A DNA stretch of 64,000 nucleotides. It comes from Enterobacter asburiae. GTDB taxonomy: Bacteria > Pseudomonadota > Gammaproteobacteria > Enterobacterales > Enterobacteriaceae. Position 1 is the first letter of the stretch. The number at the start of each line of letters is the position of its first letter. The translations under genes and the position numbers were made by a program. Location: NCBI GenBank assembly GCA_011754535.1, contig JAAQVN010000001.1:1984001-2048000 (forward strand), in the 5' to 3' direction. This document shows positions 1 through 64,000 of the stretch, piece by piece. Below the pieces are notes generated by a model. That model made no database searches. It was not told the DNA's origin and saw nothing but the letters and a program-made list of their open reading frames with translations.

Positions 1-2233
1 CAATCTTACTGCTGCGCGACCAGACGCGGTGCGCGGCGAGCAGGTCAAACAGCTTCGTCATAAAGGCATCGTCCACGTTATCGCCCTCGACAATGCCATC
101 CTCACCCTGTTCGGCAACCTTCAGCTGCGCCTTAAACTGTCGCGCGTCGCCGGACAGCGCGATCGGTTTCAGGTGCTTATAGGCTTCCAGCAGATAATAC
201 ACGGCATCACCGTTGTTCAGCAGACTGTCAATATCCCCGCACGGCACAATCACTGCATCGACGGTCAGCGATGGTGCCCCGGCAAAGGTCGCCGCCACCG
301 GCAGCACGGAGCCGTCATCGGCGGTCACTTCCCCCATGCGGGAATAAAGCAGTTTCGCATGCACGCCCTGGGTTTTCAGCGCCTGCATGATCCCCAGCAC
401 GTCGCTGGCGCGGGTTTTATCGTTCAGCAGGATGGCGACCACGCGGCCTTTAATCGAGCCTCCAGGCACCGCATACAGGCTCAACGACGGATCTTTCTTC
501 ACGCCGTTAACCTCTTTCGGCGGAGCAAGGTTGCGCTGCTCGTCCGTTAGCGCAATGCCCAGGTTATCCGCCACGCTCTGGGCAAGCTGAATATCAATAT
601 GTGCCAGCTGATCGACCACCCGCTCGCGGATGTAGGTGCGCACCACTTTGCTCAGTTCGAAGCTAAAGCCGCCAATGATGTGCTGTTGCTCAATCGGCGT
701 CTGGCTGTTCCAGAACAGGCGAGGGTGGGCGTAATACTCGCCGAACGAAGGGCTACGCTCGCGAATTTTGTTGCCGTCGATACGATCCTGATAAGATTCG
801 AATCCGCCGCGTTTCGGCCCCGGCGGGGTTTCTCGCGGCCAGTTATCGTTGATGGAGTTCGGCTCATAGTTCGCCGGGTTGGTATCAATATCCTGACGGT
901 GCATCCCGTCGCGCTGGAAGTTATGGTACGGGCAGGTTGGGCGGTTAATCGGGATCTCGTGGAAGTTCGGCCCGCCAAGACGGCTAATCTGCGTATCGGT
1001 ATACGAGAACAGACGGCCCTGTAAGAGCGGATCGTTGGTGAAATCCAGCCCCGGTACGATATGGCCCGGGTGGAACGCGGCCTGCTCGTTTTCGGCAAAG
1101 AAATTATCCGGGTTGCGGTTGAGCACCATTTTCCCCACCAGCTGTACCGGCACCAGCTCCTCAGGAATGAGTTTGGTCGGGTCAAGCAGGTCGAAATCGA
1201 ACTTAAACTCGTCCTCTTCCGGTATAAGCTGCAGGCCCAGTTCGTACTCCGGGAAGTCGCCGGCTTCAATCGATTCCCACAGCTCGCGACGATGGAAGTC
1301 CGGATCGCGCCCGGTGAGCTTCTGCGCTTCATCCCACACCAGCGAGGCTTTGCCCGCTACCGGCTTCCAGTGGAAGCGCACAAACGTGGCTTTTCCTTCC
1401 GCATTGATCATGCGGAAGGTATGAATACCGAACCCTTCCATCGTGCGATAGCTGCGCGGAATGCCCCGGTCGGACATCGCCCACATCACGTTGTGTAAGG
1501 TTTCAGGCTGCAGGGAGACATAGTCCCAGAAGGTATCGTGCGCGCTTTGGCCCTGGGGTATGGCCCAGTGGGGCTCCGGTTTTACCGCATGGACAAAGTC
1601 AGGAAATTTATGCGCATCCTGAATGAAAAACACCGGGGTATTGTTGCCCACCAGATCGAAAATACCCTCTTCGGTATAAAACTTAGTGGCAAAGCCGCGG
1701 ATATCACGGACCGTGTCTGCCGAACCTGCGCCGCCCTGCACGGTGGAGAAACGCACAAATACCGGGGTGATTTTATCCGGGTCGGAAAGGAAATCCGCTT
1801 TGGTGATCGCTTTCAGGCTCTTATAGGGCTGGAAGTAGCCGTGTGCAGCCGAGCCGCGCGCGTGAACGATGCGTTCAGGAATGCGCTCGTGGTCAAAATG
1901 GGTAATTTTTTCCCGCAGGATGAAATCTTCCAGCAGGGTCGGCCCGCGCGCGCCTGCGCGAAGGGAGTTTTGATCGTCAGCAATCCGCACGCCCTGATTG
2001 GTGGTGAGCGCAAAACCTTCGCTGCCTTTGCGGTGCGGCTCAAGTGATTTCAGCTTCTCGTTTCCAGTATCCGGCGATTTCATGCTTCCCGGCGCGGTTG
2101 GCTGTTCGCCAGGGGCTGAAGGGCCAGGCGAGGGGCGGTGAGAGCCGTCAGCAGGGGCGAGAGAGTCCATACCCGGTTGAGATTCTTCAGTGCCATGAAT
2201 CGGTGATTGATGTGTTTTATCTTTGTTCGACAT
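1..2233 (-). CDS. katE: catalase HPII, C-terminus cut by window edge
   Basis: Monofunctional haem catalase that turns hydrogen peroxide into water and oxygen in the cytoplasm, mainly in stationary phase in relatives. The frame opens at ATG 2233, preceded by AAGGAG nine bases away, and is still open at base 1 after 744 codons. The last visible residues, HRVWSR followed by SKI, correspond to the extreme C-terminus of E. coli KatE (753 aa), so only a few codons are missing. Visible are a Pro/Ser/Gly-rich N-terminal extension, the distal haem segment VHARG with the catalytic His at about residue 124, the VRFSTVQGG segment, and the long C-terminal domain that marks large-subunit catalases. It lies divergent from cedA, as in E. 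coli. RpoS control is known for the family; I did not identify the promoter with certainty. Confidence 0.96.
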
Positions 2234-2436
2234 TGCACGCTTCTCCTTTATCCATTGCTAAAAACCCTATTAAGGATAGAACAATGTCGTGAAATGGCTC
2301 GCGAACTAAGAGTTTTCACATCTCGCCATTAACGAAAGGAGCCATCTCACCCACTCGGAACGCGACGTAAGGTAGCAGGATCGGCTATCATAGAATTTTC
2401 CTGCTCCAAGAATTTGCTTTAGTGAATCCGTCGCTT

Positions 2437-2676
2437 ATGAAACCTCTTCGTCAACAAAACCGCCAGGTTATTAGCTATGTGCCCCGCGTTGAGCCCGCGC
2501 CGCCTGACCATGCCCTGAAAGTGGATGGTTTTCGTGATGTCTGGCTGCTTCGCGGTAAATATGTGGCTTTTGTCCTGATGGGTGAACATTTCCGCCGGTC
2601 GCCGGCGTTTTCCGTGCCGGAGTCAGCCCAGCGATGGGCGACGCAAATCCGCCAGGATGAAGAGGTTGAAGAATAA
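2437..2676 (+). CDS. cedA: cell division activator CedA
   Basis: Small protein of 79 aa whose E. coli homologue was reported to help restart division after over-replication and to bind DNA or RNA polymerase. The sequence from MKPLRQQNRQ through VPESAQRW matches remembered E. coli CedA almost throughout. I chose ATG 2437 because homology begins there; a GTG five codons upstream (2422) is in frame, and neither has a clear Shine-Dalgarno sequence. The 203-bp gap to katE contains a TATCAT -10-like hexamer near 2389 and nothing else I can identify. The gene ends just before a bidirectional terminator shared with the convergent tcyP. Confidence 0.9.
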   Translation: MKPLRQQNRQVISYVPRVEPAPPDHALKVDGFRDVWLLRGKYVAFVLMGEHFRRSPAFSVPESAQRWATQIRQDEEVEE

Positions 2677-2683
2677 CAGCCAT

Positions 2684-2711
2684 AAAAAAACCGCCATCAG
2701 GCGGTTTTTTT
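2684..2711. terminator. bidirectional intrinsic terminator between cedA and tcyP
   Basis: The arms AAAAAACCGCC and GGCGGTTTTTT flank the loop ATCA. There is a T-tract on the + strand and an A-tract on the other side, so it can end both cedA and the convergent tcyP. Confidence 0.9.
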
Positions 2712-2724
2712 ATTTCTACCGTGA

Positions 2725-4116
2725 TTAACGGTGCGCCAGCTCGGCGTCGTCTTCACTTTCCAGAATGGCTTTGTCGGTCTGCTTCAGCCACTGGCTGGTC
2801 AGCGTACCGGCAGTCATGGAACCGCTCACGTTCAGCGCGGTACGGCCCATGTCGATCAGCGGTTCAACGGAGATCAGCAGGGCGACCAGCGTCACGGGCA
2901 GGCCCAGCGCGGGCAGCACAATCAGCGCGGCGAAGGTTGCGCCACCACCAACACCTGCAACGCCTGCGGAGCTGATGGTAACAATCCCGACCAGCGTGGC
3001 GATCCAGACCGGATCCAGCGGGTTGATACCCACGGTCGGGGCAACCATCACTGCCAGCATCGCCGGGTAGAGCCCCGCACAGCCGTTTTGACCAATTGTG
3101 GCACCAAAGGAGGCAGAGAAGCTGGCGATGGATTCCGGCACGCCCAGACGACGGGTCTGCGCTTCAACGTTCAGCGGAATAGACGCGGCGCTGGAACGGC
3201 TGGTGAAGGCGAAGGTCAGTACCGGCCAGACTTTGCGGAAGTATTTCAGCGGGCTGACGCCGTTTACGCCGAGCAGGATACCGTGCACCACGAACATAAT
3301 GCCCAGACCCAGATAAGAGGCGACAACGAAGCTGCCCAGCTTAATGATGTCCTGCAGGTTAGAGCCGGCTACCACTTTGGTCATCAGCGCCAGAACGCCG
3401 TATGGCGTCAGCTGCATGACCAGACGGACCAGCTTCATCACCCAGCTTTGCAGGGTATCAATAGCGGTCAGCACGCGTTCGCCTTTCGGCGCATCGTCTT
3501 TCAGCAGCTTAAGCGCCGCCACACCCAGGAAAGCCGCGAAGATCACCACGCTGATAATAGAGGTTGGGCTTGCACCGGTCAGGTCAGCAAACGGGTTCTT
3601 CGGAATGAAGGAGAGCACCATCTGCGGAACCGTCAGGTCAGCCACTTTACCCACGTAGTTAGTTTGAATGGCGGTCAGACGCGCCGTTTCAGCGGTACCC
3701 TGAACCAGACCTTCGGCGGTCAGGCCAAACAGGTTGGTAACCAGCACCCCCACCAGCGCGGCAATCAGCGTGGTAAAGAGCAGCGTACCAATCGTCAGAA
3801 AGCTGATTTTACCCAGCTGGGTCGCATTGTGCAGGCGGGCAACGGCGCTCAGAATAGAGGCGAACACCAGCGGCATAACGATCATCTGCAGCAGCTGGAC
3901 GTAGCCGTTACCGACAATGTTGAACCACTGGATGGACTCTTTCAGTACCGGGCTATCGGAGCCGTAGACGGCGTGTAAGGCCAGACCAAACGCCACACCC
4001 ATGACCAGGCCCACCAGCACTTTTTTCGCCAGGCTCCACTGTTTGTGGCGCGCCTGCGCGAGAAGCAATAGTAATACGACGAACACGACTATGTTCGCGA
4101 TGAGTGGAAAATTCAT
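2725..4116 (-). CDS. tcyP: L-cystine symporter TcyP (YdjN)
   Basis: Inner-membrane dicarboxylate/amino acid:cation symporter family protein of 463 aa that imports L-cystine. It begins with hydrophobic segments (about residues 5-20 and 33-50) and has the family signature regions: a serine-rich re-entrant loop ([12 protein letters not shown], about residue 304) and the second hairpin with [17 protein letters not shown]. Length and sequence agree closely with E. coli YdjN. It is transcribed alone and ends at the shared terminator with cedA. Cysteine-biosynthesis regulation (CysB) is known in E. coli; I did not see a site I could defend. Confidence 0.95.
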
Positions 4117-4245
4117 CCCCGTTCTCCTGATTTATTATGTGGGATCGGTTTTTCCCGATCCTGTTGGCGGAAGGTTAGCAGAAGTGTGATGTGGCGCTTA
4201 TATCCAAATGGAATGGTTTATGACAAATGGAATGATTTTGTTGGT

Positions 4246-4836
4246 TTACTGTTCAATCTGGTGATGAATAAAACGATTGAACTGAAATTGCAGCGAATTG
4301 ATCATCTGGGAAGACCAGCGCACTGCACTGTTTTCGGGAAAGGTTTGCGGCATCCAGACGGCGTACGCGAACAGCGCCATGCACAGCACGCGTTCAAGCT
4401 GGTTCCCTTTCTGCGGCGCAAGGATCGGAAAACGAAAACGCCAGCGGCAGGGCCACAGCAGCGGCACGCCCGCAGGCGTCAGCATATCGGCGAGGATATG
4501 GCTTAAATAACCCAGCACCATCCCCTGGATGGCATCGCCCGGCACTATCCAGCTTTCTGGGACTTTTAAATAGAAAAGCGTTAGCAGGCCAAACACGGCC
4601 AGCAGACTGTGGGTAAACCCGCGGTGGCCGAACGCGCGGGCGATGGGCTTAGACACCCACTTCAGCCGCTGCCCGAGGAAGGATTTCGGGTGGTCAATAT
4701 CGGGCAGCAGGCAGGTTAATACGGCGGAAGGGACAATATGCCACCAGTCTCCCTGTGCAAGCACGGGAGTGAGCTCTGCGTTTTTGGCAAATACTGCGCA
4801 CGCAATTGAAAAAAGCAGGTGGCCTTCCGCCGTCAT
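4246..4836 (-). CDS. ydjM: inner membrane protein YdjM, SOS-induced
   Basis: Membrane-bound metal-dependent hydrolase family protein (YdjM/DUF457 type), 196 aa, of unknown reaction. Conserved acidic and histidine residues sit in LLPDIDHPKSFLG (about residue 50) and HRGFTHS (about residue 77), and hydrophobic stretches follow. Start ATG 4836 matches the E. coli protein; an upstream in-frame ATG at 4848 would add four residues. A near-perfect LexA box begins 15 bp upstream, so SOS induction is expected. Confidence 0.93.
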   Translation of the reverse strand: MTAEGHLLFSIACAVFAKNAELTPVLAQGDWWHIVPSAVLTCLLPDIDHPKSFLGQRLKWVSKPIARAFGHRGFTHSLLAVFGLLTLFYLKVPESWIVPGDAIQGMVLGYLSHILADMLTPAGVPLLWPCRWRFRFPILAPQKGNQLERVLCMALFAYAVWMPQTFPENSAVRWSSQMINSLQFQFNRFIHHQIEQ

Positions 4837-4850
4837 GATAAAACCCACGA

Positions 4851-4870
4851 AACTGTCAATTTATACAGTA
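4851..4870. promoter_or_regulatory. LexA box of ydjM
   Basis: CTG-N10-CAG (CTG at 4853, CAG at 4866) with an AT-rich centre fits the LexA consensus and overlaps the expected ydjM promoter region. E. coli ydjM is a known LexA target. Confidence 0.85.
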
Positions 4871-4888
4871 TAGGGTTTTTATACAGTG
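4869..4888. promoter_or_regulatory. second, degenerate LexA box of ydjM
   Basis: Read on the minus strand this is CTG-N10-CTA, one half-site being imperfect. It overlaps the first box by two bases. Tandem LexA sites are reported for E. coli ydjM, which supports the call. Confidence 0.55.
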
Positions 4889-4931
4889 GGCGAAAGAGGT
4901 GACGGTGTAACTGTTTGTCACAAAACGCGCG

Positions 4932-5693
4932 TCAGCGCGCCAGCCAGCCGCCGTCGACGGCTAAGGTGTGGCCATTTACGTAATCCGAGGCGGAAGAGGC
5001 TAAAAAGACGACCGGTCCCTGAAGGTCGTCCGGTGTTCCCCAGCGACCCGCCGGAATGCGCGCAAGGATCTCGGCATTGCGTTGTTCGTCCGCGCGCAGC
5101 TGCTGCGTGTTGTTCGTCGCCATGTAGCCCGGCGCGATGGCATTCACGTTGATGCCATGTACCGCCCACTCATTCGCCAGCAGGCGCGTTATCCCCAGTA
5201 CGCCGCTTTTCGAGGCGGTATACGACGGTACGCGAATGCCGCCCTGGAACGAGAGCATAGAGGCGATATTGATAATTTTGCCGCCCTGGCCCTGGGCGAT
5301 AAACTGTTTAGCGACCGCCTGCGAGAGGAAAAAGAGCGATTTGAGATTCAGATTCATCACGTCATCCCAGTCCTTTTCACTGAACGCCAGAGCATCCTCC
5401 CGGCGAATCGTCCCGGCATTGTTCACCAGAATATCGACCCGCCCCATCTCCGCCACGGCGGTATCCACGACGTGCTGAAGGCTTTCCTGCTGGCTCAGAT
5501 CGGCCCGAATAGCCAAAAAACGTCTTCCCAGGGCGGTGACGGAGCTGGCCGTTTTCTCTGGATCTTTGCGATTTACCCCAACGATATCGCAGCCTGCCTG
5601 CGCCAGCGCAATGGCCATGCCTTGTCCCAGCCCGGTATCGCACCCGGTGATGAGGGCCACTTTGCCTGAAAGAGTAAAGGTGTCCAGTATCAT
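4932..5693 (-). CDS. kduD: 2-dehydro-3-deoxy-D-gluconate 5-dehydrogenase KduD
   Basis: NAD-dependent short-chain dehydrogenase (253 aa) that interconverts 2,5-diketo-3-deoxygluconate and 2-keto-3-deoxygluconate in pectin and hexuronate breakdown. The Rossmann motif TGCDTGLGQG is at about residues 17-26, NNAG at about 91, and the catalytic Ser-Tyr-Lys triad in SMLSF and YTASK. It matches E. coli KduD over the full length, including RVPSYTASKSGV. The usual partner kduI is not adjacent: here kduD stands alone between ydjM and hxpB, where K-12 has no gene. A KdgR-box-like sequence lies 71 bp upstream. Confidence 0.92.
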   Translation of the reverse strand: MILDTFTLSGKVALITGCDTGLGQGMAIALAQAGCDIVGVNRKDPEKTASSVTALGRRFLAIRADLSQQESLQHVVDTAVAEMGRVDILVNNAGTIRREDALAFSEKDWDDVMNLNLKSLFFLSQAVAKQFIAQGQGGKIINIASMLSFQGGIRVPSYTASKSGVLGITRLLANEWAVHGINVNAIAPGYMATNNTQQLRADEQRNAEILARIPAGRWGTPDDLQGPVVFLASSASDYVNGHTLAVDGGWLAR

Positions 5694-5763
5694 ACGCGCC
5701 TCAGAAGCTGGTTATCGTCGTTCTGACGTTAAAGATAGGAGGCAGGAATAAGAAAAGCAAATA

Positions 5764-5784
5764 AAATGAAACGGTGTTTTGTTT
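5764..5784. promoter_or_regulatory. candidate KdgR-type operator upstream of kduD
   Basis: AAATGAAACGGTGTTTTGTTT resembles the KdgR consensus (AAATGAAACANTGTTTCATTT as I recall it), with a strong left arm and a weaker right arm. Its position upstream of an orphan kduD fits. The match is by eye. Confidence 0.45.
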
Positions 5785-5809
5785 TTCAGGCAGCATGATG
5801 CTGCCTGAA
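5785..5809. repeat. perfect 12-bp inverted repeat between hxpB and kduD
   Basis: TTCAGGCAGCAT, one base, then ATGCTGCCTGAA. It starts one base after the KdgR-like site and ends eight bases from the hxpB stop. Neither strand has a U-tract in the right place, so it is not a classic terminator; it may still act as an mRNA 3' stem for hxpB. Confidence 0.7.
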
Positions 5810-5817
5810 GGGGGGCG

Positions 5818-6489
5818 TTACTCGCCGCGCAGGTGTTGCACCGTCAGTTCAGCCAGCGAATTGAGTTTAACGTCGGCAAGAGCAAACCGGGGATCGTGGC
5901 GGTTTTCTTCAGCAGGAACCACAATGGAGCGCATACGCGCGGCTTTGGAGGCCACCATGCCGTTAACGGAATCTTCCAGCGCGACGCAGGTAAGCGGATC
6001 AAGACCCAGCTTCGCGGCGCAGTCCATATAGACCTGCGGATGCGGCTTGCTGTAGGGCAATTTTTCCGCAGACGCCAGGGCGTCAAAACTGTCGCGCAGC
6101 TCAAACATGATCAGCACTTTTTCCAGCATATGCAGCGGTGAAGCAGAAGCCAGGCCAACCTTCAGCCCCTGAGACTTGCACAGCGCGACAGCGTCACGTA
6201 CGCCGGGCAAGAGCGGCTTGGTCTCCTCCACCAGCGCGATGGCGCGGCTGATAATGCGTGCGGTGACTTCGTCGCGATCGGGCCCAACCCACGGCTGTTG
6301 GGCGTACCAGAGGTCAACGACCATATCAATACGCAGGCCCAGCGTGTCGGGAAGTTCATTACGGCGGCTGATATCAACGCCCAGGCTGGCCATCACGTCC
6401 AGCTCGGCGCGATCCCACAACGGCTCGGAATCAATCAGTAATCCATCCATGTCAAAAATAGCGGCAAGTATCTGGCGCGGTGTCGACAT
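5818..6489 (-). CDS. hxpB: hexitol phosphatase HxpB (YniC)
   Basis: HAD-superfamily phosphatase (223 aa) acting on sugar phosphates such as 2-deoxyglucose-6-phosphate and hexitol phosphates in the cytoplasm. HAD motif I is DMDGLLIDSE (about residue 14), motif II is LASAS (about 114), and the late motifs are KPHPQVY and ALEDSVNG. Start ATG 6489 has GGAGA upstream; a GTG one codon earlier is possible. Length and sequence match E. coli YniC. Confidence 0.94.
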   Translation of the reverse strand: MSTPRQILAAIFDMDGLLIDSEPLWDRAELDVMASLGVDISRRNELPDTLGLRIDMVVDLWYAQQPWVGPDRDEVTARIISRAIALVEETKPLLPGVRDAVALCKSQGLKVGLASASPLHMLEKVLIMFELRDSFDALASAEKLPYSKPHPQVYMDCAAKLGLDPLTCVALEDSVNGMVASKAARMRSIVVPAEENRHDPRFALADVKLNSLAELTVQHLRGE

Positions 6490-6637
6490 CACAACGTCTC
6501 CTTATCCAGGGTGTTCGACAGACGATAAGTGCTAAGCACAGTCTGCAATTTAGCATATTGCTTTCAAAGAGCGGGCGAAATTGATGTCCAGCAGGTAGAC
6601 TTAGGCACACATAACGCGTCTTTATGAAGAGGAACTG

Positions 6638-7174
6638 ATGACGTATCAACAAGCTGGACGCATTGCTGTCTTAAAACGTATTGCAGGCTGGGTGATTTTT
6701 ATTCCCGCCGTCATTTCTACGCTGATCTCCGTGCTGAAGTTTATGTACGATCACAGCGAAAAACAGCCGGGCATTAATGCGGTAATGCTTGATTTTGCAC
6801 ATGTCATGATTGAGATGGTGCGGTTTAACACCCCGTTCCTGAACGTCTTCTGGTTCAACTCGCCAACGCCGGACTTTCACCAGCAGCTGAATATTGGTTT
6901 CTGGATTATCTATGCACTGATTTTTATTGCGATGGCGCTACAGGCATCAGGTGCACGAATGAGCCGCCAGACTCGTTTTTTACGCGAAGGGGTGGAAGAT
7001 CAGCTTATCCTCGAGAAGGCGAAAGGCCCTGAAGGAATGAGCCGGGAGCAGATTGAATCCCGCATTGTGGTACCTCGTCACACCATTTTCCTGCAAATTT
7101 TCCCGCTCTATATCCTGCCGGTTATTATCATCGTGGCGGGATACTTCTTCTTCTCACTGCTCGGTTTTCTATAA
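6638..7174 (+). CDS. yniB: inner membrane protein YniB
   Basis: Protein of 178 aa with no known function. Three hydrophobic stretches are visible: about residues 15-32 (AGWVIFIPAVISTLISV), 86-103 (FWIIYALIFIAMAL) and 152-178 at the C-terminus. A charged cytoplasmic stretch containing SRQTRFLREGVEDQLILEKA lies between. It corresponds to E. coli YniB in sequence and position, divergent from hxpB. AAGAGGAAC precedes the ATG. Confidence 0.9.
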   Translation: MTYQQAGRIAVLKRIAGWVIFIPAVISTLISVLKFMYDHSEKQPGINAVMLDFAHVMIEMVRFNTPFLNVFWFNSPTPDFHQQLNIGFWIIYALIFIAMALQASGARMSRQTRFLREGVEDQLILEKAKGPEGMSREQIESRIVVPRHTIFLQIFPLYILPVIIIVAGYFFFSLLGFL

Positions 7175-7210
7175 CAGATAAGGGTGGCGGCAAGGCCACC
7201 CGTTTTGTCT

Positions 7211-8071
7211 TTATACCGCAAGCACGCGTTCAAGCGCACGCTGGGCGTTGACCAGATGTTGCCCGCCAAAAAGAATGGCTCGGTTCATCAGCGTATAGAG
7301 CTGGTACACGGGCTGGCGCTCAAGGAAGTCCGGCGGCAGGGGGGAGACAGACTGATAGCCATCGTATATTTGCGGCGGCTGTTCGGGATGCAGGGGCAAC
7401 ATGGCCAGATCGCACTCTCTGTCGCCCCAGTAGCAGGCCGGGTCAAAGATATACGGGCCGTTGGGGCCCAGCGCGCAGTTATCGGACCATAGATCGCCGT
7501 GCAGCAGAGAAGCCTGAGGCTGGTGGGAGGCCAGGCGCTGTTGCACATGCTCGACGATGGCATCAATGTTGCCAAATTCCAGCCCTTTCTCAGCGGCCAG
7601 CTCAAGCTGCCATCCGATGCGCTGCTCGGCAAAGAATGTTGCCCAGCGGCGCTGCCAGGCATTGGGCTGCGGCGTGGTGGAAAGGTCGTTGTCAAAGTCG
7701 AGGCCAAACTGGGGCTGGTCGCTCCACTGGTGCAGACGCGCTAACTGTTGCCCGAGAATAAAGGCATTATGGGCATCCAACGGACGGGCAGGGAGATAGT
7801 CCATCACCAGAAAGCTGTAGTCCCGGTCGCTACCCACGGCCAGTACCTCAGGTACCGTCACCGTTTTACTGCGGGACAACAGTTCAAGCTGATCGGCTTC
7901 AGCGGTAAAGATCGGGAGCAGCTCTCGCTCGTCGCATTTAACGAACAGATCGCGTCCTGAGTAGCGTAAATGCCACGCGGCGTGAATTTCACCGCCCGGC
8001 AGCTCGTTACGCAGTTCAATTTCACCTTCACCCAATTGCTCATGTAAAAGATGACTGATAGCCTGCCACAT
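7211..8071 (-). CDS. yniA: fructosamine/ketosamine-3-kinase family protein YniA
   Basis: Predicted ATP-dependent kinase (286 aa) of the fructosamine kinase family, thought to phosphorylate sugar-modified amines and so reverse glycation. The kinase-like catalytic loop is LLHGDLWSDN (about residue 190), and the metal-binding segment is FDPACYWGDRECDLAM (about 209). The start is supported by GGAGAG five bases before ATG 8071. It matches E. coli YniA; substrate assignment rests on the family. Confidence 0.92.
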   Translation of the reverse strand: MWQAISHLLHEQLGEGEIELRNELPGGEIHAAWHLRYSGRDLFVKCDERELLPIFTAEADQLELLSRSKTVTVPEVLAVGSDRDYSFLVMDYLPARPLDAHNAFILGQQLARLHQWSDQPQFGLDFDNDLSTTPQPNAWQRRWATFFAEQRIGWQLELAAEKGLEFGNIDAIVEHVQQRLASHQPQASLLHGDLWSDNCALGPNGPYIFDPACYWGDRECDLAMLPLHPEQPPQIYDGYQSVSPLPPDFLERQPVYQLYTLMNRAILFGGQHLVNAQRALERVLAV

Positions 8072-8176
8072 GTTGACTCTCCCATGTTGTCTGCCAGATC
8101 ATAAAGTTAGCGCATAATTGCGGTAAAAAAATACGAACTAACGCACACCTGAGCGGTTTAATTTCATGCAGGGCAC

Positions 8177-8467
8177 TTATTGTTCTTTTTTCTGCCAGCG
8201 CTCCCACGTTTCCACGGTAATGTCGGCAGGCTTGTCGGTGACACTTTCCACCAGACTTGCGGCCAGCGCATGCACCTCTTCTTCACTCAGGGCAGCGATC
8301 AGGCCAAACGCCAGGGTGCCTAAATCATGAATATGACCTTCGTCATCCGTCAGCGTGAGCAGGAAGTTCGCCCGTGTAAAGGCGTTGTTGAGCTCATTAA
8401 GCTCGGTCAGCGATGCTTCATGAAGGCTGATGGTCACGACGTAGCGGGTGATATCACCACTGCTCAT
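8177..8467 (-). CDS. ydiZ: conserved hypothetical protein YdiZ
   Basis: Small soluble protein of 96 aa, acidic, with no recognised catalytic motif. It matches E. coli YdiZ in position (between pfkB and yniA) and in general sequence. ATG 8467 is preceded by GAGGTGAATT, a good ribosome-binding site. Function unknown. Confidence 0.85.
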   Translation of the reverse strand: MSSGDITRYVVTISLHEASLTELNELNNAFTRANFLLTLTDDEGHIHDLGTLAFGLIAALSEEEVHALAASLVESVTDKPADITVETWERWQKKEQ

Positions 8468-8569
8468 AATTCACCTCGTTGTTATCCTGAAAGTTTTTTT
8501 AGCATAGTCGATACGCCATATTTGGCGACTTCGACGTTTATCCCCCTCCGTCAGGAAGGGGAATAGCGG

Positions 8570-9502
8570 TCAGCTTCGTGACAGGTAATCGACGATTTTC
8601 TGCGTATCGGCAAGCGAACACAGGCGCGTTCCCTGATTGATGGTGGCGGCACTCCCCGCTGCGACGCCATAACGGGTCATCTCCAGAAGTGACGCGCCCT
8701 GTGCCAGCTTCAGCGCCATCGCGCCCACCATACTGTCACCTGCGCCGACGGTGCTCTGGCTCTTCATTGGGGGCGGCACAACCTGCACAAATCCCGTCTT
8801 GTCGACGGCCAGCGCACCCTGAGGACCGAGAGAGACGACAACGCGGTGCGCTTTGCCGCTGCGAACTAGCTCTTCTGCGGCAGTACGCACGTCATCCGGC
8901 TGGCTAAGTTCGCGATTAACAAGCGCACTGAGCTCTTTCTGGTTAGGCTTAACGAGCTCAAGCTGTCCGGGTTCCAATGCTGCCTGCAGGGCTTCGCCTG
9001 AGCTGTCGACAATGCAGCGGATGCCGCGCTGAAGTACGGCCCCAACCAGCGCTGTCAGCTTTTCTGTTCTGACGCCCGGCGGCAGGCTACCGCTGATGAC
9101 CAGCAGCGAGCCGCTTTCAATAGTCAACACCTTCTCTTCCAGTTGACGAAACTCATCATCGCTCAGCCTGGCGCCCGGCATAACGAAGCGATACTGTTCA
9201 CCGCTGGACTCAACGTGGACATGCAGGTTCTGCCGGGTCCAGTCTTTGGCGTCGACGGTATCCACGGCAACCTGTTCATCGGCCAGCAAGGTAACAAGAT
9301 GCTCCCCCGTGGCGCCACCGGCCGGGAATATGGCCGTTGCTTTACCGCCGAGGTGAGTAATCGCGCGCGCCACGTTAATCCCGCCACCGCCCGGCTCAAA
9401 TACGGGTGCGCTACAGCGTAGTTTACCTTCCGGGTAAATTTGCGGCGTTATGGTCGCGGAGTCGAGGGAAGGGGAGAGCGTCAGCGTATAAATTGAAGCC
9501 AT
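8570..9502 (-). CDS. pfkB: 6-phosphofructokinase II
   Basis: Minor phosphofructokinase (310 aa) of the PfkB/ribokinase family, converting fructose-6-phosphate to fructose-1,6-bisphosphate. Family motifs are GGGGINVARAI (about residue 38), the KPNQKE segment (about 186) and the C-terminal catalytic loop STVGAGDSMVGA with the base Asp (about 256). I chose ATG 9502 rather than 9505: AGGAGG ends five bases before the former and only two before the latter. Divergent from ydiY. Confidence 0.95.
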   Translation of the reverse strand: MASIYTLTLSPSLDSATITPQIYPEGKLRCSAPVFEPGGGGINVARAITHLGGKATAIFPAGGATGEHLVTLLADEQVAVDTVDAKDWTRQNLHVHVESSGEQYRFVMPGARLSDDEFRQLEEKVLTIESGSLLVISGSLPPGVRTEKLTALVGAVLQRGIRCIVDSSGEALQAALEPGQLELVKPNQKELSALVNRELSQPDDVRTAAEELVRSGKAHRVVVSLGPQGALAVDKTGFVQVVPPPMKSQSTVGAGDSMVGAMALKLAQGASLLEMTRYGVAAGSAATINQGTRLCSLADTQKIVDYLSRS

Positions 9503-9751
9503 CATAACCTCCTTTTAGCATGGGTTCTTTTAAGCCTGGCACCGATCGACAGGAAGGCAATGTAAATAACAGTATGATTTTAAAAATGAATGCTGACATA
9601 AATGCGATGAGGGATATATAAAATAAAACGCGTTTTGAGATCGTTCTTATTCAAAAAATGAAATAAGAAAATATTGCTATGTTATTTGCGCCTTTTTATA
9701 ATTTGTTACCTTTCTCTGGACGCCTTGTCATTGATCCTCAAGAAAGTTTCC

Positions 9752-9775
9752 GAGACCGTGGTGGTCTCTTTTTTT
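9752..9775 (+). terminator. terminator-like hairpin in the ydiY 5' leader
   Basis: GAGACC, loop GTGGT, then GGTCTC followed by seven T residues forms a textbook intrinsic terminator. It lies 23 bp before the ydiY start codon and points at it. The 293-bp pfkB-ydiY gap otherwise holds AT-rich sequence with divergent promoters. Confidence 0.75.
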
Positions 9776-9798
9776 GTTGTACGGACTCCTTAAATAAA

Positions 9799-10557
9799 AT
9801 GAAGCTTTTGAAGACAGTACCCGCAGCACTGATGCTGGCGGGTGGCGTTTTTGCATCACTGAATGCAGCCGCCGATGACACCGTTTTTACTGTCATGGAC
9901 GATCCCTCCACTGCCAAAAAACCGTTTGAAGGTAACCTGAACGCCGGGTATCTCGCCCAATCGGGTAATACGAAAAGCTCTTCTCTGACGGCGGACAGCA
10001 CCCTGACCTGGTACGGCAATACCACTGCATGGTCGCTGTGGGGAAATGCCAGCAACACGTCCGCTAACGATGAACGCTCATCCGAGAAATATGCGGTAGG
10101 TGGACGTAGCCGTTACAACATGACCGACTATGACTACATCTTTGGTCAGGCTAGTTGGTTAACAGACCGCTTCAACGGCTATCGCCAGCGCGATGTGTTC
10201 ACCGCCGGTTATGGTCGTCAGTTCCTGAATGGACCGGTACACAGCCTCCGTTTCGAATTCGGTCCTGGTGTCCGCTATGACGAGTACACCAATGGCGAAA
10301 ATGAAACCCAGCCGCTGGGTTATGCTTCTGGCACGTATGCCTGGCAGATGACCGACAACACCAAATTTACGCAGGGTGTTTCTGTGTTTGGTGCCGAGGA
10401 TACGACGCTGAACTCCGAAAGTGCTTTGAACGTGGCTATCAATGAACACTTTGGTTTGAAATTGGCCTACAACGTGACCTGGAACTCTTCGCCGCCAGAA
10501 ACGGCACCGGATCATACCGATCGCAGAACCACGATTTCTCTGGGCTATAAAATGTAA
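9799..10557 (+). CDS. ydiY: DUF481 outer-membrane beta-barrel protein YdiY
   Basis: Exported 252-aa protein of the DUF481 (salt-induced outer membrane protein) family. A signal peptide is visible at residues 1-24 (charged start, hydrophobic core, cleavage after LNAAA), followed by alternating aromatic/polar strands typical of a beta-barrel and a C-terminal strand ending in an aromatic-rich LGYKM. Start ATG 9799 agrees with E. coli YdiY. The frame stays open upstream to 9679 across a terminator hairpin, but that extension has no homology. Function unknown. Confidence 0.92.
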   Translation: MKLLKTVPAALMLAGGVFASLNAAADDTVFTVMDDPSTAKKPFEGNLNAGYLAQSGNTKSSSLTADSTLTWYGNTTAWSLWGNASNTSANDERSSEKYAVGGRSRYNMTDYDYIFGQASWLTDRFNGYRQRDVFTAGYGRQFLNGPVHSLRFEFGPGVRYDEYTNGENETQPLGYASGTYAWQMTDNTKFTQGVSVFGAEDTTLNSESALNVAINEHFGLKLAYNVTWNSSPPETAPDHTDRRTTISLGYKM

Positions 10558-10563
10558 TCATAG

Positions 10564-10591
10564 CGGGCCGATGATGGTGTCGGCCCGTTTT
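10564..10591 (+). terminator. ydiY intrinsic terminator
   Basis: CGGGCCGA, loop TGATGGTG, TCGGCCCG, then TTTT, seven bases after the ydiY stop codon. Confidence 0.88.
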
Positions 10592-10671
10592 CATTATTAT
10601 GGTTAACCCGCGCCAATAAATTCTCTTCACGCGCAACGGCATTTATTTTATTTGGACAGCTAAAGTTGTAT

Positions 10672-10779
10672 TTAGCCCCAAATCATTGCCGCCCACCGAA
10701 ATAACAGCATTGCGCCGCAGATGGCAACCAGCACCAGCACCATTTTCCAGTGTTTTACGGCAAATCGTTTTGTTGGCAT
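10672..10779 (-). CDS. yniD: small membrane protein YniD
   Basis: A 35-aa protein that starts MPTKRF, has a hydrophobic segment from about residue 13 to 34 (MVLVLVAICGAMLLF) and ends RWAAMIWG. This is nearly identical to the E. coli small protein YniD, which is also found between ydiY and thrS. It is too short for ordinary gene finding but the homology is clear. TTAGGTT precedes the ATG. Inner-membrane localisation is predicted; the role is unknown. Confidence 0.88.
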   Translation of the reverse strand: MPTKRFAVKHWKMVLVLVAICGAMLLFRWAAMIWG

Positions 10780-10876
10780 AACCTAATCCTTGTTCGTTGA
10801 TACGCATAGTCTATCAAACGGGGCTAAAAGATGCGCCTTCCCGGGAGCGATCGGGTTATGCCAACGAGGGTTCGGC

Positions 10877-10969
10877 TCAGAACCAGTGGAATCGTTCGGC
10901 GAGGATCAACAATAAACCTGTTGCGGAAAGGACGTTCAAAATCACAACCGTTCTACTGGATACATTCAT
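10877..10969 (-). CDS. yncL: small stress-response membrane protein, YncL-like
   Basis: A 30-aa frame opening MNVSSRTVVILN, then a hydrophobic stretch (VLSATGLLLILA), ending ERFHWF. E. coli YncL (31 aa) begins MNVSSRTVVLIN and ends in RFGWFI, so the ends and length agree. AGGTG lies six bases before ATG 10969. A single inner-membrane helix is predicted. It runs in the same direction as yniD, 97 bp upstream of it, and away from thrS. Confidence 0.8.
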   Translation of the reverse strand: MNVSSRTVVILNVLSATGLLLILAERFHWF

Positions 10970-11290
10970 GGTATGCACCTGTTGATTTAAAGGCATGTTC
11001 AAGAGTAGCCCAGCATGTCTGAAATGCGAGCACCGGAGAGATGCAGCCTGCAAATTAGCGCGAAATGCCAGCCCATCAATCTGGCTGCAGAGGGTGCAAT
11101 CTCCTTGCTGATAGTGTTAACATTACGTCGCTTGCCGTAAATCCGCATTAATCTGAATTCGGCAGGTGCATGATGACGAACCAATTTGACGATTGTTGGT
11201 CAGATGGTGTCGTAATCTATTGTCAAATCACGATTATTTTCTTTGTATATGCTCTTATGTGTGGGGCATCACTGCAAATAAGGATATAAA
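10970..11290 (+). promoter_or_regulatory. thrS promoter and leader region (321 bp without a gene)
   Basis: This gap holds the divergent promoters of yncL and thrS. In E. coli, ThrRS represses its own translation by binding tRNA-like hairpins in the thrS leader. The last 80 bases here (CTCTTATGTGTGGGGC and onward) resemble the remembered E. coli leader, so the operator is probably conserved. I could not fold it reliably by eye. Confidence 0.45.
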
Positions 11291-13219
11291 ATGCCTGTAA
11301 TTACTCTTCCTGATGGCAGCCAACGCCATTTCGACCACGCTGTTAGCCCTATGGATGTTGCCCTGGACATCGGTCCTGGCCTCGCGAAAGCGACCATCGC
11401 CGGCCGTGTGAACGGTGAGCTGGTTGATGCGTCCGATCTGATTGAAAACGATGCGACGCTTGCAATCATCACCGCGAAAGACGAAGAAGGTCTTGAGATC
11501 ATTCGTCACTCCTGCGCGCACCTGTTGGGTCATGCTATCAAGCAGCTGTGGCCAAACACCAAAATGGCGATCGGTCCGGTTATCGACAACGGCTTCTACT
11601 ATGACGTTGATCTTGACCACACCCTGACCCAGGAAGATATCGACGCGCTCGAAAAACGTATGCACGAGCTCGCCGAAACCAACTATGACGTCATCAAGAA
11701 GAAAGTCAGCTGGCACGAAGCGCGTGAAACCTTCGTCAAGCGTGGCGAGAGCTACAAAGTCTCTATTCTCGATGAAAACATCGCTCATGATGACAAGCCT
11801 GGCTTGTACCATCACGAAGAATACGTCGACATGTGCCGTGGACCGCACGTGCCGAACATGCGCTTCTGTCATCATTTCAAGCTGATGAAGATCGCCGGCG
11901 CCTACTGGCGTGGCGACAGCAACAACAAGATGTTGCAGCGTATCTATGGTACCGCGTGGGCTGATAAGAAAGCCCTGAACGCGTACCTGCAGCGCCTGGA
12001 AGAGGCCGCGAAGCGTGACCACCGTAAAATCGGTAAGCAGCTCGACCTGTACCATATGCAGGAAGAAGCGCCGGGCATGGTGTTCTGGCATAACGATGGC
12101 TGGACTATCTTCCGTGAACTGGAAACGTTCGTACGCTCCAAGCTGAAAGAGTACCAGTATCAGGAAGTGAAAGGCCCGTTCATGATGGACCGTGTGCTGT
12201 GGGAAAAAACCGGCCACTGGGACAACTACAAAGATGCGATGTTCACCACCTCGTCTGAGAACCGTGAATACTGCATCAAGCCAATGAACTGCCCTGGCCA
12301 CGTACAGATCTTCAACCAGGGTCTGAAATCCTACCGCGACCTGCCGCTGCGTATGGCGGAGTTCGGTAGCTGCCACCGTAACGAGCCATCAGGCGCGCTG
12401 CACGGTCTGATGCGCGTTCGTGGCTTTACTCAGGATGATGCGCATATCTTTTGTACTGAAGATCAGGTCCGTGATGAAGTTAACGCCTGTATTCGTATGG
12501 TCTACGATATGTACAGCACCTTTGGCTTCGAGAAGATCGTGGTCAAACTCTCAACGCGTCCGGAAAAACGTATCGGTAGCGATGAGACCTGGGATCGCGC
12601 AGAAGCGGATCTCGCCGTAGCGCTGGAAGAGAACGGCATTCCGTTCGAATACCAGCTTGGCGAGGGCGCGTTCTACGGTCCGAAAATTGAATTTACCCTG
12701 TATGACTGCCTCGATCGCGCATGGCAGTGCGGAACGGTACAGCTGGACTTCTCCCTGCCGCAGCGTTTAAGCGCCTCTTATGTTGGCGAAGACAACGAGC
12801 GTCAGGTGCCGGTCATGATTCACCGTGCCATTCTCGGTTCTCTGGAGCGCTTCATTGGCATCCTGACCGAAGAGTTCGCGGGCTTCTTCCCAACCTGGCT
12901 TGCGCCAGTGCAGGTCGTGGTGATGAACATTACCGATTCTCAGGCAGATTACGTTAAAGAATTGACGCAGAAACTACAAAATGCGGGCATTCGCGTAAAA
13001 GCAGACTTGAGAAATGAGAAGATTGGCTTTAAAATCCGCGAGCACACTTTACGTCGTGTCCCGTATATGTTGGTCTGTGGTGATAAAGAGGTGGAAGCAG
13101 GCAAAGTTGCCGTTCGCACCCGCCGTGGTAAAGACCTGGGCAGCCTGGACGTAAGTGAAGTGATTGAGAAGCTGCAACAAGAGATTCGCAGCCGCAGTCT
13201 TCAACAACTGGAGGAATAA
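11291..13219 (+). CDS. thrS: threonyl-tRNA synthetase
   Basis: Class II aminoacyl-tRNA synthetase (642 aa) that charges tRNA-Thr. An N-terminal TGS domain is at about residues 1-61, the editing domain carries [10 protein letters not shown] (about 73) and CRGPHVP (about 182), and class II motif 1 and motif 2 are followed by the zinc-ligand Cys in MNCPGH (about 334). Motif 3 ([13 protein letters not shown]) and the anticodon-binding domain come last. Start ATG 11291 follows AAGGATATAAA. It heads the thrS-infC-rpmI-rplT cluster. Confidence 0.98.
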
Positions 13220-13765
<546 letters not shown>

Positions 13766-13838
13766 GGCCTTCAAGCAGCAAAATCTGTGGAGCCTTCGGG
13801 TTTCATAGGTTTTGTTCGCCTATGTTTCGTTTATTTAA

Positions 13839-14060
<222 letters not shown>

Positions 14061-14086
14061 GCCGTTAACGTTTAATTTTTTACTAA

Positions 14087-14467
<381 letters not shown>

Positions 14468-14477
14468 GCCAGTTGAG

Positions 14478-14501
14478 AGAGGGGGCTTTGCTCCCTCTTT
14501 T
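14478..14501 (+). terminator. rplT terminator
   Basis: AGAGGG and CCCTCT arms around a GGCTTTGCT loop, followed by a short T-run, 10 bases after the rplT stop. Confidence 0.8.
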
Positions 14502-14589
14502 CATTTAACACCATCAGAAGATTGACATTTATCCGTCCAGGCTTTTCAATAAGGTCTTAACGGTTTTTACCACACAAGGTAACGCAAGC

Positions 14590-14634
14590 ATGAATGCTGC
14601 TATTTTCCGCTTCTTCTTTTACTTTAGCACCTGA
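14590..14634 (+). CDS. pheM: pheST leader peptide
   Basis: 14-codon leader reading [14 protein letters not shown], identical to E. coli PheM as I recall it. Five of its residues are Phe, so ribosome stalling on low Phe-tRNA would prevent the attenuator downstream from forming. Too short for ordinary gene finding. Confidence 0.95.
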
Positions 14635-14684
14635 TCTCAGGAGGCTAGCGCGTGAAAGATGAAACGAAAAACAGCGCCAGATAA

Positions 14685-14707
14685 GCCTCCCGATGGAGGC
14701 TTTTTTT
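14685..14707 (+). terminator. pheST attenuator
   Basis: GCCTCC, loop CGAT, GGAGGC and seven T residues, located 50 bp after pheM and 65 bp before pheS. An earlier GGAGGCTAGCGCG segment (14639) can pair alternatively, as in the known pheST attenuation mechanism. Confidence 0.92.
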
Positions 14708-14729
14708 GTGCCTGAATTTGAGAGAATAA

Positions 14730-15755
<1,026 letters not shown>

Positions 15756-15770
15756 GGGCAGGACAGAACA

Positions 15771-18158
15771 ATGAAATTCAGTGAACTGTGGTTACGCGAG
15801 TGGGTGAACACCACGCTGGACAGCGAAGCGCTTTCCAACCAGATCACCATGGCGGGCCTGGAAGTTGACGGCGTTGAGCCGGTTTCCGGTGCCTTCAACG
15901 GTGTGGTCGTCGGCGAAGTGGTAGAGTACGGCCAGCACCCTAACGCTGACAAACTGCGCGTGACAAAAGTGAACGTGGGCGGTGACCGTCTGCTGGATAT
16001 CGTCTGCGGTGCGCCAAACTGCCGTCAGGGCCTGAAGGTGGCCGTGGCGACCGTCGGTGCCGTGCTGCCGGGTGATTTCAAAATCAAAGCCGCCAAGCTG
16101 CGCGGCGAGCCGTCTGAAGGCATGCTGTGCTCTTTCTCCGAGCTGGGTATTTCCGACGATCACAACGGCATCATTGAGCTGCCGCTGGATGCACCAGTTG
16201 GCACCGATATCCGCGAATACCTGAAGCTTGATGACAACACTATCGAAATCAGCGTTACGCCAAACCGTGCCGACTGCTTAGGCATTATCGGCGTGGCGCG
16301 CGACGTGGCCGTACTGAACCAGACCGAACTCAACGCGCCGGACATTGCGCCGGTTGAAGCGACCATCAGTGACGTGCTGCCGATTCAGGTTGACGCTGCT
16401 GACGCGTGCCCGCGCTACCTCGGCCGCGTGGTGAAAGGCATCAACGTTAAAGCGCCAACCCCGCTGTGGATGAAAGAGAAGCTGCGCCGCTGCGGTATCC
16501 GCTCAATCGACGCCGTGGTTGACGTCACTAACTACGTTCTGCTGGAGCTGGGCCAGCCGATGCACGCGTTCGATAAAGATCGCATTGAAGGCGGCATCGT
16601 TGTGCGCATGGCGAAAGAGGGCGAAACCCTGGTGCTGCTGGACGGCACTGAAGCCAAACTGAATGCCGACACCCTGGTGATTGCTGACCACAGCAAAGCG
16701 CTGGCAATGGGTGGTATCTTCGGGGGCGAGCATTCTGGCGTGAACGATGAGACGCAAAATGTCCTGCTGGAATGCGCGTTCTTCAGTCCGCTCTCCATCA
16801 CCGGTCGCGCACGCCGTCACGGCCTGCACACCGATGCCTCTCACCGCTACGAGCGCGGCGTTGACCCGGCGCTGCAGTACAAAGCGATGGAACGTGCGAC
16901 CCGCCTGCTGATCGACATCTGTGGCGGTGAAGCGGGGCCGGTTATTGACGTCACCAACGAAGCGACGCTGCCTAAGCGTGCGACCATCACCCTGCGCCGC
17001 AGCAAGCTGGATCGCCTGATTGGCCATCACGTTGCCGATGCGCAGGTGGCCGACATCCTGAAGCGTCTGGGCTGTGAAGTGACCGAAGGCCAGGACGAGT
17101 GGAAAGCCGTTGCGCCATCATGGCGTTTCGACATGGAAATTGAAGAAGATCTGGTGGAAGAAGTGGCCCGCGTTTACGGCTACAACAACATCCCTGACGA
17201 GCCTGTCCAGGCGGGTCTGGTAATGGGTACCCACCGTGAAGCTGACCTGTCCCTGAAGCGTGTGAAAACCATGCTGAATGACAAAGGCTACCAGGAAGTG
17301 ATCACCTACAGCTTCGTTGATCCTAAGCTGCAGCAGCTGATCCACCCGGGTCAGGAAGCGCTGATCCTGCCAAGCCCAATCTCCAGCGAAATGTCCGCGA
17401 TGCGTCTGTCCCTGTGGACGGGCCTGCTGGGGACTATCGTTTACAACCAGAACCGCCAGCAGAACCGCGTGCGCATTTTCGAAAGCGGTTTACGCTTTGT
17501 GCCGGATAATCAGGCAAATTTAGGCATCCGTCAGGATCTCATGCTGGCTGGCGCCATCAGCGGTAACCGCTACGAAGAGCACTGGGATCTGGCAAAAGGC
17601 ACGGTTGATTTCTACGATATGAAGGGTGATCTGGAAGCGATTCTGGATCTGACCGGTAAATTATCTGAAATTGAATTCCGCGCGGAAGCGATTCCTGCGC
17701 TCCATCCGGGCCAGAGCGCTGCGATTTATTTAGACGGCAAACGCGTTGGTTTCATTGGGGTTGTTCATCCTGAGCTGGAGCGTAAGCTGGACCTGAACGG
17801 CCGTACCATCGTGTTCGAGCTGGAGTGGAACCCGGTTGCAGACCGCGTTATTCCTCAGGCGCAGGACGTCTCTCGCTTCCCGGCGAACCGCCGTGATATC
17901 GCGGTTGTGGTCGCTGAAAACGTGCCCGCAGCAGATATTTTGGCCGAATGTAAGAAAGTTGGCGTAAATCAGGTAGTTGGCGTAAACTTATTTGACGTGT
18001 ACCGCGGCAAGGGCGTAGCAGAAGGTTTCAAGAGCCTCGCTATTAGCCTTATCCTTCAGGATACCAGCCGTACACTCGAAGAAGAGGAGATTGCCGCTAC
18101 CGTCGCCAAATGTGTAGAGGCATTAAAAGAGCGATTCCAGGCATCATTGAGGGATTGA
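15771..18158 (+). CDS. pheT: phenylalanyl-tRNA synthetase beta subunit
   Basis: 795-aa partner of PheS. The N-terminal tRNA-binding/EMAP-like domain is at about residues 40-150 ([18 protein letters not shown]), followed by the B3/B4 editing domain, B5, the catalytic-like core and a C-terminal ferredoxin-fold anticodon-binding domain ([13 protein letters not shown], about 702). It lies 15 bp after pheS and is clearly co-transcribed with it and with ihfA. Confidence 0.97.
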
Positions 18159-18162
18159 ACCT

Positions 18163-18462
18163 ATGGCGCTTACAAAAGCTGAAATGTCAGAATATCTGTT
18201 TGATAAGCTTGGGCTTAGCAAACGGGATGCCAAAGAGCTGGTAGAGCTGTTTTTCGAAGAGATCCGTCGTGCTCTGGAAAATGGTGAGCAGGTAAAACTC
18301 TCCGGTTTTGGCAATTTTGATTTGCGAGACAAAAACCAACGTCCGGGCCGTAACCCGAAGACGGGGGAAGATATTCCCATTACAGCCCGCCGCGTGGTGA
18401 CCTTCAGACCCGGCCAGAAGTTAAAGAGCCGCGTCGAAAACGCAACGCCTAAAGCAGAGTAA
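18163..18462 (+). CDS. ihfA: integration host factor alpha subunit
   Basis: 99-aa DNA-bending protein of the HU/IHF family that pairs with IhfB. The beta-arm signature [22 protein letters not shown] is at about residues 46-67, including the intercalating proline. It starts four bases after pheT and ends at a strong terminator. In E. coli it is transcribed from within pheT and with pheST. Confidence 0.98.
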
Positions 18463-18474
18463 TATGAACTAACC

Positions 18475-18502
18475 AAAAAGGCCGCCCACGCGGCCTTTTT
18501 TC
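18475..18502. terminator. ihfA terminator
   Basis: AAAAAGGCCGC, loop CCAC, GCGGCCTTTTTT. The flanking A-tract makes it symmetric. btuC starts 63 bp beyond. Confidence 0.9.
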
Positions 18503-18564
18503 TTTGCGCTCTTCGGCAAAGCCGCCGTAAAATCAATTACATCACTCGCTAACAAACCGTACAC

Positions 18565-19545
18565 ATGCTTGATTATGCTCATCGTCAGCACCGTTCCGAT
18601 CGGCGTCGCCTGCTTCTGCTGGTGCTGCTGCTTATTCTCGCCGCGGGTATCAGCCTCTGCGCAGGCGACAGCTGGATCGGGCCTGAAAGCTGGATGGGGC
18701 CTGACGGGCAGCTCTTCGTCTGGCAGATTCGTCTGCCGCGCACCGTCGCGGTGATCCTGGTCGGCGCCGCGCTGGCGCTGTCTGGCACCATTATGCAGGC
18801 GCTGTTCGAAAACCCGCTGGCGGAGCCCGGCCTGCTCGGCGTGTCGAACGGTGCAGGCGTCGGGCTGATTGCGGCGGTAATGCTGGGCGGGGGAGAGCTG
18901 TCCGGCTGGAGTATTAGCCTGAGCGCCATTCTCGGCGCACTGCTGATCACCGTCATTCTTCTTCGCTTCGCCAGACGGCACCTGTCGACCAGCCGGCTGC
19001 TGCTTGCCGGCGTCGCGCTGGGGATCATCTGTAGCGCGCTGATGACCTGGGCGGTCTACTTCTCGACGTCCTTTGACCTGCGTCAGCTGATGTACTGGAT
19101 GATGGGCGGCTTTGGCGGCGTTGACTGGCAGCAGGGCTGGCTAATGGCGCTGCTGGTGCCTGTCATCGCGTGGGCTGCTCTGCAGGCCCAGCCGTTGAAC
19201 CGGCTCGCGCTGGGGGAAATCTCTGCTCGCCAGCTCGGCATGCCGATTGGTTTCTGGCGTAACGTACTGGTCATTGCCATTGGCTGGCTGGTGGGCGTGA
19301 GCGTGGCCCTGGCGGGGGCGATTGGCTTTATCGGGCTGGTCATTCCGCACATGCTGCGTCTGTGCGGTTTCACGGATCATCGAACCTTGCTTCCGGCCTC
19401 GGCGGTTGCCGGGGCCGCCACGCTGCTGGTGGCCGATATCATCGCCCGGCTTGCCCTGACGGCCGCAGAGCTGCCGATTGGCGTGGTGACCGCTACGCTG
19501 GGCGCGCCAGTCTTTATCTGGCTACTATTAAAAGCCGGACGTTAA
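18565..19545 (+). CDS. btuC: vitamin B12 ABC transporter permease BtuC
   Basis: 326-aa FecCD-family inner-membrane permease with about ten transmembrane helices, forming the BtuC2D2 importer that takes cobalamin from periplasmic BtuF. Family landmarks are [19 protein letters not shown] (about 53) and the coupling segment [15 protein letters not shown] (about 251). Gene order btuC-btuE-btuD is that of E. coli. Confidence 0.96.
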
Positions 19546-19577
19546 AAACTACCCGTAAGACAACCTGAGGGAATGCT

Positions 19578-20129
19578 ATGCAGTCAGATATCCTGAATAC
19601 CGAAGTGACCACCATTGATGGGGATAACACCACGCTGGAAGGCTACAAAGGCAAGGTGTTGCTCATCGTCAACGTGGCATCGAAATGCGGCCTGACGCCG
19701 CAGTACGAGCAGCTGGAGAATATTCAGAAGGCCTGGGAGAAAGACGGTTTTACCGTGCTGGGCTTCCCGTGCAACCAGTTCCTGGGCCAGGAGCCGGGCA
19801 GCGAAGAAGAGATCAAAACCTTCTGCAGCACTACCTATGGCGTGACGTTCCCGATGTTCAGCAAAATTGACGTCAACGGTGAAAACCGCCATCCGCTGTA
19901 TGCGAAGCTGATTGCTGCCGCGCCGAAGGCCGTTGCGCCGGAAGAAAGCGGTTTTTACGAGCGTATGGCCAGCAAAGGCCGTGCGCCGCTCTATCCGGAC
20001 GACATTCTGTGGAACTTCGAAAAATTCCTGATTGGTCGTGACGGCCAGGTCGTTCAGCGTTTTTCGCCGGATATGACGCCTGAGGATCCGATCGTCATGG
20101 AATCTATCAAGCTGGCGCTGGCGAAATAA
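19578..20129 (+). CDS. btuE: thioredoxin/glutathione-dependent peroxidase BtuE
   Basis: 183-aa glutathione-peroxidase-family enzyme that reduces peroxides; it is not needed for B12 transport despite its name. The catalytic Cys is in [10 protein letters not shown] (about residue 37), with the supporting Gln in [10 protein letters not shown] and Trp in ILWNFEKF. A Cys replaces the selenocysteine of animal enzymes. Its stop codon overlaps the btuD start by one base. Confidence 0.95.
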
Positions 20130-20884
20130 TGCCACTCCTGATGCAGCTCACGGACGTCGCCGAGAAGGGGCGTCTGGAGCCGATAACCTGCGGCATCGAT
20201 TCGGGCGAAATCCTGCATCTCGTCGGACCAAACGGCGCGGGTAAAAGTACGCTGCTGGCGCGGATGGCGGGGCTGACCACCGGGCCTGGGCAGATTACGC
20301 TGCTGGAACATGCCCTGGCCGACTGGTCACCCGCCTCGCTGGCCCACCGGCGCAGCTACCTGGTGCAGCAGCAGGTACCGCCTTTTGCGATGCCGGTCTG
20401 GCATTATCTGATGCTGCATCTGCACGACAAACAGCATACGGCACTGCTGGAGGAAGTGGCTGCGGCGTTAGGGCTGGAAGATAAACTGTCCCGGCATGCC
20501 AGCCAGCTTTCCGGTGGTGAATGGCAGCGGGTGCGTCTGGCGGCGGTCATTCTGCAGATCCATCCCGCGGGCAATCCTCACGGGAGGCTGCTGCTGCTGG
20601 ATGAACCGATGAGCGGTCTGGATGTTGCCCAGCAGGCGGCGCTGGATAGCCTGTTAAGCACTCTGAGCAGGAAAGGTATCGCCGTAGTGATGAGCAGCCA
20701 CGATCTTAACCATACGCTGCGTCACGCCCATCGGGTATGGCTCCTGTCGCGCGGCAGAATGATTGCCAGCGGCACGCGGGATCGGGTCCTTACGCCGCCA
20801 AATCTCGCCCGCGCCTACAGCATGTCGTTCCGCAGGCTGGATATAGAGGGACATAAGATGCTGATTTCTACCGGGCAGGAGTAA
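20129..20884 (+). CDS. btuD: vitamin B12 ABC transporter ATP-binding protein BtuD
   Basis: 251-aa ATPase that drives BtuC. Walker A is GPNGAGKST (about residue 33), the signature is LSGGE (about 128), Walker B is LLLLDEP and the switch His follows in SSHDLNH. The ATG overlaps the btuE stop (TAATG), indicating translational coupling. Confidence 0.96.
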
Positions 20885-20958
20885 CCGTTTCTTGCCTGTG
20901 AACACAATTGCACGCTAAATTACCGAAAGAACAATAAAAGCAGAGGATTCGTCTGAAA

Positions 20959-21423
20959 ATGCGATTCTGGTTTCTCCTCGTGGCGGCACTCTTTCTTGCG
21001 GGATGTAGCAGCCATCGTGCACCGCCGCCTAACCCACGGCTATCAGATTCTATCACCGTCATTGCCAGCCTTAACGATCAGCTGAGCAACTGGCGCGGTA
21101 CGCCTTATCGCTACGGCGGCATGAGCCGCGGCGGGGTGGACTGCTCAGGCTTTGTCCTGATGACGTTTCGTGACAAGTTTGATCTACAGCTTCCGCGAGA
21201 CACGCGCAAACAGGCGGAAATAGGAACAGAAATTGATAAAGACGATCTCCTGCCCGGGGACCTGGTTTTTTTCAAAACCGGCTCGGGAGAAAGCGGTTTG
21301 CATGTTGGCATATATGATACAGACAACCAGTTTATTCATGCCTCTACCAGCCGCGGCGTGATGCGCTCTTCTCTCGATAACGTGTACTGGCGTAAAAATT
21401 TCTGGCAGGCGCGACGTATTTAG
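20959..21423 (+). CDS. nlpC: NlpC/P60 lipoprotein
   Basis: 154-aa lipoprotein with a probable peptidoglycan gamma-D-Glu-mDAP endopeptidase fold. A lipobox LAGC is at residues 13-16 (lipidated Cys16). The NlpC/P60 catalytic Cys is in GGVDCSGFV and the His in GLHVGIYD, with a second polar position in FIHAS. Residues after the lipobox are Ser-Ser, which favours outer-membrane sorting. It ends at a clear terminator. Confidence 0.94.
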   Translation: MRFWFLLVAALFLAGCSSHRAPPPNPRLSDSITVIASLNDQLSNWRGTPYRYGGMSRGGVDCSGFVLMTFRDKFDLQLPRDTRKQAEIGTEIDKDDLLPGDLVFFKTGSGESGLHVGIYDTDNQFIHASTSRGVMRSSLDNVYWRKNFWQARRI

Positions 21424-21447
21424 TCTGCCCGAACACGTTTTTTATGT

Positions 21448-21479
21448 CGGCATGGTAACTATTAAACCATGCCGTTTTT
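21448..21479 (+). terminator. nlpC terminator
   Basis: CGGCATGGT, loop AACTATTAA, ACCATGCCG, then five T residues. The rest of the nlpC-ydiV gap (to 21714) is AT-rich with no recognised feature. Confidence 0.9.
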
Positions 21480-21714
21480 CTCAAATAAGCTGATTAAAGT
21501 TAAATTTACCTAAATTAGCAACATCCTTATGTGTCTGTTTTATCTAAAACTGGCTATTACTCTGTAACCAGGATAAGATTATTTTAGATTCAGGGATAAA
21601 TCTGAAAATTAATACGGAACTAATGAAATTAAACTTATTAAAATCAAGACAGTGGAATTGTGTCAGCAATTGCTCCAGGATGTCCTCTCTCATCTTTAAT
21701 GCGGGGCGAGTGCA

Positions 21715-22431
21715 ATGATTATTACGCTAGATAATGCTTACCAGTCTGAACTGATGCTTCTGCCTGCCCGTAATAGTGCAGGCGAGCTAAAAGGTTTAGA
21801 AATACTGGTTAACTTTACTGGCGTCGGCACCGATGTGAGGATCCCTACCGAGCTCGTTATCCCCCGGCTTTCAGCGGCAGAAGAGTTAGCGCTGTTTAAC
21901 GAAAAACTGCAATTGCTTGATACCTGTAAACTGTTTTTTATTCAGCATCAGTTAATTGCATGGATCAATATTACACCAGCAATTGTTGAGTTTTTATTAA
22001 GTAATGGGAATGCTGTTTCAATTCTTGAGCGTTATCCGTTTCTTGAGTTTACTGTTAATGAGAACTATCCAGGTTTAAATAACGGAAAGGACGATCTGCA
22101 ACTGGCAAGAATGGCGATCCATTTTCCGCTGGTCCTGGCAAACTTTGGTGCCGGTGCTGCATCGCTCAAGGCCGTCTATGATGGATTATTTAAACGGGTT
22201 ATTCTTGATAAAGGATTCATCCAGCAGCGTGCTTCGGAGCTTTCTTTCGAGCCTTTTATGCGCGCGATCCTCTGGCAAATAACGCCGCACTGCCAGTCGG
22301 TGATCGTCTCCGGCATTGACGACCACGCTCTGCTGCAGCGCGTCCTGTCCTTTAATTTTGGTGCCATGCAGGGCGCGCTCTGGCCAGCCGTCTCGCCGGA
22401 GCACGTCACAACGCTCGTTCAGCAGCGATAA
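21715..22431 (+). CDS. ydiV: degenerate EAL-domain protein YdiV (anti-FlhDC factor)
   Basis: 238-aa stand-alone EAL-fold protein. In E. coli and Salmonella the homologue binds FlhD and suppresses flagellar genes and does not hydrolyse c-di-GMP. Here the EAL motif reads LEIL (about residue 28), and the metal-binding motifs are largely lost (NENYP in place of the usual E, FGAGAAS in place of DDFG), so catalysis is unlikely. [15 protein letters not shown] and the C-terminal LWPAV match E. coli YdiV. Position between nlpC and selO is conserved. Confidence 0.88.
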
Positions 22432-22492
22432 CCCTGCCTTTCGCCCGTGTTTAAGTCCGGGTAAACCCTCTACACTAAAAGCAGGAGGACTT

Positions 22493-23935
22493 ATGACCCT
22501 GTCTTTTACCGCTCACTGGCATGACGAGTTGCCTGGCTTTTACACCGCACTCAAACCAACACCGTTACATAATTCACGTCTTATCTGGCATAACGATCGG
22601 CTGGCCGATGAGCTGGCCATTCCGCCTGATATGTTTCAGCGTTCAGACAGCGCTGGCGTCTGGGGAGGAGATACGCTTCTCCCCGGTATGCAGCCTCTGG
22701 CTCAGGTCTATAGCGGACACCAGTTTGGTGTCTGGGCGGGGCAGCTGGGCGACGGCAGGGGGATCCTGCTCGGCGAACAACGCCTTCCCAACGGAGAGAC
22801 GGTTGACTGGCATCTCAAAGGCGCAGGTCTTACCCCATATTCACGGATGGGCGACGGGCGGGCGGTATTGCGGTCTACAATACGCGAAAGCCTGGCATCC
22901 GAAGCGATGCATGCGCTGGGTATTCCCACTACCCGCGCGCTGTCGATCGTCACCAGCGACACGCCGGTGACGCGCGAAACGGTGGAAAAGGGGGCGATGC
23001 TGATGCGCATTGCGCAAAGCCATCTGCGCTTTGGTCATTTTGAGCACTTTTACTATCGCCGCGAGCCGGACAAGGTTCGCCAGCTCGCGGACTTCGCCAT
23101 TCGCCACCACTGGGCGCATCTGCAGGATGAGGCGGATAAATACGTTCTCTGGTTCCGGGACGTGGTTGCCCGTACCGCCACGATGATTGCGCGCTGGCAA
23201 ACGGTAGGCTTTGCTCACGGGGTCATGAACACGGACAATATGTCGATTCTTGGCCTGACCTTTGATTACGGTCCGTTTGGTTTCCTGGATGATTATCAGC
23301 CGGGGTATATCTGCAACCATTCCGACTATCAGGGGCGTTACAGCTTTGACAATCAGCCCGCGGTTGGGCTGTGGAACCTCCAGCGGCTTGCACAAACATT
23401 ATCGCCGTTTATCGACGTCGATGCCCTGAACGATGCGCTCGACAGCTATCAGGACCTTTTGCTGCGGGAATACGGCACGCTGATGCGTAACAAGCTGGGG
23501 CTGATGACCCAGGAGAAGGGTGATAACGACATCCTTAACGGACTGTTTGCCCTGATGGCGCGTGAAGGGAGCGATTACACCCGCACCTTCCGCATGCTGG
23601 GCCAGACGGAGCAGCACAGCGCCGCCTCGCCGCTGCGCGACGAGTTTATTGACCGGCAGGCGTTTGACGACTGGTTTACACAGTACCGCACGCGGCTGCA
23701 GCAGGAGCAGGTAGACGATGTTACACGTCAGGTACAGATGAACGCAGCGAATCCGGCAATGGTGTTGCGCAACTGGCTGGCGCAGCGGGCGATTGAGCAG
23801 GCAGAGCAGGGCGAGTATGACGAGCTACACCGTCTGCATCTGGCGTTGCGCACGCCGTTTGCCGACCGGGATGATGATTACGTCAGCCGCCCGCCCGACT
23901 GGGGCAAGCGGCTGGAAGTCAGCTGCTCAAGTTAA
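22493..23935 (+). CDS. selO: protein adenylyltransferase SelO (YdiU)
   Basis: 480-aa pseudokinase-fold enzyme that AMPylates Ser, Thr and Tyr residues of target proteins and helps against oxidative stress. The segment [24 protein letters not shown] (about residue 107) includes the nucleotide-binding residues, and the DNMS and [11 protein letters not shown] motifs (about 247) carry the metal-binding Asp residues. The protein ends VSCSS, with Cys where vertebrate SelO has selenocysteine. ATG 22493 has AGGAGG six bases upstream; the frame is open further upstream without homology. Confidence 0.95.
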
Positions 23936-23942
23936 GGATTTT

Positions 23943-23972
23943 GGCCGGGCGGCGGGGGCGCCTTACCCGGCC
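23943..23972. repeat. REP-like palindromic unit
   Basis: GGCCGGG and CCCGGCC arms around a GC-rich centre, in the 43-bp space between the convergent 3' ends of selO and the dehydrogenase gene. Typical position and sequence for an enterobacterial REP element. Confidence 0.75.
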
Positions 23973-23978
23973 TGTTCA

Positions 23979-24749
23979 TCACTGAGCAACCCAGCCGCCA
24001 TCCATATTCCACGCGGCGCCGCGAACGTTCACGGCGCCCTCGCTGCACAAAAACAGCGCCAGTTCACCCAACTGCTCCGGGGTAACAAACTCCCCTGAAG
24101 GCTGTTTCTCTGCAAGGAGCTGTTCGCGAGCCTGCTCCGGCGGCACGCCATCCGCGATGCGCTTATCAATTTGCTGTTGTACCAGCGGCGTCAGTACCCA
24201 GCCGGGGCAGATGGTATTGGCGGTAATACCCGTGCGGGCGGTTTCCAGCGCCAGCGATTTGGTAAAGCCCACTACGCCATGCTTGGCCGCAACGTAGGCC
24301 GATTTCTCTTTCGACGCGACCAGCCCGTGAACGGAGGCAATATTGATAATGCGCCCCCAGTTTTTCTCGCGCATGGCCGGCAGCGCCAGCCGGCTGGTGT
24401 GAAACACTGCGGAGAGGTTTATGGCGATAATGTCGTTCCACTTCTCCACCGGAAAGGCGTCGACCGGGGCCACGTGCTGGATCCCGGCGTTGTTCACAAG
24501 AATGTCCACGCCGCCAAACTGCGATTCGGCGTAGCGCATCATGGCTTCAATCTGCAATACGTCCCGCAGATCCGCATCGTGATAGCCCGGCTTTTTACCC
24601 AGTTGCGCAATTTCTTCCCGTGCCGATGCGCTGTCGCCAAAACCGTTTAGGATCAGCTGCGCGCCCGCCTTTGCCAGCACGCGGGCGATCCCCAGGCCAA
24701 TGCCGCTGGTCGAGCCGGTCACCAGGGCGGTTTTACCGTTCAGATTCAT
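23979..24749 (-). CDS. 3-hydroxybutyrate dehydrogenase (SDR)
   Basis: 256-aa NAD-dependent short-chain dehydrogenase that interconverts 3-hydroxybutyrate and acetoacetate. Cofactor motif TGSTSGIGLGIA (about residues 11-22), NNAG (about 90), catalytic Ser in ASVHG and Tyr-Lys in YVAAKHG; the SVHGLVAS segment and the C-terminal WNMDGGW are typical of this enzyme group. ATG 24749 has AAGGAGAG upstream and gives the family start MNLNGKTALVTG. It is the last gene of a five-gene operon that also has permease, thiolase and CoA-transferase genes, which supports the substrate. Confidence 0.87.
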   Translation of the reverse strand: MNLNGKTALVTGSTSGIGLGIARVLAKAGAQLILNGFGDSASAREEIAQLGKKPGYHDADLRDVLQIEAMMRYAESQFGGVDILVNNAGIQHVAPVDAFPVEKWNDIIAINLSAVFHTSRLALPAMREKNWGRIINIASVHGLVASKEKSAYVAAKHGVVGFTKSLALETARTGITANTICPGWVLTPLVQQQIDKRIADGVPPEQAREQLLAEKQPSGEFVTPEQLGELALFLCSEGAVNVRGAAWNMDGGWVAQ

Positions 24750-24759
24750 TTTTCTCTCC

Positions 24760-26151
24760 TTACACAATGCCGGTCAGATAGAACACGGCAATGACAAAAA
24801 GCACTGCCAGACTTTTAATGATGGTGATTGCGAAAATGCCGCCGTAGGCCTGGCGATGGCTCAGGCCGGTGATAGCCAGCAGGGTAATCACCGCGCCGTT
24901 ATGGGGCAGCGTATCCATCCCGCCGCTCGCCATCGAGGCCACGCGGTGCAGCACCTCAAGCGGGATATTGGCTGCGTGGGCGGCAGCAACAAAGGTATCG
25001 GCCATCGCCGCAAGGGCGATGCTCATTCCGCCGGACGCCGAGCCGGTGATCCCCGCGAGAACGGTCACGCTGATGGCCTCATTCAACAGCGGATTCGGGA
25101 TAGTCGCCAGCGCTTTGGATAACACCAGAAACCCGGGCAGGGCGGCGATAACCGCGCCGAAACCGTATTCGGAGGCGGTATTCATCGCCGCCAAAATGGC
25201 ACCGCTCACCGCGGTCCGGCTGCCTTCAGCCAGACGCCCCCGGATATTGCGAAAGCCAAAAATCAGCACCAGCACAATACCGGAGATCAGCGCCGCTTCC
25301 ACGGCCCAGATGGCGGTGATCTTGCCCACCTCGGTGACAATCGGTTTCGCCAGACCTGGCAGAGTAAGCTCGTGGGTCGTGCCGTACCAGCCGGGGATCC
25401 AGCGGGTAAACAGCAGGTTCAGTATGCCCACCAGCAGCAGCGGGGAGATAGCAATCAGCGGATGCGGGAGGTTAATGTCATCCGGCGTTTCGGGCTCATT
25501 TTTCAGATCCGTGCCGTAACCTTCATTGTTATTCAGCGCCTTACGACGCTGGCGCTCCAGCCAGAGCAGGCCAAAGACGATAATAAACAGTGAGCCGATA
25601 AGCCCCAGCCACGGCGCCGCCCAGGCGTTCGTACCAAAGAAGCTGGTGGGGATGATATTCTGGATTTGCGGCGTGCCGGGCAGGGCGTCCATGGTAAACG
25701 AGAACGCCCCCAGCGCGACGGTGGCCGGGATCAGCCGCTTAGGGATGCCGCTCTGGCGAAACAGCTCGGCGGCAAACGGGTACACCGCAAACGCCACCAC
25801 GAACAGTGAAACGCCGCCGTAGGTTAATAGCGCACACACCAGGACAATCACCGGGATGGCGTGTCGACGCCCGAGGATCTGGATCGCGGCGGCGACGATG
25901 GAGCGTGAAAAACCGGAAAGCTCAATCAGCTTGCCAAACACCGCACCCAGCAGGAACACCGGGAAGTAGAGCTTGACGAAGCCCACCATCTTTTCCATAA
26001 ACAGGCCGGTAAACGTCGGGCCGACGGCACCCGGATCGGTCAGCAGCACGGCGCCGAGCGCCGCGATCGGCGCAAACAAAATAACGCTATATCCGCGATA
26101 GGCCGCCAGCATCAGCAGCGCCAGCGCCGCCAGGGCTATTAACACACTCAT
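24760..26151 (-). CDS. GntP-family permease, probably for 3-hydroxybutyrate or acetoacetate
   Basis: 463-aa inner-membrane protein with about 12 hydrophobic segments and the GntP-family arrangement (GAVFGKLIELSGFSRSIV near 68, MDALPGTPQIQN near 154, ITGSASGGMSIALAAM near 370). GntP proteins carry gluconate and other hydroxy acids. Here it lies 10 bp from the hydroxybutyrate dehydrogenase and within a ketone-body operon, so uptake of 3-hydroxybutyrate or acetoacetate is the best inference. Substrate not shown by sequence. Confidence 0.8.
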   Translation of the reverse strand: MSVLIALAALALLMLAAYRGYSVILFAPIAALGAVLLTDPGAVGPTFTGLFMEKMVGFVKLYFPVFLLGAVFGKLIELSGFSRSIVAAAIQILGRRHAIPVIVLVCALLTYGGVSLFVVAFAVYPFAAELFRQSGIPKRLIPATVALGAFSFTMDALPGTPQIQNIIPTSFFGTNAWAAPWLGLIGSLFIIVFGLLWLERQRRKALNNNEGYGTDLKNEPETPDDINLPHPLIAISPLLLVGILNLLFTRWIPGWYGTTHELTLPGLAKPIVTEVGKITAIWAVEAALISGIVLVLIFGFRNIRGRLAEGSRTAVSGAILAAMNTASEYGFGAVIAALPGFLVLSKALATIPNPLLNEAISVTVLAGITGSASGGMSIALAAMADTFVAAAHAANIPLEVLHRVASMASGGMDTLPHNGAVITLLAITGLSHRQAYGGIFAITIIKSLAVLFVIAVFYLTGIV

Positions 26152-26195
26152 TACGACTCCTCACTTTAATTATTATTCGGGTACCAACGAGAGGC

Positions 26196-27377
26196 TTAAC
26201 GCTCGACGGTGAGAGCAATGCCTTGCCCGCCGCCTACGCACAGGGTGACGAGCCCTTTTTTAACGTCACGGCGCTGCATTTCGTACAGCAGGGTCACGAG
26301 GATGCGGCAGCCGGAGGCGCCAATCGGATGACCCAGGGCGATAGCGCCGCCGTTAACGTTCACCCTGCGTTCATCCCAGCCAAGCTGCTGGCCCACCGCC
26401 AGCGCCTGGGCGGCAAAGGCTTCGTTAGCTTCAATGAGGTCCACCTCGTCGAGCGTCCAGCCCGCCCGCGCCAGTGCCGTCCGGCAGGCGCTGACCGGGC
26501 CGATACCCATTACCGACGGATCAACGCCCGTCACGGCGTAACTTACGATGCGGCCAAAAACAGGCAATCCGCTCTCCCGCGCCTTTTCCTCGCTCATCAG
26601 CAGCACCGCGGCAGCACCGTCGTTGAGCGTGGAGGCATTCCCCGCTGTGACGGTGCCTTCCTCGTGTAAAAATGCGGGGCGCAGCTGGGCCAGCTTCTCA
26701 GCGGTGGTGCATGGCCGGGGCTGTTCGTCACGGCTGACGATAAGCGGCGGTTTTTTACCCTGTTTCACCGTCACCGGCGCTATCTCGTCGTCAAAGCGAC
26801 CCGCTTCGATGGCGGAGGCCGCTTTTTGCTGCGACCGGGCGGCGAAGGCGTCCTGGTCCTCGCGGGAAATGTCATACTCACGGGCGACGTTTTCAGCGGT
26901 GAGCCCCATGTGGTAATCGTTGAAGGCGTCCCACAGGCCGTCGGTAATCATGCTGTCCTTAAGGCCCGCATGCCCGAAACGCAGCCCGGCACGTGCGCCG
27001 TCCAGCAGATACGGCGCGTTGCTCATGCTCTCCTGACCGCCGGCGATAGCCACCTCCGCGTCGCCGCAGCGGATCGCCTGGGCGGCGAGCTGCACCGCTT
27101 TTAAGCCCGCGCCGCACACCAGGTTGACGGTGGTCGCCGGCGTGCTGACAGGCAATCCGGCGCTGATGGCCGTCTGGCGGGCGGGGTTTTGCCCGCATCC
27201 GGCCGTCAGCACCTGTCCGAAAATCAGTTCGTCTATGTGCTCTGTGCTGAGACCGCTGTTCTCAAGCAGGTGCCGTACCGTGACGGCCCCAAGCTCAACC
27301 GCAGAAAGGGACGAGAGCGATCCGCGAAAACTGCCTATGGGGGTTCGCGTTGCCCCGACAATCATGACCTTTTTCAT
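26196..27377 (-). CDS. acetyl-CoA acetyltransferase (thiolase)
   Basis: 393-aa biosynthetic-type thiolase that cleaves acetoacetyl-CoA to two acetyl-CoA or runs in reverse. The acyl-carrying Cys is in [10 protein letters not shown] (residue 88), the active-site His in [10 protein letters not shown] and the second Cys in CVGGGQG near the C-terminus. All catalytic residues are present and length is standard. AtoB/PhaA-like. In this operon it would finish ketone-body breakdown after the CoA transferase. Confidence 0.92.
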
Positions 27378-27386
27378 GCTGACCCC

Positions 27387-28043
27387 TCAGTTGAAGCGCA
27401 TCTCGCGCACGTCATCCGCCACAATGATTTTCCCTGCCGTTTTACGCACGATCTCGTCAATACTGATGCCCGGGGCGTATTCCCGCAGAATGAACGCGCC
27501 GTCCTCGATTTCCAGCAGCGCGAGATCGGTCAGGACCCGACGGATGCAGCCCGCGCCCGTGAGCGGCAGCGTGCAGCGCGGCAGCAGCTTTGACTCACCG
27601 CTTTTTGAGGCGTGGGTCATCACCACGATGATGTTCTGTGCCCCGGCGACAAGATCCATCGCGCCGCCCATGCCCTTCACCATCTTTCCGGGGATCATCC
27701 ACGAGGCGATGTTGCCCTCCACGTCCACTTCAAACGCGCCCAGCACGGTCAGGTCGACATGGCCGCCGCGGATCATGGCAAACGACTGGGCCGAGTCGAA
27801 AATGGCCGCGCCGGTCCGCGCGGTCACGGTCTGTTTACCGGCGTTGATCATGTCGGCGTCAAGGCTCTGCTCATCAGGAAACGCGCCCATCCCCAGCAGC
27901 CCGTTTTCCGACTGGAGCATCACATCCATCCCGTCCGGAATGTAGTTCGCCACCAGGGTAGGGATGCCGATCCCCAGGTTGACGTAGTAACCGTCGCGCA
28001 GCTCGCGGGCGACGCGCATGGCCATCTGTTCACGGGTTAACAT
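27387..28043 (-). CDS. scoB: 3-oxoacid CoA-transferase subunit B
   Basis: 218-aa beta subunit of a succinyl-CoA:3-oxoacid (or acetate:acetoacetate) CoA transferase. It carries the catalytic glutamate in LQSENGLLGMG (about residue 47) and the GAQNIIVVM segment. ATG 28043 is seven bases after AAGGAG; an upstream GTG (28049) overlapping the scoA stop is too close to that site. Sequence resembles the ScoB/AtoA family; which CoA donor it uses is not visible. Confidence 0.88.
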   Translation of the reverse strand: MLTREQMAMRVARELRDGYYVNLGIGIPTLVANYIPDGMDVMLQSENGLLGMGAFPDEQSLDADMINAGKQTVTARTGAAIFDSAQSFAMIRGGHVDLTVLGAFEVDVEGNIASWMIPGKMVKGMGGAMDLVAGAQNIIVVMTHASKSGESKLLPRCTLPLTGAGCIRRVLTDLALLEIEDGAFILREYAPGISIDEIVRKTAGKIIVADDVREMRFN

Positions 28044-28045
28044 CG

Positions 28046-28753
28046 TCACACTCCTTCCGCGCGCAGCGTGCGCTGTTCAATGCGTTTTTCAAACTGGCCG
28101 ACAATCAGCCTGTCGACGTAAATTCCCGGGGTGTGAATGGCCGAGGGGGGCAGCTCACCCGGCGGAACAATCTCTTCCACCTCCACCACCGTGATCCGGC
28201 CTGCCGTTGCCATCAGCGGATTGAAGTTTTGCGCGGTATGGCGATAGATAACGTTGCCGTACCAGTCTGCTTTCCAGCCCTTAATGAGCGCGAAATCACC
28301 GGTAATAGCCTCTTCAAGGATGTAGTGCTTCCCCGCAAACTGGCGCACGTCTTTACCGACAGCCACGGGCGTGCCGTAGCCGGTGGCCGTGTAAAATGCC
28401 GGAATGCCCGCGCCGCCCGCGCGCACCTTTTCCGCCAGCGTGCCCTGCGGCGTGAGTTCAATCTCCAGCTCGCCGCTCAGCACTTGCCGCTCGAACAGCG
28501 CGTTTTCGCCGACGTAAGAGGCCACCACTTTGCGCACCTGCCGCGTTTCGAGCAGTATCCCGAGACCGAAACCGTCCACGCCGCAGTTGTTTGACACCAC
28601 GGTCAGATCTTTCACCTGACGGCGTCTGACCTCTGCAATAAGGTTCTCCGGAATGCCGCACAGACCGAAGCCGCCTGCCAGCAAGGTCATTCCGTCCGTC
28701 AGCCCATCCAGCGCCTGCGCATAGCTGCCGACGCGCTTATCCAGTCCTGCCAT
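28046..28753 (-). CDS. scoA: 3-oxoacid CoA-transferase subunit A
   Basis: 235-aa alpha subunit that pairs with the gene downstream. The CoA-transferase signature [13 protein letters not shown] (about residues 27-39) and [14 protein letters not shown] are present. ATG 28753 has GGGAGG seven bases upstream and gives the family start [10 protein letters not shown]. First gene of the five-gene operon, divergent from the LysR gene. Confidence 0.88.
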
Positions 28754-28855
28754 AGTCATCCCTCCCGTTAACCGTGCCGGTATCATTAGGGGCGGCGACT
28801 CATTTGTTAATTTTGAATTTGTGACCCACTCATTTGGTTTTCTTATTAATTTACT

Positions 28856-28883
28856 GTTAACTAATTCTTTTCAATTGGTTAAC
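28856..28883. promoter_or_regulatory. operator-like dyad between the ketone-body operon and its LysR regulator
   Basis: GTTAACTAATT, spacer CTTTTC, AATTGGTTAAC: 11-bp arms with one mismatch. It sits 10 bp before the LysR gene start and about 100 bp before scoA, as expected for a site bound by the divergent regulator for autorepression and activation. The arm also contains the T-N11-A layout of LysR sites. Confidence 0.65.
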
Positions 28884-28893
28884 AGGATGAAAA

Positions 28894-29817
28894 ATGAGAA
28901 TGAGTGTCAAACAGTTACGCGCGTTTTTAGCGGTAGCTCACACTCTCAATTTCGCGCACGCCAGCGAACGCTTAAATCTCTCCCAGCCGGCACTGAGCCT
29001 GACGATTAAAAGTCTGGAAGACGCGCTCGGTGGCCCGCTGCTGCAGCGGAGCACGCGCAAGGTCGCGCTGACGCAGGAGGGAGAGACGTTTTTGCCGATG
29101 GCGCGCCAGCTGCTTGCCGACTGGGATAACGTCGAAGAGGCGATGCACCAGTGCTTTACCCTGCAGCGCGGTAAAATCTCGGTCGCCGCCATGCCGTCGT
29201 TTGCCGCGAATGTCCTGCCCGAGGTGCTGAAAGCGTTTCGCGATCGCCACGCCGGGATCAACGTCACCGTGCATGACGTCATCAACGAGCAGGTGATTGA
29301 GATGGTGCGTGAAGGGCGGGTTGAGATGGGGATCGCCTTCGAACCGGCCCCCACGCACAACCTGCTGTTTACGCCGCTGGGGCTCGACAGGTTTGTTGCC
29401 ATTGTGCCGAAAGATTCCTCGCTGGCGGGCAAAAAGCGGCTGGCATGGGAAGAGCTGCTGACGCTGGATTTCATTACCCTGCAGCGCCCTTCGGCGGTAC
29501 GTCTGATGATGGAGGAGGAGCTGGCGCGAAGCGGCAGAAAGCTGGACGTGGCGCTGGAGAGTCATCAGTTGGTGACAGTAGGGCGCATGGTCGCCAGCGG
29601 ACTGGGCGGCAGCGCCGTACCGGCGCTCTGCGAGGCACAGATGACGGCACTGGGCGCGGTCTGTATCCCGCTGGATAGCCCGCCTATTGAAAAGTGCATC
29701 GGAGCAATCCATCCAGGGCACACGCAGCTCTCTAAAGCGGCGCATGCCCTGCTGGAAACGCTGAAGGATTTTTACCAGCCCGCTCAGGGGGCGAGAAATA
29801 CCTGCGGTACGGGGTGA
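28894..29817 (+). CDS. LysR-family regulator of the ketone-body operon
   Basis: 307-aa transcription factor with an N-terminal winged helix (residues 1-60: QLRAFLAVAHTLNFAHASERLNLSQPALS) and a periplasmic-binding-like co-inducer domain from about residue 90. Divergent orientation next to scoA predicts control of that operon, probably in response to acetoacetate or 3-hydroxybutyrate; this is inference. ATG 28894 or 28900 could be the start. Its 3' end overlaps the convergent hmuV by 34 bp. Confidence 0.85.
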   Translation: MRMSVKQLRAFLAVAHTLNFAHASERLNLSQPALSLTIKSLEDALGGPLLQRSTRKVALTQEGETFLPMARQLLADWDNVEEAMHQCFTLQRGKISVAAMPSFAANVLPEVLKAFRDRHAGINVTVHDVINEQVIEMVREGRVEMGIAFEPAPTHNLLFTPLGLDRFVAIVPKDSSLAGKKRLAWEELLTLDFITLQRPSAVRLMMEEELARSGRKLDVALESHQLVTVGRMVASGLGGSAVPALCEAQMTALGAVCIPLDSPPIEKCIGAIHPGHTQLSKAAHALLETLKDFYQPAQGARNTCGTG

Positions 29818-30563
29818 TCCGGGTGGCTGCCAACGCACACCTGCGCGCCGTACCAGCGCGCCAGCGTCCCGGCCTGCAGCACGTCCTCCGGCGCGCCGCG
29901 GGAGACCAGCCTGCCGTTGTGCATCAGCAGAATGCGATCTGCCCACAGCGCCGCCAGATTGAGATCGTGCAGCACCACGCAGACGTGGAGGTGACCCCGA
30001 CGGGTCAGGGATTTCAGCAGGCGCAGCAGATGCTGCTGGTGGTAGAGATCCAGCGCGGAGGTGGGTTCATCAAGAAACAGCCAGCCGCGCGGTGCCCCGT
30101 CGCACCAGAGCTGGGCCAGCGCGCGGGCGAGCTGGATCCGCTGCTGCTCGCCGCCGGAGAGCGTCGAATAGTGTCTGCCCGCCAGCGGTAAACAGCCCGT
30201 AATCGCCATCACTTCCTCAACCACTGATGCTTCAGGGGCGCGAGTCCAGGGCGCCCGGCCCATACCGACCACCGCTTCTACCGGCCAGTCGAATCCAGGC
30301 TGTGTATTCTGGCGCATCACCGCCCGGTAGCGGGCGAGGGTATCCGGCGGCCAGTCCGCAAGCGGCGTGCCGGCCAGAGTGCAGCGTCCGCTTGCGGGCT
30401 TGAGGTAGCCGGTAAGCAGCCGCAATAATGTCGACTTCCCGGCACCGTTGGGGCCAATCAGTGCGACCAGCTCACCCTGAGAGAGAGTAAGCGACACATC
30501 GTCGATCAGCGTCCGCTGCCCGGCGTGAAAGAAAATGTTCTCCGCACAATAGCGTTCAGCCAT
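29784..30563 (-). CDS. hmuV: haem ABC transporter ATP-binding protein
   Basis: 259-aa ATPase energising haem import. Walker [10 protein letters not shown] (about residue 37), signature LSGGEQQR (about 137), Walker B WLFLDEP and switch His in LHDLN. GGAGG lies five bases before ATG 30563, inside the last codons of hmuU, which it overlaps by eight bases. Last gene of hemP-hmuRSTUV. Confidence 0.93.
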   Translation of the reverse strand: MAERYCAENIFFHAGQRTLIDDVSLTLSQGELVALIGPNGAGKSTLLRLLTGYLKPASGRCTLAGTPLADWPPDTLARYRAVMRQNTQPGFDWPVEAVVGMGRAPWTRAPEASVVEEVMAITGCLPLAGRHYSTLSGGEQQRIQLARALAQLWCDGAPRGWLFLDEPTSALDLYHQQHLLRLLKSLTRRGHLHVCVVLHDLNLAALWADRILLMHNGRLVSRGAPEDVLQAGTLARWYGAQVCVGSHPDHPVPQVFLAP

Positions 30564-31548
30564 GCGTACCTCCGCGACGAAAGATAAGCCACAGGAACCA
30601 CGGCGCACCGAGAAGGCTGGTCAATAACCCGACGGGCATCTCCGCCGGGGAGACCAGGGTGCGCGCCAGCGTGTCGGCAACCAGCAGCAGCAGCGCGCCG
30701 GCCAGCACCGAGCCGGGAACGACGGCCCGGTGGTCGGCTCCCAGCCACATGCGCATCAGGTGCGGCACCACAAGGCCAATAAAGCCGATCACGCCGCTGA
30801 CGGCCACCGCCGCGGCAACCAGCAGGGCGCTGCACAGCAGCAGGATCCTCTGCACAGTGGCAACATCCACCCCGAGATAGTGCGCCTCTTCATCGCCCAG
30901 CTGCAGCAAATTGATCGGGGCGGCCAGCCGCCAGATAATCAGCACCGCGGGCACCATCAGCGACGTTACCGCCAGCAGGGTGGACCACTGCGCCTGCCCG
31001 AGGCTGCCCATTCCCCAGAGGGAAAGCTGGCGAAGCTGGGCATCGTTGCTAAGCCAGGAGAGTACCCCGACGGCCGCGCCGCACAGGGCGTTGATGGCGA
31101 TCCCCACCAGCAGCAGGCGGGACAAGGAGCCGTGACGCTGCTGGCTGAGCAGGAAGATAAGGACGGTTGCGGCCAGCGCGCCGAGGAACGCCGCAAGCAT
31201 CGGGGCATACAGCATCAGCAGGGCAGGTAAAGCGGCGGGAATAACCACCCACAGCGCCACCGCCAGCGCCGCGCCGCTGCTGATCCCCAGCAAACCCGGG
31301 TCCGCCAGCGGGTTACGGAACAGCCCCTGCATCACACAGCCGGCCAGCGCCAGCGCACCGCCAATCACCAGCGCCAGCAGCACGCGGGGCAGGCGAATGG
31401 TAAGCCAGATCTGACGCATTGCCTCATCGCTGCCGCTCCACAGCAGGCTGACCGGCAGGTGCAATGCCCCAAACCCCGTCGCCGTGAGCGTCATGATGCT
31501 CAGGATCGCGGCCAGCATCCACAACGACAATGCGATCCGTCGGGACAT
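30556..31548 (-). CDS. hmuU: haem ABC transporter permease
   Basis: 330-aa FecCD-family permease with about ten hydrophobic helices. Landmarks RLPRVLLALVIGGALALAG (about 52) and GVIGFIGLVVPHLMR (about 257) are those of siderophore/haem/B12 permeases. The ATG shares a base with the hmuT stop (TGATG), so translation is coupled. Confidence 0.94.
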   Translation of the reverse strand: MSRRIALSLWMLAAILSIMTLTATGFGALHLPVSLLWSGSDEAMRQIWLTIRLPRVLLALVIGGALALAGCVMQGLFRNPLADPGLLGISSGAALAVALWVVIPAALPALLMLYAPMLAAFLGALAATVLIFLLSQQRHGSLSRLLLVGIAINALCGAAVGVLSWLSNDAQLRQLSLWGMGSLGQAQWSTLLAVTSLMVPAVLIIWRLAAPINLLQLGDEEAHYLGVDVATVQRILLLCSALLVAAAVAVSGVIGFIGLVVPHLMRMWLGADHRAVVPGSVLAGALLLLVADTLARTLVSPAEMPVGLLTSLLGAPWFLWLIFRRGGTHG

Positions 31549-32369
31549 CAGGGCAGTTGCTCCGCTTTGGCGCGCAGCTTCTGGATGGCATCCGGCGTTC
31601 GCACGCTGAAGCCCAGCAGGGCCATATCATCAATCGCCAGCATCTGCCTGTTGCGTCCCGCCGGGGTTTGCGCCAGGCCGGGCAGCTTCCACAGGTTTTC
31701 CTCGCCGCCCAGCGCGTTCACGCCGTCCTGCGAAATCACTACCAGGTCGGGCCGGCTGGCAATGACTCCTTCCTGCGACAGCGGCTGATAGCGGGTGAAT
31801 CCCTGCATCGCGTTCTGCAGCCCGGCGGCCCGGATGGCGGCGTCTGCGCCGGTCTGCTGCCCGGCGGCCATCGCGGTCATTCCCCCGTGGTTGAGGATAA
31901 ACAGCACCCGCTTGTTAAGGGGCGCTGCGGGCAGCGCCGCCAGCGCCTGACGCAGCGTGTTGCGCAGGGCTTCCCCCTCGGCTTCACGGTGCGTGGCGTC
32001 GGCAATCACCCGAACCTTTTCGTCAATGACGCTCAGGTCGTTGCGGCCAGGAACGGTAACCACCCTGACGTGACTTTGTTCGACCTGCTTCAGCGCAAGA
32101 GACGGCTGCGCCTGGTCGCTGGCCAGCACCAGCGTGGGGCGCATGGACAAAATGCCTTCGGCGTTGAGCTGACGTAAATATCCCACGTCAGGCAGATCGT
32201 TTGCCGCCTGCGGCCACTGGCTGGTGCTGTCGCGTGCGACCAGAGAAGACTGCGCGCCAAGCGCATAGACAATCTCCGTCACGTCGCCGCCAAGGGCGAC
32301 AATTTTCTCCTGCGCGGCGGCAAACGCTACCAGAGGCAGGGCGCACAGCAGGGCTAACCACGTTTTCAT
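31548..32369 (-). CDS. hmuT: periplasmic haem-binding protein
   Basis: 273-aa substrate-binding protein with a signal peptide (residues 1-19, cleavage near FAAA-Q) and the BtuF-like fold: [18 protein letters not shown] (about 22) and [12 protein letters not shown] near 206. It delivers haem to HmuUV. ATGA overlap with the end of hmuS. Confidence 0.93.
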
Positions 32370-33394
32370 GCGGCCAGCCCTTTTGGCGTCAGGGCGTCAA
32401 TCTGGCTGCGCCACTGGCTCTGCTCCGGCTCGCCTTCGGTACGCTGGCCATAAAGCTGCGCGATTTGCGTGCCGTCGGCGGCAAACAGCTCCAGGCTGGT
32501 GACGTGGCCGTCTGCGGTTGGCTTGCGCGTCACCCAGCTCTCCGCGATGGTTTCTTCCAGCAGATGCAGCGTAAAGGCGGGATTAAAGATGTTCAGCCAG
32601 CCTTTCATCGGCACGACTTTCTGTACTGCACCGGTGAAGATCTGCACGCAGCCGCGGTTACCGACGAATACCATGATTTCGTTGCCGTCCTGACGTGCCG
32701 TTTCCAGCAGTTGTGCCAGCGCGCTATTCTCCACCTTACAGGCAAGATCGTCGCCCACCAGGCGAAACGCCTGCTGGCGGCTGAGATTGTGGCGTTTGAG
32801 CAGGCTGAAGAACTGATGCACATCAGTCATGGCGCGCCACTCCTTATCCACGAGAGCGGCATCCGCGTTTTCGGCGTGAGCCGGGGCATCCGCAGCGCCC
32901 AGCTCAAGCGGCGGATTATCGGCAAATATAAAGCGGGTCAGCACATCGCCCCAGGCGGCGAGGTCGGTGTTGTCCGTGGTATAGACCTTGAGCACCGCAT
33001 CGCCCTGGCGATCGAAGAACTGAATGCTCTGCCGCTCGCCGCGTGGGGTGGCTTCGCTGAGGTGAAACGCGCTCGCCCATTGGTTGAGGAACAGGCGAAG
33101 ATCCAGCGCGCGCGGGTTCAGCACCAGCCCGGCGTGGCCCTTCAGGTGCTGGTTGGTGAAGCTGCCAACCTGCTCGTGCACGGCATACTCGTTGCGGCAG
33201 ATGCATTTGGTTTCACCCACGGCTTCCAGCGCGCCCAGGATATCGCGGATGTCGCCGCGCAGGCGCCAGGCGTCATGGCCCACGCGCGCGAAGGTCAGCT
33301 CCGCCTCGCTGATGTTCATTAACCCTGCGATGTCTCGCGCGTACTTACCCGGATGTTCTTCTTTTAGCTCAAGCCAGCGTGTGTAGTGATTCAT
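32366..33394 (-). CDS. hmuS: haemin-degrading/transport factor HmuS
   Basis: 342-aa cytoplasmic haem-handling protein with two HemS-like repeats (about 15-165 and 200-330). Homologues bind haem and either transfer it or open the ring to release iron. ATG 33394 ([15 protein letters not shown]) follows AGAAGGATAAGACA; the frame continues upstream without homology. Second gene after the receptor. Confidence 0.92.
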
Positions 33395-33429
33395 TGTCTT
33401 ATCCTTCTGAAGAGTGGCCCCGAAGGGAA

Positions 33430-35412
33430 TTACCACTGATAGCTTACGAAAATCTTGCCGTTACGCCCGTCCTGCGGAATGCCCTGAGGTGACCAGTACG
33501 CTTTGTCAAAGGCGTTGCCCAGCACCAGCGTGGTGGTGACGCCCTTGAGCTTCTCCTGGCCCTTATAGCTGACGTAAAAATCGTTGACCGCATAGCCCGG
33601 CTGCTTGCTGTAGCTGCTGCTGACGTGAGTTGAGCGATCGGCAAAAGTGCCGATCCAGCCGACGGAGAACCCGCTTTGCGCCACCGGAACGTCCAGCCTG
33701 CTGGTGACGGTGTCCGGGTTGATGCTGGAGATGTACTCCCCGGTATTGGTATCTTTCCCGCGCGTGCGGTTATAGGCCACGTCAAGGTTAAACAGATCGG
33801 CCGAATATTTTGCCATTACGTCCCAGCCCCATATTTTGGCGTCTGGAACGTTGTACGACATGGTGGTCGCCGCGGCGAAGTTGACGGTGGTGGAGATGTA
33901 GTCTTTCGCTTTGGTATCGAAATAGCTGGCCTTGAACTCCAGCGCATCGTTGGCGAGCATCAGATCGTCAAAGCGCAGGCCAAAACCAAACTCCTGCGTT
34001 TCGTTGGTTTCCGGGCGCAGGTTCGGGTTAGGCACCCAGTAGTTGGTGTAGAACCGGCCGATGGAGAAGTGTTTAGCGTCGTTATACATTTCACCCATGG
34101 TAGGCGCGCGGAAGGCCTGCGCGTAAGAGCCGAACAGCATCAGCCAGTCGGTGGGGCTGACGGTTAACCCCGCCCGGGAAGACCACTTATCGGCATTGAC
34201 GTCATCGTAGCCATCGCTGCTGCCGCGATAGTTGTCATAGCGCGTGCCGCCCAGAAGGGTAACGGGCAGATCGCGCAGGGTGATCTCATCCTGCAGCCAG
34301 CCGGAGCTAAAGTCGATTTTCGCCTCCGGGAAGCCGGTCGTGGCACCGCCCGGACGCTGCTCCTGGCGATAGTATTCTCCGCCGTAGGTCAGAAGGTGAG
34401 ATGCAAAGGAGTCGCTGAACAGGCGGGAACGGTTTTCCACCTTGCCGCCTTTGGTGGTCTGCTTGCGGAACTCGCCGGTGCTGTCGATGTTCTGGGCATT
34501 AATGCGCGCTTCAGACCAGTAAACCTTCGCATCGGCGTTCAGCCAGTCGTACCCTTCCGGCGCAATGCGGTAGCCAACCTGCGCATCTCGCTGGATGGTG
34601 GAGCGGTCGGTCATCGGGTTGCTGCTGTTGGCATCTGATGTTTGCGGGTTTTTCGGCTCCTGTGCGGCGTTGTTGTAGTAGCGCAGGGCGCCACTCAACG
34701 TCTGAGCCGGGTCGATTTTCCAGCTGCCTTTCGCCAGCATGTTATTAATGGATTCGTCGTTCGGCGCCGTTGCACCGTCGCTCTGGCGGATATCATCGCG
34801 GTCGCGGCTGGACCACGACACCAGGCCGTCCAGGGTATCGGTGCGGCCATAGGCGCTGGCCCCCAGGCCTAGGCTGTGGTCACCCGTTGCACCGGTACCA
34901 AACACGCGATAACCGCTGTTTTTACCCGGCTCCAGCAGGTCTTTGGCGTCGACGGTGTCATAGGAAATCACGCCGCCCAGCGCGCCGCTGCCGTAGAGCA
35001 AGGCCGACGGGCCGCGCACCACCTCGATACGTTTGATGAGCGCGGGATCGAGGAAGGTGCTGTTCAGGTGGCCGGTATCGGTTCCCTGGCGCACACCGTC
35101 AACCAGTACCAACACGCCGCGACGGTCGTAGCCGCGCAGGTTAACGTCCTGACCGTTGGTGCGGCCGGTGCCGTCAAGCGTCAGGCCGGGGACGTTGCGC
35201 AGCAGATCGGCGGCAGAGCTGGCGGTCTGTTTTTCCGGGGCGGTGGCGTCAATCACGCTCACCATCATCGGGGCTTCGAAGGCGCTACGGGCGTTGCCTG
35301 TGGCGGTGACGGTTATTTCATCTGCGGCAGCAAACGCGACGCCCGGCAGGGTGCTGACAATCGCCAGCGCCAGAAGGGACGGGCGTAAACGTGCGGTGTG
35401 CAGGTGTGGCAT
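33430..35412 (-). CDS. hmuR: TonB-dependent haem/haemoglobin receptor
   Basis: 660-aa outer-membrane receptor. Signal peptide residues 1-28 ending VAFAAA, TonB box DEITVTATG at about 31-39, plug domain with LRNVPGLTLDGTGRTNGQDVNLRGYDRRGV, and a 22-strand barrel ending in VSYQW. The FRAP...NPNL signature of haem receptors is intact (FRAPTMGEMY then WVPNPNLRPE, about residues 435-470). Confidence 0.95.
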   Translation of the reverse strand: MPHLHTARLRPSLLALAIVSTLPGVAFAAADEITVTATGNARSAFEAPMMVSVIDATAPEKQTASSAADLLRNVPGLTLDGTGRTNGQDVNLRGYDRRGVLVLVDGVRQGTDTGHLNSTFLDPALIKRIEVVRGPSALLYGSGALGGVISYDTVDAKDLLEPGKNSGYRVFGTGATGDHSLGLGASAYGRTDTLDGLVSWSSRDRDDIRQSDGATAPNDESINNMLAKGSWKIDPAQTLSGALRYYNNAAQEPKNPQTSDANSSNPMTDRSTIQRDAQVGYRIAPEGYDWLNADAKVYWSEARINAQNIDSTGEFRKQTTKGGKVENRSRLFSDSFASHLLTYGGEYYRQEQRPGGATTGFPEAKIDFSSGWLQDEITLRDLPVTLLGGTRYDNYRGSSDGYDDVNADKWSSRAGLTVSPTDWLMLFGSYAQAFRAPTMGEMYNDAKHFSIGRFYTNYWVPNPNLRPETNETQEFGFGLRFDDLMLANDALEFKASYFDTKAKDYISTTVNFAAATTMSYNVPDAKIWGWDVMAKYSADLFNLDVAYNRTRGKDTNTGEYISSINPDTVTSRLDVPVAQSGFSVGWIGTFADRSTHVSSSYSKQPGYAVNDFYVSYKGQEKLKGVTTTLVLGNAFDKAYWSPQGIPQDGRNGKIFVSYQW

Positions 35413-35484
35413 AGCAACTCTCCATAAAGTATCGAAAGCGCTGGCTGCCTGGGGATGACCTGGGTGGCTGGCGAAGGTTTTAGT

Positions 35485-35676
35485 TTATTTTGTGAGGATC
35501 AATTTTCCGGCATTCGTCTGGCGCAGCAGGTAGTGCTGGCCGTCATGCTCGATAATCACCCGGCCCTCATCACCCAGCAGAGTTTTGCTGTCGATGCGGC
35601 GATCGCCAGGGGCCGGGGACGGTGCTGTGTGTGTTTTTGCTGGCGTTGCCGCGCTGTTATCCGTAGGTGACATCAT
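35485..35676 (-). CDS. hemP: haemin uptake protein HemP
   Basis: 63-aa protein of the HemP family, with the conserved C-terminal half [19 protein letters not shown] then [16 protein letters not shown]. coli K-12 YdiE is the same family and also lies beside aroH. Start could be ATG 35676 or 35673; TTG 35691 is in frame. No clear ribosome-binding site. It heads the haem locus behind a strong Fur box; the role in other bacteria is haem uptake or receptor expression. Confidence 0.87.
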
Positions 35677-35698
35677 GTTTATAAATAACAATCAATGT

Positions 35699-35717
35699 AA
35701 CAATGATAATCATTATC
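35699..35717. promoter_or_regulatory. Fur box of hemP-hmuRSTUV
   Basis: On the minus strand GATAATGATTATCATTGTT matches 16 of 19 bases of the Fur consensus GATAATGATAATCATTATC. It is 23 bp upstream of the hemP start, so iron repression of the haem locus is expected. Confidence 0.92.
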
Positions 35718-35811
35718 AATAAACTGCAAATTCACGGCAAGCGTTTTTGTGAAAATTGTGTGACGGGATCAAATTCAGGGGGCGAGGTGCGGCCTGATTC
35801 CCTCACCCCAA

Positions 35812-35832
35812 CCCTCTCCCTAAGGGAGAGGG
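35812..35832. repeat. dispersed palindrome of the CCCTCTCCC type
   Basis: CCCTCTCCC, TAA, GGGAGAGGG: perfect 9-bp arms downstream of aroH. This short element is common between enterobacterial genes. No T-tract, so termination is uncertain. Confidence 0.7.
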
Positions 35833-35857
35833 AGAAGGGCGCCACCCGACAATAACA

Positions 35858-36904
35858 TCAGAAGCGAGAATCAACCGCAGCTGCCAGCTTCTCCAGCAGC
35901 AGCTCGCTGTCTTCCCAGCTCAGGCACGGATCGGTGATCGACTGGCCGTACACCATCTGCTGGCCGGCAATGATTTTCTGCGTGCCTTCCTTGATGAAGC
36001 TTTCGGCCATAATCCCGGCAACGGCAGTCGAGCCGCTGCGGATCTGCTGACAGATCTCATCGCAGACGTCCAGCTGGCGGCGATGCTGCTTCTGGCAGTT
36101 GCCGTGGCTGAAATCCACCACCAGGTGTTCCGGCAGGTCGAACTCGGCCAGCGTTTCACAGGCCGCCGCAATATCTTCTGCATGGTAATTGGGCTTCTTC
36201 CCGCCGCGCATAATGATATGCCCGTACGGGTTACCGCTGGTCTGGTAGATGGTCATATGACCGCTTTTGTCCGGCGACAGGAACATGTGGCTGGCACGCG
36301 AGGCGCGGATCGCATCTACCGCGATACGGGTATTGCCGTCGGTCCCGTTTTTAAAGCCGACCGGACAGGAGAGGGCGGAGGCCATCTCGCGGTGGATCTG
36401 GCTTTCGGTGGTCCGCGCGCCAATCGCGCCCCAGCTGATCAGATCGGCGATAAACTGCCCGGTCACCATATCGAGAAATTCGGTGGCCGTCGGCACGCCC
36501 AGCTCGTTGACCTGCAACAGCAGCTTGCGCGCCAGTTCGATGCCGTGGTTCACGCGATAGCTGCCGTTAAGGTCAGGGTCGGAAATCAGCCCTTTCCAGC
36601 CCACCACGGTACGCGGTTTTTCAAAGTAGGTGCGCATCACAATCTCAAGGCGATGCTGGTATTTATCCCGCAGCCCCTGAAGGCGTTTTGCATAGTCCAT
36701 TGCCGCATCCAAATCGTGGATGGAGCAGGGGCCAATCACCACCAGAAGACGCCTGTCTTCACCATTGAGGATTTTTTCAATGCGGCGGCGGGAGGCCGTC
36801 ACATGTTCCGCGACCGTGGCGGAAACGGGGTGCCGCTCGGCCAGTTCAGCCGGGGTGACCAGGCTGTCTATGCGCGCCGTGCGGAGTTCATCGGTTTTAT
36901 TCAT
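35858..36904 (-). CDS. aroH: DAHP synthase, tryptophan-sensitive isozyme
   Basis: 348-aa 3-deoxy-7-phosphoheptulonate synthase that joins phosphoenolpyruvate and erythrose-4-phosphate, the first step to aromatic amino acids. Class I motifs GPCSIHD (about 58), KPRTVVGWKG (about 96), SPDKSGHMT and VDFSHGNCQKQHRRQ are present. The N-terminus MNKTDELRTARIDSLVTPAEL and an upstream TrpR operator identify it as AroH rather than AroG or AroF. Confidence 0.94.
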   Translation of the reverse strand: MNKTDELRTARIDSLVTPAELAERHPVSATVAEHVTASRRRIEKILNGEDRRLLVVIGPCSIHDLDAAMDYAKRLQGLRDKYQHRLEIVMRTYFEKPRTVVGWKGLISDPDLNGSYRVNHGIELARKLLLQVNELGVPTATEFLDMVTGQFIADLISWGAIGARTTESQIHREMASALSCPVGFKNGTDGNTRIAVDAIRASRASHMFLSPDKSGHMTIYQTSGNPYGHIIMRGGKKPNYHAEDIAAACETLAEFDLPEHLVVDFSHGNCQKQHRRQLDVCDEICQQIRSGSTAVAGIMAESFIKEGTQKIIAGQQMVYGQSITDPCLSWEDSELLLEKLAAAVDSRF

Positions 36905-37042
36905 GACTTGTCTCAGAAAATTTTTGCTTCATCGGCAGACTACCGGGAAGTGATGGGCATCACATTAAACCAATCCCTGCTGATTTCAAGTTCGGGGCGA
37001 CACCGCCCCGCTGTTGAAATGGATGATACATGAATCCGAGCT

Positions 37043-37066
37043 AATGTACTAGCTTGTTAGTACATT
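37043..37066. promoter_or_regulatory. TrpR operator of aroH
   Basis: AATGTACTA, GCTTGT, TAGTACATT: a perfect 9-bp dyad with the GTACTAG-like core of Trp repressor sites and close to the E. coli aroH operator. It overlaps the ppsR stop codon and lies about 140 bp upstream of aroH. Confidence 0.87.
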
Positions 37067-37890
37067 CGGCGGTTAAGTCCCATGATGTCGAGAATTTTGG
37101 TGGCGATCTCTTCAACCGAATAGTTGGTGCTGTTCAGCCACGGGATCTGGTTTTTGCGGTACAGCGCCTCTACTTCGGAAACCTCCATGCGGCACTGGCG
37201 CATCGAGGCGTAGCGGCTGTTCTCGCGGCGCTCTTCGCGGATCGCCGCCAGGCGTTCCGGGTTAATCGTCAGGCCGAACAGCTTGTGCTGCAGCGGCTTA
37301 AGAGCAGCGGGCAGCACCAGGTTATCCATGTCATCAGCGATAAACGGGTAGTTTGCGGCGCGGATGCCGAACTGCATCGCCAGATAGAGGCTGGTTGGCG
37401 TTTTGCCGCAGCGCGACACCCCGAGCAAAATCACCTGGGCCTGGTCGAGATTGCGCAGCGAAATCCCGTCGTCGTGCGCCAGGGTGTAGTCGATGGCGGC
37501 GATACGCGCATCGTATTTGGTCAGGTTGCCGGGGTTCAGCCCGTGGGTGCGGTGCGCGATAGGCGTCGGGTCAAGCTTCAGTTCGCTCTGGAGCGGAGCC
37601 ACCAGCGCCTGCACGATATCCTGGCAGAAGCCCTCACTTTGCAGAATGATGTGGCGAATTTCGGGAATCACGATGGAGTAGAACACCAGCGGGCGCACGC
37701 CGGTCTGCTGGTAGATGGCATCGATCTGATCCTTCACCGCTTTGGCGCGACTCTCATTTTCCACAAACGGCAGCGTGATGCTGTTGATCGAAACGGGGAA
37801 TTGCGACATCACCGCGTGGCCCAGCACCTCGGCGGTGATCGCCGTACCATCAGAAATATAAAAAACGTGACGATCGACAGCATTATCCAT
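37057..37890 (-). CDS. ppsR: PEP synthetase regulatory protein (kinase/pyrophosphorylase)
   Basis: 277-aa bifunctional regulator that inactivates PpsA by ADP-dependent threonine phosphorylation and reactivates it by Pi-dependent dephosphorylation. The P-loop-like [11 protein letters not shown] is at about residues 153-163. ATG 37890 gives [17 protein letters not shown] as in E. coli; an ATG seven codons upstream is unsupported. Divergent from its target gene ppsA. Confidence 0.95.
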
Positions 37891-38225
37891 TTTACCCACC
37901 CTGAATATCATACGTAATTGTCTGAAAGCATAAATTAAAAAAGGTAATTACACAGCAAAGAACTTATCCTAATTATAAATGAAACGCTGTTTTTGATTTT
38001 CCTGAAAAGCGGATTTCATTTTTCAAATAGCGACTTTATTTTTGGGGTTTCTGGCTGAATATAAAGGAATCATCGGGTTATTGGCTGGTGGGAAACTATC
38101 CGAAAAGTTGAAAATTTAAATTGCTTACACGATTCACCGTTTTTTTAGCGCAAATAATTATGCCAGTATAAATACGTAGTCAGGTGTTACTTACTCCGAT
38201 CAAATATCACAAAAGGATTGTTTCG
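37891..38225. promoter_or_regulatory. ppsR/ppsA divergent promoter region with candidate Cra site
   Basis: 335 bp without a gene. GCTTACACGATTCACC at 38123-38138 agrees with the Cra (FruR) consensus GCTGAAWCGWTTCAGC at 13 of 16 positions; E. coli ppsA is a known Cra-activated gene. The rest is AT-rich promoter sequence. Confidence 0.55.
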
Positions 38226-40604
38226 ATGTCCAACAATGGCTCGTCACCGCTGGTGCTTTGGTATAACCAACTCGGCATGAATGATGTAGACAGAGTTGGG
38301 GGCAAAAATGCCTCCCTGGGTGAAATGATTACAAATCTGTCCGGTATGGGTGTCTCCGTACCAAACGGGTTTGCCACGACCGCCGACGCGTTTAACCTGT
38401 TTTTAGACCAGAGCGGTGTAAACCAGCGCATTTACGACCTGCTGGATAAAACGGATATTGATGACGTCACCGAGCTTGCAAAAGCCGGGGCGCAGATCCG
38501 CCAGTGGATCATCGACACACCTTTCCAGCCGGAACTGGAAAAAGCCATCCACGACGCCTACAACCAGCTCTCCGCTGACGATGCGCAGGCTTCCTTTGCC
38601 GTGCGTTCTTCCGCGACCGCAGAAGACATGCCGGACGCCTCGTTTGCCGGACAGCAGGAAACTTTCCTGAACGTTCAGGGCTACGATGCCGTGCTGGTGG
38701 CGGTGAAGCACGTGTTTGCCTCCCTGTTCAACGACCGCGCCATCTCCTATCGCGTGCACCAGGGCTACGACCATCGCGGCGTGGCGCTCTCCGCGGGCGT
38801 GCAGCGTATGGTGCGCTCCGACGTTGGCTCCTCCGGCGTGATGTTCTCCATTGATACCGAATCCGGCTTCGACCAGGTGGTGTTCATCACCTCCGCGTGG
38901 GGTCTGGGTGAGATGGTGGTGCAGGGCGCGGTTAACCCTGACGAGTTCTACGTCCACAAGCCTACGCTGGCCGCTGGCCGTCCGGCGGTGGTGCGCCGCA
39001 CCATGGGCTCGAAAAAAATCCGCATGATCTATGCCCCGACCCAGGAGCATGGCAAGCAGGTTAAAATTGAAGATGTACCGCAGGAGCAGCGCGACCGCTT
39101 CTCCCTGACCGACGCCGAAGTGCAGGAACTGGCGAAGCAGGCGGTGCAGATAGAAAAACACTACGGCCGTCCGATGGACATCGAATGGGCGAAAGACGGG
39201 AACACCGGCAAGCTCTTCATCGTTCAGGCGCGCCCGGAAACCGTCCGCTCACGCGGTCAGGTGATGGAGCGTTATACGCTGCACGCGCAGGGTAAAATCG
39301 TGGCGGAAGGCCGTGCCATCGGTCACCGCATCGGTGCCGGCCCGGTCAAAGTGATCCACGACATCAGCGAGATGAACCGCATTGAGCCAGGCGACGTGCT
39401 GGTGACCGATATGACCGACCCGGACTGGGAACCGATCATGAAGAAAGCCGCGGCCATCGTCACCAACCGCGGCGGTCGTACCTGTCACGCGGCGATCATT
39501 GCCCGCGAGCTGGGTATTCCTGCGGTTGTCGGCTGCGGTGATGCCACCGAGCGCATGAAGGACGGGCAGAACGTGACCGTCTCCTGTGCCGAAGGCGATA
39601 CCGGCTACGTGTATGCCGATATTCTCGACTTCAGCGTGAAGAGCTCCAGCGTGGATACCATGCCGGACCTGCCGCTGAAGATCATGATGAATGTCGGCAA
39701 TCCGGACCGTGCGTTTGACTTCGCCTGCCTGCCGAACGAAGGCGTTGGCCTGGCGCGTCTGGAGTTCATCATCAACCGTATGATCGGCGTTCACCCGCGC
39801 GCGCTGCTGGAGTTTGACGATCAGGATCCGAAGCTGCAGAACGAAATCCGCGAGATGATGAAAGGCTACGACTCGCCGAAAGAGTTCTACGTCGGCCGTC
39901 TGACCGAAGGGATCGCCACGCTGGGCGCAGCGTTCTACCCGAAACGCGTGATTGTGCGTCTGTCTGACTTCAAGTCAAACGAATACGCCAACCTGGTGGG
40001 CGGCGAGCGCTACGAGCCGGAAGAAGAGAACCCGATGCTGGGCTTCCGCGGCGCCGGACGCTACGTGTCCGACAGCTTCCGCGACTGCTTCGCGCTGGAG
40101 TGTGAGGCGGTGAAACGCGTGCGCAACGACATGGGGCTGACCAACGTCGAAATCATGATCCCGTTCGTGCGTACCGTGGATCAGGCGAAAGCGGTGGTGG
40201 ACGAGCTGGCGCGTCAGGGGCTGAAGCGCGGTGAAAACGGGCTGAAGATCATCATGATGTGCGAGATCCCGTCCAACGCCCTGCTGGCCGAGCAGTTCCT
40301 GGAGCACTTCGACGGCTTCTCTATCGGCTCGAACGACATGACGCAGCTGACGCTGGGCCTGGACCGCGACTCCGGCGTGGTTTCCGAGCTGTTTGACGAG
40401 CGTAACGAGGCGGTGAAAGCGCTGCTCTCCATGTCCATCCGCGCGGCGAAGAAGCAGGGTAAATACGTCGGCATTTGTGGTCAGGGTCCATCTGACCATG
40501 AAGACTTTGCCGCCTGGCTGATGGAGGAGGGGATCGATAGCCTGTCCCTGAACCCGGACACCGTGGTGCAAACCTGGCTGAGCCTGGCAGAACTGAACAA
40601 GTAA
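38226..40604 (+). CDS. ppsA: phosphoenolpyruvate synthase
   Basis: 792-aa gluconeogenic enzyme converting pyruvate and ATP to phosphoenolpyruvate, AMP and Pi. N-terminal ATP-binding domain ([27 protein letters not shown], about 117), the phosphohistidine domain with the carrier His in [13 protein letters not shown] (about 421) and the C-terminal PEP/pyruvate-binding barrel ([17 protein letters not shown], about 704; GICGQGPSD). ATG 38226 matches E. coli PpsA and follows AAAGGATTGTTTCG. Confidence 0.97.
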
Positions 40605-40620
40605 CGACATCACGATCGGA

Positions 40621-40653
40621 AAAAGGCGAGGATATTATTCCTCGCCTTTTTTA
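40621..40653 (+). terminator. ppsA terminator
   Basis: AAAAAGGCGAGG, loop ATATTATT, CCTCGCCTTTTTT, 17 bases after the ppsA stop. Confidence 0.92.
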
Positions 40654-40709
40654 TTTCACCGCTAATTTGCTCCCCATCACAAATAAACTAAAAAACCAAA
40701 TATCATAAT

Positions 40710-40729
40710 TTGTCTGTTAATTAAGACAA
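40710..40729. promoter_or_regulatory. dyad upstream of the GPH-GH3 operon
   Basis: TTGTCT-N8-AGACAA, a perfect 6-bp dyad in AT-rich sequence 110 bp before the transporter gene. An operator is plausible; no cognate regulator is adjacent. Confidence 0.35.
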
Positions 40730-40838
40730 TTGTTAGTGCGCAAAGCGTTGCTAATACTTGAGCCTTACTGCGCATTTCCCTTCGGAAGATGCGCAACTGG
40801 TTGAAATACGTTTTAACCTGATAAAAAGGCAAATAACA

Positions 40839-42239
40839 ATGACACTTTCCTCTGTATTGCGTACCAAAGATAAAATAGGTTATGGCTTAGGCGATATGGC
40901 CAGCGCGCTGGTCTGGCAAACGGCCACGTTATTTCTTGCTTATTTCTATACCGACGTTTTCGGTTTACCCGCTGCCATTATGGGCACCATGTTTTTAGTG
41001 GTGCGCGTGGTCGATGCGTTTGTCGACCCGTGCATTGGCGCGCTGGTTGACCGCACGCAGACGCGTCACGGCCGTTTCCGTCCCTGGCTGCTGTGGTTTG
41101 CTATTCCCTTTGGTGTAAGTTGCCTTATCACCTTCTACGTACCGGACGTCGGGCCGACGGCAAAAATTGTTTATGCCTGCGCGACCTACGCGATTTTAAG
41201 TCTGATTTACTCCGCCATTAACGTGCCTTACTGCGCCATGCCGGGGGCGCTGACGCTGGATCCGCGCGAGCGCCACTCCCTGCAGTCCTGGCGTTTTGGC
41301 CTGTCGTTTATCGGCGGGCTGATCGTAACGGTTATCGCCTTGCCGCTGGTCTCATTGTTAGGACAGGGCAACGTGCAGAAAGGCTATTTCTACGCCATGA
41401 GCCTGATGGGGCTGCTGGGGATTGTGCTTTTTTTCTGCTGTTTCCTGATGACCCGCGAGCGTTATTCCCCACGCAATGATACCTCCGGCTCCATGCTAAC
41501 CGATTTAAAACTGCTGGCCGGGAACAGCCAGTGGCGTATTGTCTTCCTGTTTAATATTTTGCTGTTAACGGCGGTGGTGACGCGCGGCTCTGCCACCATG
41601 TATTACGTCAACTATGTGCTGTTGCGCCCGGAGCTGGTTTTTGCCTTTATTGTTTCCGGCATGGTGGCCTCCTTAAGCGGCGCATTATTATCTGAACGGC
41701 TGCTGGGGAAATTTGACCGCGTCCGCGCCTATCAGTGGACGATTATTTCCTTCGTCATCTTCGGCGCGCTGATTTTCTTCCTGCCGCCTTCTCAGGTGTG
41801 GCTGATTTTTGGCCTCAACATTGTCTTTAGCTTTGTACAAAACCTCACCACGCCGCTGCAGTGGACCATGTTCTCAGATGTGGTCGACTACGAAGAGCAC
41901 CGCAGCGGCCGCCGTCTGGACGGGCTGGTCTTCTCCACCGCGCTGTTTGCCATCAAGTTTGGGCTGGCGCTGGGCGGGGCGGTGGTCGGCTGGGTGCTCG
42001 GCATGGTGGATTACGCCCCGGGCCAGGCAGCCCAGGCGCCGCACGTGCTCTCCACCATCAACGCGCTGTTCACCCTTATTCCGTGCGCGCTGTTCCTTTG
42101 CATGGTGGCGCTGCTTTCCATCTACAAGCTCAACAGCCGGCTGGTGGATTCCATCGCCCGGGAACTGGCGAGCAAGCGTGAGGTAAGACCCGACGCGGGG
42201 CAGCTCAGCCCGGCAACCCCTTCCGCACTACAGGAGTAA
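40839..42239 (+). CDS. GPH-family glycoside:cation symporter
   Basis: 466-aa major-facilitator-type transporter of the glycoside-pentoside-hexuronide family (MelB/UidB/YicJ-like) with about 12 transmembrane helices. Family features are KIGYGLGDMASALVWQ at the start, DPCIGALVDRTQTRHGRFRPWLL (about 66) and the C-terminal half segment MFSDVVDYEEHRSGRR (about 345). ATG 40839 follows AAGGCAAATAACA. Three bases separate it from the GH3 gene, so the pair likely takes up and hydrolyses one glycoside. Substrate unknown; xylosides or glucosides are plausible. Confidence 0.87.
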   Translation: MTLSSVLRTKDKIGYGLGDMASALVWQTATLFLAYFYTDVFGLPAAIMGTMFLVVRVVDAFVDPCIGALVDRTQTRHGRFRPWLLWFAIPFGVSCLITFYVPDVGPTAKIVYACATYAILSLIYSAINVPYCAMPGALTLDPRERHSLQSWRFGLSFIGGLIVTVIALPLVSLLGQGNVQKGYFYAMSLMGLLGIVLFFCCFLMTRERYSPRNDTSGSMLTDLKLLAGNSQWRIVFLFNILLLTAVVTRGSATMYYVNYVLLRPELVFAFIVSGMVASLSGALLSERLLGKFDRVRAYQWTIISFVIFGALIFFLPPSQVWLIFGLNIVFSFVQNLTTPLQWTMFSDVVDYEEHRSGRRLDGLVFSTALFAIKFGLALGGAVVGWVLGMVDYAPGQAAQAPHVLSTINALFTLIPCALFLCMVALLSIYKLNSRLVDSIARELASKREVRPDAGQLSPATPSALQE

Positions 42240-42242
42240 AAT

Positions 42243-44618
42243 ATGACTGCTATCTATAAGGACGCGGGACGTCCCGTACACGAGCGCGTCGCCGATTTAC
42301 TGGCGCGTATGACCCCGGAAGAGAAGTTCGCCCAGATGCATGCGTACTGGCTGATCCTCGATGAAAACGGTAACCACCGCGAGCGCAGCGATCTCAGCGA
42401 TGAGTTCGCTGGCGTGAGCCAGCAGGCTGCACTCAGCGAACGGCTGAAGCTGGGCGTCGGGCAAATTACGCGCCCGCTGGGCACCCACATCGTTGATGCG
42501 AAAACCGGCGTGCGCGCCGCTAACCGCCTGCAGCGCATGATGATGGAGGAGACGCGTCTTGGCATTCCGGCATTGTTCCATGAAGAGTGCCTGGTGGGGC
42601 TGCTGTGCAAAGACGCCACGCTGTTCCCGTCGTCGCTGAACTACGGCTCCACCTGGGACCCTGAACTGGTGCAGCGCGCGGCAGAGCAGATTGGTAAAGA
42701 GGCGCGTTCCGTCGGCTGCCAGCAGGGGCTGGCCCCGGTGCTGGACGTTTCCCGCGACGTGCGCTGGGGGCGAACCGAAGAGACCTTCGGGGAAGATCCC
42801 TGGCTGGTGGGGGTGATGGCCACCGCCTACGTGAAAGGCTTACAGGGCGATAAGCGCGATCTGCTGGCGACGCTCAAGCATTACGTGGGCCACTCGTTCA
42901 GCGAAGGGGCGCGTAACCACGCCCCGGTTCATCTCGGCTTCAGCGAGCTGAACGACACCTTCCTGCTGCCGTTTGAAATGGCGGTTAAGCTGGCAAACGC
43001 CGGTTCGGTCATGCCCGCCTACCACGATATCGATAACCAGCCGGGGCACAGCGACAGCTTCCTGCTGACCACCGTCCTGCGTGAACAGTGGGGCTTCGAC
43101 GGCATTATTGTCGCGGACTACGGCGGCGTCAGCCTGCTGCACCAGCATCACGGGATTTCCCACGACGCAGCGGAGTCCGCTGCGCTGGCCTTTAACGCCG
43201 GGCTGGACGTTGAGCTGCCGAAAGACGACTGCGCGAGCCATCTGGCAGATGCCGTTGAGCGTGGATTGATTTCCATGACGAAGGTGGATGAGATCGTAGC
43301 GCGTACGCTGACCGAAAAATTCCGCCTCGGCCTGTTTGAGAACCCGTATGCCGATGAAAACGGTATCGATCTGCAAAATGAGATGACCCGAGAGGTCGCG
43401 CGGGAGGTAGCGACCAAATCGATCACGCTTCTGGAAAACGACGGCATTCTGCCGCTGAACGGTAAGCCCCGCGTGGCGGTGGTGGGGCCGACGGCAGACG
43501 ATCCGCTGGCGTTACTTAGCGGCTACAGCTTCCCGGTGCATTTGATCATCAGCGATATGGTTGAGGAAACCTCGCAGGTGACGACCCCGCGCGCGGCGCT
43601 GGAGCAGTACCTGGGGGCATCGAACGTGCGCTATGCAAAAGGGTGCCACATTATCGAAAAACGGATGGCGGGCGCGCCGGTCTTCCCCGGCGACAGCGGC
43701 GGCAAGCCGATGCAGCAGTCTCCCGTGTCGCAAAGCACGGCACTTATCCCCGAGGCGGTCAACGCCGCGCAGGAGAGTGACGTGGTGGTGGCCTGCGTGG
43801 GCGATCTCGCCGGACTGTTCCAGAGTGGCACGGTCGGGGAAGGATCTGATACCGATTCTCTGAATCTGCCCGGCGTGCAGCAACAGCTGCTGGACGCCCT
43901 GGTCGCCACCGGCAAACCGGTGATTGTCGTGATGACCGGCGGGCGCCCGTACAACCTTCAGGGGCTGGAGGACAAGGTTGCCGCGCTGATGATGGCCTGG
44001 GCGCCGGGGCAGGAAGGGGGCTGGGCGATTGCCGATGTGCTGACCGGTCGCGCGGAGCCGCAGGGGCGGCTGGTTGTCAGCGTGCCGAAAAGCGCCGGGG
44101 CGATGCCGTACTACTACAACCACAAGCTGAAAAGCGGCGGCACGCCGTTTGCGTTCCATTTCGGTGCGCGTTATCCGTTTGGTTTTGGCCTTGGCTGGAC
44201 GCAGTTTAGCTGGGGCGCTGCCCGCGTCGCTGAAAGCCGCGTGCCGGTCGACGGTGAGGTGACGCTGAGTGTGGATATCACCAATACCGGCGAGCTCAGC
44301 GGGAGTGAAGTCGTGCAGGTCTACGTGCGGGACAGGGTCGCTACCCAGGTGCGCCCGCTTCAGGAGCTGAAGGCCTTCCAGCGCGTCACGCTCTCGCCGG
44401 GCGAAACCGCCACGCTCACCTTCACGCTGCCGGTTGAGATGTTCAACTTCACCCGTCGTGACGGGAAACGCATTGTTGAGCCTGGCGAGTTTGAACTGCA
44501 GATTGGCGCATCGTCGGCGGATATCCGCGAGGTCGTGACGGTCAACGTAACCGGAGAGACGCGGGTTCTGCCTGCTGAATGGCGAATGCTCAGTCGCTGT
44601 GACGTGAAGCGCGCGTAG
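42243..44618 (+). CDS. cytoplasmic glycoside hydrolase family 3 enzyme
   Basis: 791-aa GH3 beta-glycosidase (beta-glucosidase or beta-xylosidase type). The N-terminal barrel contains the LKHYVGHSFSEGARN segment (about 211) and the nucleophile Asp292 in GFDGIIVADYGGV. The alpha/beta sandwich domain follows (LLENDGILPLNG, about 397), then a fibronectin-III-like C-terminal domain. No signal peptide is visible, which fits hydrolysis after import by the adjoining symporter. The operon is absent from this position in K-12. The stop lies seven bases from the 3' end of rprA on the other strand. Confidence 0.88.
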   Translation: MTAIYKDAGRPVHERVADLLARMTPEEKFAQMHAYWLILDENGNHRERSDLSDEFAGVSQQAALSERLKLGVGQITRPLGTHIVDAKTGVRAANRLQRMMMEETRLGIPALFHEECLVGLLCKDATLFPSSLNYGSTWDPELVQRAAEQIGKEARSVGCQQGLAPVLDVSRDVRWGRTEETFGEDPWLVGVMATAYVKGLQGDKRDLLATLKHYVGHSFSEGARNHAPVHLGFSELNDTFLLPFEMAVKLANAGSVMPAYHDIDNQPGHSDSFLLTTVLREQWGFDGIIVADYGGVSLLHQHHGISHDAAESAALAFNAGLDVELPKDDCASHLADAVERGLISMTKVDEIVARTLTEKFRLGLFENPYADENGIDLQNEMTREVAREVATKSITLLENDGILPLNGKPRVAVVGPTADDPLALLSGYSFPVHLIISDMVEETSQVTTPRAALEQYLGASNVRYAKGCHIIEKRMAGAPVFPGDSGGKPMQQSPVSQSTALIPEAVNAAQESDVVVACVGDLAGLFQSGTVGEGSDTDSLNLPGVQQQLLDALVATGKPVIVVMTGGRPYNLQGLEDKVAALMMAWAPGQEGGWAIADVLTGRAEPQGRLVVSVPKSAGAMPYYYNHKLKSGGTPFAFHFGARYPFGFGLGWTQFSWGAARVAESRVPVDGEVTLSVDITNTGELSGSEVVQVYVRDRVATQVRPLQELKAFQRVTLSPGETATLTFTLPVEMFNFTRRDGKRIVEPGEFELQIGASSADIREVVTVNVTGETRVLPAEWRMLSRCDVKRA

Positions 44619-44625
44619 TCAGGAT

Positions 44626-44731
44626 AAAAAAAAGCCCATCGTGGGAGATGGGCAAAGACTACACACAGCAATTCGTTGTTTCACTCAGGGGATTTCCATG
44701 CTTATAAACCAAGGTGTTGATTTATAACCGT
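44626..44731 (-). ncRNA. rprA: RprA small RNA
   Basis: Hfq-dependent regulatory RNA of about 106 nt that activates rpoS translation and acts on csgD and other messengers. Read on the minus strand from 44731 it begins ACGGTTATAAATCAACA, includes GGAAATCCCCTGAGTGAAAC and ends in the terminator GCCCATC-TCCCAC-GATGGGC followed by eight T residues; all these blocks match E. coli RprA as I recall it. Its location beside ydiK is also conserved. Confidence 0.95.
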
Positions 44732-44737
44732 GAGCTA

Positions 44738-44780
44738 ATAGTAGGCATTGTGTTATTTAGCGTCGATCAGATTCGTCTCA
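44738..44780 (-). promoter_or_regulatory. rprA promoter with candidate RcsB site
   Basis: A -10 hexamer TACTAT (44743 to 44738) ends seven bases before the RNA start. TGAGACGAATCTGATCG (44780 to 44764) is in the position of the RcsB box known for E. coli rprA and reads nearly the same as remembered. Envelope-stress (Rcs) activation is therefore likely. Confidence 0.65.
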
Positions 44781-44906
44781 ATAGTTAAAGAGACGTAAAG
44801 ATTTCTTGAGGATAATAGCGGACTTACTGTTGAAATAGCGGGTCTGACCAGTGAGTGACGAATAAATAGTTTAGTAATGCTTAAGTGTTGATGAGGGTAA
44901 TGTAGA

Positions 44907-44932
44907 CCGGGTGCGCGTTAGCGCCACCCGGC
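44907..44932. repeat. REP element
   Basis: CCGGGTG-CGCGTTAGCGC-CACCCGG, the classic REP palindrome with the GTTA centre, directly after the ydiK stop codon. Confidence 0.85.
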
Positions 44933-44940
44933 CAAAAGGC

Positions 44941-46056
44941 TTACTGCGTGTTCTTCTCTTCCAGCTCTTCCAGCTCGCTCAGAATCACGTCCGGGTCGGT
45001 TCCCGGCGGCGGCACTTCATGAACCCAGGCGGAGAACAGGCGCCAGGTGACGGCGAGCAGCACCGGGCCAATGAACAGACCGATCATCCCGAAGGCAATC
45101 AACCCGCCGATAACGCCGGAGAGTATCAGGATCAGCGGCAGGTCTGCACCCATACGGATGAGGATGGGGCGAATCACGTTATCCATGGTGCCGACCACGC
45201 AGCTCCAGACCAGCAGAACCGTCCCCCACGTGGTATCACCCGTCCAGTAGAGCCAGATAATACTCGGAACCAGCACCAGCAGCGGCCCCAGTTGCGCAAG
45301 GCAGGTCATCAACATGACCACGGTAAAGACGGTGGCGTACGGTACGCCGGAAATCGCCAGGCCGATACCGCCCAGCACCGCCTGCACCAGCGCCGTCACC
45401 ACGACGCCCAGGGCGACCGCGCGCACGGCCTGCGCGGCCAGCAGTACCGCGGCATCGCCCCGTTTTCCCGCCAGGCGGGTGGCAAAGTGACGAACGCCTA
45501 AAGCCACCTGCTCACCGCGCCAGTAAAGCAGGGCGCTGAAGACCAGCATCAGGGTACAGTGCATCATAAAGCGGCCGATATGCGCGGCCTGACCGACAAA
45601 CCAGGTGGTGGTGGTGCCAATATACGGACGCACTTTCGCCATCAGCGCGCTGCCACCCATCTCCAGCAGGCTATGCCAGCCGCTGTAGAGTTTAGCGCCC
45701 ACGACCGGAATGCTGTTCAGCCAGGCAAGATCCGGCAGCGTCAGGTCGCCGCTGGTCACGGCGCGGATCACCGGGCCGCTGGAGTCGACAAGGCTGTTAA
45801 CCAGCAGGGCAATCGGAATAATAAACAGCAGGAACAGCAGCAGCGTCATGACCAGCACGGCTAAGCCGCGGCGGCCAAACAGCAGCTTCTGCAGGCGTAA
45901 TAAAAGAGGCCAGGTTGCGACGACAACGGTCGCGGCCCACGCAAAGCCGAGAATAAAGGGTTGAACAATCCACAGACACGCAATAATCATGAGGGCTAAG
46001 AACAGCACCGACAGCAGAATTTGCGCAACATCCCTGGGCTGACGAAGATTGACCAT
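44941..46056 (-). CDS. ydiK: AI-2E family membrane transporter YdiK
   Basis: 371-aa inner-membrane protein of the AI-2E/PerM exporter family. Paired hydrophobic segments occur at about residues 12-50 and 65-90, a long amphipathic middle region follows, and four more hydrophobic segments lie from about 210 to 345. The C-terminus is acidic (ELEELEEKN). It matches E. coli YdiK in sequence and place beside rprA; substrate unknown. Confidence 0.92.
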   Translation of the reverse strand: MVNLRQPRDVAQILLSVLFLALMIIACLWIVQPFILGFAWAATVVVATWPLLLRLQKLLFGRRGLAVLVMTLLLFLLFIIPIALLVNSLVDSSGPVIRAVTSGDLTLPDLAWLNSIPVVGAKLYSGWHSLLEMGGSALMAKVRPYIGTTTTWFVGQAAHIGRFMMHCTLMLVFSALLYWRGEQVALGVRHFATRLAGKRGDAAVLLAAQAVRAVALGVVVTALVQAVLGGIGLAISGVPYATVFTVVMLMTCLAQLGPLLVLVPSIIWLYWTGDTTWGTVLLVWSCVVGTMDNVIRPILIRMGADLPLILILSGVIGGLIAFGMIGLFIGPVLLAVTWRLFSAWVHEVPPPGTDPDVILSELEELEEKNTQ

Positions 46057-46254
46057 AAACGAAACATTTCCTTAAATGAACGCCAGCCGGGCTGGCGGGA
46101 ACGTAAACCGCATCTCTCTAATCATTAGTGATATCAGCGATTTTTGACAGGCGAATTCTGCCTGTAATTCAGCAGAGATTATAAGAAAAAAATGTGATAA
46201 AACTTTTAAGATACACGCAAACGATTCCCACAACTCTAATTAGGGTCGACAGTA

Positions 46255-49200
46255 ATGATCCCACAGATTTCTCAGGCACCTGGCGTCGTTCAGCTGGTGC
46301 TTAATTTTTTGCAGGCACTGGAGCAACAGGGTTTTACAGGTGATACCGCCACGAACTATGCCGACAGGCTGACGATGGCAACCGATAACAGTATCTACCA
46401 GCTTCTTCCCGATGCCGTCGTTTTCCCTCGATCTACGGCCGATGTGGCGCTTATCGCCCGGCTGGCAACGCAGGAGCGCTTTGCCTCTCTGGTCTTCACG
46501 CCGCGCGGCGGTGGCACCGGGACCAATGGTCAGGCGCTGAACCAGGGCATAATTATTGATATGTCGCGCTATATGAACCGCATCATTGAGATCAACCCTG
46601 AAGAGGGGTGGGTGCGGGTCGAAGCGGGCGTCATCAAAGATCAGCTTAATCAGTATCTCAAGCCTTACGGCTACTTTTTTGCCCCTGAGCTCTCCACCAG
46701 CAACCGCGCGACCATTGGTGGAATGATCAATACTGATGCTTCCGGCCAGGGCTCGCTGGTCTACGGTAAAACCTCCGATCACGTGCTGGGTGTGCGTGCG
46801 GTGCTGCTGGGCGGCGACATCCTTGATACCCAGCCGATGCCGGTTGAACTGGCGGAAACGCTGGGCAAAGATAACACCGCCAGCGGGCGCATCTACCGTA
46901 CCGTGCTGGAACGCTGCCGCGACAACCGCCAGCTTATTCTCGACAAATTCCCCAAACTGAACCGCTTTTTAACGGGCTACGACCTGCGCCACGTGTTTAA
47001 TGACGACCTGACGCAGTTTGATTTAACCCGCGTGCTGACCGGCTCCGAAGGGACGCTGGCGTTTATTACCGAGGCGCGGCTGGATATCACCCGCCTGCCG
47101 AAGGTGCGTCGTCTGGTGAACGTCAAATATGACTCCTTCGACTCCGCGCTGCGCAATGCGCCGTTTATGGTGAAAGCGCAGGCGCTGTCGGTGGAAACCG
47201 TCGACTCGAAGGTGCTCAATCTGGCCCGGGAAGATATCGTCTGGCACTCCGTTAGTGACCTCATTACCGACGTGCCGGATAAAGAGATGCTCGGTCTCAA
47301 TATTGTGGAATTTGCCGGCGATGATGCGGAGCTGATTGAACGCCAGGTCACCACGCTCTGCCAGCGTCTGGATGAGCTGATTGCGCAGGGAGAAGGCGGT
47401 GTGATCGGCTGGCAGCTCTGTAACGATCTGGCCGGTATCGAACGTATTTACGCCATGCGTAAAAAAGCCGTGGGCCTGCTCGGCAATGCGAAAGGGGCGG
47501 CGAAGCCCATTCCTTTTGCCGAAGATACCTGCGTGCCGCCTGAACATCTGGCGGATTATATCGTTGAGTTTCGCGCCCTGCTGGACAGCCACGGCCTGAG
47601 CTATGGCATGTTCGGCCACGTGGATGCCGGGGTGCTGCACGTGCGTCCGGCGCTGGACATGTGCGACCCGCAGCAGGAGATCCTGATGAAGCAGATCTCC
47701 GACGACGTGGTGGCCTTGACCGCCAAATACGGCGGTCTGCTGTGGGGAGAGCACGGGAAAGGATTCCGCGCGGAATACAGCCCGGCCTTCTTCGGGGAGC
47801 AGCTCTACGCGGAACTGCGTAAGGTGAAAGCGGCATTTGACCCGGATAACCGCCTTAACCCGGGGAAAATCTGCCCGCCAGAAGGCGTGGACGCGCCAAT
47901 GCTCCAGGTGGATGCCGTCAAGCGCGGCACCTACGACAGACAGATTCCGATTGCGGTGCGCTCGTCCTGGCGCGGCGCGATGGAGTGTAACGGCAACGGC
48001 CTGTGCTTTAACTTCGACGCGAAAAGCCCGATGTGCCCGTCAATGAAAATCACCAGCAACCGTATTCACTCGCCGAAAGGGCGGGCGACGCTGGTACGCG
48101 AGTGGCTGCGTCTGCTTGCGGATCGCGGCGTCGATCCCCTGAAGCTGGAGCAGGAGCTGCCGGAAAAACGGGCCAGCCTGCGCTCGCTGATTGAGCGCAC
48201 CCGCAACAGCTGGCATGCCAACAAGGGCGAATATGATTTCTCCCATGAGGTGAAAGAGGCGATGTCCGGCTGCCTGGCCTGTAAAGCCTGCTCTACCCAG
48301 TGCCCGATTAAAATCGACGTGCCGGAATTCCGCTCGCGCTTCCTGCAGCTTTACCACACCCGCTACCTGCGCCCGGTGCGCGACCATCTGGTGGCGACGG
48401 TGGAAAGCTATGCGCCGCTGATGGCGCGCGCGCCGAAGACCTTCAACTTCTTTATCAACCAGCCGCTGGTGCGCAAGCTTTCCGAAAAACACATCGGCAT
48501 GGTCGATCTGCCGCCGCTGTCGGTGCCGTCTCTGCAGCGCCAGCTCGTCGGCCATCGCTCGGCAAACATGACCCTGGAGCAGCTCGAAGCGCTTACCCCT
48601 GAGCAAAAAGCGAACGTGGTGCTGGTGGTCCAGGATCCGTTTACCAGTTACTACGACGCCCAGGTCGTGGCCGATTTCGTCCGTCTGGCGGAGAAAGTGG
48701 GTTACCAGCCGGTGGTGCTGCCGTTCTCGCCTAACGGCAAGGCGCAGCACATCAAGGGTTTCCTGAACCGATTTGCGAAGACAGCGCAGAAAACGTCTGA
48801 CTTCCTGAATCGCGTGGCGCAACTCGGAATACCGATGGTCGGCGTCGATCCGGCGCTGGTGCTTTGCTATCGCGATGAATACAAACAGACGCTGGGTGAG
48901 AAGCGGGGCGATTTCCACGTGATGCTGGTGCACGAGTGGCTGCCGTCGGCCCTGGAAGAGAAGACCGTTCAGGAGGCTGGCGGTGAACCGTGGTATCTGT
49001 TCGGCCACTGTACCGAAGTGACGGCGCTGCCGGGGGCCCCGGCGCAGTGGGCCGCTATTTTTGCGCGTTTCGGCGCGAAGCTGGAGAGCGTCAGCGTGGG
49101 CTGCTGCGGGATGGCTGGTACCTACGGCCACGAAGTGAAAAATCACGCCAACTCGCTCGGCATCTATGAGTTGTCCTGGCATCAGGCGATGCAGCGTTTA

Positions 49201-49311
49201 CCGCGCAACCGCTGCCTGGCGACGGGCTACTCCTGCCGCAGCCAGGTCAAGCGGGTAGAAGGTAACGGCGTACGCCACCCATTGCAGGCTTTACTGGAGA
49301 TAATTGGATGA
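46255..49311 (+). CDS. ydiJ: D-2-hydroxyglutarate dehydrogenase-type FAD/Fe-S oxidoreductase YdiJ
   Basis: 1018-aa flavoprotein. The FAD-binding domain (TPRGGGTGTNGQALNQGIIID, about residue 82) and FAD-linked oxidase C-terminal domain (about 230-545, with VDAGVLHVRP) are fused to a ferredoxin-like 4Fe-4S segment (CLACKACSTQCP, about 672) and a C-terminal Cys-rich domain (GCCGMAGTYGHE, about 945). The E. coli homologue oxidises D-2-hydroxyglutarate. The stop overlaps the menI start by four bases. Confidence 0.94.
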   Translation: MIPQISQAPGVVQLVLNFLQALEQQGFTGDTATNYADRLTMATDNSIYQLLPDAVVFPRSTADVALIARLATQERFASLVFTPRGGGTGTNGQALNQGIIIDMSRYMNRIIEINPEEGWVRVEAGVIKDQLNQYLKPYGYFFAPELSTSNRATIGGMINTDASGQGSLVYGKTSDHVLGVRAVLLGGDILDTQPMPVELAETLGKDNTASGRIYRTVLERCRDNRQLILDKFPKLNRFLTGYDLRHVFNDDLTQFDLTRVLTGSEGTLAFITEARLDITRLPKVRRLVNVKYDSFDSALRNAPFMVKAQALSVETVDSKVLNLAREDIVWHSVSDLITDVPDKEMLGLNIVEFAGDDAELIERQVTTLCQRLDELIAQGEGGVIGWQLCNDLAGIERIYAMRKKAVGLLGNAKGAAKPIPFAEDTCVPPEHLADYIVEFRALLDSHGLSYGMFGHVDAGVLHVRPALDMCDPQQEILMKQISDDVVALTAKYGGLLWGEHGKGFRAEYSPAFFGEQLYAELRKVKAAFDPDNRLNPGKICPPEGVDAPMLQVDAVKRGTYDRQIPIAVRSSWRGAMECNGNGLCFNFDAKSPMCPSMKITSNRIHSPKGRATLVREWLRLLADRGVDPLKLEQELPEKRASLRSLIERTRNSWHANKGEYDFSHEVKEAMSGCLACKACSTQCPIKIDVPEFRSRFLQLYHTRYLRPVRDHLVATVESYAPLMARAPKTFNFFINQPLVRKLSEKHIGMVDLPPLSVPSLQRQLVGHRSANMTLEQLEALTPEQKANVVLVVQDPFTSYYDAQVVADFVRLAEKVGYQPVVLPFSPNGKAQHIKGFLNRFAKTAQKTSDFLNRVAQLGIPMVGVDPALVLCYRDEYKQTLGEKRGDFHVMLVHEWLPSALEEKTVQEAGGEPWYLFGHCTEVTALPGAPAQWAAIFARFGAKLESVSVGCCGMAGTYGHEVKNHANSLGIYELSWHQAMQRLPRNRCLATGYSCRSQVKRVEGNGVRHPLQALLEIIG

Positions 49312-49718
49312 TCTGGAAACGTGCCGTGACGCTGCAGGCGCTGAACGCCATGGGCGAGGGGAATATGGTGGGGCTGCTGGATATCCAGTTCACCCGCATC
49401 GGGGAAGACGATCTGGAGGCGACGATGCCTGTCGATAGCCGCACCCACCAGCCGTTTGGTCTGTTGCACGGCGGGGCCTCCGTCGTGCTGGCGGAAACCC
49501 TGGGCTCTGTCGCGGGGTATCTCTGCACCGAAGGCGAGCAGAAGGTGGTCGGGCTTGAGGTGAATGCTAACCATATTCGCTCGGTGCGTAGCGGACGCGT
49601 GCGCGGTATTTGCCGCGCTCTGCACGCCGGTAGCCGCCACCAGGTGTGGCAGATTGATATTCTTGATGAGCAGGATCGCCTGTGCTGCTCGTCGCGGCTG
49701 ACGACGGCAGTCGTGTAA
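49308..49718 (+). CDS. menI: 1,4-dihydroxy-2-naphthoyl-CoA thioesterase MenI (YdiI)
   Basis: 136-aa hotdog-fold thioesterase of menaquinone synthesis. The catalytic Glu is in LLHGGASVVLAETLGS (about residues 52-67). ATGA overlap with the end of ydiJ implies translational coupling. Sequence and position match E. coli YdiI. Confidence 0.94.
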   Translation: MIWKRAVTLQALNAMGEGNMVGLLDIQFTRIGEDDLEATMPVDSRTHQPFGLLHGGASVVLAETLGSVAGYLCTEGEQKVVGLEVNANHIRSVRSGRVRGICRALHAGSRHQVWQIDILDEQDRLCCSSRLTTAVV

Positions 49719-49803
49719 AGTTTTCAGATGAATTGGCTTTGGTCAAAAACTAGCCAGAACGTTGTGATATACTGGTCAGGATTTGTACATAAGCGAGGAC
49801 ATC

Positions 49804-49998
49804 ATGGATACTGAAATAACCCCAACACAGCTGGCAATTGAATATTTACGTCGCGATAAGAGCAACCTGTCTCCGGCGCAGTACCTGAAAAAGCTGAAAC
49901 AGCTTGAGCTGGAATTCACGGATTTGCTGGCGCTCTCTTCGAATGAGCTGAAAGAAGAGATCTACTTTGCCTGGCGGTTGGGCGTTCACGTCCATTGA
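49804..49998 (+). CDS. ydiH: conserved hypothetical protein YdiH
   Basis: 64-aa soluble protein, LSPAQYLKKLKQLELEF then LKEEIYFAWRLGVH, matching E. coli YdiH. ATG 49804 follows GCGAGGACATC. Function unknown. In K-12 the next gene is sufA; here the next 13.6 kb are inserted sequence. Confidence 0.9.
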   Translation: MDTEITPTQLAIEYLRRDKSNLSPAQYLKKLKQLELEFTDLLALSSNELKEEIYFAWRLGVHVH

Positions 49999-50013
49999 GC
50001 GAGTGTTGTTGAA

Positions 50014-50036
50014 AAGGCCGCGACTGCGGCCTTTTT
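50014..50036. terminator. ydiH terminator
   Basis: AAGGCCGC, loop GACT, GCGGCCTT followed by more T residues; the left flank is A-rich, so it may also serve the minus-strand regulator gene ending at 50049. Confidence 0.9.
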
Positions 50037-50048
50037 TGTGTCCGGAAT

Positions 50049-50678
50049 TCAGTATCGGGCAGGAAGCTTGTTGATCCTGATGAGTCGGCCTTCTTCGATT
50101 TCGATAAATCCGCCGGTTTTTAAATCCGCCAGAATACGCATTACGCCGCTGCGGGAGAGCTGGGTTTTCTCCCGGATATACCTTTCCGCCGTCACGCTGC
50201 TGCGATAGCTCTCATCTTCCTCCATCAGCTTTATCAGCTGCTGGCGAATCATCTCATACGCCGTCGGGGCGCCCTGCGGCATTACATTGTTATAAAGACG
50301 GCTATACACAAACATGAGTTGCTTCGAGAGCAGCCCCCACAGCGCCTTATCTTTAATAATCTCATTCACCCGCGCGGTGGAGAGCGTGCCAATCAGGCAC
50401 GGGCTAACCGTCTTGATATAATCATTAAAATAGATATCGGTGAGGTTAGCGAGGCCGAACACGGCGGGGCTGCGGGCCGTAGACAGCATCATATCGTCGC
50501 TTCTTCTGTAGATAGCGACCGTCCCCTCAAGAATTAAATAGCACATTCCCTGACCGTTGATCTGGAGGTCAAGCCGCTCGCCGCGAGCGGTGCGTCGCGT
50601 TGTGCAATCAGGCTGTAAGTGTGAAATAAGCTCTTGTGCGTAAGGTGAGCCGCGGTGAGACGTTTCTGGAAGGGACAT
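50049..50678 (-). CDS. Crp/FNR-fold regulator, IprA-like (paralogue 1)
   Basis: 209-aa DNA-binding protein resembling E. coli IprA/YaiV. An N-terminal cyclic-nucleotide-binding-like barrel (CYLILEGTVAIYRRSDD, about 45-61) lacks the phosphate-binding RxSE signature of true cAMP sensors. A C-terminal winged helix has the recognition segment LSRSGVMRILADLKTGGFIEI (about 173) and the protein ends INKLPARY. It lies 70 bp downstream of its paralogue, same strand, probably one operon. Likely a regulator of the adjacent fimbrial genes; inferred. Confidence 0.78.
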   Translation of the reverse strand: MSLPETSHRGSPYAQELISHLQPDCTTRRTARGERLDLQINGQGMCYLILEGTVAIYRRSDDMMLSTARSPAVFGLANLTDIYFNDYIKTVSPCLIGTLSTARVNEIIKDKALWGLLSKQLMFVYSRLYNNVMPQGAPTAYEMIRQQLIKLMEEDESYRSSVTAERYIREKTQLSRSGVMRILADLKTGGFIEIEEGRLIRINKLPARY

Positions 50679-50747
50679 GGTAGCCGGTAACCTTAAGAAT
50701 AACCTGGCTAATTATAGCGTCTCTCGCTGATACAGGCACGGTGGCAA

Positions 50748-51407
50748 TCAATATTTACGTGGCAGATGGTGAATTTCACGCAGCACACCGCGCTCCATGG
50801 TGATGTACTTGCCGGTCCGCAGTTCCGACAGAATACGCATAATTCCGCTACGTGAAAGATACGTCCGGCTTTTGATGTAGGCTGCCGCCGTCGTATTGTG
50901 CCGTATGGCGTCCGGCTCCTGCATCAGCTCAACAAGCTGGAACCGGATGATATCGTAGGCAGACATTTGCGATATTTGCGCGCAATGTTCGTATACCCGC
51001 GAGGCGGTATAAATAAGCAGCTTTGAAAAGTGCTCCCATAAATCATGCTGCGACACAATCTGGTTAAAGCTTTCCAGGGGCACGCGGGCGATTTCCGCGG
51101 TTTCCAGCGCCCTGACGTAAAGATGCTCAGAGGAGAATTGACTGCTCACGCCCAGAATAAAAGGCGCTGACTCAGAGTTTAATACAATACCGTCACCGCG
51201 GCGATGAAGCGCCACGCTGCCCTGGATAAGCAAAAAGCACTGCCGTACATCATCTTTATAATAATGAACCGTTTCACCCCGGGCGATGATCATTCTCTTC
51301 GCTGCCGGGACCACATGGTTAATCAGCGTGTCTATATGGAATAACGGTTTTAAATCCAGAGCGGATGACGGCTGATTATTCAGCGGGGTGGTTAAACGTG
51401 TATTCAT
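50748..51407 (-). CDS. Crp/FNR-fold regulator, IprA-like (paralogue 2)
   Basis: 219-aa relative of the neighbouring regulator: barrel segment CFLLIQGSVALHRRGDG (about 76) and winged helix with LSRSGIMRILSELRTGKYITM (about 184), ending HHLPRKY. The recognition core LSRSG-V/I-MRIL is shared by both paralogues, so they may read the same DNA site. ATG 51407 follows GAGGTATCTT; an open frame continues to 51491 without support. Divergent from fimA across 405 bp that hold three palindromes. Confidence 0.78.
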   Translation of the reverse strand: MNTRLTTPLNNQPSSALDLKPLFHIDTLINHVVPAAKRMIIARGETVHYYKDDVRQCFLLIQGSVALHRRGDGIVLNSESAPFILGVSSQFSSEHLYVRALETAEIARVPLESFNQIVSQHDLWEHFSKLLIYTASRVYEHCAQISQMSAYDIIRFQLVELMQEPDAIRHNTTAAAYIKSRTYLSRSGIMRILSELRTGKYITMERGVLREIHHLPRKY

Positions 51408-51499
51408 AAGATACCTCACATCGACTGCTTGTGTGATCATTTTTTGATCTGCGAAGAGAATTATCTTAAAAATTAATAACTCAGGGAACATTCTGCAGA

Positions 51500-51515
51500 G
51501 GTCTAAAAGTAGACC
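51500..51515. promoter_or_regulatory. GTCTA-N4-TAGAC box 1
   Basis: GGTCTA-AAAG-TAGACC, a perfect 6-bp dyad 93 bp upstream of regulator paralogue 2. First of three copies in the regulator-fimbria gap (51408-51812), which otherwise holds AT-rich sequence and an AT hairpin at 51735-51755. Confidence 0.7.
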
Positions 51516-51565
51516 GGGGAGCTTTTTCTATCTAACTGTTTGAATGCTAGAGAGAATTTATTTAA

Positions 51566-51579
51566 GTCTATTAATAGAC
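51566..51579. promoter_or_regulatory. GTCTA-N4-TAGAC box 2
   Basis: GTCTATTAATAGAC, a perfect 14-bp palindrome, centre 65 bp from box 1. Confidence 0.7.
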
Positions 51580-51638
51580 CTGAAGCAATACGTGATAAGA
51601 ATTGTCAAAAATGAATGTTTCTTTTTTGTTAAATCTGA

Positions 51639-51652
51639 GTCTACAGCTAGAC
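51639..51652. promoter_or_regulatory. GTCTA-N4-TAGAC box 3
   Basis: GTCTACAGCTAGAC, half-sites identical to boxes 1 and 2, centre 73 bp from box 2 and about 167 bp before fimA. Confidence 0.7.
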
Positions 51653-51812
51653 CATATAACCGTTGTCCTGGTGAAAAGAATTATATAAATTTTAACCAGG
51701 CAGTAAGAAAATACTTAAGCCGTTTATTGGAGAATAAAAACCTTCAGGGTTTTTATCGGCTTTCTACTGCATGAATCTCAGTAATAAATAAAGTGATACA
51801 GGGTAGAGCATT

Positions 51813-52343
51813 ATGAAAAAGCAATTAATGATGGCAATGTTTGCAGCCAGTTCTGTACTGACCATGACAAATGCATTCGCAGCGGCAGGTACCGTTAATT
51901 TTAACGGTAATATTCTTGATTCTGCCTGCGATGTAGATGTGGCTTCGCAGAACCAGGTGGTGGTGCTGGGCGATTATAATAAAACGGAATTCCCGGTTAC
52001 GGGTTCCAGAACGGCTGCAACACGATTTGATATTGTACTGAAAAACTGTCCGGTTACGGTTACCAGCGCAAAAGTCCGTTTCGACGGCACGCCGGATCCA
52101 ACCAATGCCAACCTTCTGGCAATTGATTCGTCGGTGGCAGGGGCGGCAACAGGGGTGGCGATTAACCTGATGTCAGCGGATAAGGCCGATCTGCCGTTAC
52201 ACAGCAGCAATAATTATTCCTATGTACTCAGCAGTACAACGGATAATACGCTAAATTTTTACGCGCAGTATATTTCCACTGAAGCAACGGTAACCGCCGG
52301 TCCTGCAAATTCCGTGGCTAATTTCTCCGTTGTCTATAACTGA
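51813..52343 (+). CDS. major fimbrial subunit (type 1 family)
   Basis: 176-aa pilin. Signal peptide residues 1-24 (MKKQLMMAMF...NAFA), then the mature FimA-type domain with the disulfide pair in ILDSACDVD and LKNCPVT, and the C-terminal beta-strand NSVANFSVVYN with the penultimate Tyr recognised by the chaperone. First gene of the fimbrial operon, with the usual position for the main shaft subunit. Confidence 0.9.
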   Translation: MKKQLMMAMFAASSVLTMTNAFAAAGTVNFNGNILDSACDVDVASQNQVVVLGDYNKTEFPVTGSRTAATRFDIVLKNCPVTVTSAKVRFDGTPDPTNANLLAIDSSVAGAATGVAINLMSADKADLPLHSSNNYSYVLSSTTDNTLNFYAQYISTEATVTAGPANSVANFSVVYN

Positions 52344-52404
52344 TTTTTCTTGACGGAAACAATTGGGGGGCCGTCTGTTGGCCCCTTTGTTATTGAGGTA
52401 TAAA

Positions 52405-53082
52405 ATGTATTTTCTGAGTAAAACTTTACTTGCCTGCGTGTTTCTTTCAGCCGGTATTTCTCAAGCCACTGCGGGTGTGGTCATTGGCGGGACGCGCGTT
52501 ATTTATGATGGCAATAAAAAAGAGTCTTCTATTAGCGTCACGAACCCCGACACGGCACCGTATTTAATTCAGTCGTGGGTAGAGTCGCAAAACGGAAGTG
52601 CTGAGAAAACACCTTTTATTATCACGCCACCACTCTACCGCCTGGATAAAGGCCAGCAGAACGTGGAACGTATTGTATTAGCAGGTTCGGTTGCCCAGGA
52701 TAAAGAGTCGCTCTACTGGCTAAATATTAAGTCTATTCCTGCGGCATCGCGAAAAGAAAATACGCTGCAAATTGCGGTAAAAACCCGCATTAAATTGATC
52801 TATCGTCCAGCGGCCCTGAAAGGGGTCATTCCTGAAGAGCTGGCAGATAAATTAACCTGGCAGCGTAGCGGGAATCAGATTCAGGTCACTAACCCAACTA
52901 ACGTGGTAATGAATTTCAATGAAATCCGCGTGAATGGTAAAAAGCTCGAGGACGTAACTTATGTACTTCCCGGGGCTAGCGCACGGTTTGATTTGCCGAA
53001 AGGTATTACCGGCGGTTCGGTAACGTTCAGGTTAATTAATGATTACGGTGGTACCGGAAATGTGCATAACGCCACCCTGTAA
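52405..53082 (+). CDS. fimbrial periplasmic chaperone
   Basis: 225-aa PapD/FimC-like chaperone that completes and escorts subunits by donor-strand complementation. Signal peptide to about residue 24 (SQATA), first Ig domain with GTRVIYDGNKKESSISVTN and the conserved basic pocket, then the chaperone signature region LYWLNIKSIPA (about 107) and KLIYRPAAL (about 132). ATG 52405 has GAGG upstream. Confidence 0.92.
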   Translation: MYFLSKTLLACVFLSAGISQATAGVVIGGTRVIYDGNKKESSISVTNPDTAPYLIQSWVESQNGSAEKTPFIITPPLYRLDKGQQNVERIVLAGSVAQDKESLYWLNIKSIPAASRKENTLQIAVKTRIKLIYRPAALKGVIPEELADKLTWQRSGNQIQVTNPTNVVMNFNEIRVNGKKLEDVTYVLPGASARFDLPKGITGGSVTFRLINDYGGTGNVHNATL

Positions 53083-53130
53083 TTCGTATTGTGCCAGAGG
53101 CCCTCTTTATTCTCGGTATGGAGTAACGTC

Positions 53131-55659
53131 GTGATTAGTCATAATAAGCAGGCGGTTTTATTTAATCCGGCACTGTTAATCGCTGTCGTACTCGGTTCGG
53201 TTACCGAGACCGCTTATGCAGGTGAGTATTTTAACCCTGAGTTGATTGAACTGGACAACCCTGGCATGAAAGGCGCCGATCTTTCGGCGTTTGAATCCGG
53301 TTCGCAACTGCCCGGCACCTATCGCGTTGATGTGCTCATCGGCGGGCAGGTTGTTGACACGCGCGAGATCAGATTTGACGCGGTAAAAAACGCGGAAGGC
53401 GAGACGTCCTTGCAGCCCTGCCTGAGCGTGGCGCAGCTTAAAAGCTGGGGGGTAAAAACCGAGCTATTTCCTGACCTGAATTCAGGCGGCGAATGTGCGA
53501 AGCTCTCGGCGATCCCGCAGGCGTCAACCGCGTTTATTTTCAGTGCCCAGCACCTTGAGATTACGATTCCACAGGCGGCGCTGTCACCGCAGGCTCGCGG
53601 ATATGTGCCGCCAGAAATGTGGGACGAGGGGATCACCGCCGCGCTGCTTAACTACAGTCTGAGCGGCTCAAACAGCTGGGGACGTGACGGCAACAGCAGT
53701 AACACGAACAGCCAGTACGCCAACCTGCGTCCGGGCATTAACGTCGGTCCATGGCGGATCCGCAACTATTCCACCTGGAGCCGCGACGGCAGCGGTAAAG
53801 ACAAATGGGACACGGTCTACACCTACGTGCAGCGGGCGATCGTTCCGCTGAAGGCTCAGCTCACGACCGGCGACAGCGCCTCTCCGGCTGACGTATTTGA
53901 CAGTATTCCATTCCGGGGGGCGCAGCTGGCCTCTGACGATGACATGATGCCTGACTCGTTGAAAGGCTATGCTCCGGTGGTGCGCGGTATTGCCCGCACC
54001 AATGCACAGGTCATCATTCGTCAAAATGGCTACCAGATTGCTCAGAGCGATGTGGCGCCGGGGGCGTTTGAAATTACGGATATATACCCCACTGGCGGCG
54101 CGGGTGACCTCGACGTTACCGTGAAAGAGAGCGACGGCAGCGAGCAGCACTTCACCGTGGCCTTTGCTTCACTGCCGGTATTACAGCGTGAAGGGCGTTT
54201 TAAGTATGCGGTAACCGCAGGCCAGTACCGATCCTATAGCAGCGAAGTTGATAAAACCCCGTTCGCACAGTTGACCGGGATCTACGGCCTGCCGCATGGC
54301 CTGACGCTCTACGGCGGTTTCCAGGAATCGAGCAAGTATCAGTCTCTGGCTGCAGGGATCGGTAAAAACATGGGCGACTTAGGCGCCTTCTCGACGGATG
54401 TTACTCAGGCGTGGTCAACCCCACAAAATCTGCCGGGAAGTAGCGGTCAGTCCTGGCGCATTCGCTACAGCAAGAACTTTGTTGAGACGGGAACCAACTT
54501 CGCCATCGCGGGCTACCGCTATTCAACCAGCGGCTACTACGGAATGCAGGAGGTGCTGGATTCCTATGGTGACAGCAGCGCGCTGCAGAACCGACGTCGT
54601 AACCGGGCCGAGCTGACGATGAGCCAGAACATCGGTCAGAACCTGGGATCGCTCATGCTCAGCGCCGTACGTGAAGATTACTGGAATTCAGGCAGGACCA
54701 CAGCGTCTTACAGCGCCGGGTACAACAACGCCTGGAAAAGCGTGAGCTATGGGATCACCTATACCTACAGTGAAAACGGCAGTACTGACGGCAACAGTGG
54801 TTCATCCCGCAACGGTAAGGATCAGCAGATTGCACTGAACGTCAGCGTGCCGTTAGAGGCCTTCTTGCCGCGTACCTGGGCTAATTACAGCATGAACGCC
54901 AGCAAGAACAACGGCACGACGCACAGCGTCGGCCTTAACGGCACCGCGCTGGAAAACAACGCGCTCAGCTGGAACGTACAGCAAGGTTACGGAACGGATT
55001 CCGTGGGATATACCGGCAATGCCAGCGCTGATTTTAAAGGCACGTATGGTGAAGTCTATGCGGGGTACGGTTACGACAAGGGCAGCGATCGTCTGAACTA
55101 TGGATTGCAGGGGGTGATCCTTGCCCACGCCGACGGGGTGACCTTCTCGCAGCCACTGGGTGAAACCAATGTGCTGATAAAAGCACCCGGCGCGAAAGGG
55201 GTGAGCATCCAGAATCAGAGCGGCGCAAAAACCGACTGGCGTGGCTACACCGCAGTGAGCAACCTGACGCCGTATCGCAAGAACGACGTGGCGCTGATGA
55301 CCGATACGCTACCGGATGACGTGGAGCTGGAACTGACCAACAAGACCGTGATACCGACCCGCGGTGCGGTGGTCAGGGCGGATTATGTGGCAAATGTAGG
55401 GATGCGGGTGTTGATGACGCTTAAATACCGTAATGGACAGCCGGTACCGTTTGGCGCTACCGCCACTGTCAAAGGGCAGAACGGCAACAGTTTTATTGTT
55501 GGGGATAAAGGCCAGGTTTATTTGACTGGGTTAAGTCCAGACGGAACGTTATTGGTTAAATGGGGTAGTGATAATTCAGAACAATGTCAGGTTAACTATG
55601 CGATTAATGAAAAAGATAAGTCAAATAATATTCCTGTCGTTGTTTATGATTGTCGTTGA
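53131..55659 (+). CDS. fimbrial outer-membrane usher
   Basis: 842-aa PapC/FimD-like usher through which subunits are polymerised. Signal peptide to about residue 31 (TAYAG), N-terminal chaperone-binding domain beginning YFNPELIEL, a 24-strand pore with plug (TTGDSASPADVFDSIPFRG, about 245), and two C-terminal domains ending in a Cys-containing VVYDCR. The start is taken at GTG 53131, seven bases after GGAG; an upstream GTG at 53089 is in frame. Confidence 0.92.
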   Translation: MISHNKQAVLFNPALLIAVVLGSVTETAYAGEYFNPELIELDNPGMKGADLSAFESGSQLPGTYRVDVLIGGQVVDTREIRFDAVKNAEGETSLQPCLSVAQLKSWGVKTELFPDLNSGGECAKLSAIPQASTAFIFSAQHLEITIPQAALSPQARGYVPPEMWDEGITAALLNYSLSGSNSWGRDGNSSNTNSQYANLRPGINVGPWRIRNYSTWSRDGSGKDKWDTVYTYVQRAIVPLKAQLTTGDSASPADVFDSIPFRGAQLASDDDMMPDSLKGYAPVVRGIARTNAQVIIRQNGYQIAQSDVAPGAFEITDIYPTGGAGDLDVTVKESDGSEQHFTVAFASLPVLQREGRFKYAVTAGQYRSYSSEVDKTPFAQLTGIYGLPHGLTLYGGFQESSKYQSLAAGIGKNMGDLGAFSTDVTQAWSTPQNLPGSSGQSWRIRYSKNFVETGTNFAIAGYRYSTSGYYGMQEVLDSYGDSSALQNRRRNRAELTMSQNIGQNLGSLMLSAVREDYWNSGRTTASYSAGYNNAWKSVSYGITYTYSENGSTDGNSGSSRNGKDQQIALNVSVPLEAFLPRTWANYSMNASKNNGTTHSVGLNGTALENNALSWNVQQGYGTDSVGYTGNASADFKGTYGEVYAGYGYDKGSDRLNYGLQGVILAHADGVTFSQPLGETNVLIKAPGAKGVSIQNQSGAKTDWRGYTAVSNLTPYRKNDVALMTDTLPDDVELELTNKTVIPTRGAVVRADYVANVGMRVLMTLKYRNGQPVPFGATATVKGQNGNSFIVGDKGQVYLTGLSPDGTLLVKWGSDNSEQCQVNYAINEKDKSNNIPVVVYDCR

Positions 55660-55668
55660 GGATTAATT

Positions 55669-56634
55669 ATGTATTCAGTAAAAAAATATCGGCCGTATGG
55701 GCAATTCATTTTTCTGGCACTGTTATGGTTATGCTCTCTGCGTGTTGAAGCAGACTGTAAGGTTGATGGGAGCAGTGGATTTAATCCAGTACCACCCTTT
55801 AACATACAGCAGCCCGCCGTGACGGTTCAGCGTGATGCTCCCGTTGGGACGGTAATCAGTCGCTTTATTACCAATGGCAGTGGTGATATGGATCTTTGTA
55901 TAGGTCCGGGGACGATTACTTATGAAATGAGTATGTTCAACACGCCTTCGTCAATAACTAATTATTATAATACAAATGTCCCTGGTGTGGGTCTTAGTTT
56001 GCAATTTGTTACTACAGACTTTTACTTTTCCAAAGTCAGACAGTATTCATTTCCGATACCGACAAAAATCGTTGTTTATCCTCTGGAGGTGACGTTAATA
56101 AAGACGGGGGATATTACGTCAGGCGTGATCGGCTCTGGATTACTGGCAACGGCTCATGGTGATGATAATGTTCAATCGTTAACGGTTAACTATGCTGGCA
56201 ATAAAGTGACGCAATTAGCATGCGCAATAACAACGCCTAATTTAACTTTTCCTATCGGTGATATATCGGCATCGGCTTTTGGCAATACTGTCGGCACCAT
56301 TCCTTCTGGTGCTCAAAGCACGCAGAATCTGGGCCTTGATTGCGATGCCGATGCGAATATTAACGTCATGCTGCAGGGGATGCAAAACCCGGACGTCAGC
56401 ACTGACAGCGTATTAGCCTTGACTGGGCAAGGGAACGCGGACGTGGCGAAGGGGGTCGGCGTACAATTGCTATATAATGGGGCGCCTTTAGCGTTAAATA
56501 ACCGAATTGTTTTGAAACAATCCGCGGGTGGCCAGGAAACGTTCCCGATAACCGCCCGTTATTATCAGACTCAGGCGAGTGTTTCAACAGGCAAGGCCAA
56601 CGCATCAGCCACCCTTGACTTAACGTATCAGTAA
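55669..56634 (+). CDS. fimbrial tip adhesin-like protein
   Basis: 321-aa exported protein (signal peptide to about residue 28, RVEA-D) that looks like a two-domain FimH-type adhesin: a variable N-terminal region (30-180) and a C-terminal pilin domain beginning near QLACAITTPNLTFPIGDISASAF, with Cys partner in LGLDCDAD and the donor strand ASATLDLTYQ. Length near 300 aa and its place after the usher support a tip adhesin; the receptor is not predictable. Confidence 0.75.
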   Translation: MYSVKKYRPYGQFIFLALLWLCSLRVEADCKVDGSSGFNPVPPFNIQQPAVTVQRDAPVGTVISRFITNGSGDMDLCIGPGTITYEMSMFNTPSSITNYYNTNVPGVGLSLQFVTTDFYFSKVRQYSFPIPTKIVVYPLEVTLIKTGDITSGVIGSGLLATAHGDDNVQSLTVNYAGNKVTQLACAITTPNLTFPIGDISASAFGNTVGTIPSGAQSTQNLGLDCDADANINVMLQGMQNPDVSTDSVLALTGQGNADVAKGVGVQLLYNGAPLALNNRIVLKQSAGGQETFPITARYYQTQASVSTGKANASATLDLTYQ

Positions 56635-57158
56635 TGGATAACGCGATGAATATTTTGCACGCGGCAGCGCTTGCCGCCACGTTAATAAGCTGCAATACCT
56701 TTGCAGGGGACGCTGTTAACGTCAGCGTTACCGGAAATATTATTGCCTCGCCCTGCATATTTAACGGAGGGAATGACAATATGGATATTAACCTCGGCAA
56801 TATTCAGGCATCAAACATGTCTACGCCGGGGTCATCTTCCGATCCTGTGCCGTTTAACCTGATGTTTACCCAGTGTCCGGCTGGCACTAGCAGCGTAACG
56901 GTCTCATTTACCGGTAACCCCGATCCCGTCGCGGGGGCGGATTACTACATGAACAGCGGTTCTGCCACTAATGTCGCGATAGCAATGAGTGAGGCGGCAA
57001 CCGGTGCGTTAAAGGGGACGGGGACAAGCATTACGCAGACGATCGCAGCAGACAGAACCGCAACGATGGCCATGCAGGCCGCGGTGACATCCTTTACCGG
57101 CGGGGCGACGCCGGGGAACATCAGCGCTGTTGTTGTCATGACGATGCAGTACAACTGA
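56634..57158 (+). CDS. minor fimbrial subunit
   Basis: 174-aa pilin-like protein, signal peptide to about residue 24 (CNTFAG), disulfide pair in IIASPCIFN and FTQCPAG, C-terminal strand AVVVMTMQYN. ATG 56634 shares a base with the adhesin stop (TAATG); ATG 56646 is an alternative start. It probably acts as an adaptor or terminator subunit; placing it last is unusual, since adhesins more often come last. Confidence 0.82.
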   Translation: MDNAMNILHAAALAATLISCNTFAGDAVNVSVTGNIIASPCIFNGGNDNMDINLGNIQASNMSTPGSSSDPVPFNLMFTQCPAGTSSVTVSFTGNPDPVAGADYYMNSGSATNVAIAMSEAATGALKGTGTSITQTIAADRTATMAMQAAVTSFTGGATPGNISAVVVMTMQYN

Positions 57159-57206
57159 TCGCTACGTGGAGATAATGGTGATGATTGACTGCTGGCGGTA
57201 ACTGCT

Positions 57207-57854
57207 ATGCTGAATATTCTCATTAAAGAGACTGATTTATTTTTTAGAGACGGATTGCAGCGTTTTCTTGTGGATTTCTTCACCCATAATTTCAGGCATT
57301 CGCTCCATTTTGACGTTGAACTTTCTCATGAACATGTTAGTGCCGCCGATATTATTTTTCTCGCGTTATGTCAGGGGGAAACCCTGACCTGCTATCCTGA
57401 ATTACTGGCGCGCAAAAAAGGAATTGTGGTTGGTCTGGTCGAGGATGAGCACCGTTTCTCGGCATGTCCGTCCTGTTATCAGGATATGATATTTCTCTCT
57501 CGGCGCACCTCGCTTGACAGAATGACCGAGACGCTGTTTATCGCATGGTATCGCACCCAATTACCCAGCTTTCGCTGGAAAAATAAAAGCTGCGATGAAT
57601 GCCAGCACAAGATATTATCGCTGCAGCAAATTCGCGTTATGGTGCATTTTTACAGAGGATTATCGGTAGGGCAGATTGCGGATAAGCTTAACACCAGTGA
57701 TAAAACCATTTTTACCCATAAATATCTGCTGATGCAGAAATTCGACCTGCGTAGTGATTTTGAACTCATGGCCTTGATCCACCGGATGGTAGAGAAGAAT
57801 ACCTGTCCGAACCGGTTGCGTGACTATCTAATTGATAATCAGCTGCAAAGCTAA
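57207..57854 (+). CDS. LuxR-type HTH regulator at the end of the fimbrial operon
   Basis: 215-aa protein with a receiver-like but poorly conserved N-terminal half and a LuxR C-terminal helix-turn-helix (LSLQQIRVMVHFYRGLSVGQIADKLNTSDKTIFTHKY, about 143-180). Two Cys pairs occur (ACPSC at about 90 and KSCDEC at about 128), which could bind metal or sense redox; this is speculation. It resembles fimbrial regulators such as FimW/FimZ in place and fold. Short 48-bp gap from the last pilin gene suggests co-transcription. Confidence 0.75.
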   Translation: MLNILIKETDLFFRDGLQRFLVDFFTHNFRHSLHFDVELSHEHVSAADIIFLALCQGETLTCYPELLARKKGIVVGLVEDEHRFSACPSCYQDMIFLSRRTSLDRMTETLFIAWYRTQLPSFRWKNKSCDECQHKILSLQQIRVMVHFYRGLSVGQIADKLNTSDKTIFTHKYLLMQKFDLRSDFELMALIHRMVEKNTCPNRLRDYLIDNQLQS

Positions 57855-57868
57855 CGCGTGGTGTAGTT

Positions 57869-57899
57869 GCCGGGTGGTGTGGTGCTGATACCACCCGGC
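57869..57899. repeat. REP element
   Basis: GCCGGGTGGT and ACCACCCGGC arms, 10 bp each, around an 11-base centre, between the convergent ends of the LuxR-type gene and fdhF. Confidence 0.85.
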
Positions 57900-57906
57900 A
57901 GATGCA

Positions 57907-60057
57907 TCAGACATTCACTGCGTTAATCAACCGCGTTTTCATCGTCTGGTAAGACGACGCCGCATAATCCTCCGCCCAGCGCTGGTCCTCAATCGCCTCC
58001 AGCTGCACCGCGCAGTACTTCGTTTCCGGGGTTTTGGAGATGGGATCGAGGTTATCCTGGGTTAGCTCGTTGCAGGCGCCAATCCACCACTGATAGGTCA
58101 TATAGACCGCCCCGGCGTTGATGCGCTCGCTGATGCTGGCGCGGGTAATTACTTTCCCCCGGCGGGAGCGTACCCAGACCAGTTGACCCTCAGTAATGCC
58201 CAGTTTGTCCGCATCGGCAGGATTCATTTGCACCCGACCCGGCTCATCGGCCAGGCTCTGCAGCGCGGCGCAGTTCCCGGTCATCGAGCGGCAGGAGTAG
58301 TGGCCTACCTCGCGCACCGTGCAGAGTACCAGCGGATAATCATCATCGGGCGTCTCTGCCGGCGCGCGCCACGGCGCGGCAAACAGTTGACCCTTGCCTG
58401 TTGGCGTGTCGAACTGATTGTTTTTGTACAGGTACGGCGTTCCCGGATGATCGAGCGTCGGGCACGGCCACTGCACGTGCCCCATCTCGCCCATTTTTTC
58501 ATACGTCACGCCATAGAAGAGAGGGCACAGCTCGCGCATCTCGTCCCAGATCTGCTGGTTGGAGTCATAATCCATCGGGTAGCCCATCTCGGTGGCGAGC
58601 AGGCTGACGATCTCCCAGTCGCGCTTCACGTTGCCGCTGGCCTCAATGGCTTTGCCAAAACGCTGGAAACCCCGGTCGGCGCAGGTAAAGACGCCGCCGT
58701 GTTCGCCCCAGGAGGTGGCAGGGAGCAGAACGTCCGCCACTTCCGCCGTTTTGGTCATAAAGATGTCCTGAACCACCACAAAATCGAGGGCGTCAAAACC
58801 GCTGCGGACGAGACCGAGATCGGCTTCCGTCTGAAGCGGATCTTCCCCCATGATGTAGTAGGCCTTGACCTTGCCTTCCAGCGCCAGATGAGGCACCTCG
58901 GTAATACGCGTCCCGACCCGATCGTCCATTTTATTGACGTCAATCCCCCAGGCATCAGCGAACTTCTGCCTGACCGCCGGATCGGTCACATCCTGATAGC
59001 CGGGGAACATATTCGGCAGAACGCCCATATCACAGGCACCCTGAACATTGTTTTGTCCGCGTACGGGGCCGACGCCGACGGCAGGACGGCCCAGGTTGCC
59101 GGTCAGCAGTGCAAGGCTGGAAAGCCCTTTGACGACATCGACGGCCTGACCAAACTGGGTCACGCCCATTCCCCACATTACGGTGGCGGAAGGAGCCGCC
59201 GCGAAGGTGCGCATTGCCTGACGTACGTCTCGGGCGGGAATGCCGGTAAGATGCTCGACCTTCTCCGGCGCATAGTCTTTCACCGTCTGACGATAGGCCT
59301 CAAGCCCTTCCGTAAACCGCGCGACATAGTTTTTGTCGTACAGCTCCTCTTCCAGCAGCACATAGCCAAAGGCGTTCACCAGCGCCATGTTGCTGCCGTT
59401 TTTCAGCTGCAGGTGCTGATCGGCAATGCGCGCCGTTTCGATGCGGCGCGGATCGCAGACGATGATTTTCGCGCCGTTTTCACGGGCTTTAAGCACGCGG
59501 CGGGCGACGATAGGGTGAGAGTCTGCGCAGTTATAGCCGAATACCAGCAGACATTTAGAGTGCTCAATATCGTTGATGGAATTACTCATCGCACCGTTGC
59601 CGAGGGTCTCCTGTAACCCTGCCACGGAAGGACCGTGACAGACGCGCGCGCAGCAGTCGACGTTGTTGGTGTGCAGCACCGCACGGGCAAATTTTTGCAT
59701 GACGTAGTTGGTTTCATTGCCGGTTCCGCGTGATGAACCGGTAGTCATGATTGACCGCGGCCCGTGTTGCGCTTTAATGCTGCTGAGCTTCTGGGCGGTG
59801 TATCGGATAGCCTCCTCCCAGGTCACGGGAGTGAATGCTTCGCCTTTACGGTAGCGGATCATTGGCTGGGTCAGGCGTGGGGTGAGGAGGCGGGTATCGT
59901 TGAGGAAGTCCCAGCCGTAAAATCCTTTCAGGCATAAAGTGCCCTGGTTTGTCACCCCTTCTGCCGCTTCGGCACGGATGATACGGTTATTCTCAACGAC
60001 AAGGTTTAATTTGCAGCCTGCACCACAGTAAGGGCAGACGCTGGCGATTTTTTTCAT
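57907..60057 (-). CDS. formate dehydrogenase H-type alpha subunit with Cys at the selenocysteine site
   Basis: 716-aa molybdopterin bis-MGD enzyme of the FdhF family, oxidising formate to CO2. The N-terminal 4Fe-4S motif is CPYCGAGCK (residues 8-16) with the fourth Cys in GTLCLKG (about 43). The Mo ligand in CCARVCHGP is Cys140 (TGT, 59638-59640), exactly where E. coli FdhF has Sec140; His141 is kept. The C-terminal MGD-binding region VGHYSCRSMTGNCAAL is intact. ATG 60057 places the cluster as in FdhF. It stands alone, without Hyc or electron-carrier genes. A sigma54-like promoter precedes it. Confidence 0.9.
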   Translation of the reverse strand: MKKIASVCPYCGAGCKLNLVVENNRIIRAEAAEGVTNQGTLCLKGFYGWDFLNDTRLLTPRLTQPMIRYRKGEAFTPVTWEEAIRYTAQKLSSIKAQHGPRSIMTTGSSRGTGNETNYVMQKFARAVLHTNNVDCCARVCHGPSVAGLQETLGNGAMSNSINDIEHSKCLLVFGYNCADSHPIVARRVLKARENGAKIIVCDPRRIETARIADQHLQLKNGSNMALVNAFGYVLLEEELYDKNYVARFTEGLEAYRQTVKDYAPEKVEHLTGIPARDVRQAMRTFAAAPSATVMWGMGVTQFGQAVDVVKGLSSLALLTGNLGRPAVGVGPVRGQNNVQGACDMGVLPNMFPGYQDVTDPAVRQKFADAWGIDVNKMDDRVGTRITEVPHLALEGKVKAYYIMGEDPLQTEADLGLVRSGFDALDFVVVQDIFMTKTAEVADVLLPATSWGEHGGVFTCADRGFQRFGKAIEASGNVKRDWEIVSLLATEMGYPMDYDSNQQIWDEMRELCPLFYGVTYEKMGEMGHVQWPCPTLDHPGTPYLYKNNQFDTPTGKGQLFAAPWRAPAETPDDDYPLVLCTVREVGHYSCRSMTGNCAALQSLADEPGRVQMNPADADKLGITEGQLVWVRSRRGKVITRASISERINAGAVYMTYQWWIGACNELTQDNLDPISKTPETKYCAVQLEAIEDQRWAEDYAASSYQTMKTRLINAVNV

Positions 60058-60122
60058 CAATAACAGACCTGTTAAGAAATGAAGCAAAATGACTGGTAAG
60101 CCCAGTCCCGTAAAAGGGAGTA

Positions 60123-60138
60123 AGCAGAAACCATGCCA
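60123..60138 (-). promoter_or_regulatory. candidate sigma54 promoter of the fdhF-like gene
   Basis: Read on the minus strand, TGGCATGGTTTCTGCT has GG at -24 and GC at -12 with the invariant 10-base spacing, and a partial match to TGGCAC-N5-TTGCA. The predicted start would be about 55 bases before the ATG. E. coli fdhF is a known sigma54/FhlA gene. Confidence 0.6.
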
Positions 60139-60179
60139 TCTTTATAGTGCTTATTTAACAGGGGATTATGAAGAGAAAG

Positions 60180-60221
60180 CGTGTCATCGTCAGAACGTTC
60201 GTCAGTTTTGACGATGACACG
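60180..60221. promoter_or_regulatory. inverted repeat with TCGTCA array, possible enhancer or terminator stem
   Basis: Perfect 13-bp arms CGTGTCATCGTCA and TGACGATGACACG with a 16-base centre. TCGTCA occurs directly at 60187 and 60199 and inverted at 60209, giving an inner 16-bp palindrome. It lies 42-83 bp upstream of the sigma54-like site, the usual range for an enhancer-binding activator. It also follows ariR on the same strand, so a terminator stem is an alternative, although no T-tract follows. Confidence 0.6.
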
Positions 60222-60241
60222 ATTGCGGAATGGCAGGGTGC

Positions 60242-60520
60242 TTAAACGTCATCCATGGTGTAGCCCACCACGATTTCAAGCGTCTTACGAATGACATCCG
60301 TCTGAACAACGTCGTTGGTCGCTTCCAGCGTCTGAATGAGCCAGAGGATGATGGCTTTATTGGACAGATGTCCTTCAGAAGCCAGAACACAGCGTACTGC
60401 AGTAGAAAAAACAGCAGACTCTTCAGCAAAACGATCGCCTGCATGACGGAAATACTCCGACAGCGCGCTTTCTAAAAAAGCAGAATGGTATTCGGGTTGT
60501 AGCTGAATATTTTGTCTCAT
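60242..60520 (-). CDS. ariR: biofilm/acid-resistance regulator AriR (YmgB)
   Basis: 92-aa Hha-fold family small protein. EESAVFSTAVRCVLASEGHLSNKAIILWLIQTLEAT and DVIRKTLEIVVGYTMDDV match E. coli YmgB. In E. coli it reduces biofilm formation and affects acid resistance via the Rcs pathway. Last of ycgZ-ymgA-ariR. Confidence 0.87.
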   Translation of the reverse strand: MRQNIQLQPEYHSAFLESALSEYFRHAGDRFAEESAVFSTAVRCVLASEGHLSNKAIILWLIQTLEATNDVVQTDVIRKTLEIVVGYTMDDV

Positions 60521-60549
60521 TTGTTCTCACCGTAGCTGTTAAATTGCAG

Positions 60550-60870
60550 TCAATGTATTTTTTTGGGATCGGACGGTTTTCCCTTTCCAAATAACGGCAC
60601 TACATTGTCTCTTTGATAACTGAGAGGTCCCTCTCTGTTCATTCGTCCTTGTGCGGCTCTGCGACGTTTTAATCCGAGGCTTTTTGATCCGATATCGGCA
60701 ATCACCCTCGCAAGTGTCTCCCGCCGCCGGGGATCCTTTTCATGTGCTTTCATATCCCGCAGACGCAGAACCAGCGCTTCCGTTGTAACGGGACCGTGCT
60801 CCTTCAAAAGTGAAAGAACGGCTTGTCCAATCAGCTGGTCAGTCAGCGTGTCTGCGTCACTGCTTTTCAT
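60550..60870 (-). CDS. ymgA: YmgA-like connector protein
   Basis: 106-aa protein: MKSSDADTL, then LIGQAVLSLLKEHG, then DPRRRETLARVIADI, corresponding to E. coli YmgA (90 aa) with a longer basic C-terminus ending KKIH in both. In E. coli YmgA and its partners act through RcsC/D to raise colanic acid and lower curli. ATG 60870 begins four bases after the ycgZ stop. Confidence 0.78.
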   Translation of the reverse strand: MKSSDADTLTDQLIGQAVLSLLKEHGPVTTEALVLRLRDMKAHEKDPRRRETLARVIADIGSKSLGLKRRRAAQGRMNREGPLSYQRDNVVPLFGKGKPSDPKKIH

Positions 60871-60874
60871 AACA

Positions 60875-61114
60875 TTATCGTTCGAAGAGAAGACCAAGCA
60901 GCATGTGGTAATGCTGCTCCTCTTCCGGGCCATCGGCTCTTTCGAGGCGGCTTAATAGTTTGGTACAGAGCGATTTACGATTGAGGTTCCGCCCGTCGCT
61001 AAGGATCTCAACAACCACCTGACCGAGCGTTTCTTGCTGGGTAGGAAGAGAGGCTTTTTCGAAGTACTGTGCGATTGCTGCTGCGGAATCTGCGACGTGA
61101 CCTTTCTGCTGCAT
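60875..61114 (-). CDS. ycgZ: YcgZ-like connector protein
   Basis: 79-aa protein. QYFEKASLPTQQETLGQVVVEILSDGRNLNRKSLCTKLLSRLE matches E. coli YcgZ. ATG 61114 has AGGAG six bases upstream; an open frame upstream has no homology. First gene of the operon controlled by BluR in E. coli. Confidence 0.87.
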   Translation of the reverse strand: MQQKGHVADSAAAIAQYFEKASLPTQQETLGQVVVEILSDGRNLNRKSLCTKLLSRLERADGPEEEQHYHMLLGLLFER

Positions 61115-61452
61115 GTTTCGCTCCTGTAAAATTTTGTAATCAGTAACGTTACATTTAAGGTATACACAATTTATAAATCTGTACATTAAAAATGTACAAT
61201 TTTTTAAATTTAGTATGATATATTTTATAAAGTGCTTTTTATTCATGTGGTTAAGATGGTGTGGCGCATCGGTGAAATCACAGGATATATTGTACAAAGC
61301 TGTGCGTTGCAGTTAAGTTGTACAGCACGGAAAAAGGTCTCATTAAAAGCCGTAAATGGTTGAGATGTAAATTATTTGTCAGCCAATTAATGTGCTATAA
61401 ATGATCCTTACCCACCTTTATTGTGGCCAAAACCCTAACCCCCAGGAATAGC
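61115..61452. promoter_or_regulatory. ycgZ/bluF divergent promoter region (338 bp)
   Basis: AT-rich region. It holds the ycgZ promoter with its dyad (61180-61198) and two further TGTACA half-sites at 61291 and 61319 on the bluF side. No gene seen. Confidence 0.6.
61170..61199 (-). promoter_or_regulatory. ycgZ promoter overlapped by BluR-type operator
   Basis: On the minus strand: -35 TTGTAC (61199-61194), 18-bp spacer, -10 TATAAA (61175-61170). The dyad TGTACATT-AAA-AATGTACA (61180-61198) covers the -35 and most of the spacer, the classic place for a MerR-family protein. BluR represses this operon in E. coli. Confidence 0.7.
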
Positions 61453-62673
61453 ATGCTTACAACCATCATTTACCGCAGTCATATCTGCGAAGACGTTCCA
61501 GTGAAAGCGCTGGAAACAATGGTCGCTGCTGCAAATAGTAAAAACCGGCAATCCAATGTCACGGGGATCTTGCTGTTTAACGGCACACATTTTTTCCAGT
61601 TGCTTGAGGGGCCAGCGGATCATGTTTCTGCTATTTATGAGCAGATCTGCAACGACACCCGCCACCATAACGTGGTAGAGCTGATGCGGGATCACGGGCC
61701 TGTCCGGCGTTTTGGCAAGGTGGGCATGGAGCTTTTTGATTTACGCCAGTTCGACAGGGATGAGGTGCTGCAGCAGGTGCTCAACAGAGGCACGACGCGC
61801 TACCAGCTGACGTATAATGACCGCCCGCTGCAGTTTTTCCGTACCTTTGTTGAGGCCACAGAAAAAGCGAACTATTTTGAACTGCCTCCTGCAGATTCAT
61901 GGGATTTTGTGCCTGAAGACACGCACTTATCTGCACAACCTGAGGTGGTCGCGAAAGGGGCGGATTGTAGCTTTGCCTTTCAACCGATAGTCGATCCGTT
62001 TATGCAGCGGGTCGTCTCCTGGGAGGCGCTTCTCCGCACCCCGTCCGGCGACTCGCCGGGGGTCTACTTCGCCAACCGCTCGCGCGAGGACGTGTATGCC
62101 TCTGATTTGCAAAGCAAGCAGGTGGCGCTCTCAATGGCCAGCGCGCTGGGGTTACAGGACCAGACGTTGTCTCTTAACCTGCTGCCTATGACGCTGGTCA
62201 ATCTCCCCAACGCCGTGGACTTTCTGCTTACCGCCATCGAAGCAAATGGTTTTGTGCCCGAGCAAATTATGGTCGAGTTCACCGAGAGCGAAGCCATTTC
62301 CCGTTTCGATGAGTTCACAGACTCGGTCAGACAGTTAAAAAGTGCGGGGATCAGCGTAACGATCGATCACTTTGGTGCCGGTTTTGCCGGGCTACAGCTG
62401 CTGGCCCAGTTCCAGCCGGACAGAATTAAGATTAATCGTGATCTGGTAGCGAACGTGCACAAAAGTGGTCCGCGTCAGGCTATTATTCAGGCGATTATCA
62501 AATGCTGTTCTTCGCTGGAAATTCAGTTCTGCGCGGTCGGCGTGGAGAAGGCGGAAGAGTGGATGTGGCTGGAGTCTGCGGGGATTTCCCAGTTCCAGGG
62601 ACATCTTTTCGCCAGCCCCCGGCACGGCGGTATTCCGGCCATTGCATGGCCAGAGAAAAAATTCGACTTTTGA
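61453..62673 (+). CDS. bluF: blue-light sensor with BLUF and EAL domains
   Basis: 406-aa protein. N-terminal BLUF domain (residues 1-95) with the FAD-contacting Tyr7 and Gln49 (HFFQLLEG). C-terminal EAL domain (about 170-400). E. coli BluF does not degrade c-di-GMP but binds BluR in blue light and lifts repression. Here EAL is intact at 191-193 and Lys in DRIKINRD is kept, but DDFG is DHFG and the AEGVE motif reads AVGVE, so hydrolysis is doubtful. ATG 61453 follows CAGGAATAGC. Confidence 0.93.
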
Positions 62674-62789
62674 TAAAGCCGGGCGCAATTGAGTCGGTCT
62701 GGCTGTACGAATGGCAAATTTTGTACAACAATGTATTAACAGATGGGTGGTGGAATGTCCCATTCACCTGGGCAAAATACGGTCTTAGT

Positions 62790-62808
62790 TATACAAATGG
62801 TTTGTACA
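62790..62808. promoter_or_regulatory. candidate BluR operator upstream of bluR
   Basis: TATACAAA-TGG-TTTGTACA, an 8-3-8 dyad with one mismatch, the same geometry as the ycgZ site. A further TGTACA half-site is at 62722. Autoregulation of bluR is suggested. Confidence 0.55.
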
Positions 62809-62861
62809 ATCTGATAAGGTTGGTGCAGTTAGGTATGGAAGTTCTGAGCGTGAGGGAGTTA

Positions 62862-63593
62862 ATGGCCTATTACAGTATCGGCGAAGTAGCCGAACGATGC
62901 GGTATCAACCCCGTTACGCTGCGTGCCTGGCAGCGCCGTTATGGATTGTTGAAGCCGCAGCGCAGCGAAGGGGGTCATCGTCAGTTCGACGATGAAGATA
63001 TCCTGCGTATCGAAGAGATCAAGCGCCTGATGAAAAGCGGCGTTTCGGTCGGAAAAGTCAAAGCCCTGCTGGAAAACAAAGAAGTTCTGACCCAGGGTAA
63101 CTGGGCCTCGTTCCAGGAAGAGATGATGACCGTTCTGCGCTACGCCAGCCCGGCAAAGCTGCGTGCCAAAATCGGCGAATTTCGCCGCGACCACGCGATG
63201 GATGCGCTGATCGATAACATCATTTCCCCCGTCCGCCAGCGAATGAATCAGGATCAAAATACCGTACGCCACATGGCGAGCATGCTTGACGGTGTTCTGA
63301 TTGAATTCGCGATTGCAAGCCTGGCGGAGTCGCGCAAGAAAGCGGGTAACGATGCGTTGCTTATCGGCTGGGAATGCGATGACCGGACCCACCTGTGGCT
63401 GGAAGCCGCGCGCTTATCGCACAAGGGCTGGCACATTGATGTTCTGGCCGAGCCGATTGATTCCCCGCGTCCTGAGCTCTTCCCGGGGCAAAAAATCTTC
63501 GTCTGGACGGGAAAAGCGCCAACACCGCGTCAGCAGGAACAGCTCGATCACTGGCGTGAACAGGGTTTTACCGTTTCATTTCATCACTCATAA
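62862..63593 (+). CDS. bluR: MerR-family repressor BluR (YcgE)
   Basis: 243-aa regulator. The MerR winged helix is at the N-terminus ([40 protein letters not shown]) and a B12-binding-like C-terminal domain follows without cobalamin ligands. ATG 62862 matches the length of E. coli BluR and has GGGAG upstream; ATG 62835 would add nine residues. Partner of BluF. Confidence 0.92.
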
Positions 63594-63597
63594 TCAG

Positions 63598-63618
63598 AGG
63601 CCTTGAGGGCCTTTTTTT
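63598..63618 (+). terminator. bluR terminator
   Basis: AGGCC, loop TTGAG, GGCCT with a run of T residues, just after the bluR stop. Confidence 0.85.
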
Positions 63619-63752
63619 GTTTTGGTCCCTTCCTGAACAAAAGCTATCTCAAAAATAGGCATTTCCGATGCATATTTTACTTTTCCTTTCGTCGCTGTTT
63701 CCTCCGTTCAATAATCCATTAATTTTCAAAGTATTGAACAATTAAATCCATC

Positions 63753-63807
63753 CCGCCCGCATCTCCTGACAGGGTCTATGCTTAATAAAAGTAGACAAAA
63801 AGGGCGG
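63753..63807. other. nested stem structure upstream of sufA, possible small RNA
   Basis: Outer arms CCGCCC (63753) and GGGCGG (63802), inner arms GTCTA (63774) and TAGAC (63792). It lies in the 310-bp bluR-sufA gap. E. coli has the small RNA gene rydB in the ydiH-sufA interval, so a homologue is possible; I cannot confirm by sequence. Confidence 0.35.
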
Positions 63808-63841
63808 TTTAGCCGAATGCCCCTGCTGACAGAGGGTTGAA

Positions 63842-63858
63842 GTGATAATCGTTATCAC
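63842..63858. promoter_or_regulatory. Fur box of sufA
   Basis: GTGATAATCGTTATCAC is a perfect 7-bp dyad of Fur-box type, 45 bp before the sufA start. The suf operon is iron-repressed in E. coli. Confidence 0.8.
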
Positions 63859-63903
63859 TAACATGGTGTTATGCCCTGATGGCTAATCAGATGAGGTGGA
63901 CCT

Positions 63904-64000
63904 ATGGAACTGCATTCAGAAACCTTCAATCCTGCCGATTTTGCCTGGCGTGGTTTAACGCTCACGCCTGCGGCGGCAGCGCATATCCACGAGCTGGTGG
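63904..64000 (+). CDS. sufA: Fe-S cluster carrier SufA, cut by window end
   Basis: The first 32 codons, MELHSETFNPADFAWRGLTL and onward, match the N-terminus of E. coli SufA, an A-type carrier that delivers Fe-S clusters under iron or oxidative stress. The Cys ligands lie beyond the window. First gene of the sufABCDSE operon in relatives. GAGGTGGACCT precedes ATG 63904. Confidence 0.92.
   Translation, partial: MELHSETFNPADFAWRGLTLTPAAAAHIHELV

Follow-up and report, generated by a model that had tools for sequence, protein, structure and literature searches.

The window, a stretch of 64,000 nucleotides from an Enterobacter asburiae genome, contains a fimbrial island that is flanked by ydiJ-menI on one side and a formate dehydrogenase gene on the other. 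Two paralogous regulator genes (34% identity) lie on the reverse strand, R1 at 50049-50678 and R2 at 50748-51407. On the forward strand follows a chaperone-usher operon (51813-57158), which encodes the fimbrial major subunit (51813-52343), the chaperone (52405-53082), the usher (53131-55659), a tip adhesin-like protein (55669-56634) and a minor subunit (56634-57158). Behind the operon sits a gene for a LuxR-type (GerE) regulator (57207-57854, forward strand). Domain searches confirm the gene context given in the initial annotation, paired regulators beside a fimbrial operon, and place both regulators in HTH_46.

The window contains three exact matches to the palindrome GTCTA-N4-TAGAC, to which no strand is assigned. 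Box 1 (GTCTAAAAGTAGAC, 51501-51514) lies on the R2 side, box 2 (GTCTATTAATAGAC, 51566-51579) in the middle, and box 3 (GTCTACAGCTAGAC, 51639-51652) on the side of the fimbrial genes. All three had been noted in the initial annotation, which drew box 1 one base too wide at each end (51500-51515). The entire 4.96 Mb genome holds only four exact boxes, three in the window and one elsewhere, and dinucleotide-shuffled versions of the window contain 0.01 on average and never three (100 shuffles). Hence a chance origin of the boxes is excluded. Across 85 genomes from other genera of the family, each 3.5 Mb or larger, the mean is 0.39 boxes per genome.

Two of the boxes adjoin predicted promoters. A predicted fimA -10 element (TATAAA, 51684-51689, forward strand) begins 32 nt after box 3, which places the centre of the box at about -50 relative to the predicted start. 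On the reverse strand a predicted R2 -10 element (GATAAT, 51460-51465) begins 36 nt after box 1, with the box centre at about -54 relative to the predicted R2 start.

Both regulators match HTH_46 (PF15977) far above the gathering cut-off (87.8 and 88.2 bits against 29.3). For the cNMP-binding domain R2 scores above the Pfam cut-off and R1 below it. An AlphaFold2 model of the regulator (25 sequences; pLDDT 82, pTM 0.56) finds CRP (1i5z) as its best Foldseek match (E 3.9e-11, TM 0.53), with Vfr also among the best, and a profile search matches CRP as well (E 8e-4 to 3e-3). As modelled, the regulator is a member of the Crp/FNR superfamily, with a beta-roll sensor, a long dimer helix and a C-terminal winged helix. 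The putative recognition helix reads LSRSGIMRIL in R2 (residues 184-193) and LSRSGVMRIL in R1.

The initial annotation named conservation of the boxes alongside the regulator and fimbrial genes as the check on its proposal. We drew 60 genomes from the genus and 392 from the family; the loci counted in them are related by descent. Boxes are indeed kept: within the genus, a box that is exact or has a single mismatch stands upstream of 32 of 33 R2 orthologues (at least 54% identity), and the same holds for ten loci outside the genus. The only exception among the 33 is a second locus in genome G021 (L131). Adding three more distant loci, one with a box (L126) and two without (L128, L129), changes the count to 33 of 36. 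Where R2 is broken (G048), the locus has no box. Five further genomes carry a lone R1-type gene at the island site (L138-L142; 42 to 79% identity), without R2 and without fimbriae, and none of these five loci has a box near R1. Hence R2, the fimbriae and the boxes seem to come and go as a set. The best 120 of 327 related proteins include close relatives of R2 from Enterobacter, Klebsiella, Citrobacter and Raoultella; among named organisms, the loci themselves were read for the two-box scan and the plasmids described below. We found no E. coli DNA similar to the intergenic region or the pdeA promoter discussed below.

The 60 genus genomes contain 122 exact boxes. HTH_46-regulator/fimbrial loci account for 80 of them and the pdeA promoter for 26, together 106. 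Four more precede other fimbrial operons (L032, L119, L122, L124). Two lie between a LuxR-type/Wzi-type gene pair and a transporter gene (L037, L123), one between leuA-type genes and leuO (L121 4781), one ahead of a lipoprotein-like/FKBP operon (L120 4827), and two are intragenic (L036, L039). The leuO and FKBP cases both belong to genome G028; of its five boxes, the other three stand ahead of fimbrial operons. Another four boxes precede a small, presumably YqjD-like gene; two of these loci were read, and the other two were assigned by their identical centre only. At the two loci read (L035 4854, L150 5546), GTCTATCCTTAGAC lies about 20-35 nt upstream of this 90-aa gene, and its centre is common to four genus genomes. 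The last two boxes precede genes that we take to be antitoxin-like (L042, L043): GTCTAAATATAGAC stands directly upstream of the gene in both genomes (L042 993, L043 4661) and may be the operator of that antitoxin-like system itself.

Could the LuxR-type regulator downstream of the fimbrial genes be the protein that binds the boxes? Most genomes with R2 do have its gene in the island, and the two boxes next to LuxR-type and Wzi-type genes would suit such a role. However, at E<=1e-10 the LuxR-type protein has no relative in nine genomes whose fimbrial loci or pdeA promoter carry exact boxes (G011, G012, G016, G018, G028, G042, G044, G054, G056), among them the genome with five boxes. We therefore reject this candidate as very improbable, the more so since the class of the box tracks the helix of the HTH_46 protein, as described below.

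The fourth box of the window genome precedes, by about 80 nt, a MASE1-GGDEF-EAL gene flanked by nupC and gltX (L034), which we take to be the pdeA/yfeA locus of E. coli; no NCBIfam name scores above cut-off for the protein. We could read this promoter in 57 of the 60 genus genomes (two yielded just a paralogue and one a truncated copy). A box is present in 35 (26 exact, 9 with one mismatch), always at -84 to -88 from the ATG, and absent in 22. In the window genome the box is followed by a predicted promoter, TTGATT-17-TATTAT, with the box centre near -48.5. A hand tally finds the pdeA box in 28 of the 36 genomes that have R1 (at least 42% identity) and in 7 of the 21 that lack it. As a side observation, a search of 30 genomes found five with one stop inside the pdeA frame; the pdeA box is absent from four of them (G031, G035, G051, G053) and present with one mismatch in the fifth (G046).

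Palindromes that recur in a genome may also be structural or recombination elements, or a dispersed repeat, and not operators at all. When 84,980 species were scanned for pairs of boxes separated by 36 to 66 bp, 60 stretches were returned. Relatives of window proteins are present in eleven, each of which is an R2 locus (ten under the name Enterobacter, one 'Enterobacteriaceae bacterium 89'). Of the remaining 49, ten are scattered and 39 come from Streptococcus, where the same pattern occurs in tandem repeats in the three stretches inspected. In these (S. azizii, S. acidominimus and S. suis; L159-L217) GTCTA-N4-TAGAC is part of a longer hairpin-like unit repeated every 57 bp or so, which we regard as unrelated to the regulator boxes. 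The boxes described here share only their half-sites: centres and flanks differ, and the spacing within arrays varies. Furthermore, boxes are confined to few promoters, and single pdeA boxes keep a near-constant distance to the start codon. A structural or repeat origin is hence scarcely credible.

The pdeA promoter also raises the question whether a widespread transcription factor from outside the HTH_46 family binds the boxes, with R1 and R2 as mere neighbours. Seven of the 35 pdeA boxes, five of them exact, are kept in genomes without R1 and R2. Other HTH_46 proteins are present in these seven genomes, though, and none of the 60 genomes lacks an HTH_46 relative. The low number of boxes in the large genomes of other genera likewise speaks against a widespread factor. 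The main argument comes from a comparison of regulator helices and boxes.

For this comparison we classed 72 loci: the genus loci, R2-like matches from the family (30 of 392 genomes at E<=1e-40, 28 of these outside the genus), two Rahnella plasmid loci and a second regulator pair in G307. One R2 locus was scored per family genome; of four extra matches the G307 pair was added, and two in G373 and one in G436 were left out. The class was set by hand for the second G307 pair, the two Rahnella loci and G338. Boxes of the GTCTA-N4-TAGAC class occur at 45 loci (six with one-mismatch boxes only), and residue 188 of R2 is Gly in all 45. At 16 loci, all exact, the box is GTGTAATTTTACAC (the GTGTA class), and residue 188 is Ser in 14 and Thr in 2. 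Two loci have a hybrid box, one exact and one with a single mismatch, and nine have no box (L131 of G021, G003, G049, G039, G012, G018, G388, G201, G259). The second HTH_46 gene, where found and aligned, follows the same rule: Gly in 41 of 41 cases in the GTCTA class and Ser/Thr in 11 of 11 in the GTGTA class.

Four alignment columns separate the classes fully (156, 159, 188 and 215), and only 188 lies in the recognition helix. Residue 191 (Arg/Lys) fits the classes less well than residue 188 and was rejected as the switch, because GTCTA boxes are also found beside regulators with Lys191 (G235, G436, G373). Both classes can coexist. G307 carries them 8.5 kb apart, each regulator pair matched to its own box: GTCTAAATTTAGAC with LSRSGTMRIL/LSRSGIMRIL, and GTGTAATTTTACAC with LSRSSIMKIL/LSRSTIMKIL. 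GTGTAWWWWTACAC is found in all 14 Ser/Thr genomes, as a single copy in nine, and in one of eight Gly controls (G026, away from R2); the hybrid genomes have one intragenic copy (G265) and none (G338). A single widespread factor would not be expected to change its box together with the helix of a neighbouring HTH_46 protein, nor to use two classes in one genome, and we consider this alternative improbable.

The number of independent changes is small. In a tree without fragments of up to 120 aa, with the genus thinned to 24 loci and without the Rahnella rows and the second G307 pair, the 14 R2 rows with Ser/Thr188 group as a single clade (support 99/91) inside the Gly rows. Helix and box of R2 hence switched on one branch, which counts as one event, not 16. 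G373, a neighbour of this clade, has Gly188 and a one-mismatch GTCTA box. Ser188 in the R1 proteins of G265, G338, G003 and G049 falls elsewhere in the tree, and two of these genomes (G265, G338) have the hybrid boxes.

Some loci do not follow the pattern. The R2-type genes of G388, G201 and L131 of G021 have the same helix yet no box, and none of the four half-site combinations was found upstream of the box-less G388, G201 and G259 or of L133-L135. G012 and G018 carry Ser188 but neither box class at the regulator; in these two genomes Ser188 belongs to the nearest HTH_46 protein, yet the pdeA box is GTCTA. G003 and G049 share GTGTATTTTCGGAT at about the expected distance, which is suggestive only. 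In the same two genomes ATCCA-N4-TGGAT palindromes with differing centres lie 75-88 nt upstream of an HTH_46 gene with the helix SGIMKML (L155, L157), perhaps a third operator class.

The GTGTA class has a counterpart to the pdeA box. In G307 and G223, which belong to the same genus, a GTGTA box lies 53 nt and 49 nt, respectively, upstream of a 741-codon open frame with an EAL domain (L371, L372). No EAL-type gene was seen near the three extra sites of G411, which lie on a small contig. Thus each operator class marks a gene of the c-di-GMP phosphodiesterase type, but not the same gene.

The hybrids invite a more specific reading, in which R1 and R2 would form a heterodimer with one subunit per half-site, and the third base of the half-site would be read as C by Gly188 and as G by Ser/Thr188. 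Both hybrid loci pair a Gly188 R2 with a Ser188 R1, and upstream of R2 stand GTGTAATTTTAGAC in G265 and, with one mismatch, GTGTAATTTTAGAT in G338. In G338 a second hybrid, GTCTATTTTTACAC, precedes an adhesin-like gene by about 110 nt, with a TATAAT that begins 34 nt further on. Exact hybrids are absent from 2,180,956 bases of other, partly overlapping loci. The two genomes count as one case because they belong to the same genus. Boxes also accompany R1- or R2-type genes that stand alone (L118, L125, L127, L352, L353), and there homodimers must suffice. We therefore put the heterodimer and its code forward tentatively, as a possibility with the odds against it.

Taken together, the Crp-fold HTH_46 regulators beside the boxes (R2, probably R1) very likely bind them and control the fimbriae, their own expression and pdeA. 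A regulator dimer would read one GTCTA per half-site with the helix LSRSGIMRIL. Since box 3 and box 1 adjoin predicted promoters, the regulators would control the fimbriae through the former and their own R2 gene through the latter, with box 2 as a further member of the array. Targets in trans would be the c-di-GMP phosphodiesterase-type gene pdeA and, in some species, other fimbrial operons. The initial annotation proposed that both paralogues bind, and this is partly supported. The covariation does tie the boxes to HTH_46 regulators. Because the R1 helix varies with that of R2, it is plausible that both paralogues read the box. The targets in trans, pdeA and other fimbrial operons, and the second operator class go beyond that proposal.

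The position of the boxes gives a hint of the sign of regulation. Counted from the box, the -10-like element starts after 30 nt at pdeA, after 32-33 nt at the majority of fimbrial promoters and after 34-36 nt in many promoters of R2; some of the promoters compared have no clear element. In many relatives the predicted R2 element is [GC]ATAAT. GTCTA and GTGTA boxes keep a similar distance to the -10-like element of the regulator gene. Boxes sit just upstream of the -35 region, which by prediction is poor at the fimbrial and R2 promoters of the window and good at pdeA. Boxes upstream of poor -35 elements favour activation as the probable sign at the fimbriae and R2. With its good promoter, pdeA could instead be repressed. 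Against the proposal, CRP sites of class I or II do not usually have their centre at about -48 to -54, as the boxes do. Looping is not part of our proposal because box spacings of 54 to 132 bp keep no common helical phase.

If correct, our proposal provides an operator for the HTH_46 (IprA) family, for which the literature search found none in print. It would also mean that in Enterobacter and its relatives a single local regulator connects fimbriae to a c-di-GMP phosphodiesterase gene. The correspondence between classes of helix and box, the presence of both classes in the same genome and the hybrid make this a natural case of regulator-operator co-change, which can be checked with unaltered natural proteins and promoters.

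How do the regulators and their boxes compare with known systems? R1 and R2 match the model of the IprA/YaiV family (HTH_46, PF15977; NF008810) along most of their own sequence. They are not IprA itself: their scores of 74.7 and 67.1 bits are far below the equivalog cut-off of NF008810 (359), which makes them distant relatives. Fimbrial genes of Salmonella are reportedly influenced by IprA (PMC6527747, PMC12502779). Our search of the literature, partly accessible in full, found no published IprA binding site, no operator for PF15977 and no link between pdeA and fimbrial genes in Enterobacter cloacae. The initial annotation knew of no described operator of this sequence. A text search, with thin coverage of subscription journals, agrees and found nothing relevant.

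FNR itself is rejected, since its 4Fe-4S cluster requires four cysteines and the regulators have too few (R2 only Cys57 and Cys142; R1 Cys25, Cys46 and Cys94). The FNR site is TTGAT-N4-ATCAA. The initial annotation's comparison with FNR holds for the Crp fold and for the layout of two 5-base half-sites 4 bases apart, and goes no further; the half-sites are unlike. NemR, a TetR-family regulator, binds TAGACC-N4-GGTCTA; this site shares the letters TAGAC and GTCTA with the box, in the opposite half-site order. Nor are the regulators CRP proper, which is activated by cAMP. The GE and RS residues of the cAMP phosphate-binding cassette of CRP are missing from the alignment with CRP 1i6x, so the cassette is not conserved. 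The CRP site, TGTGA-N6-TCACA, differs from the box in spacing and half-site. The likeness to CRP lies elsewhere: through the helix motif SR, R186 of R2 aligns with R180 of CRP, and the GTGTA variant and the CRP half-site have G-T-G in common at equal distances from the dyad.
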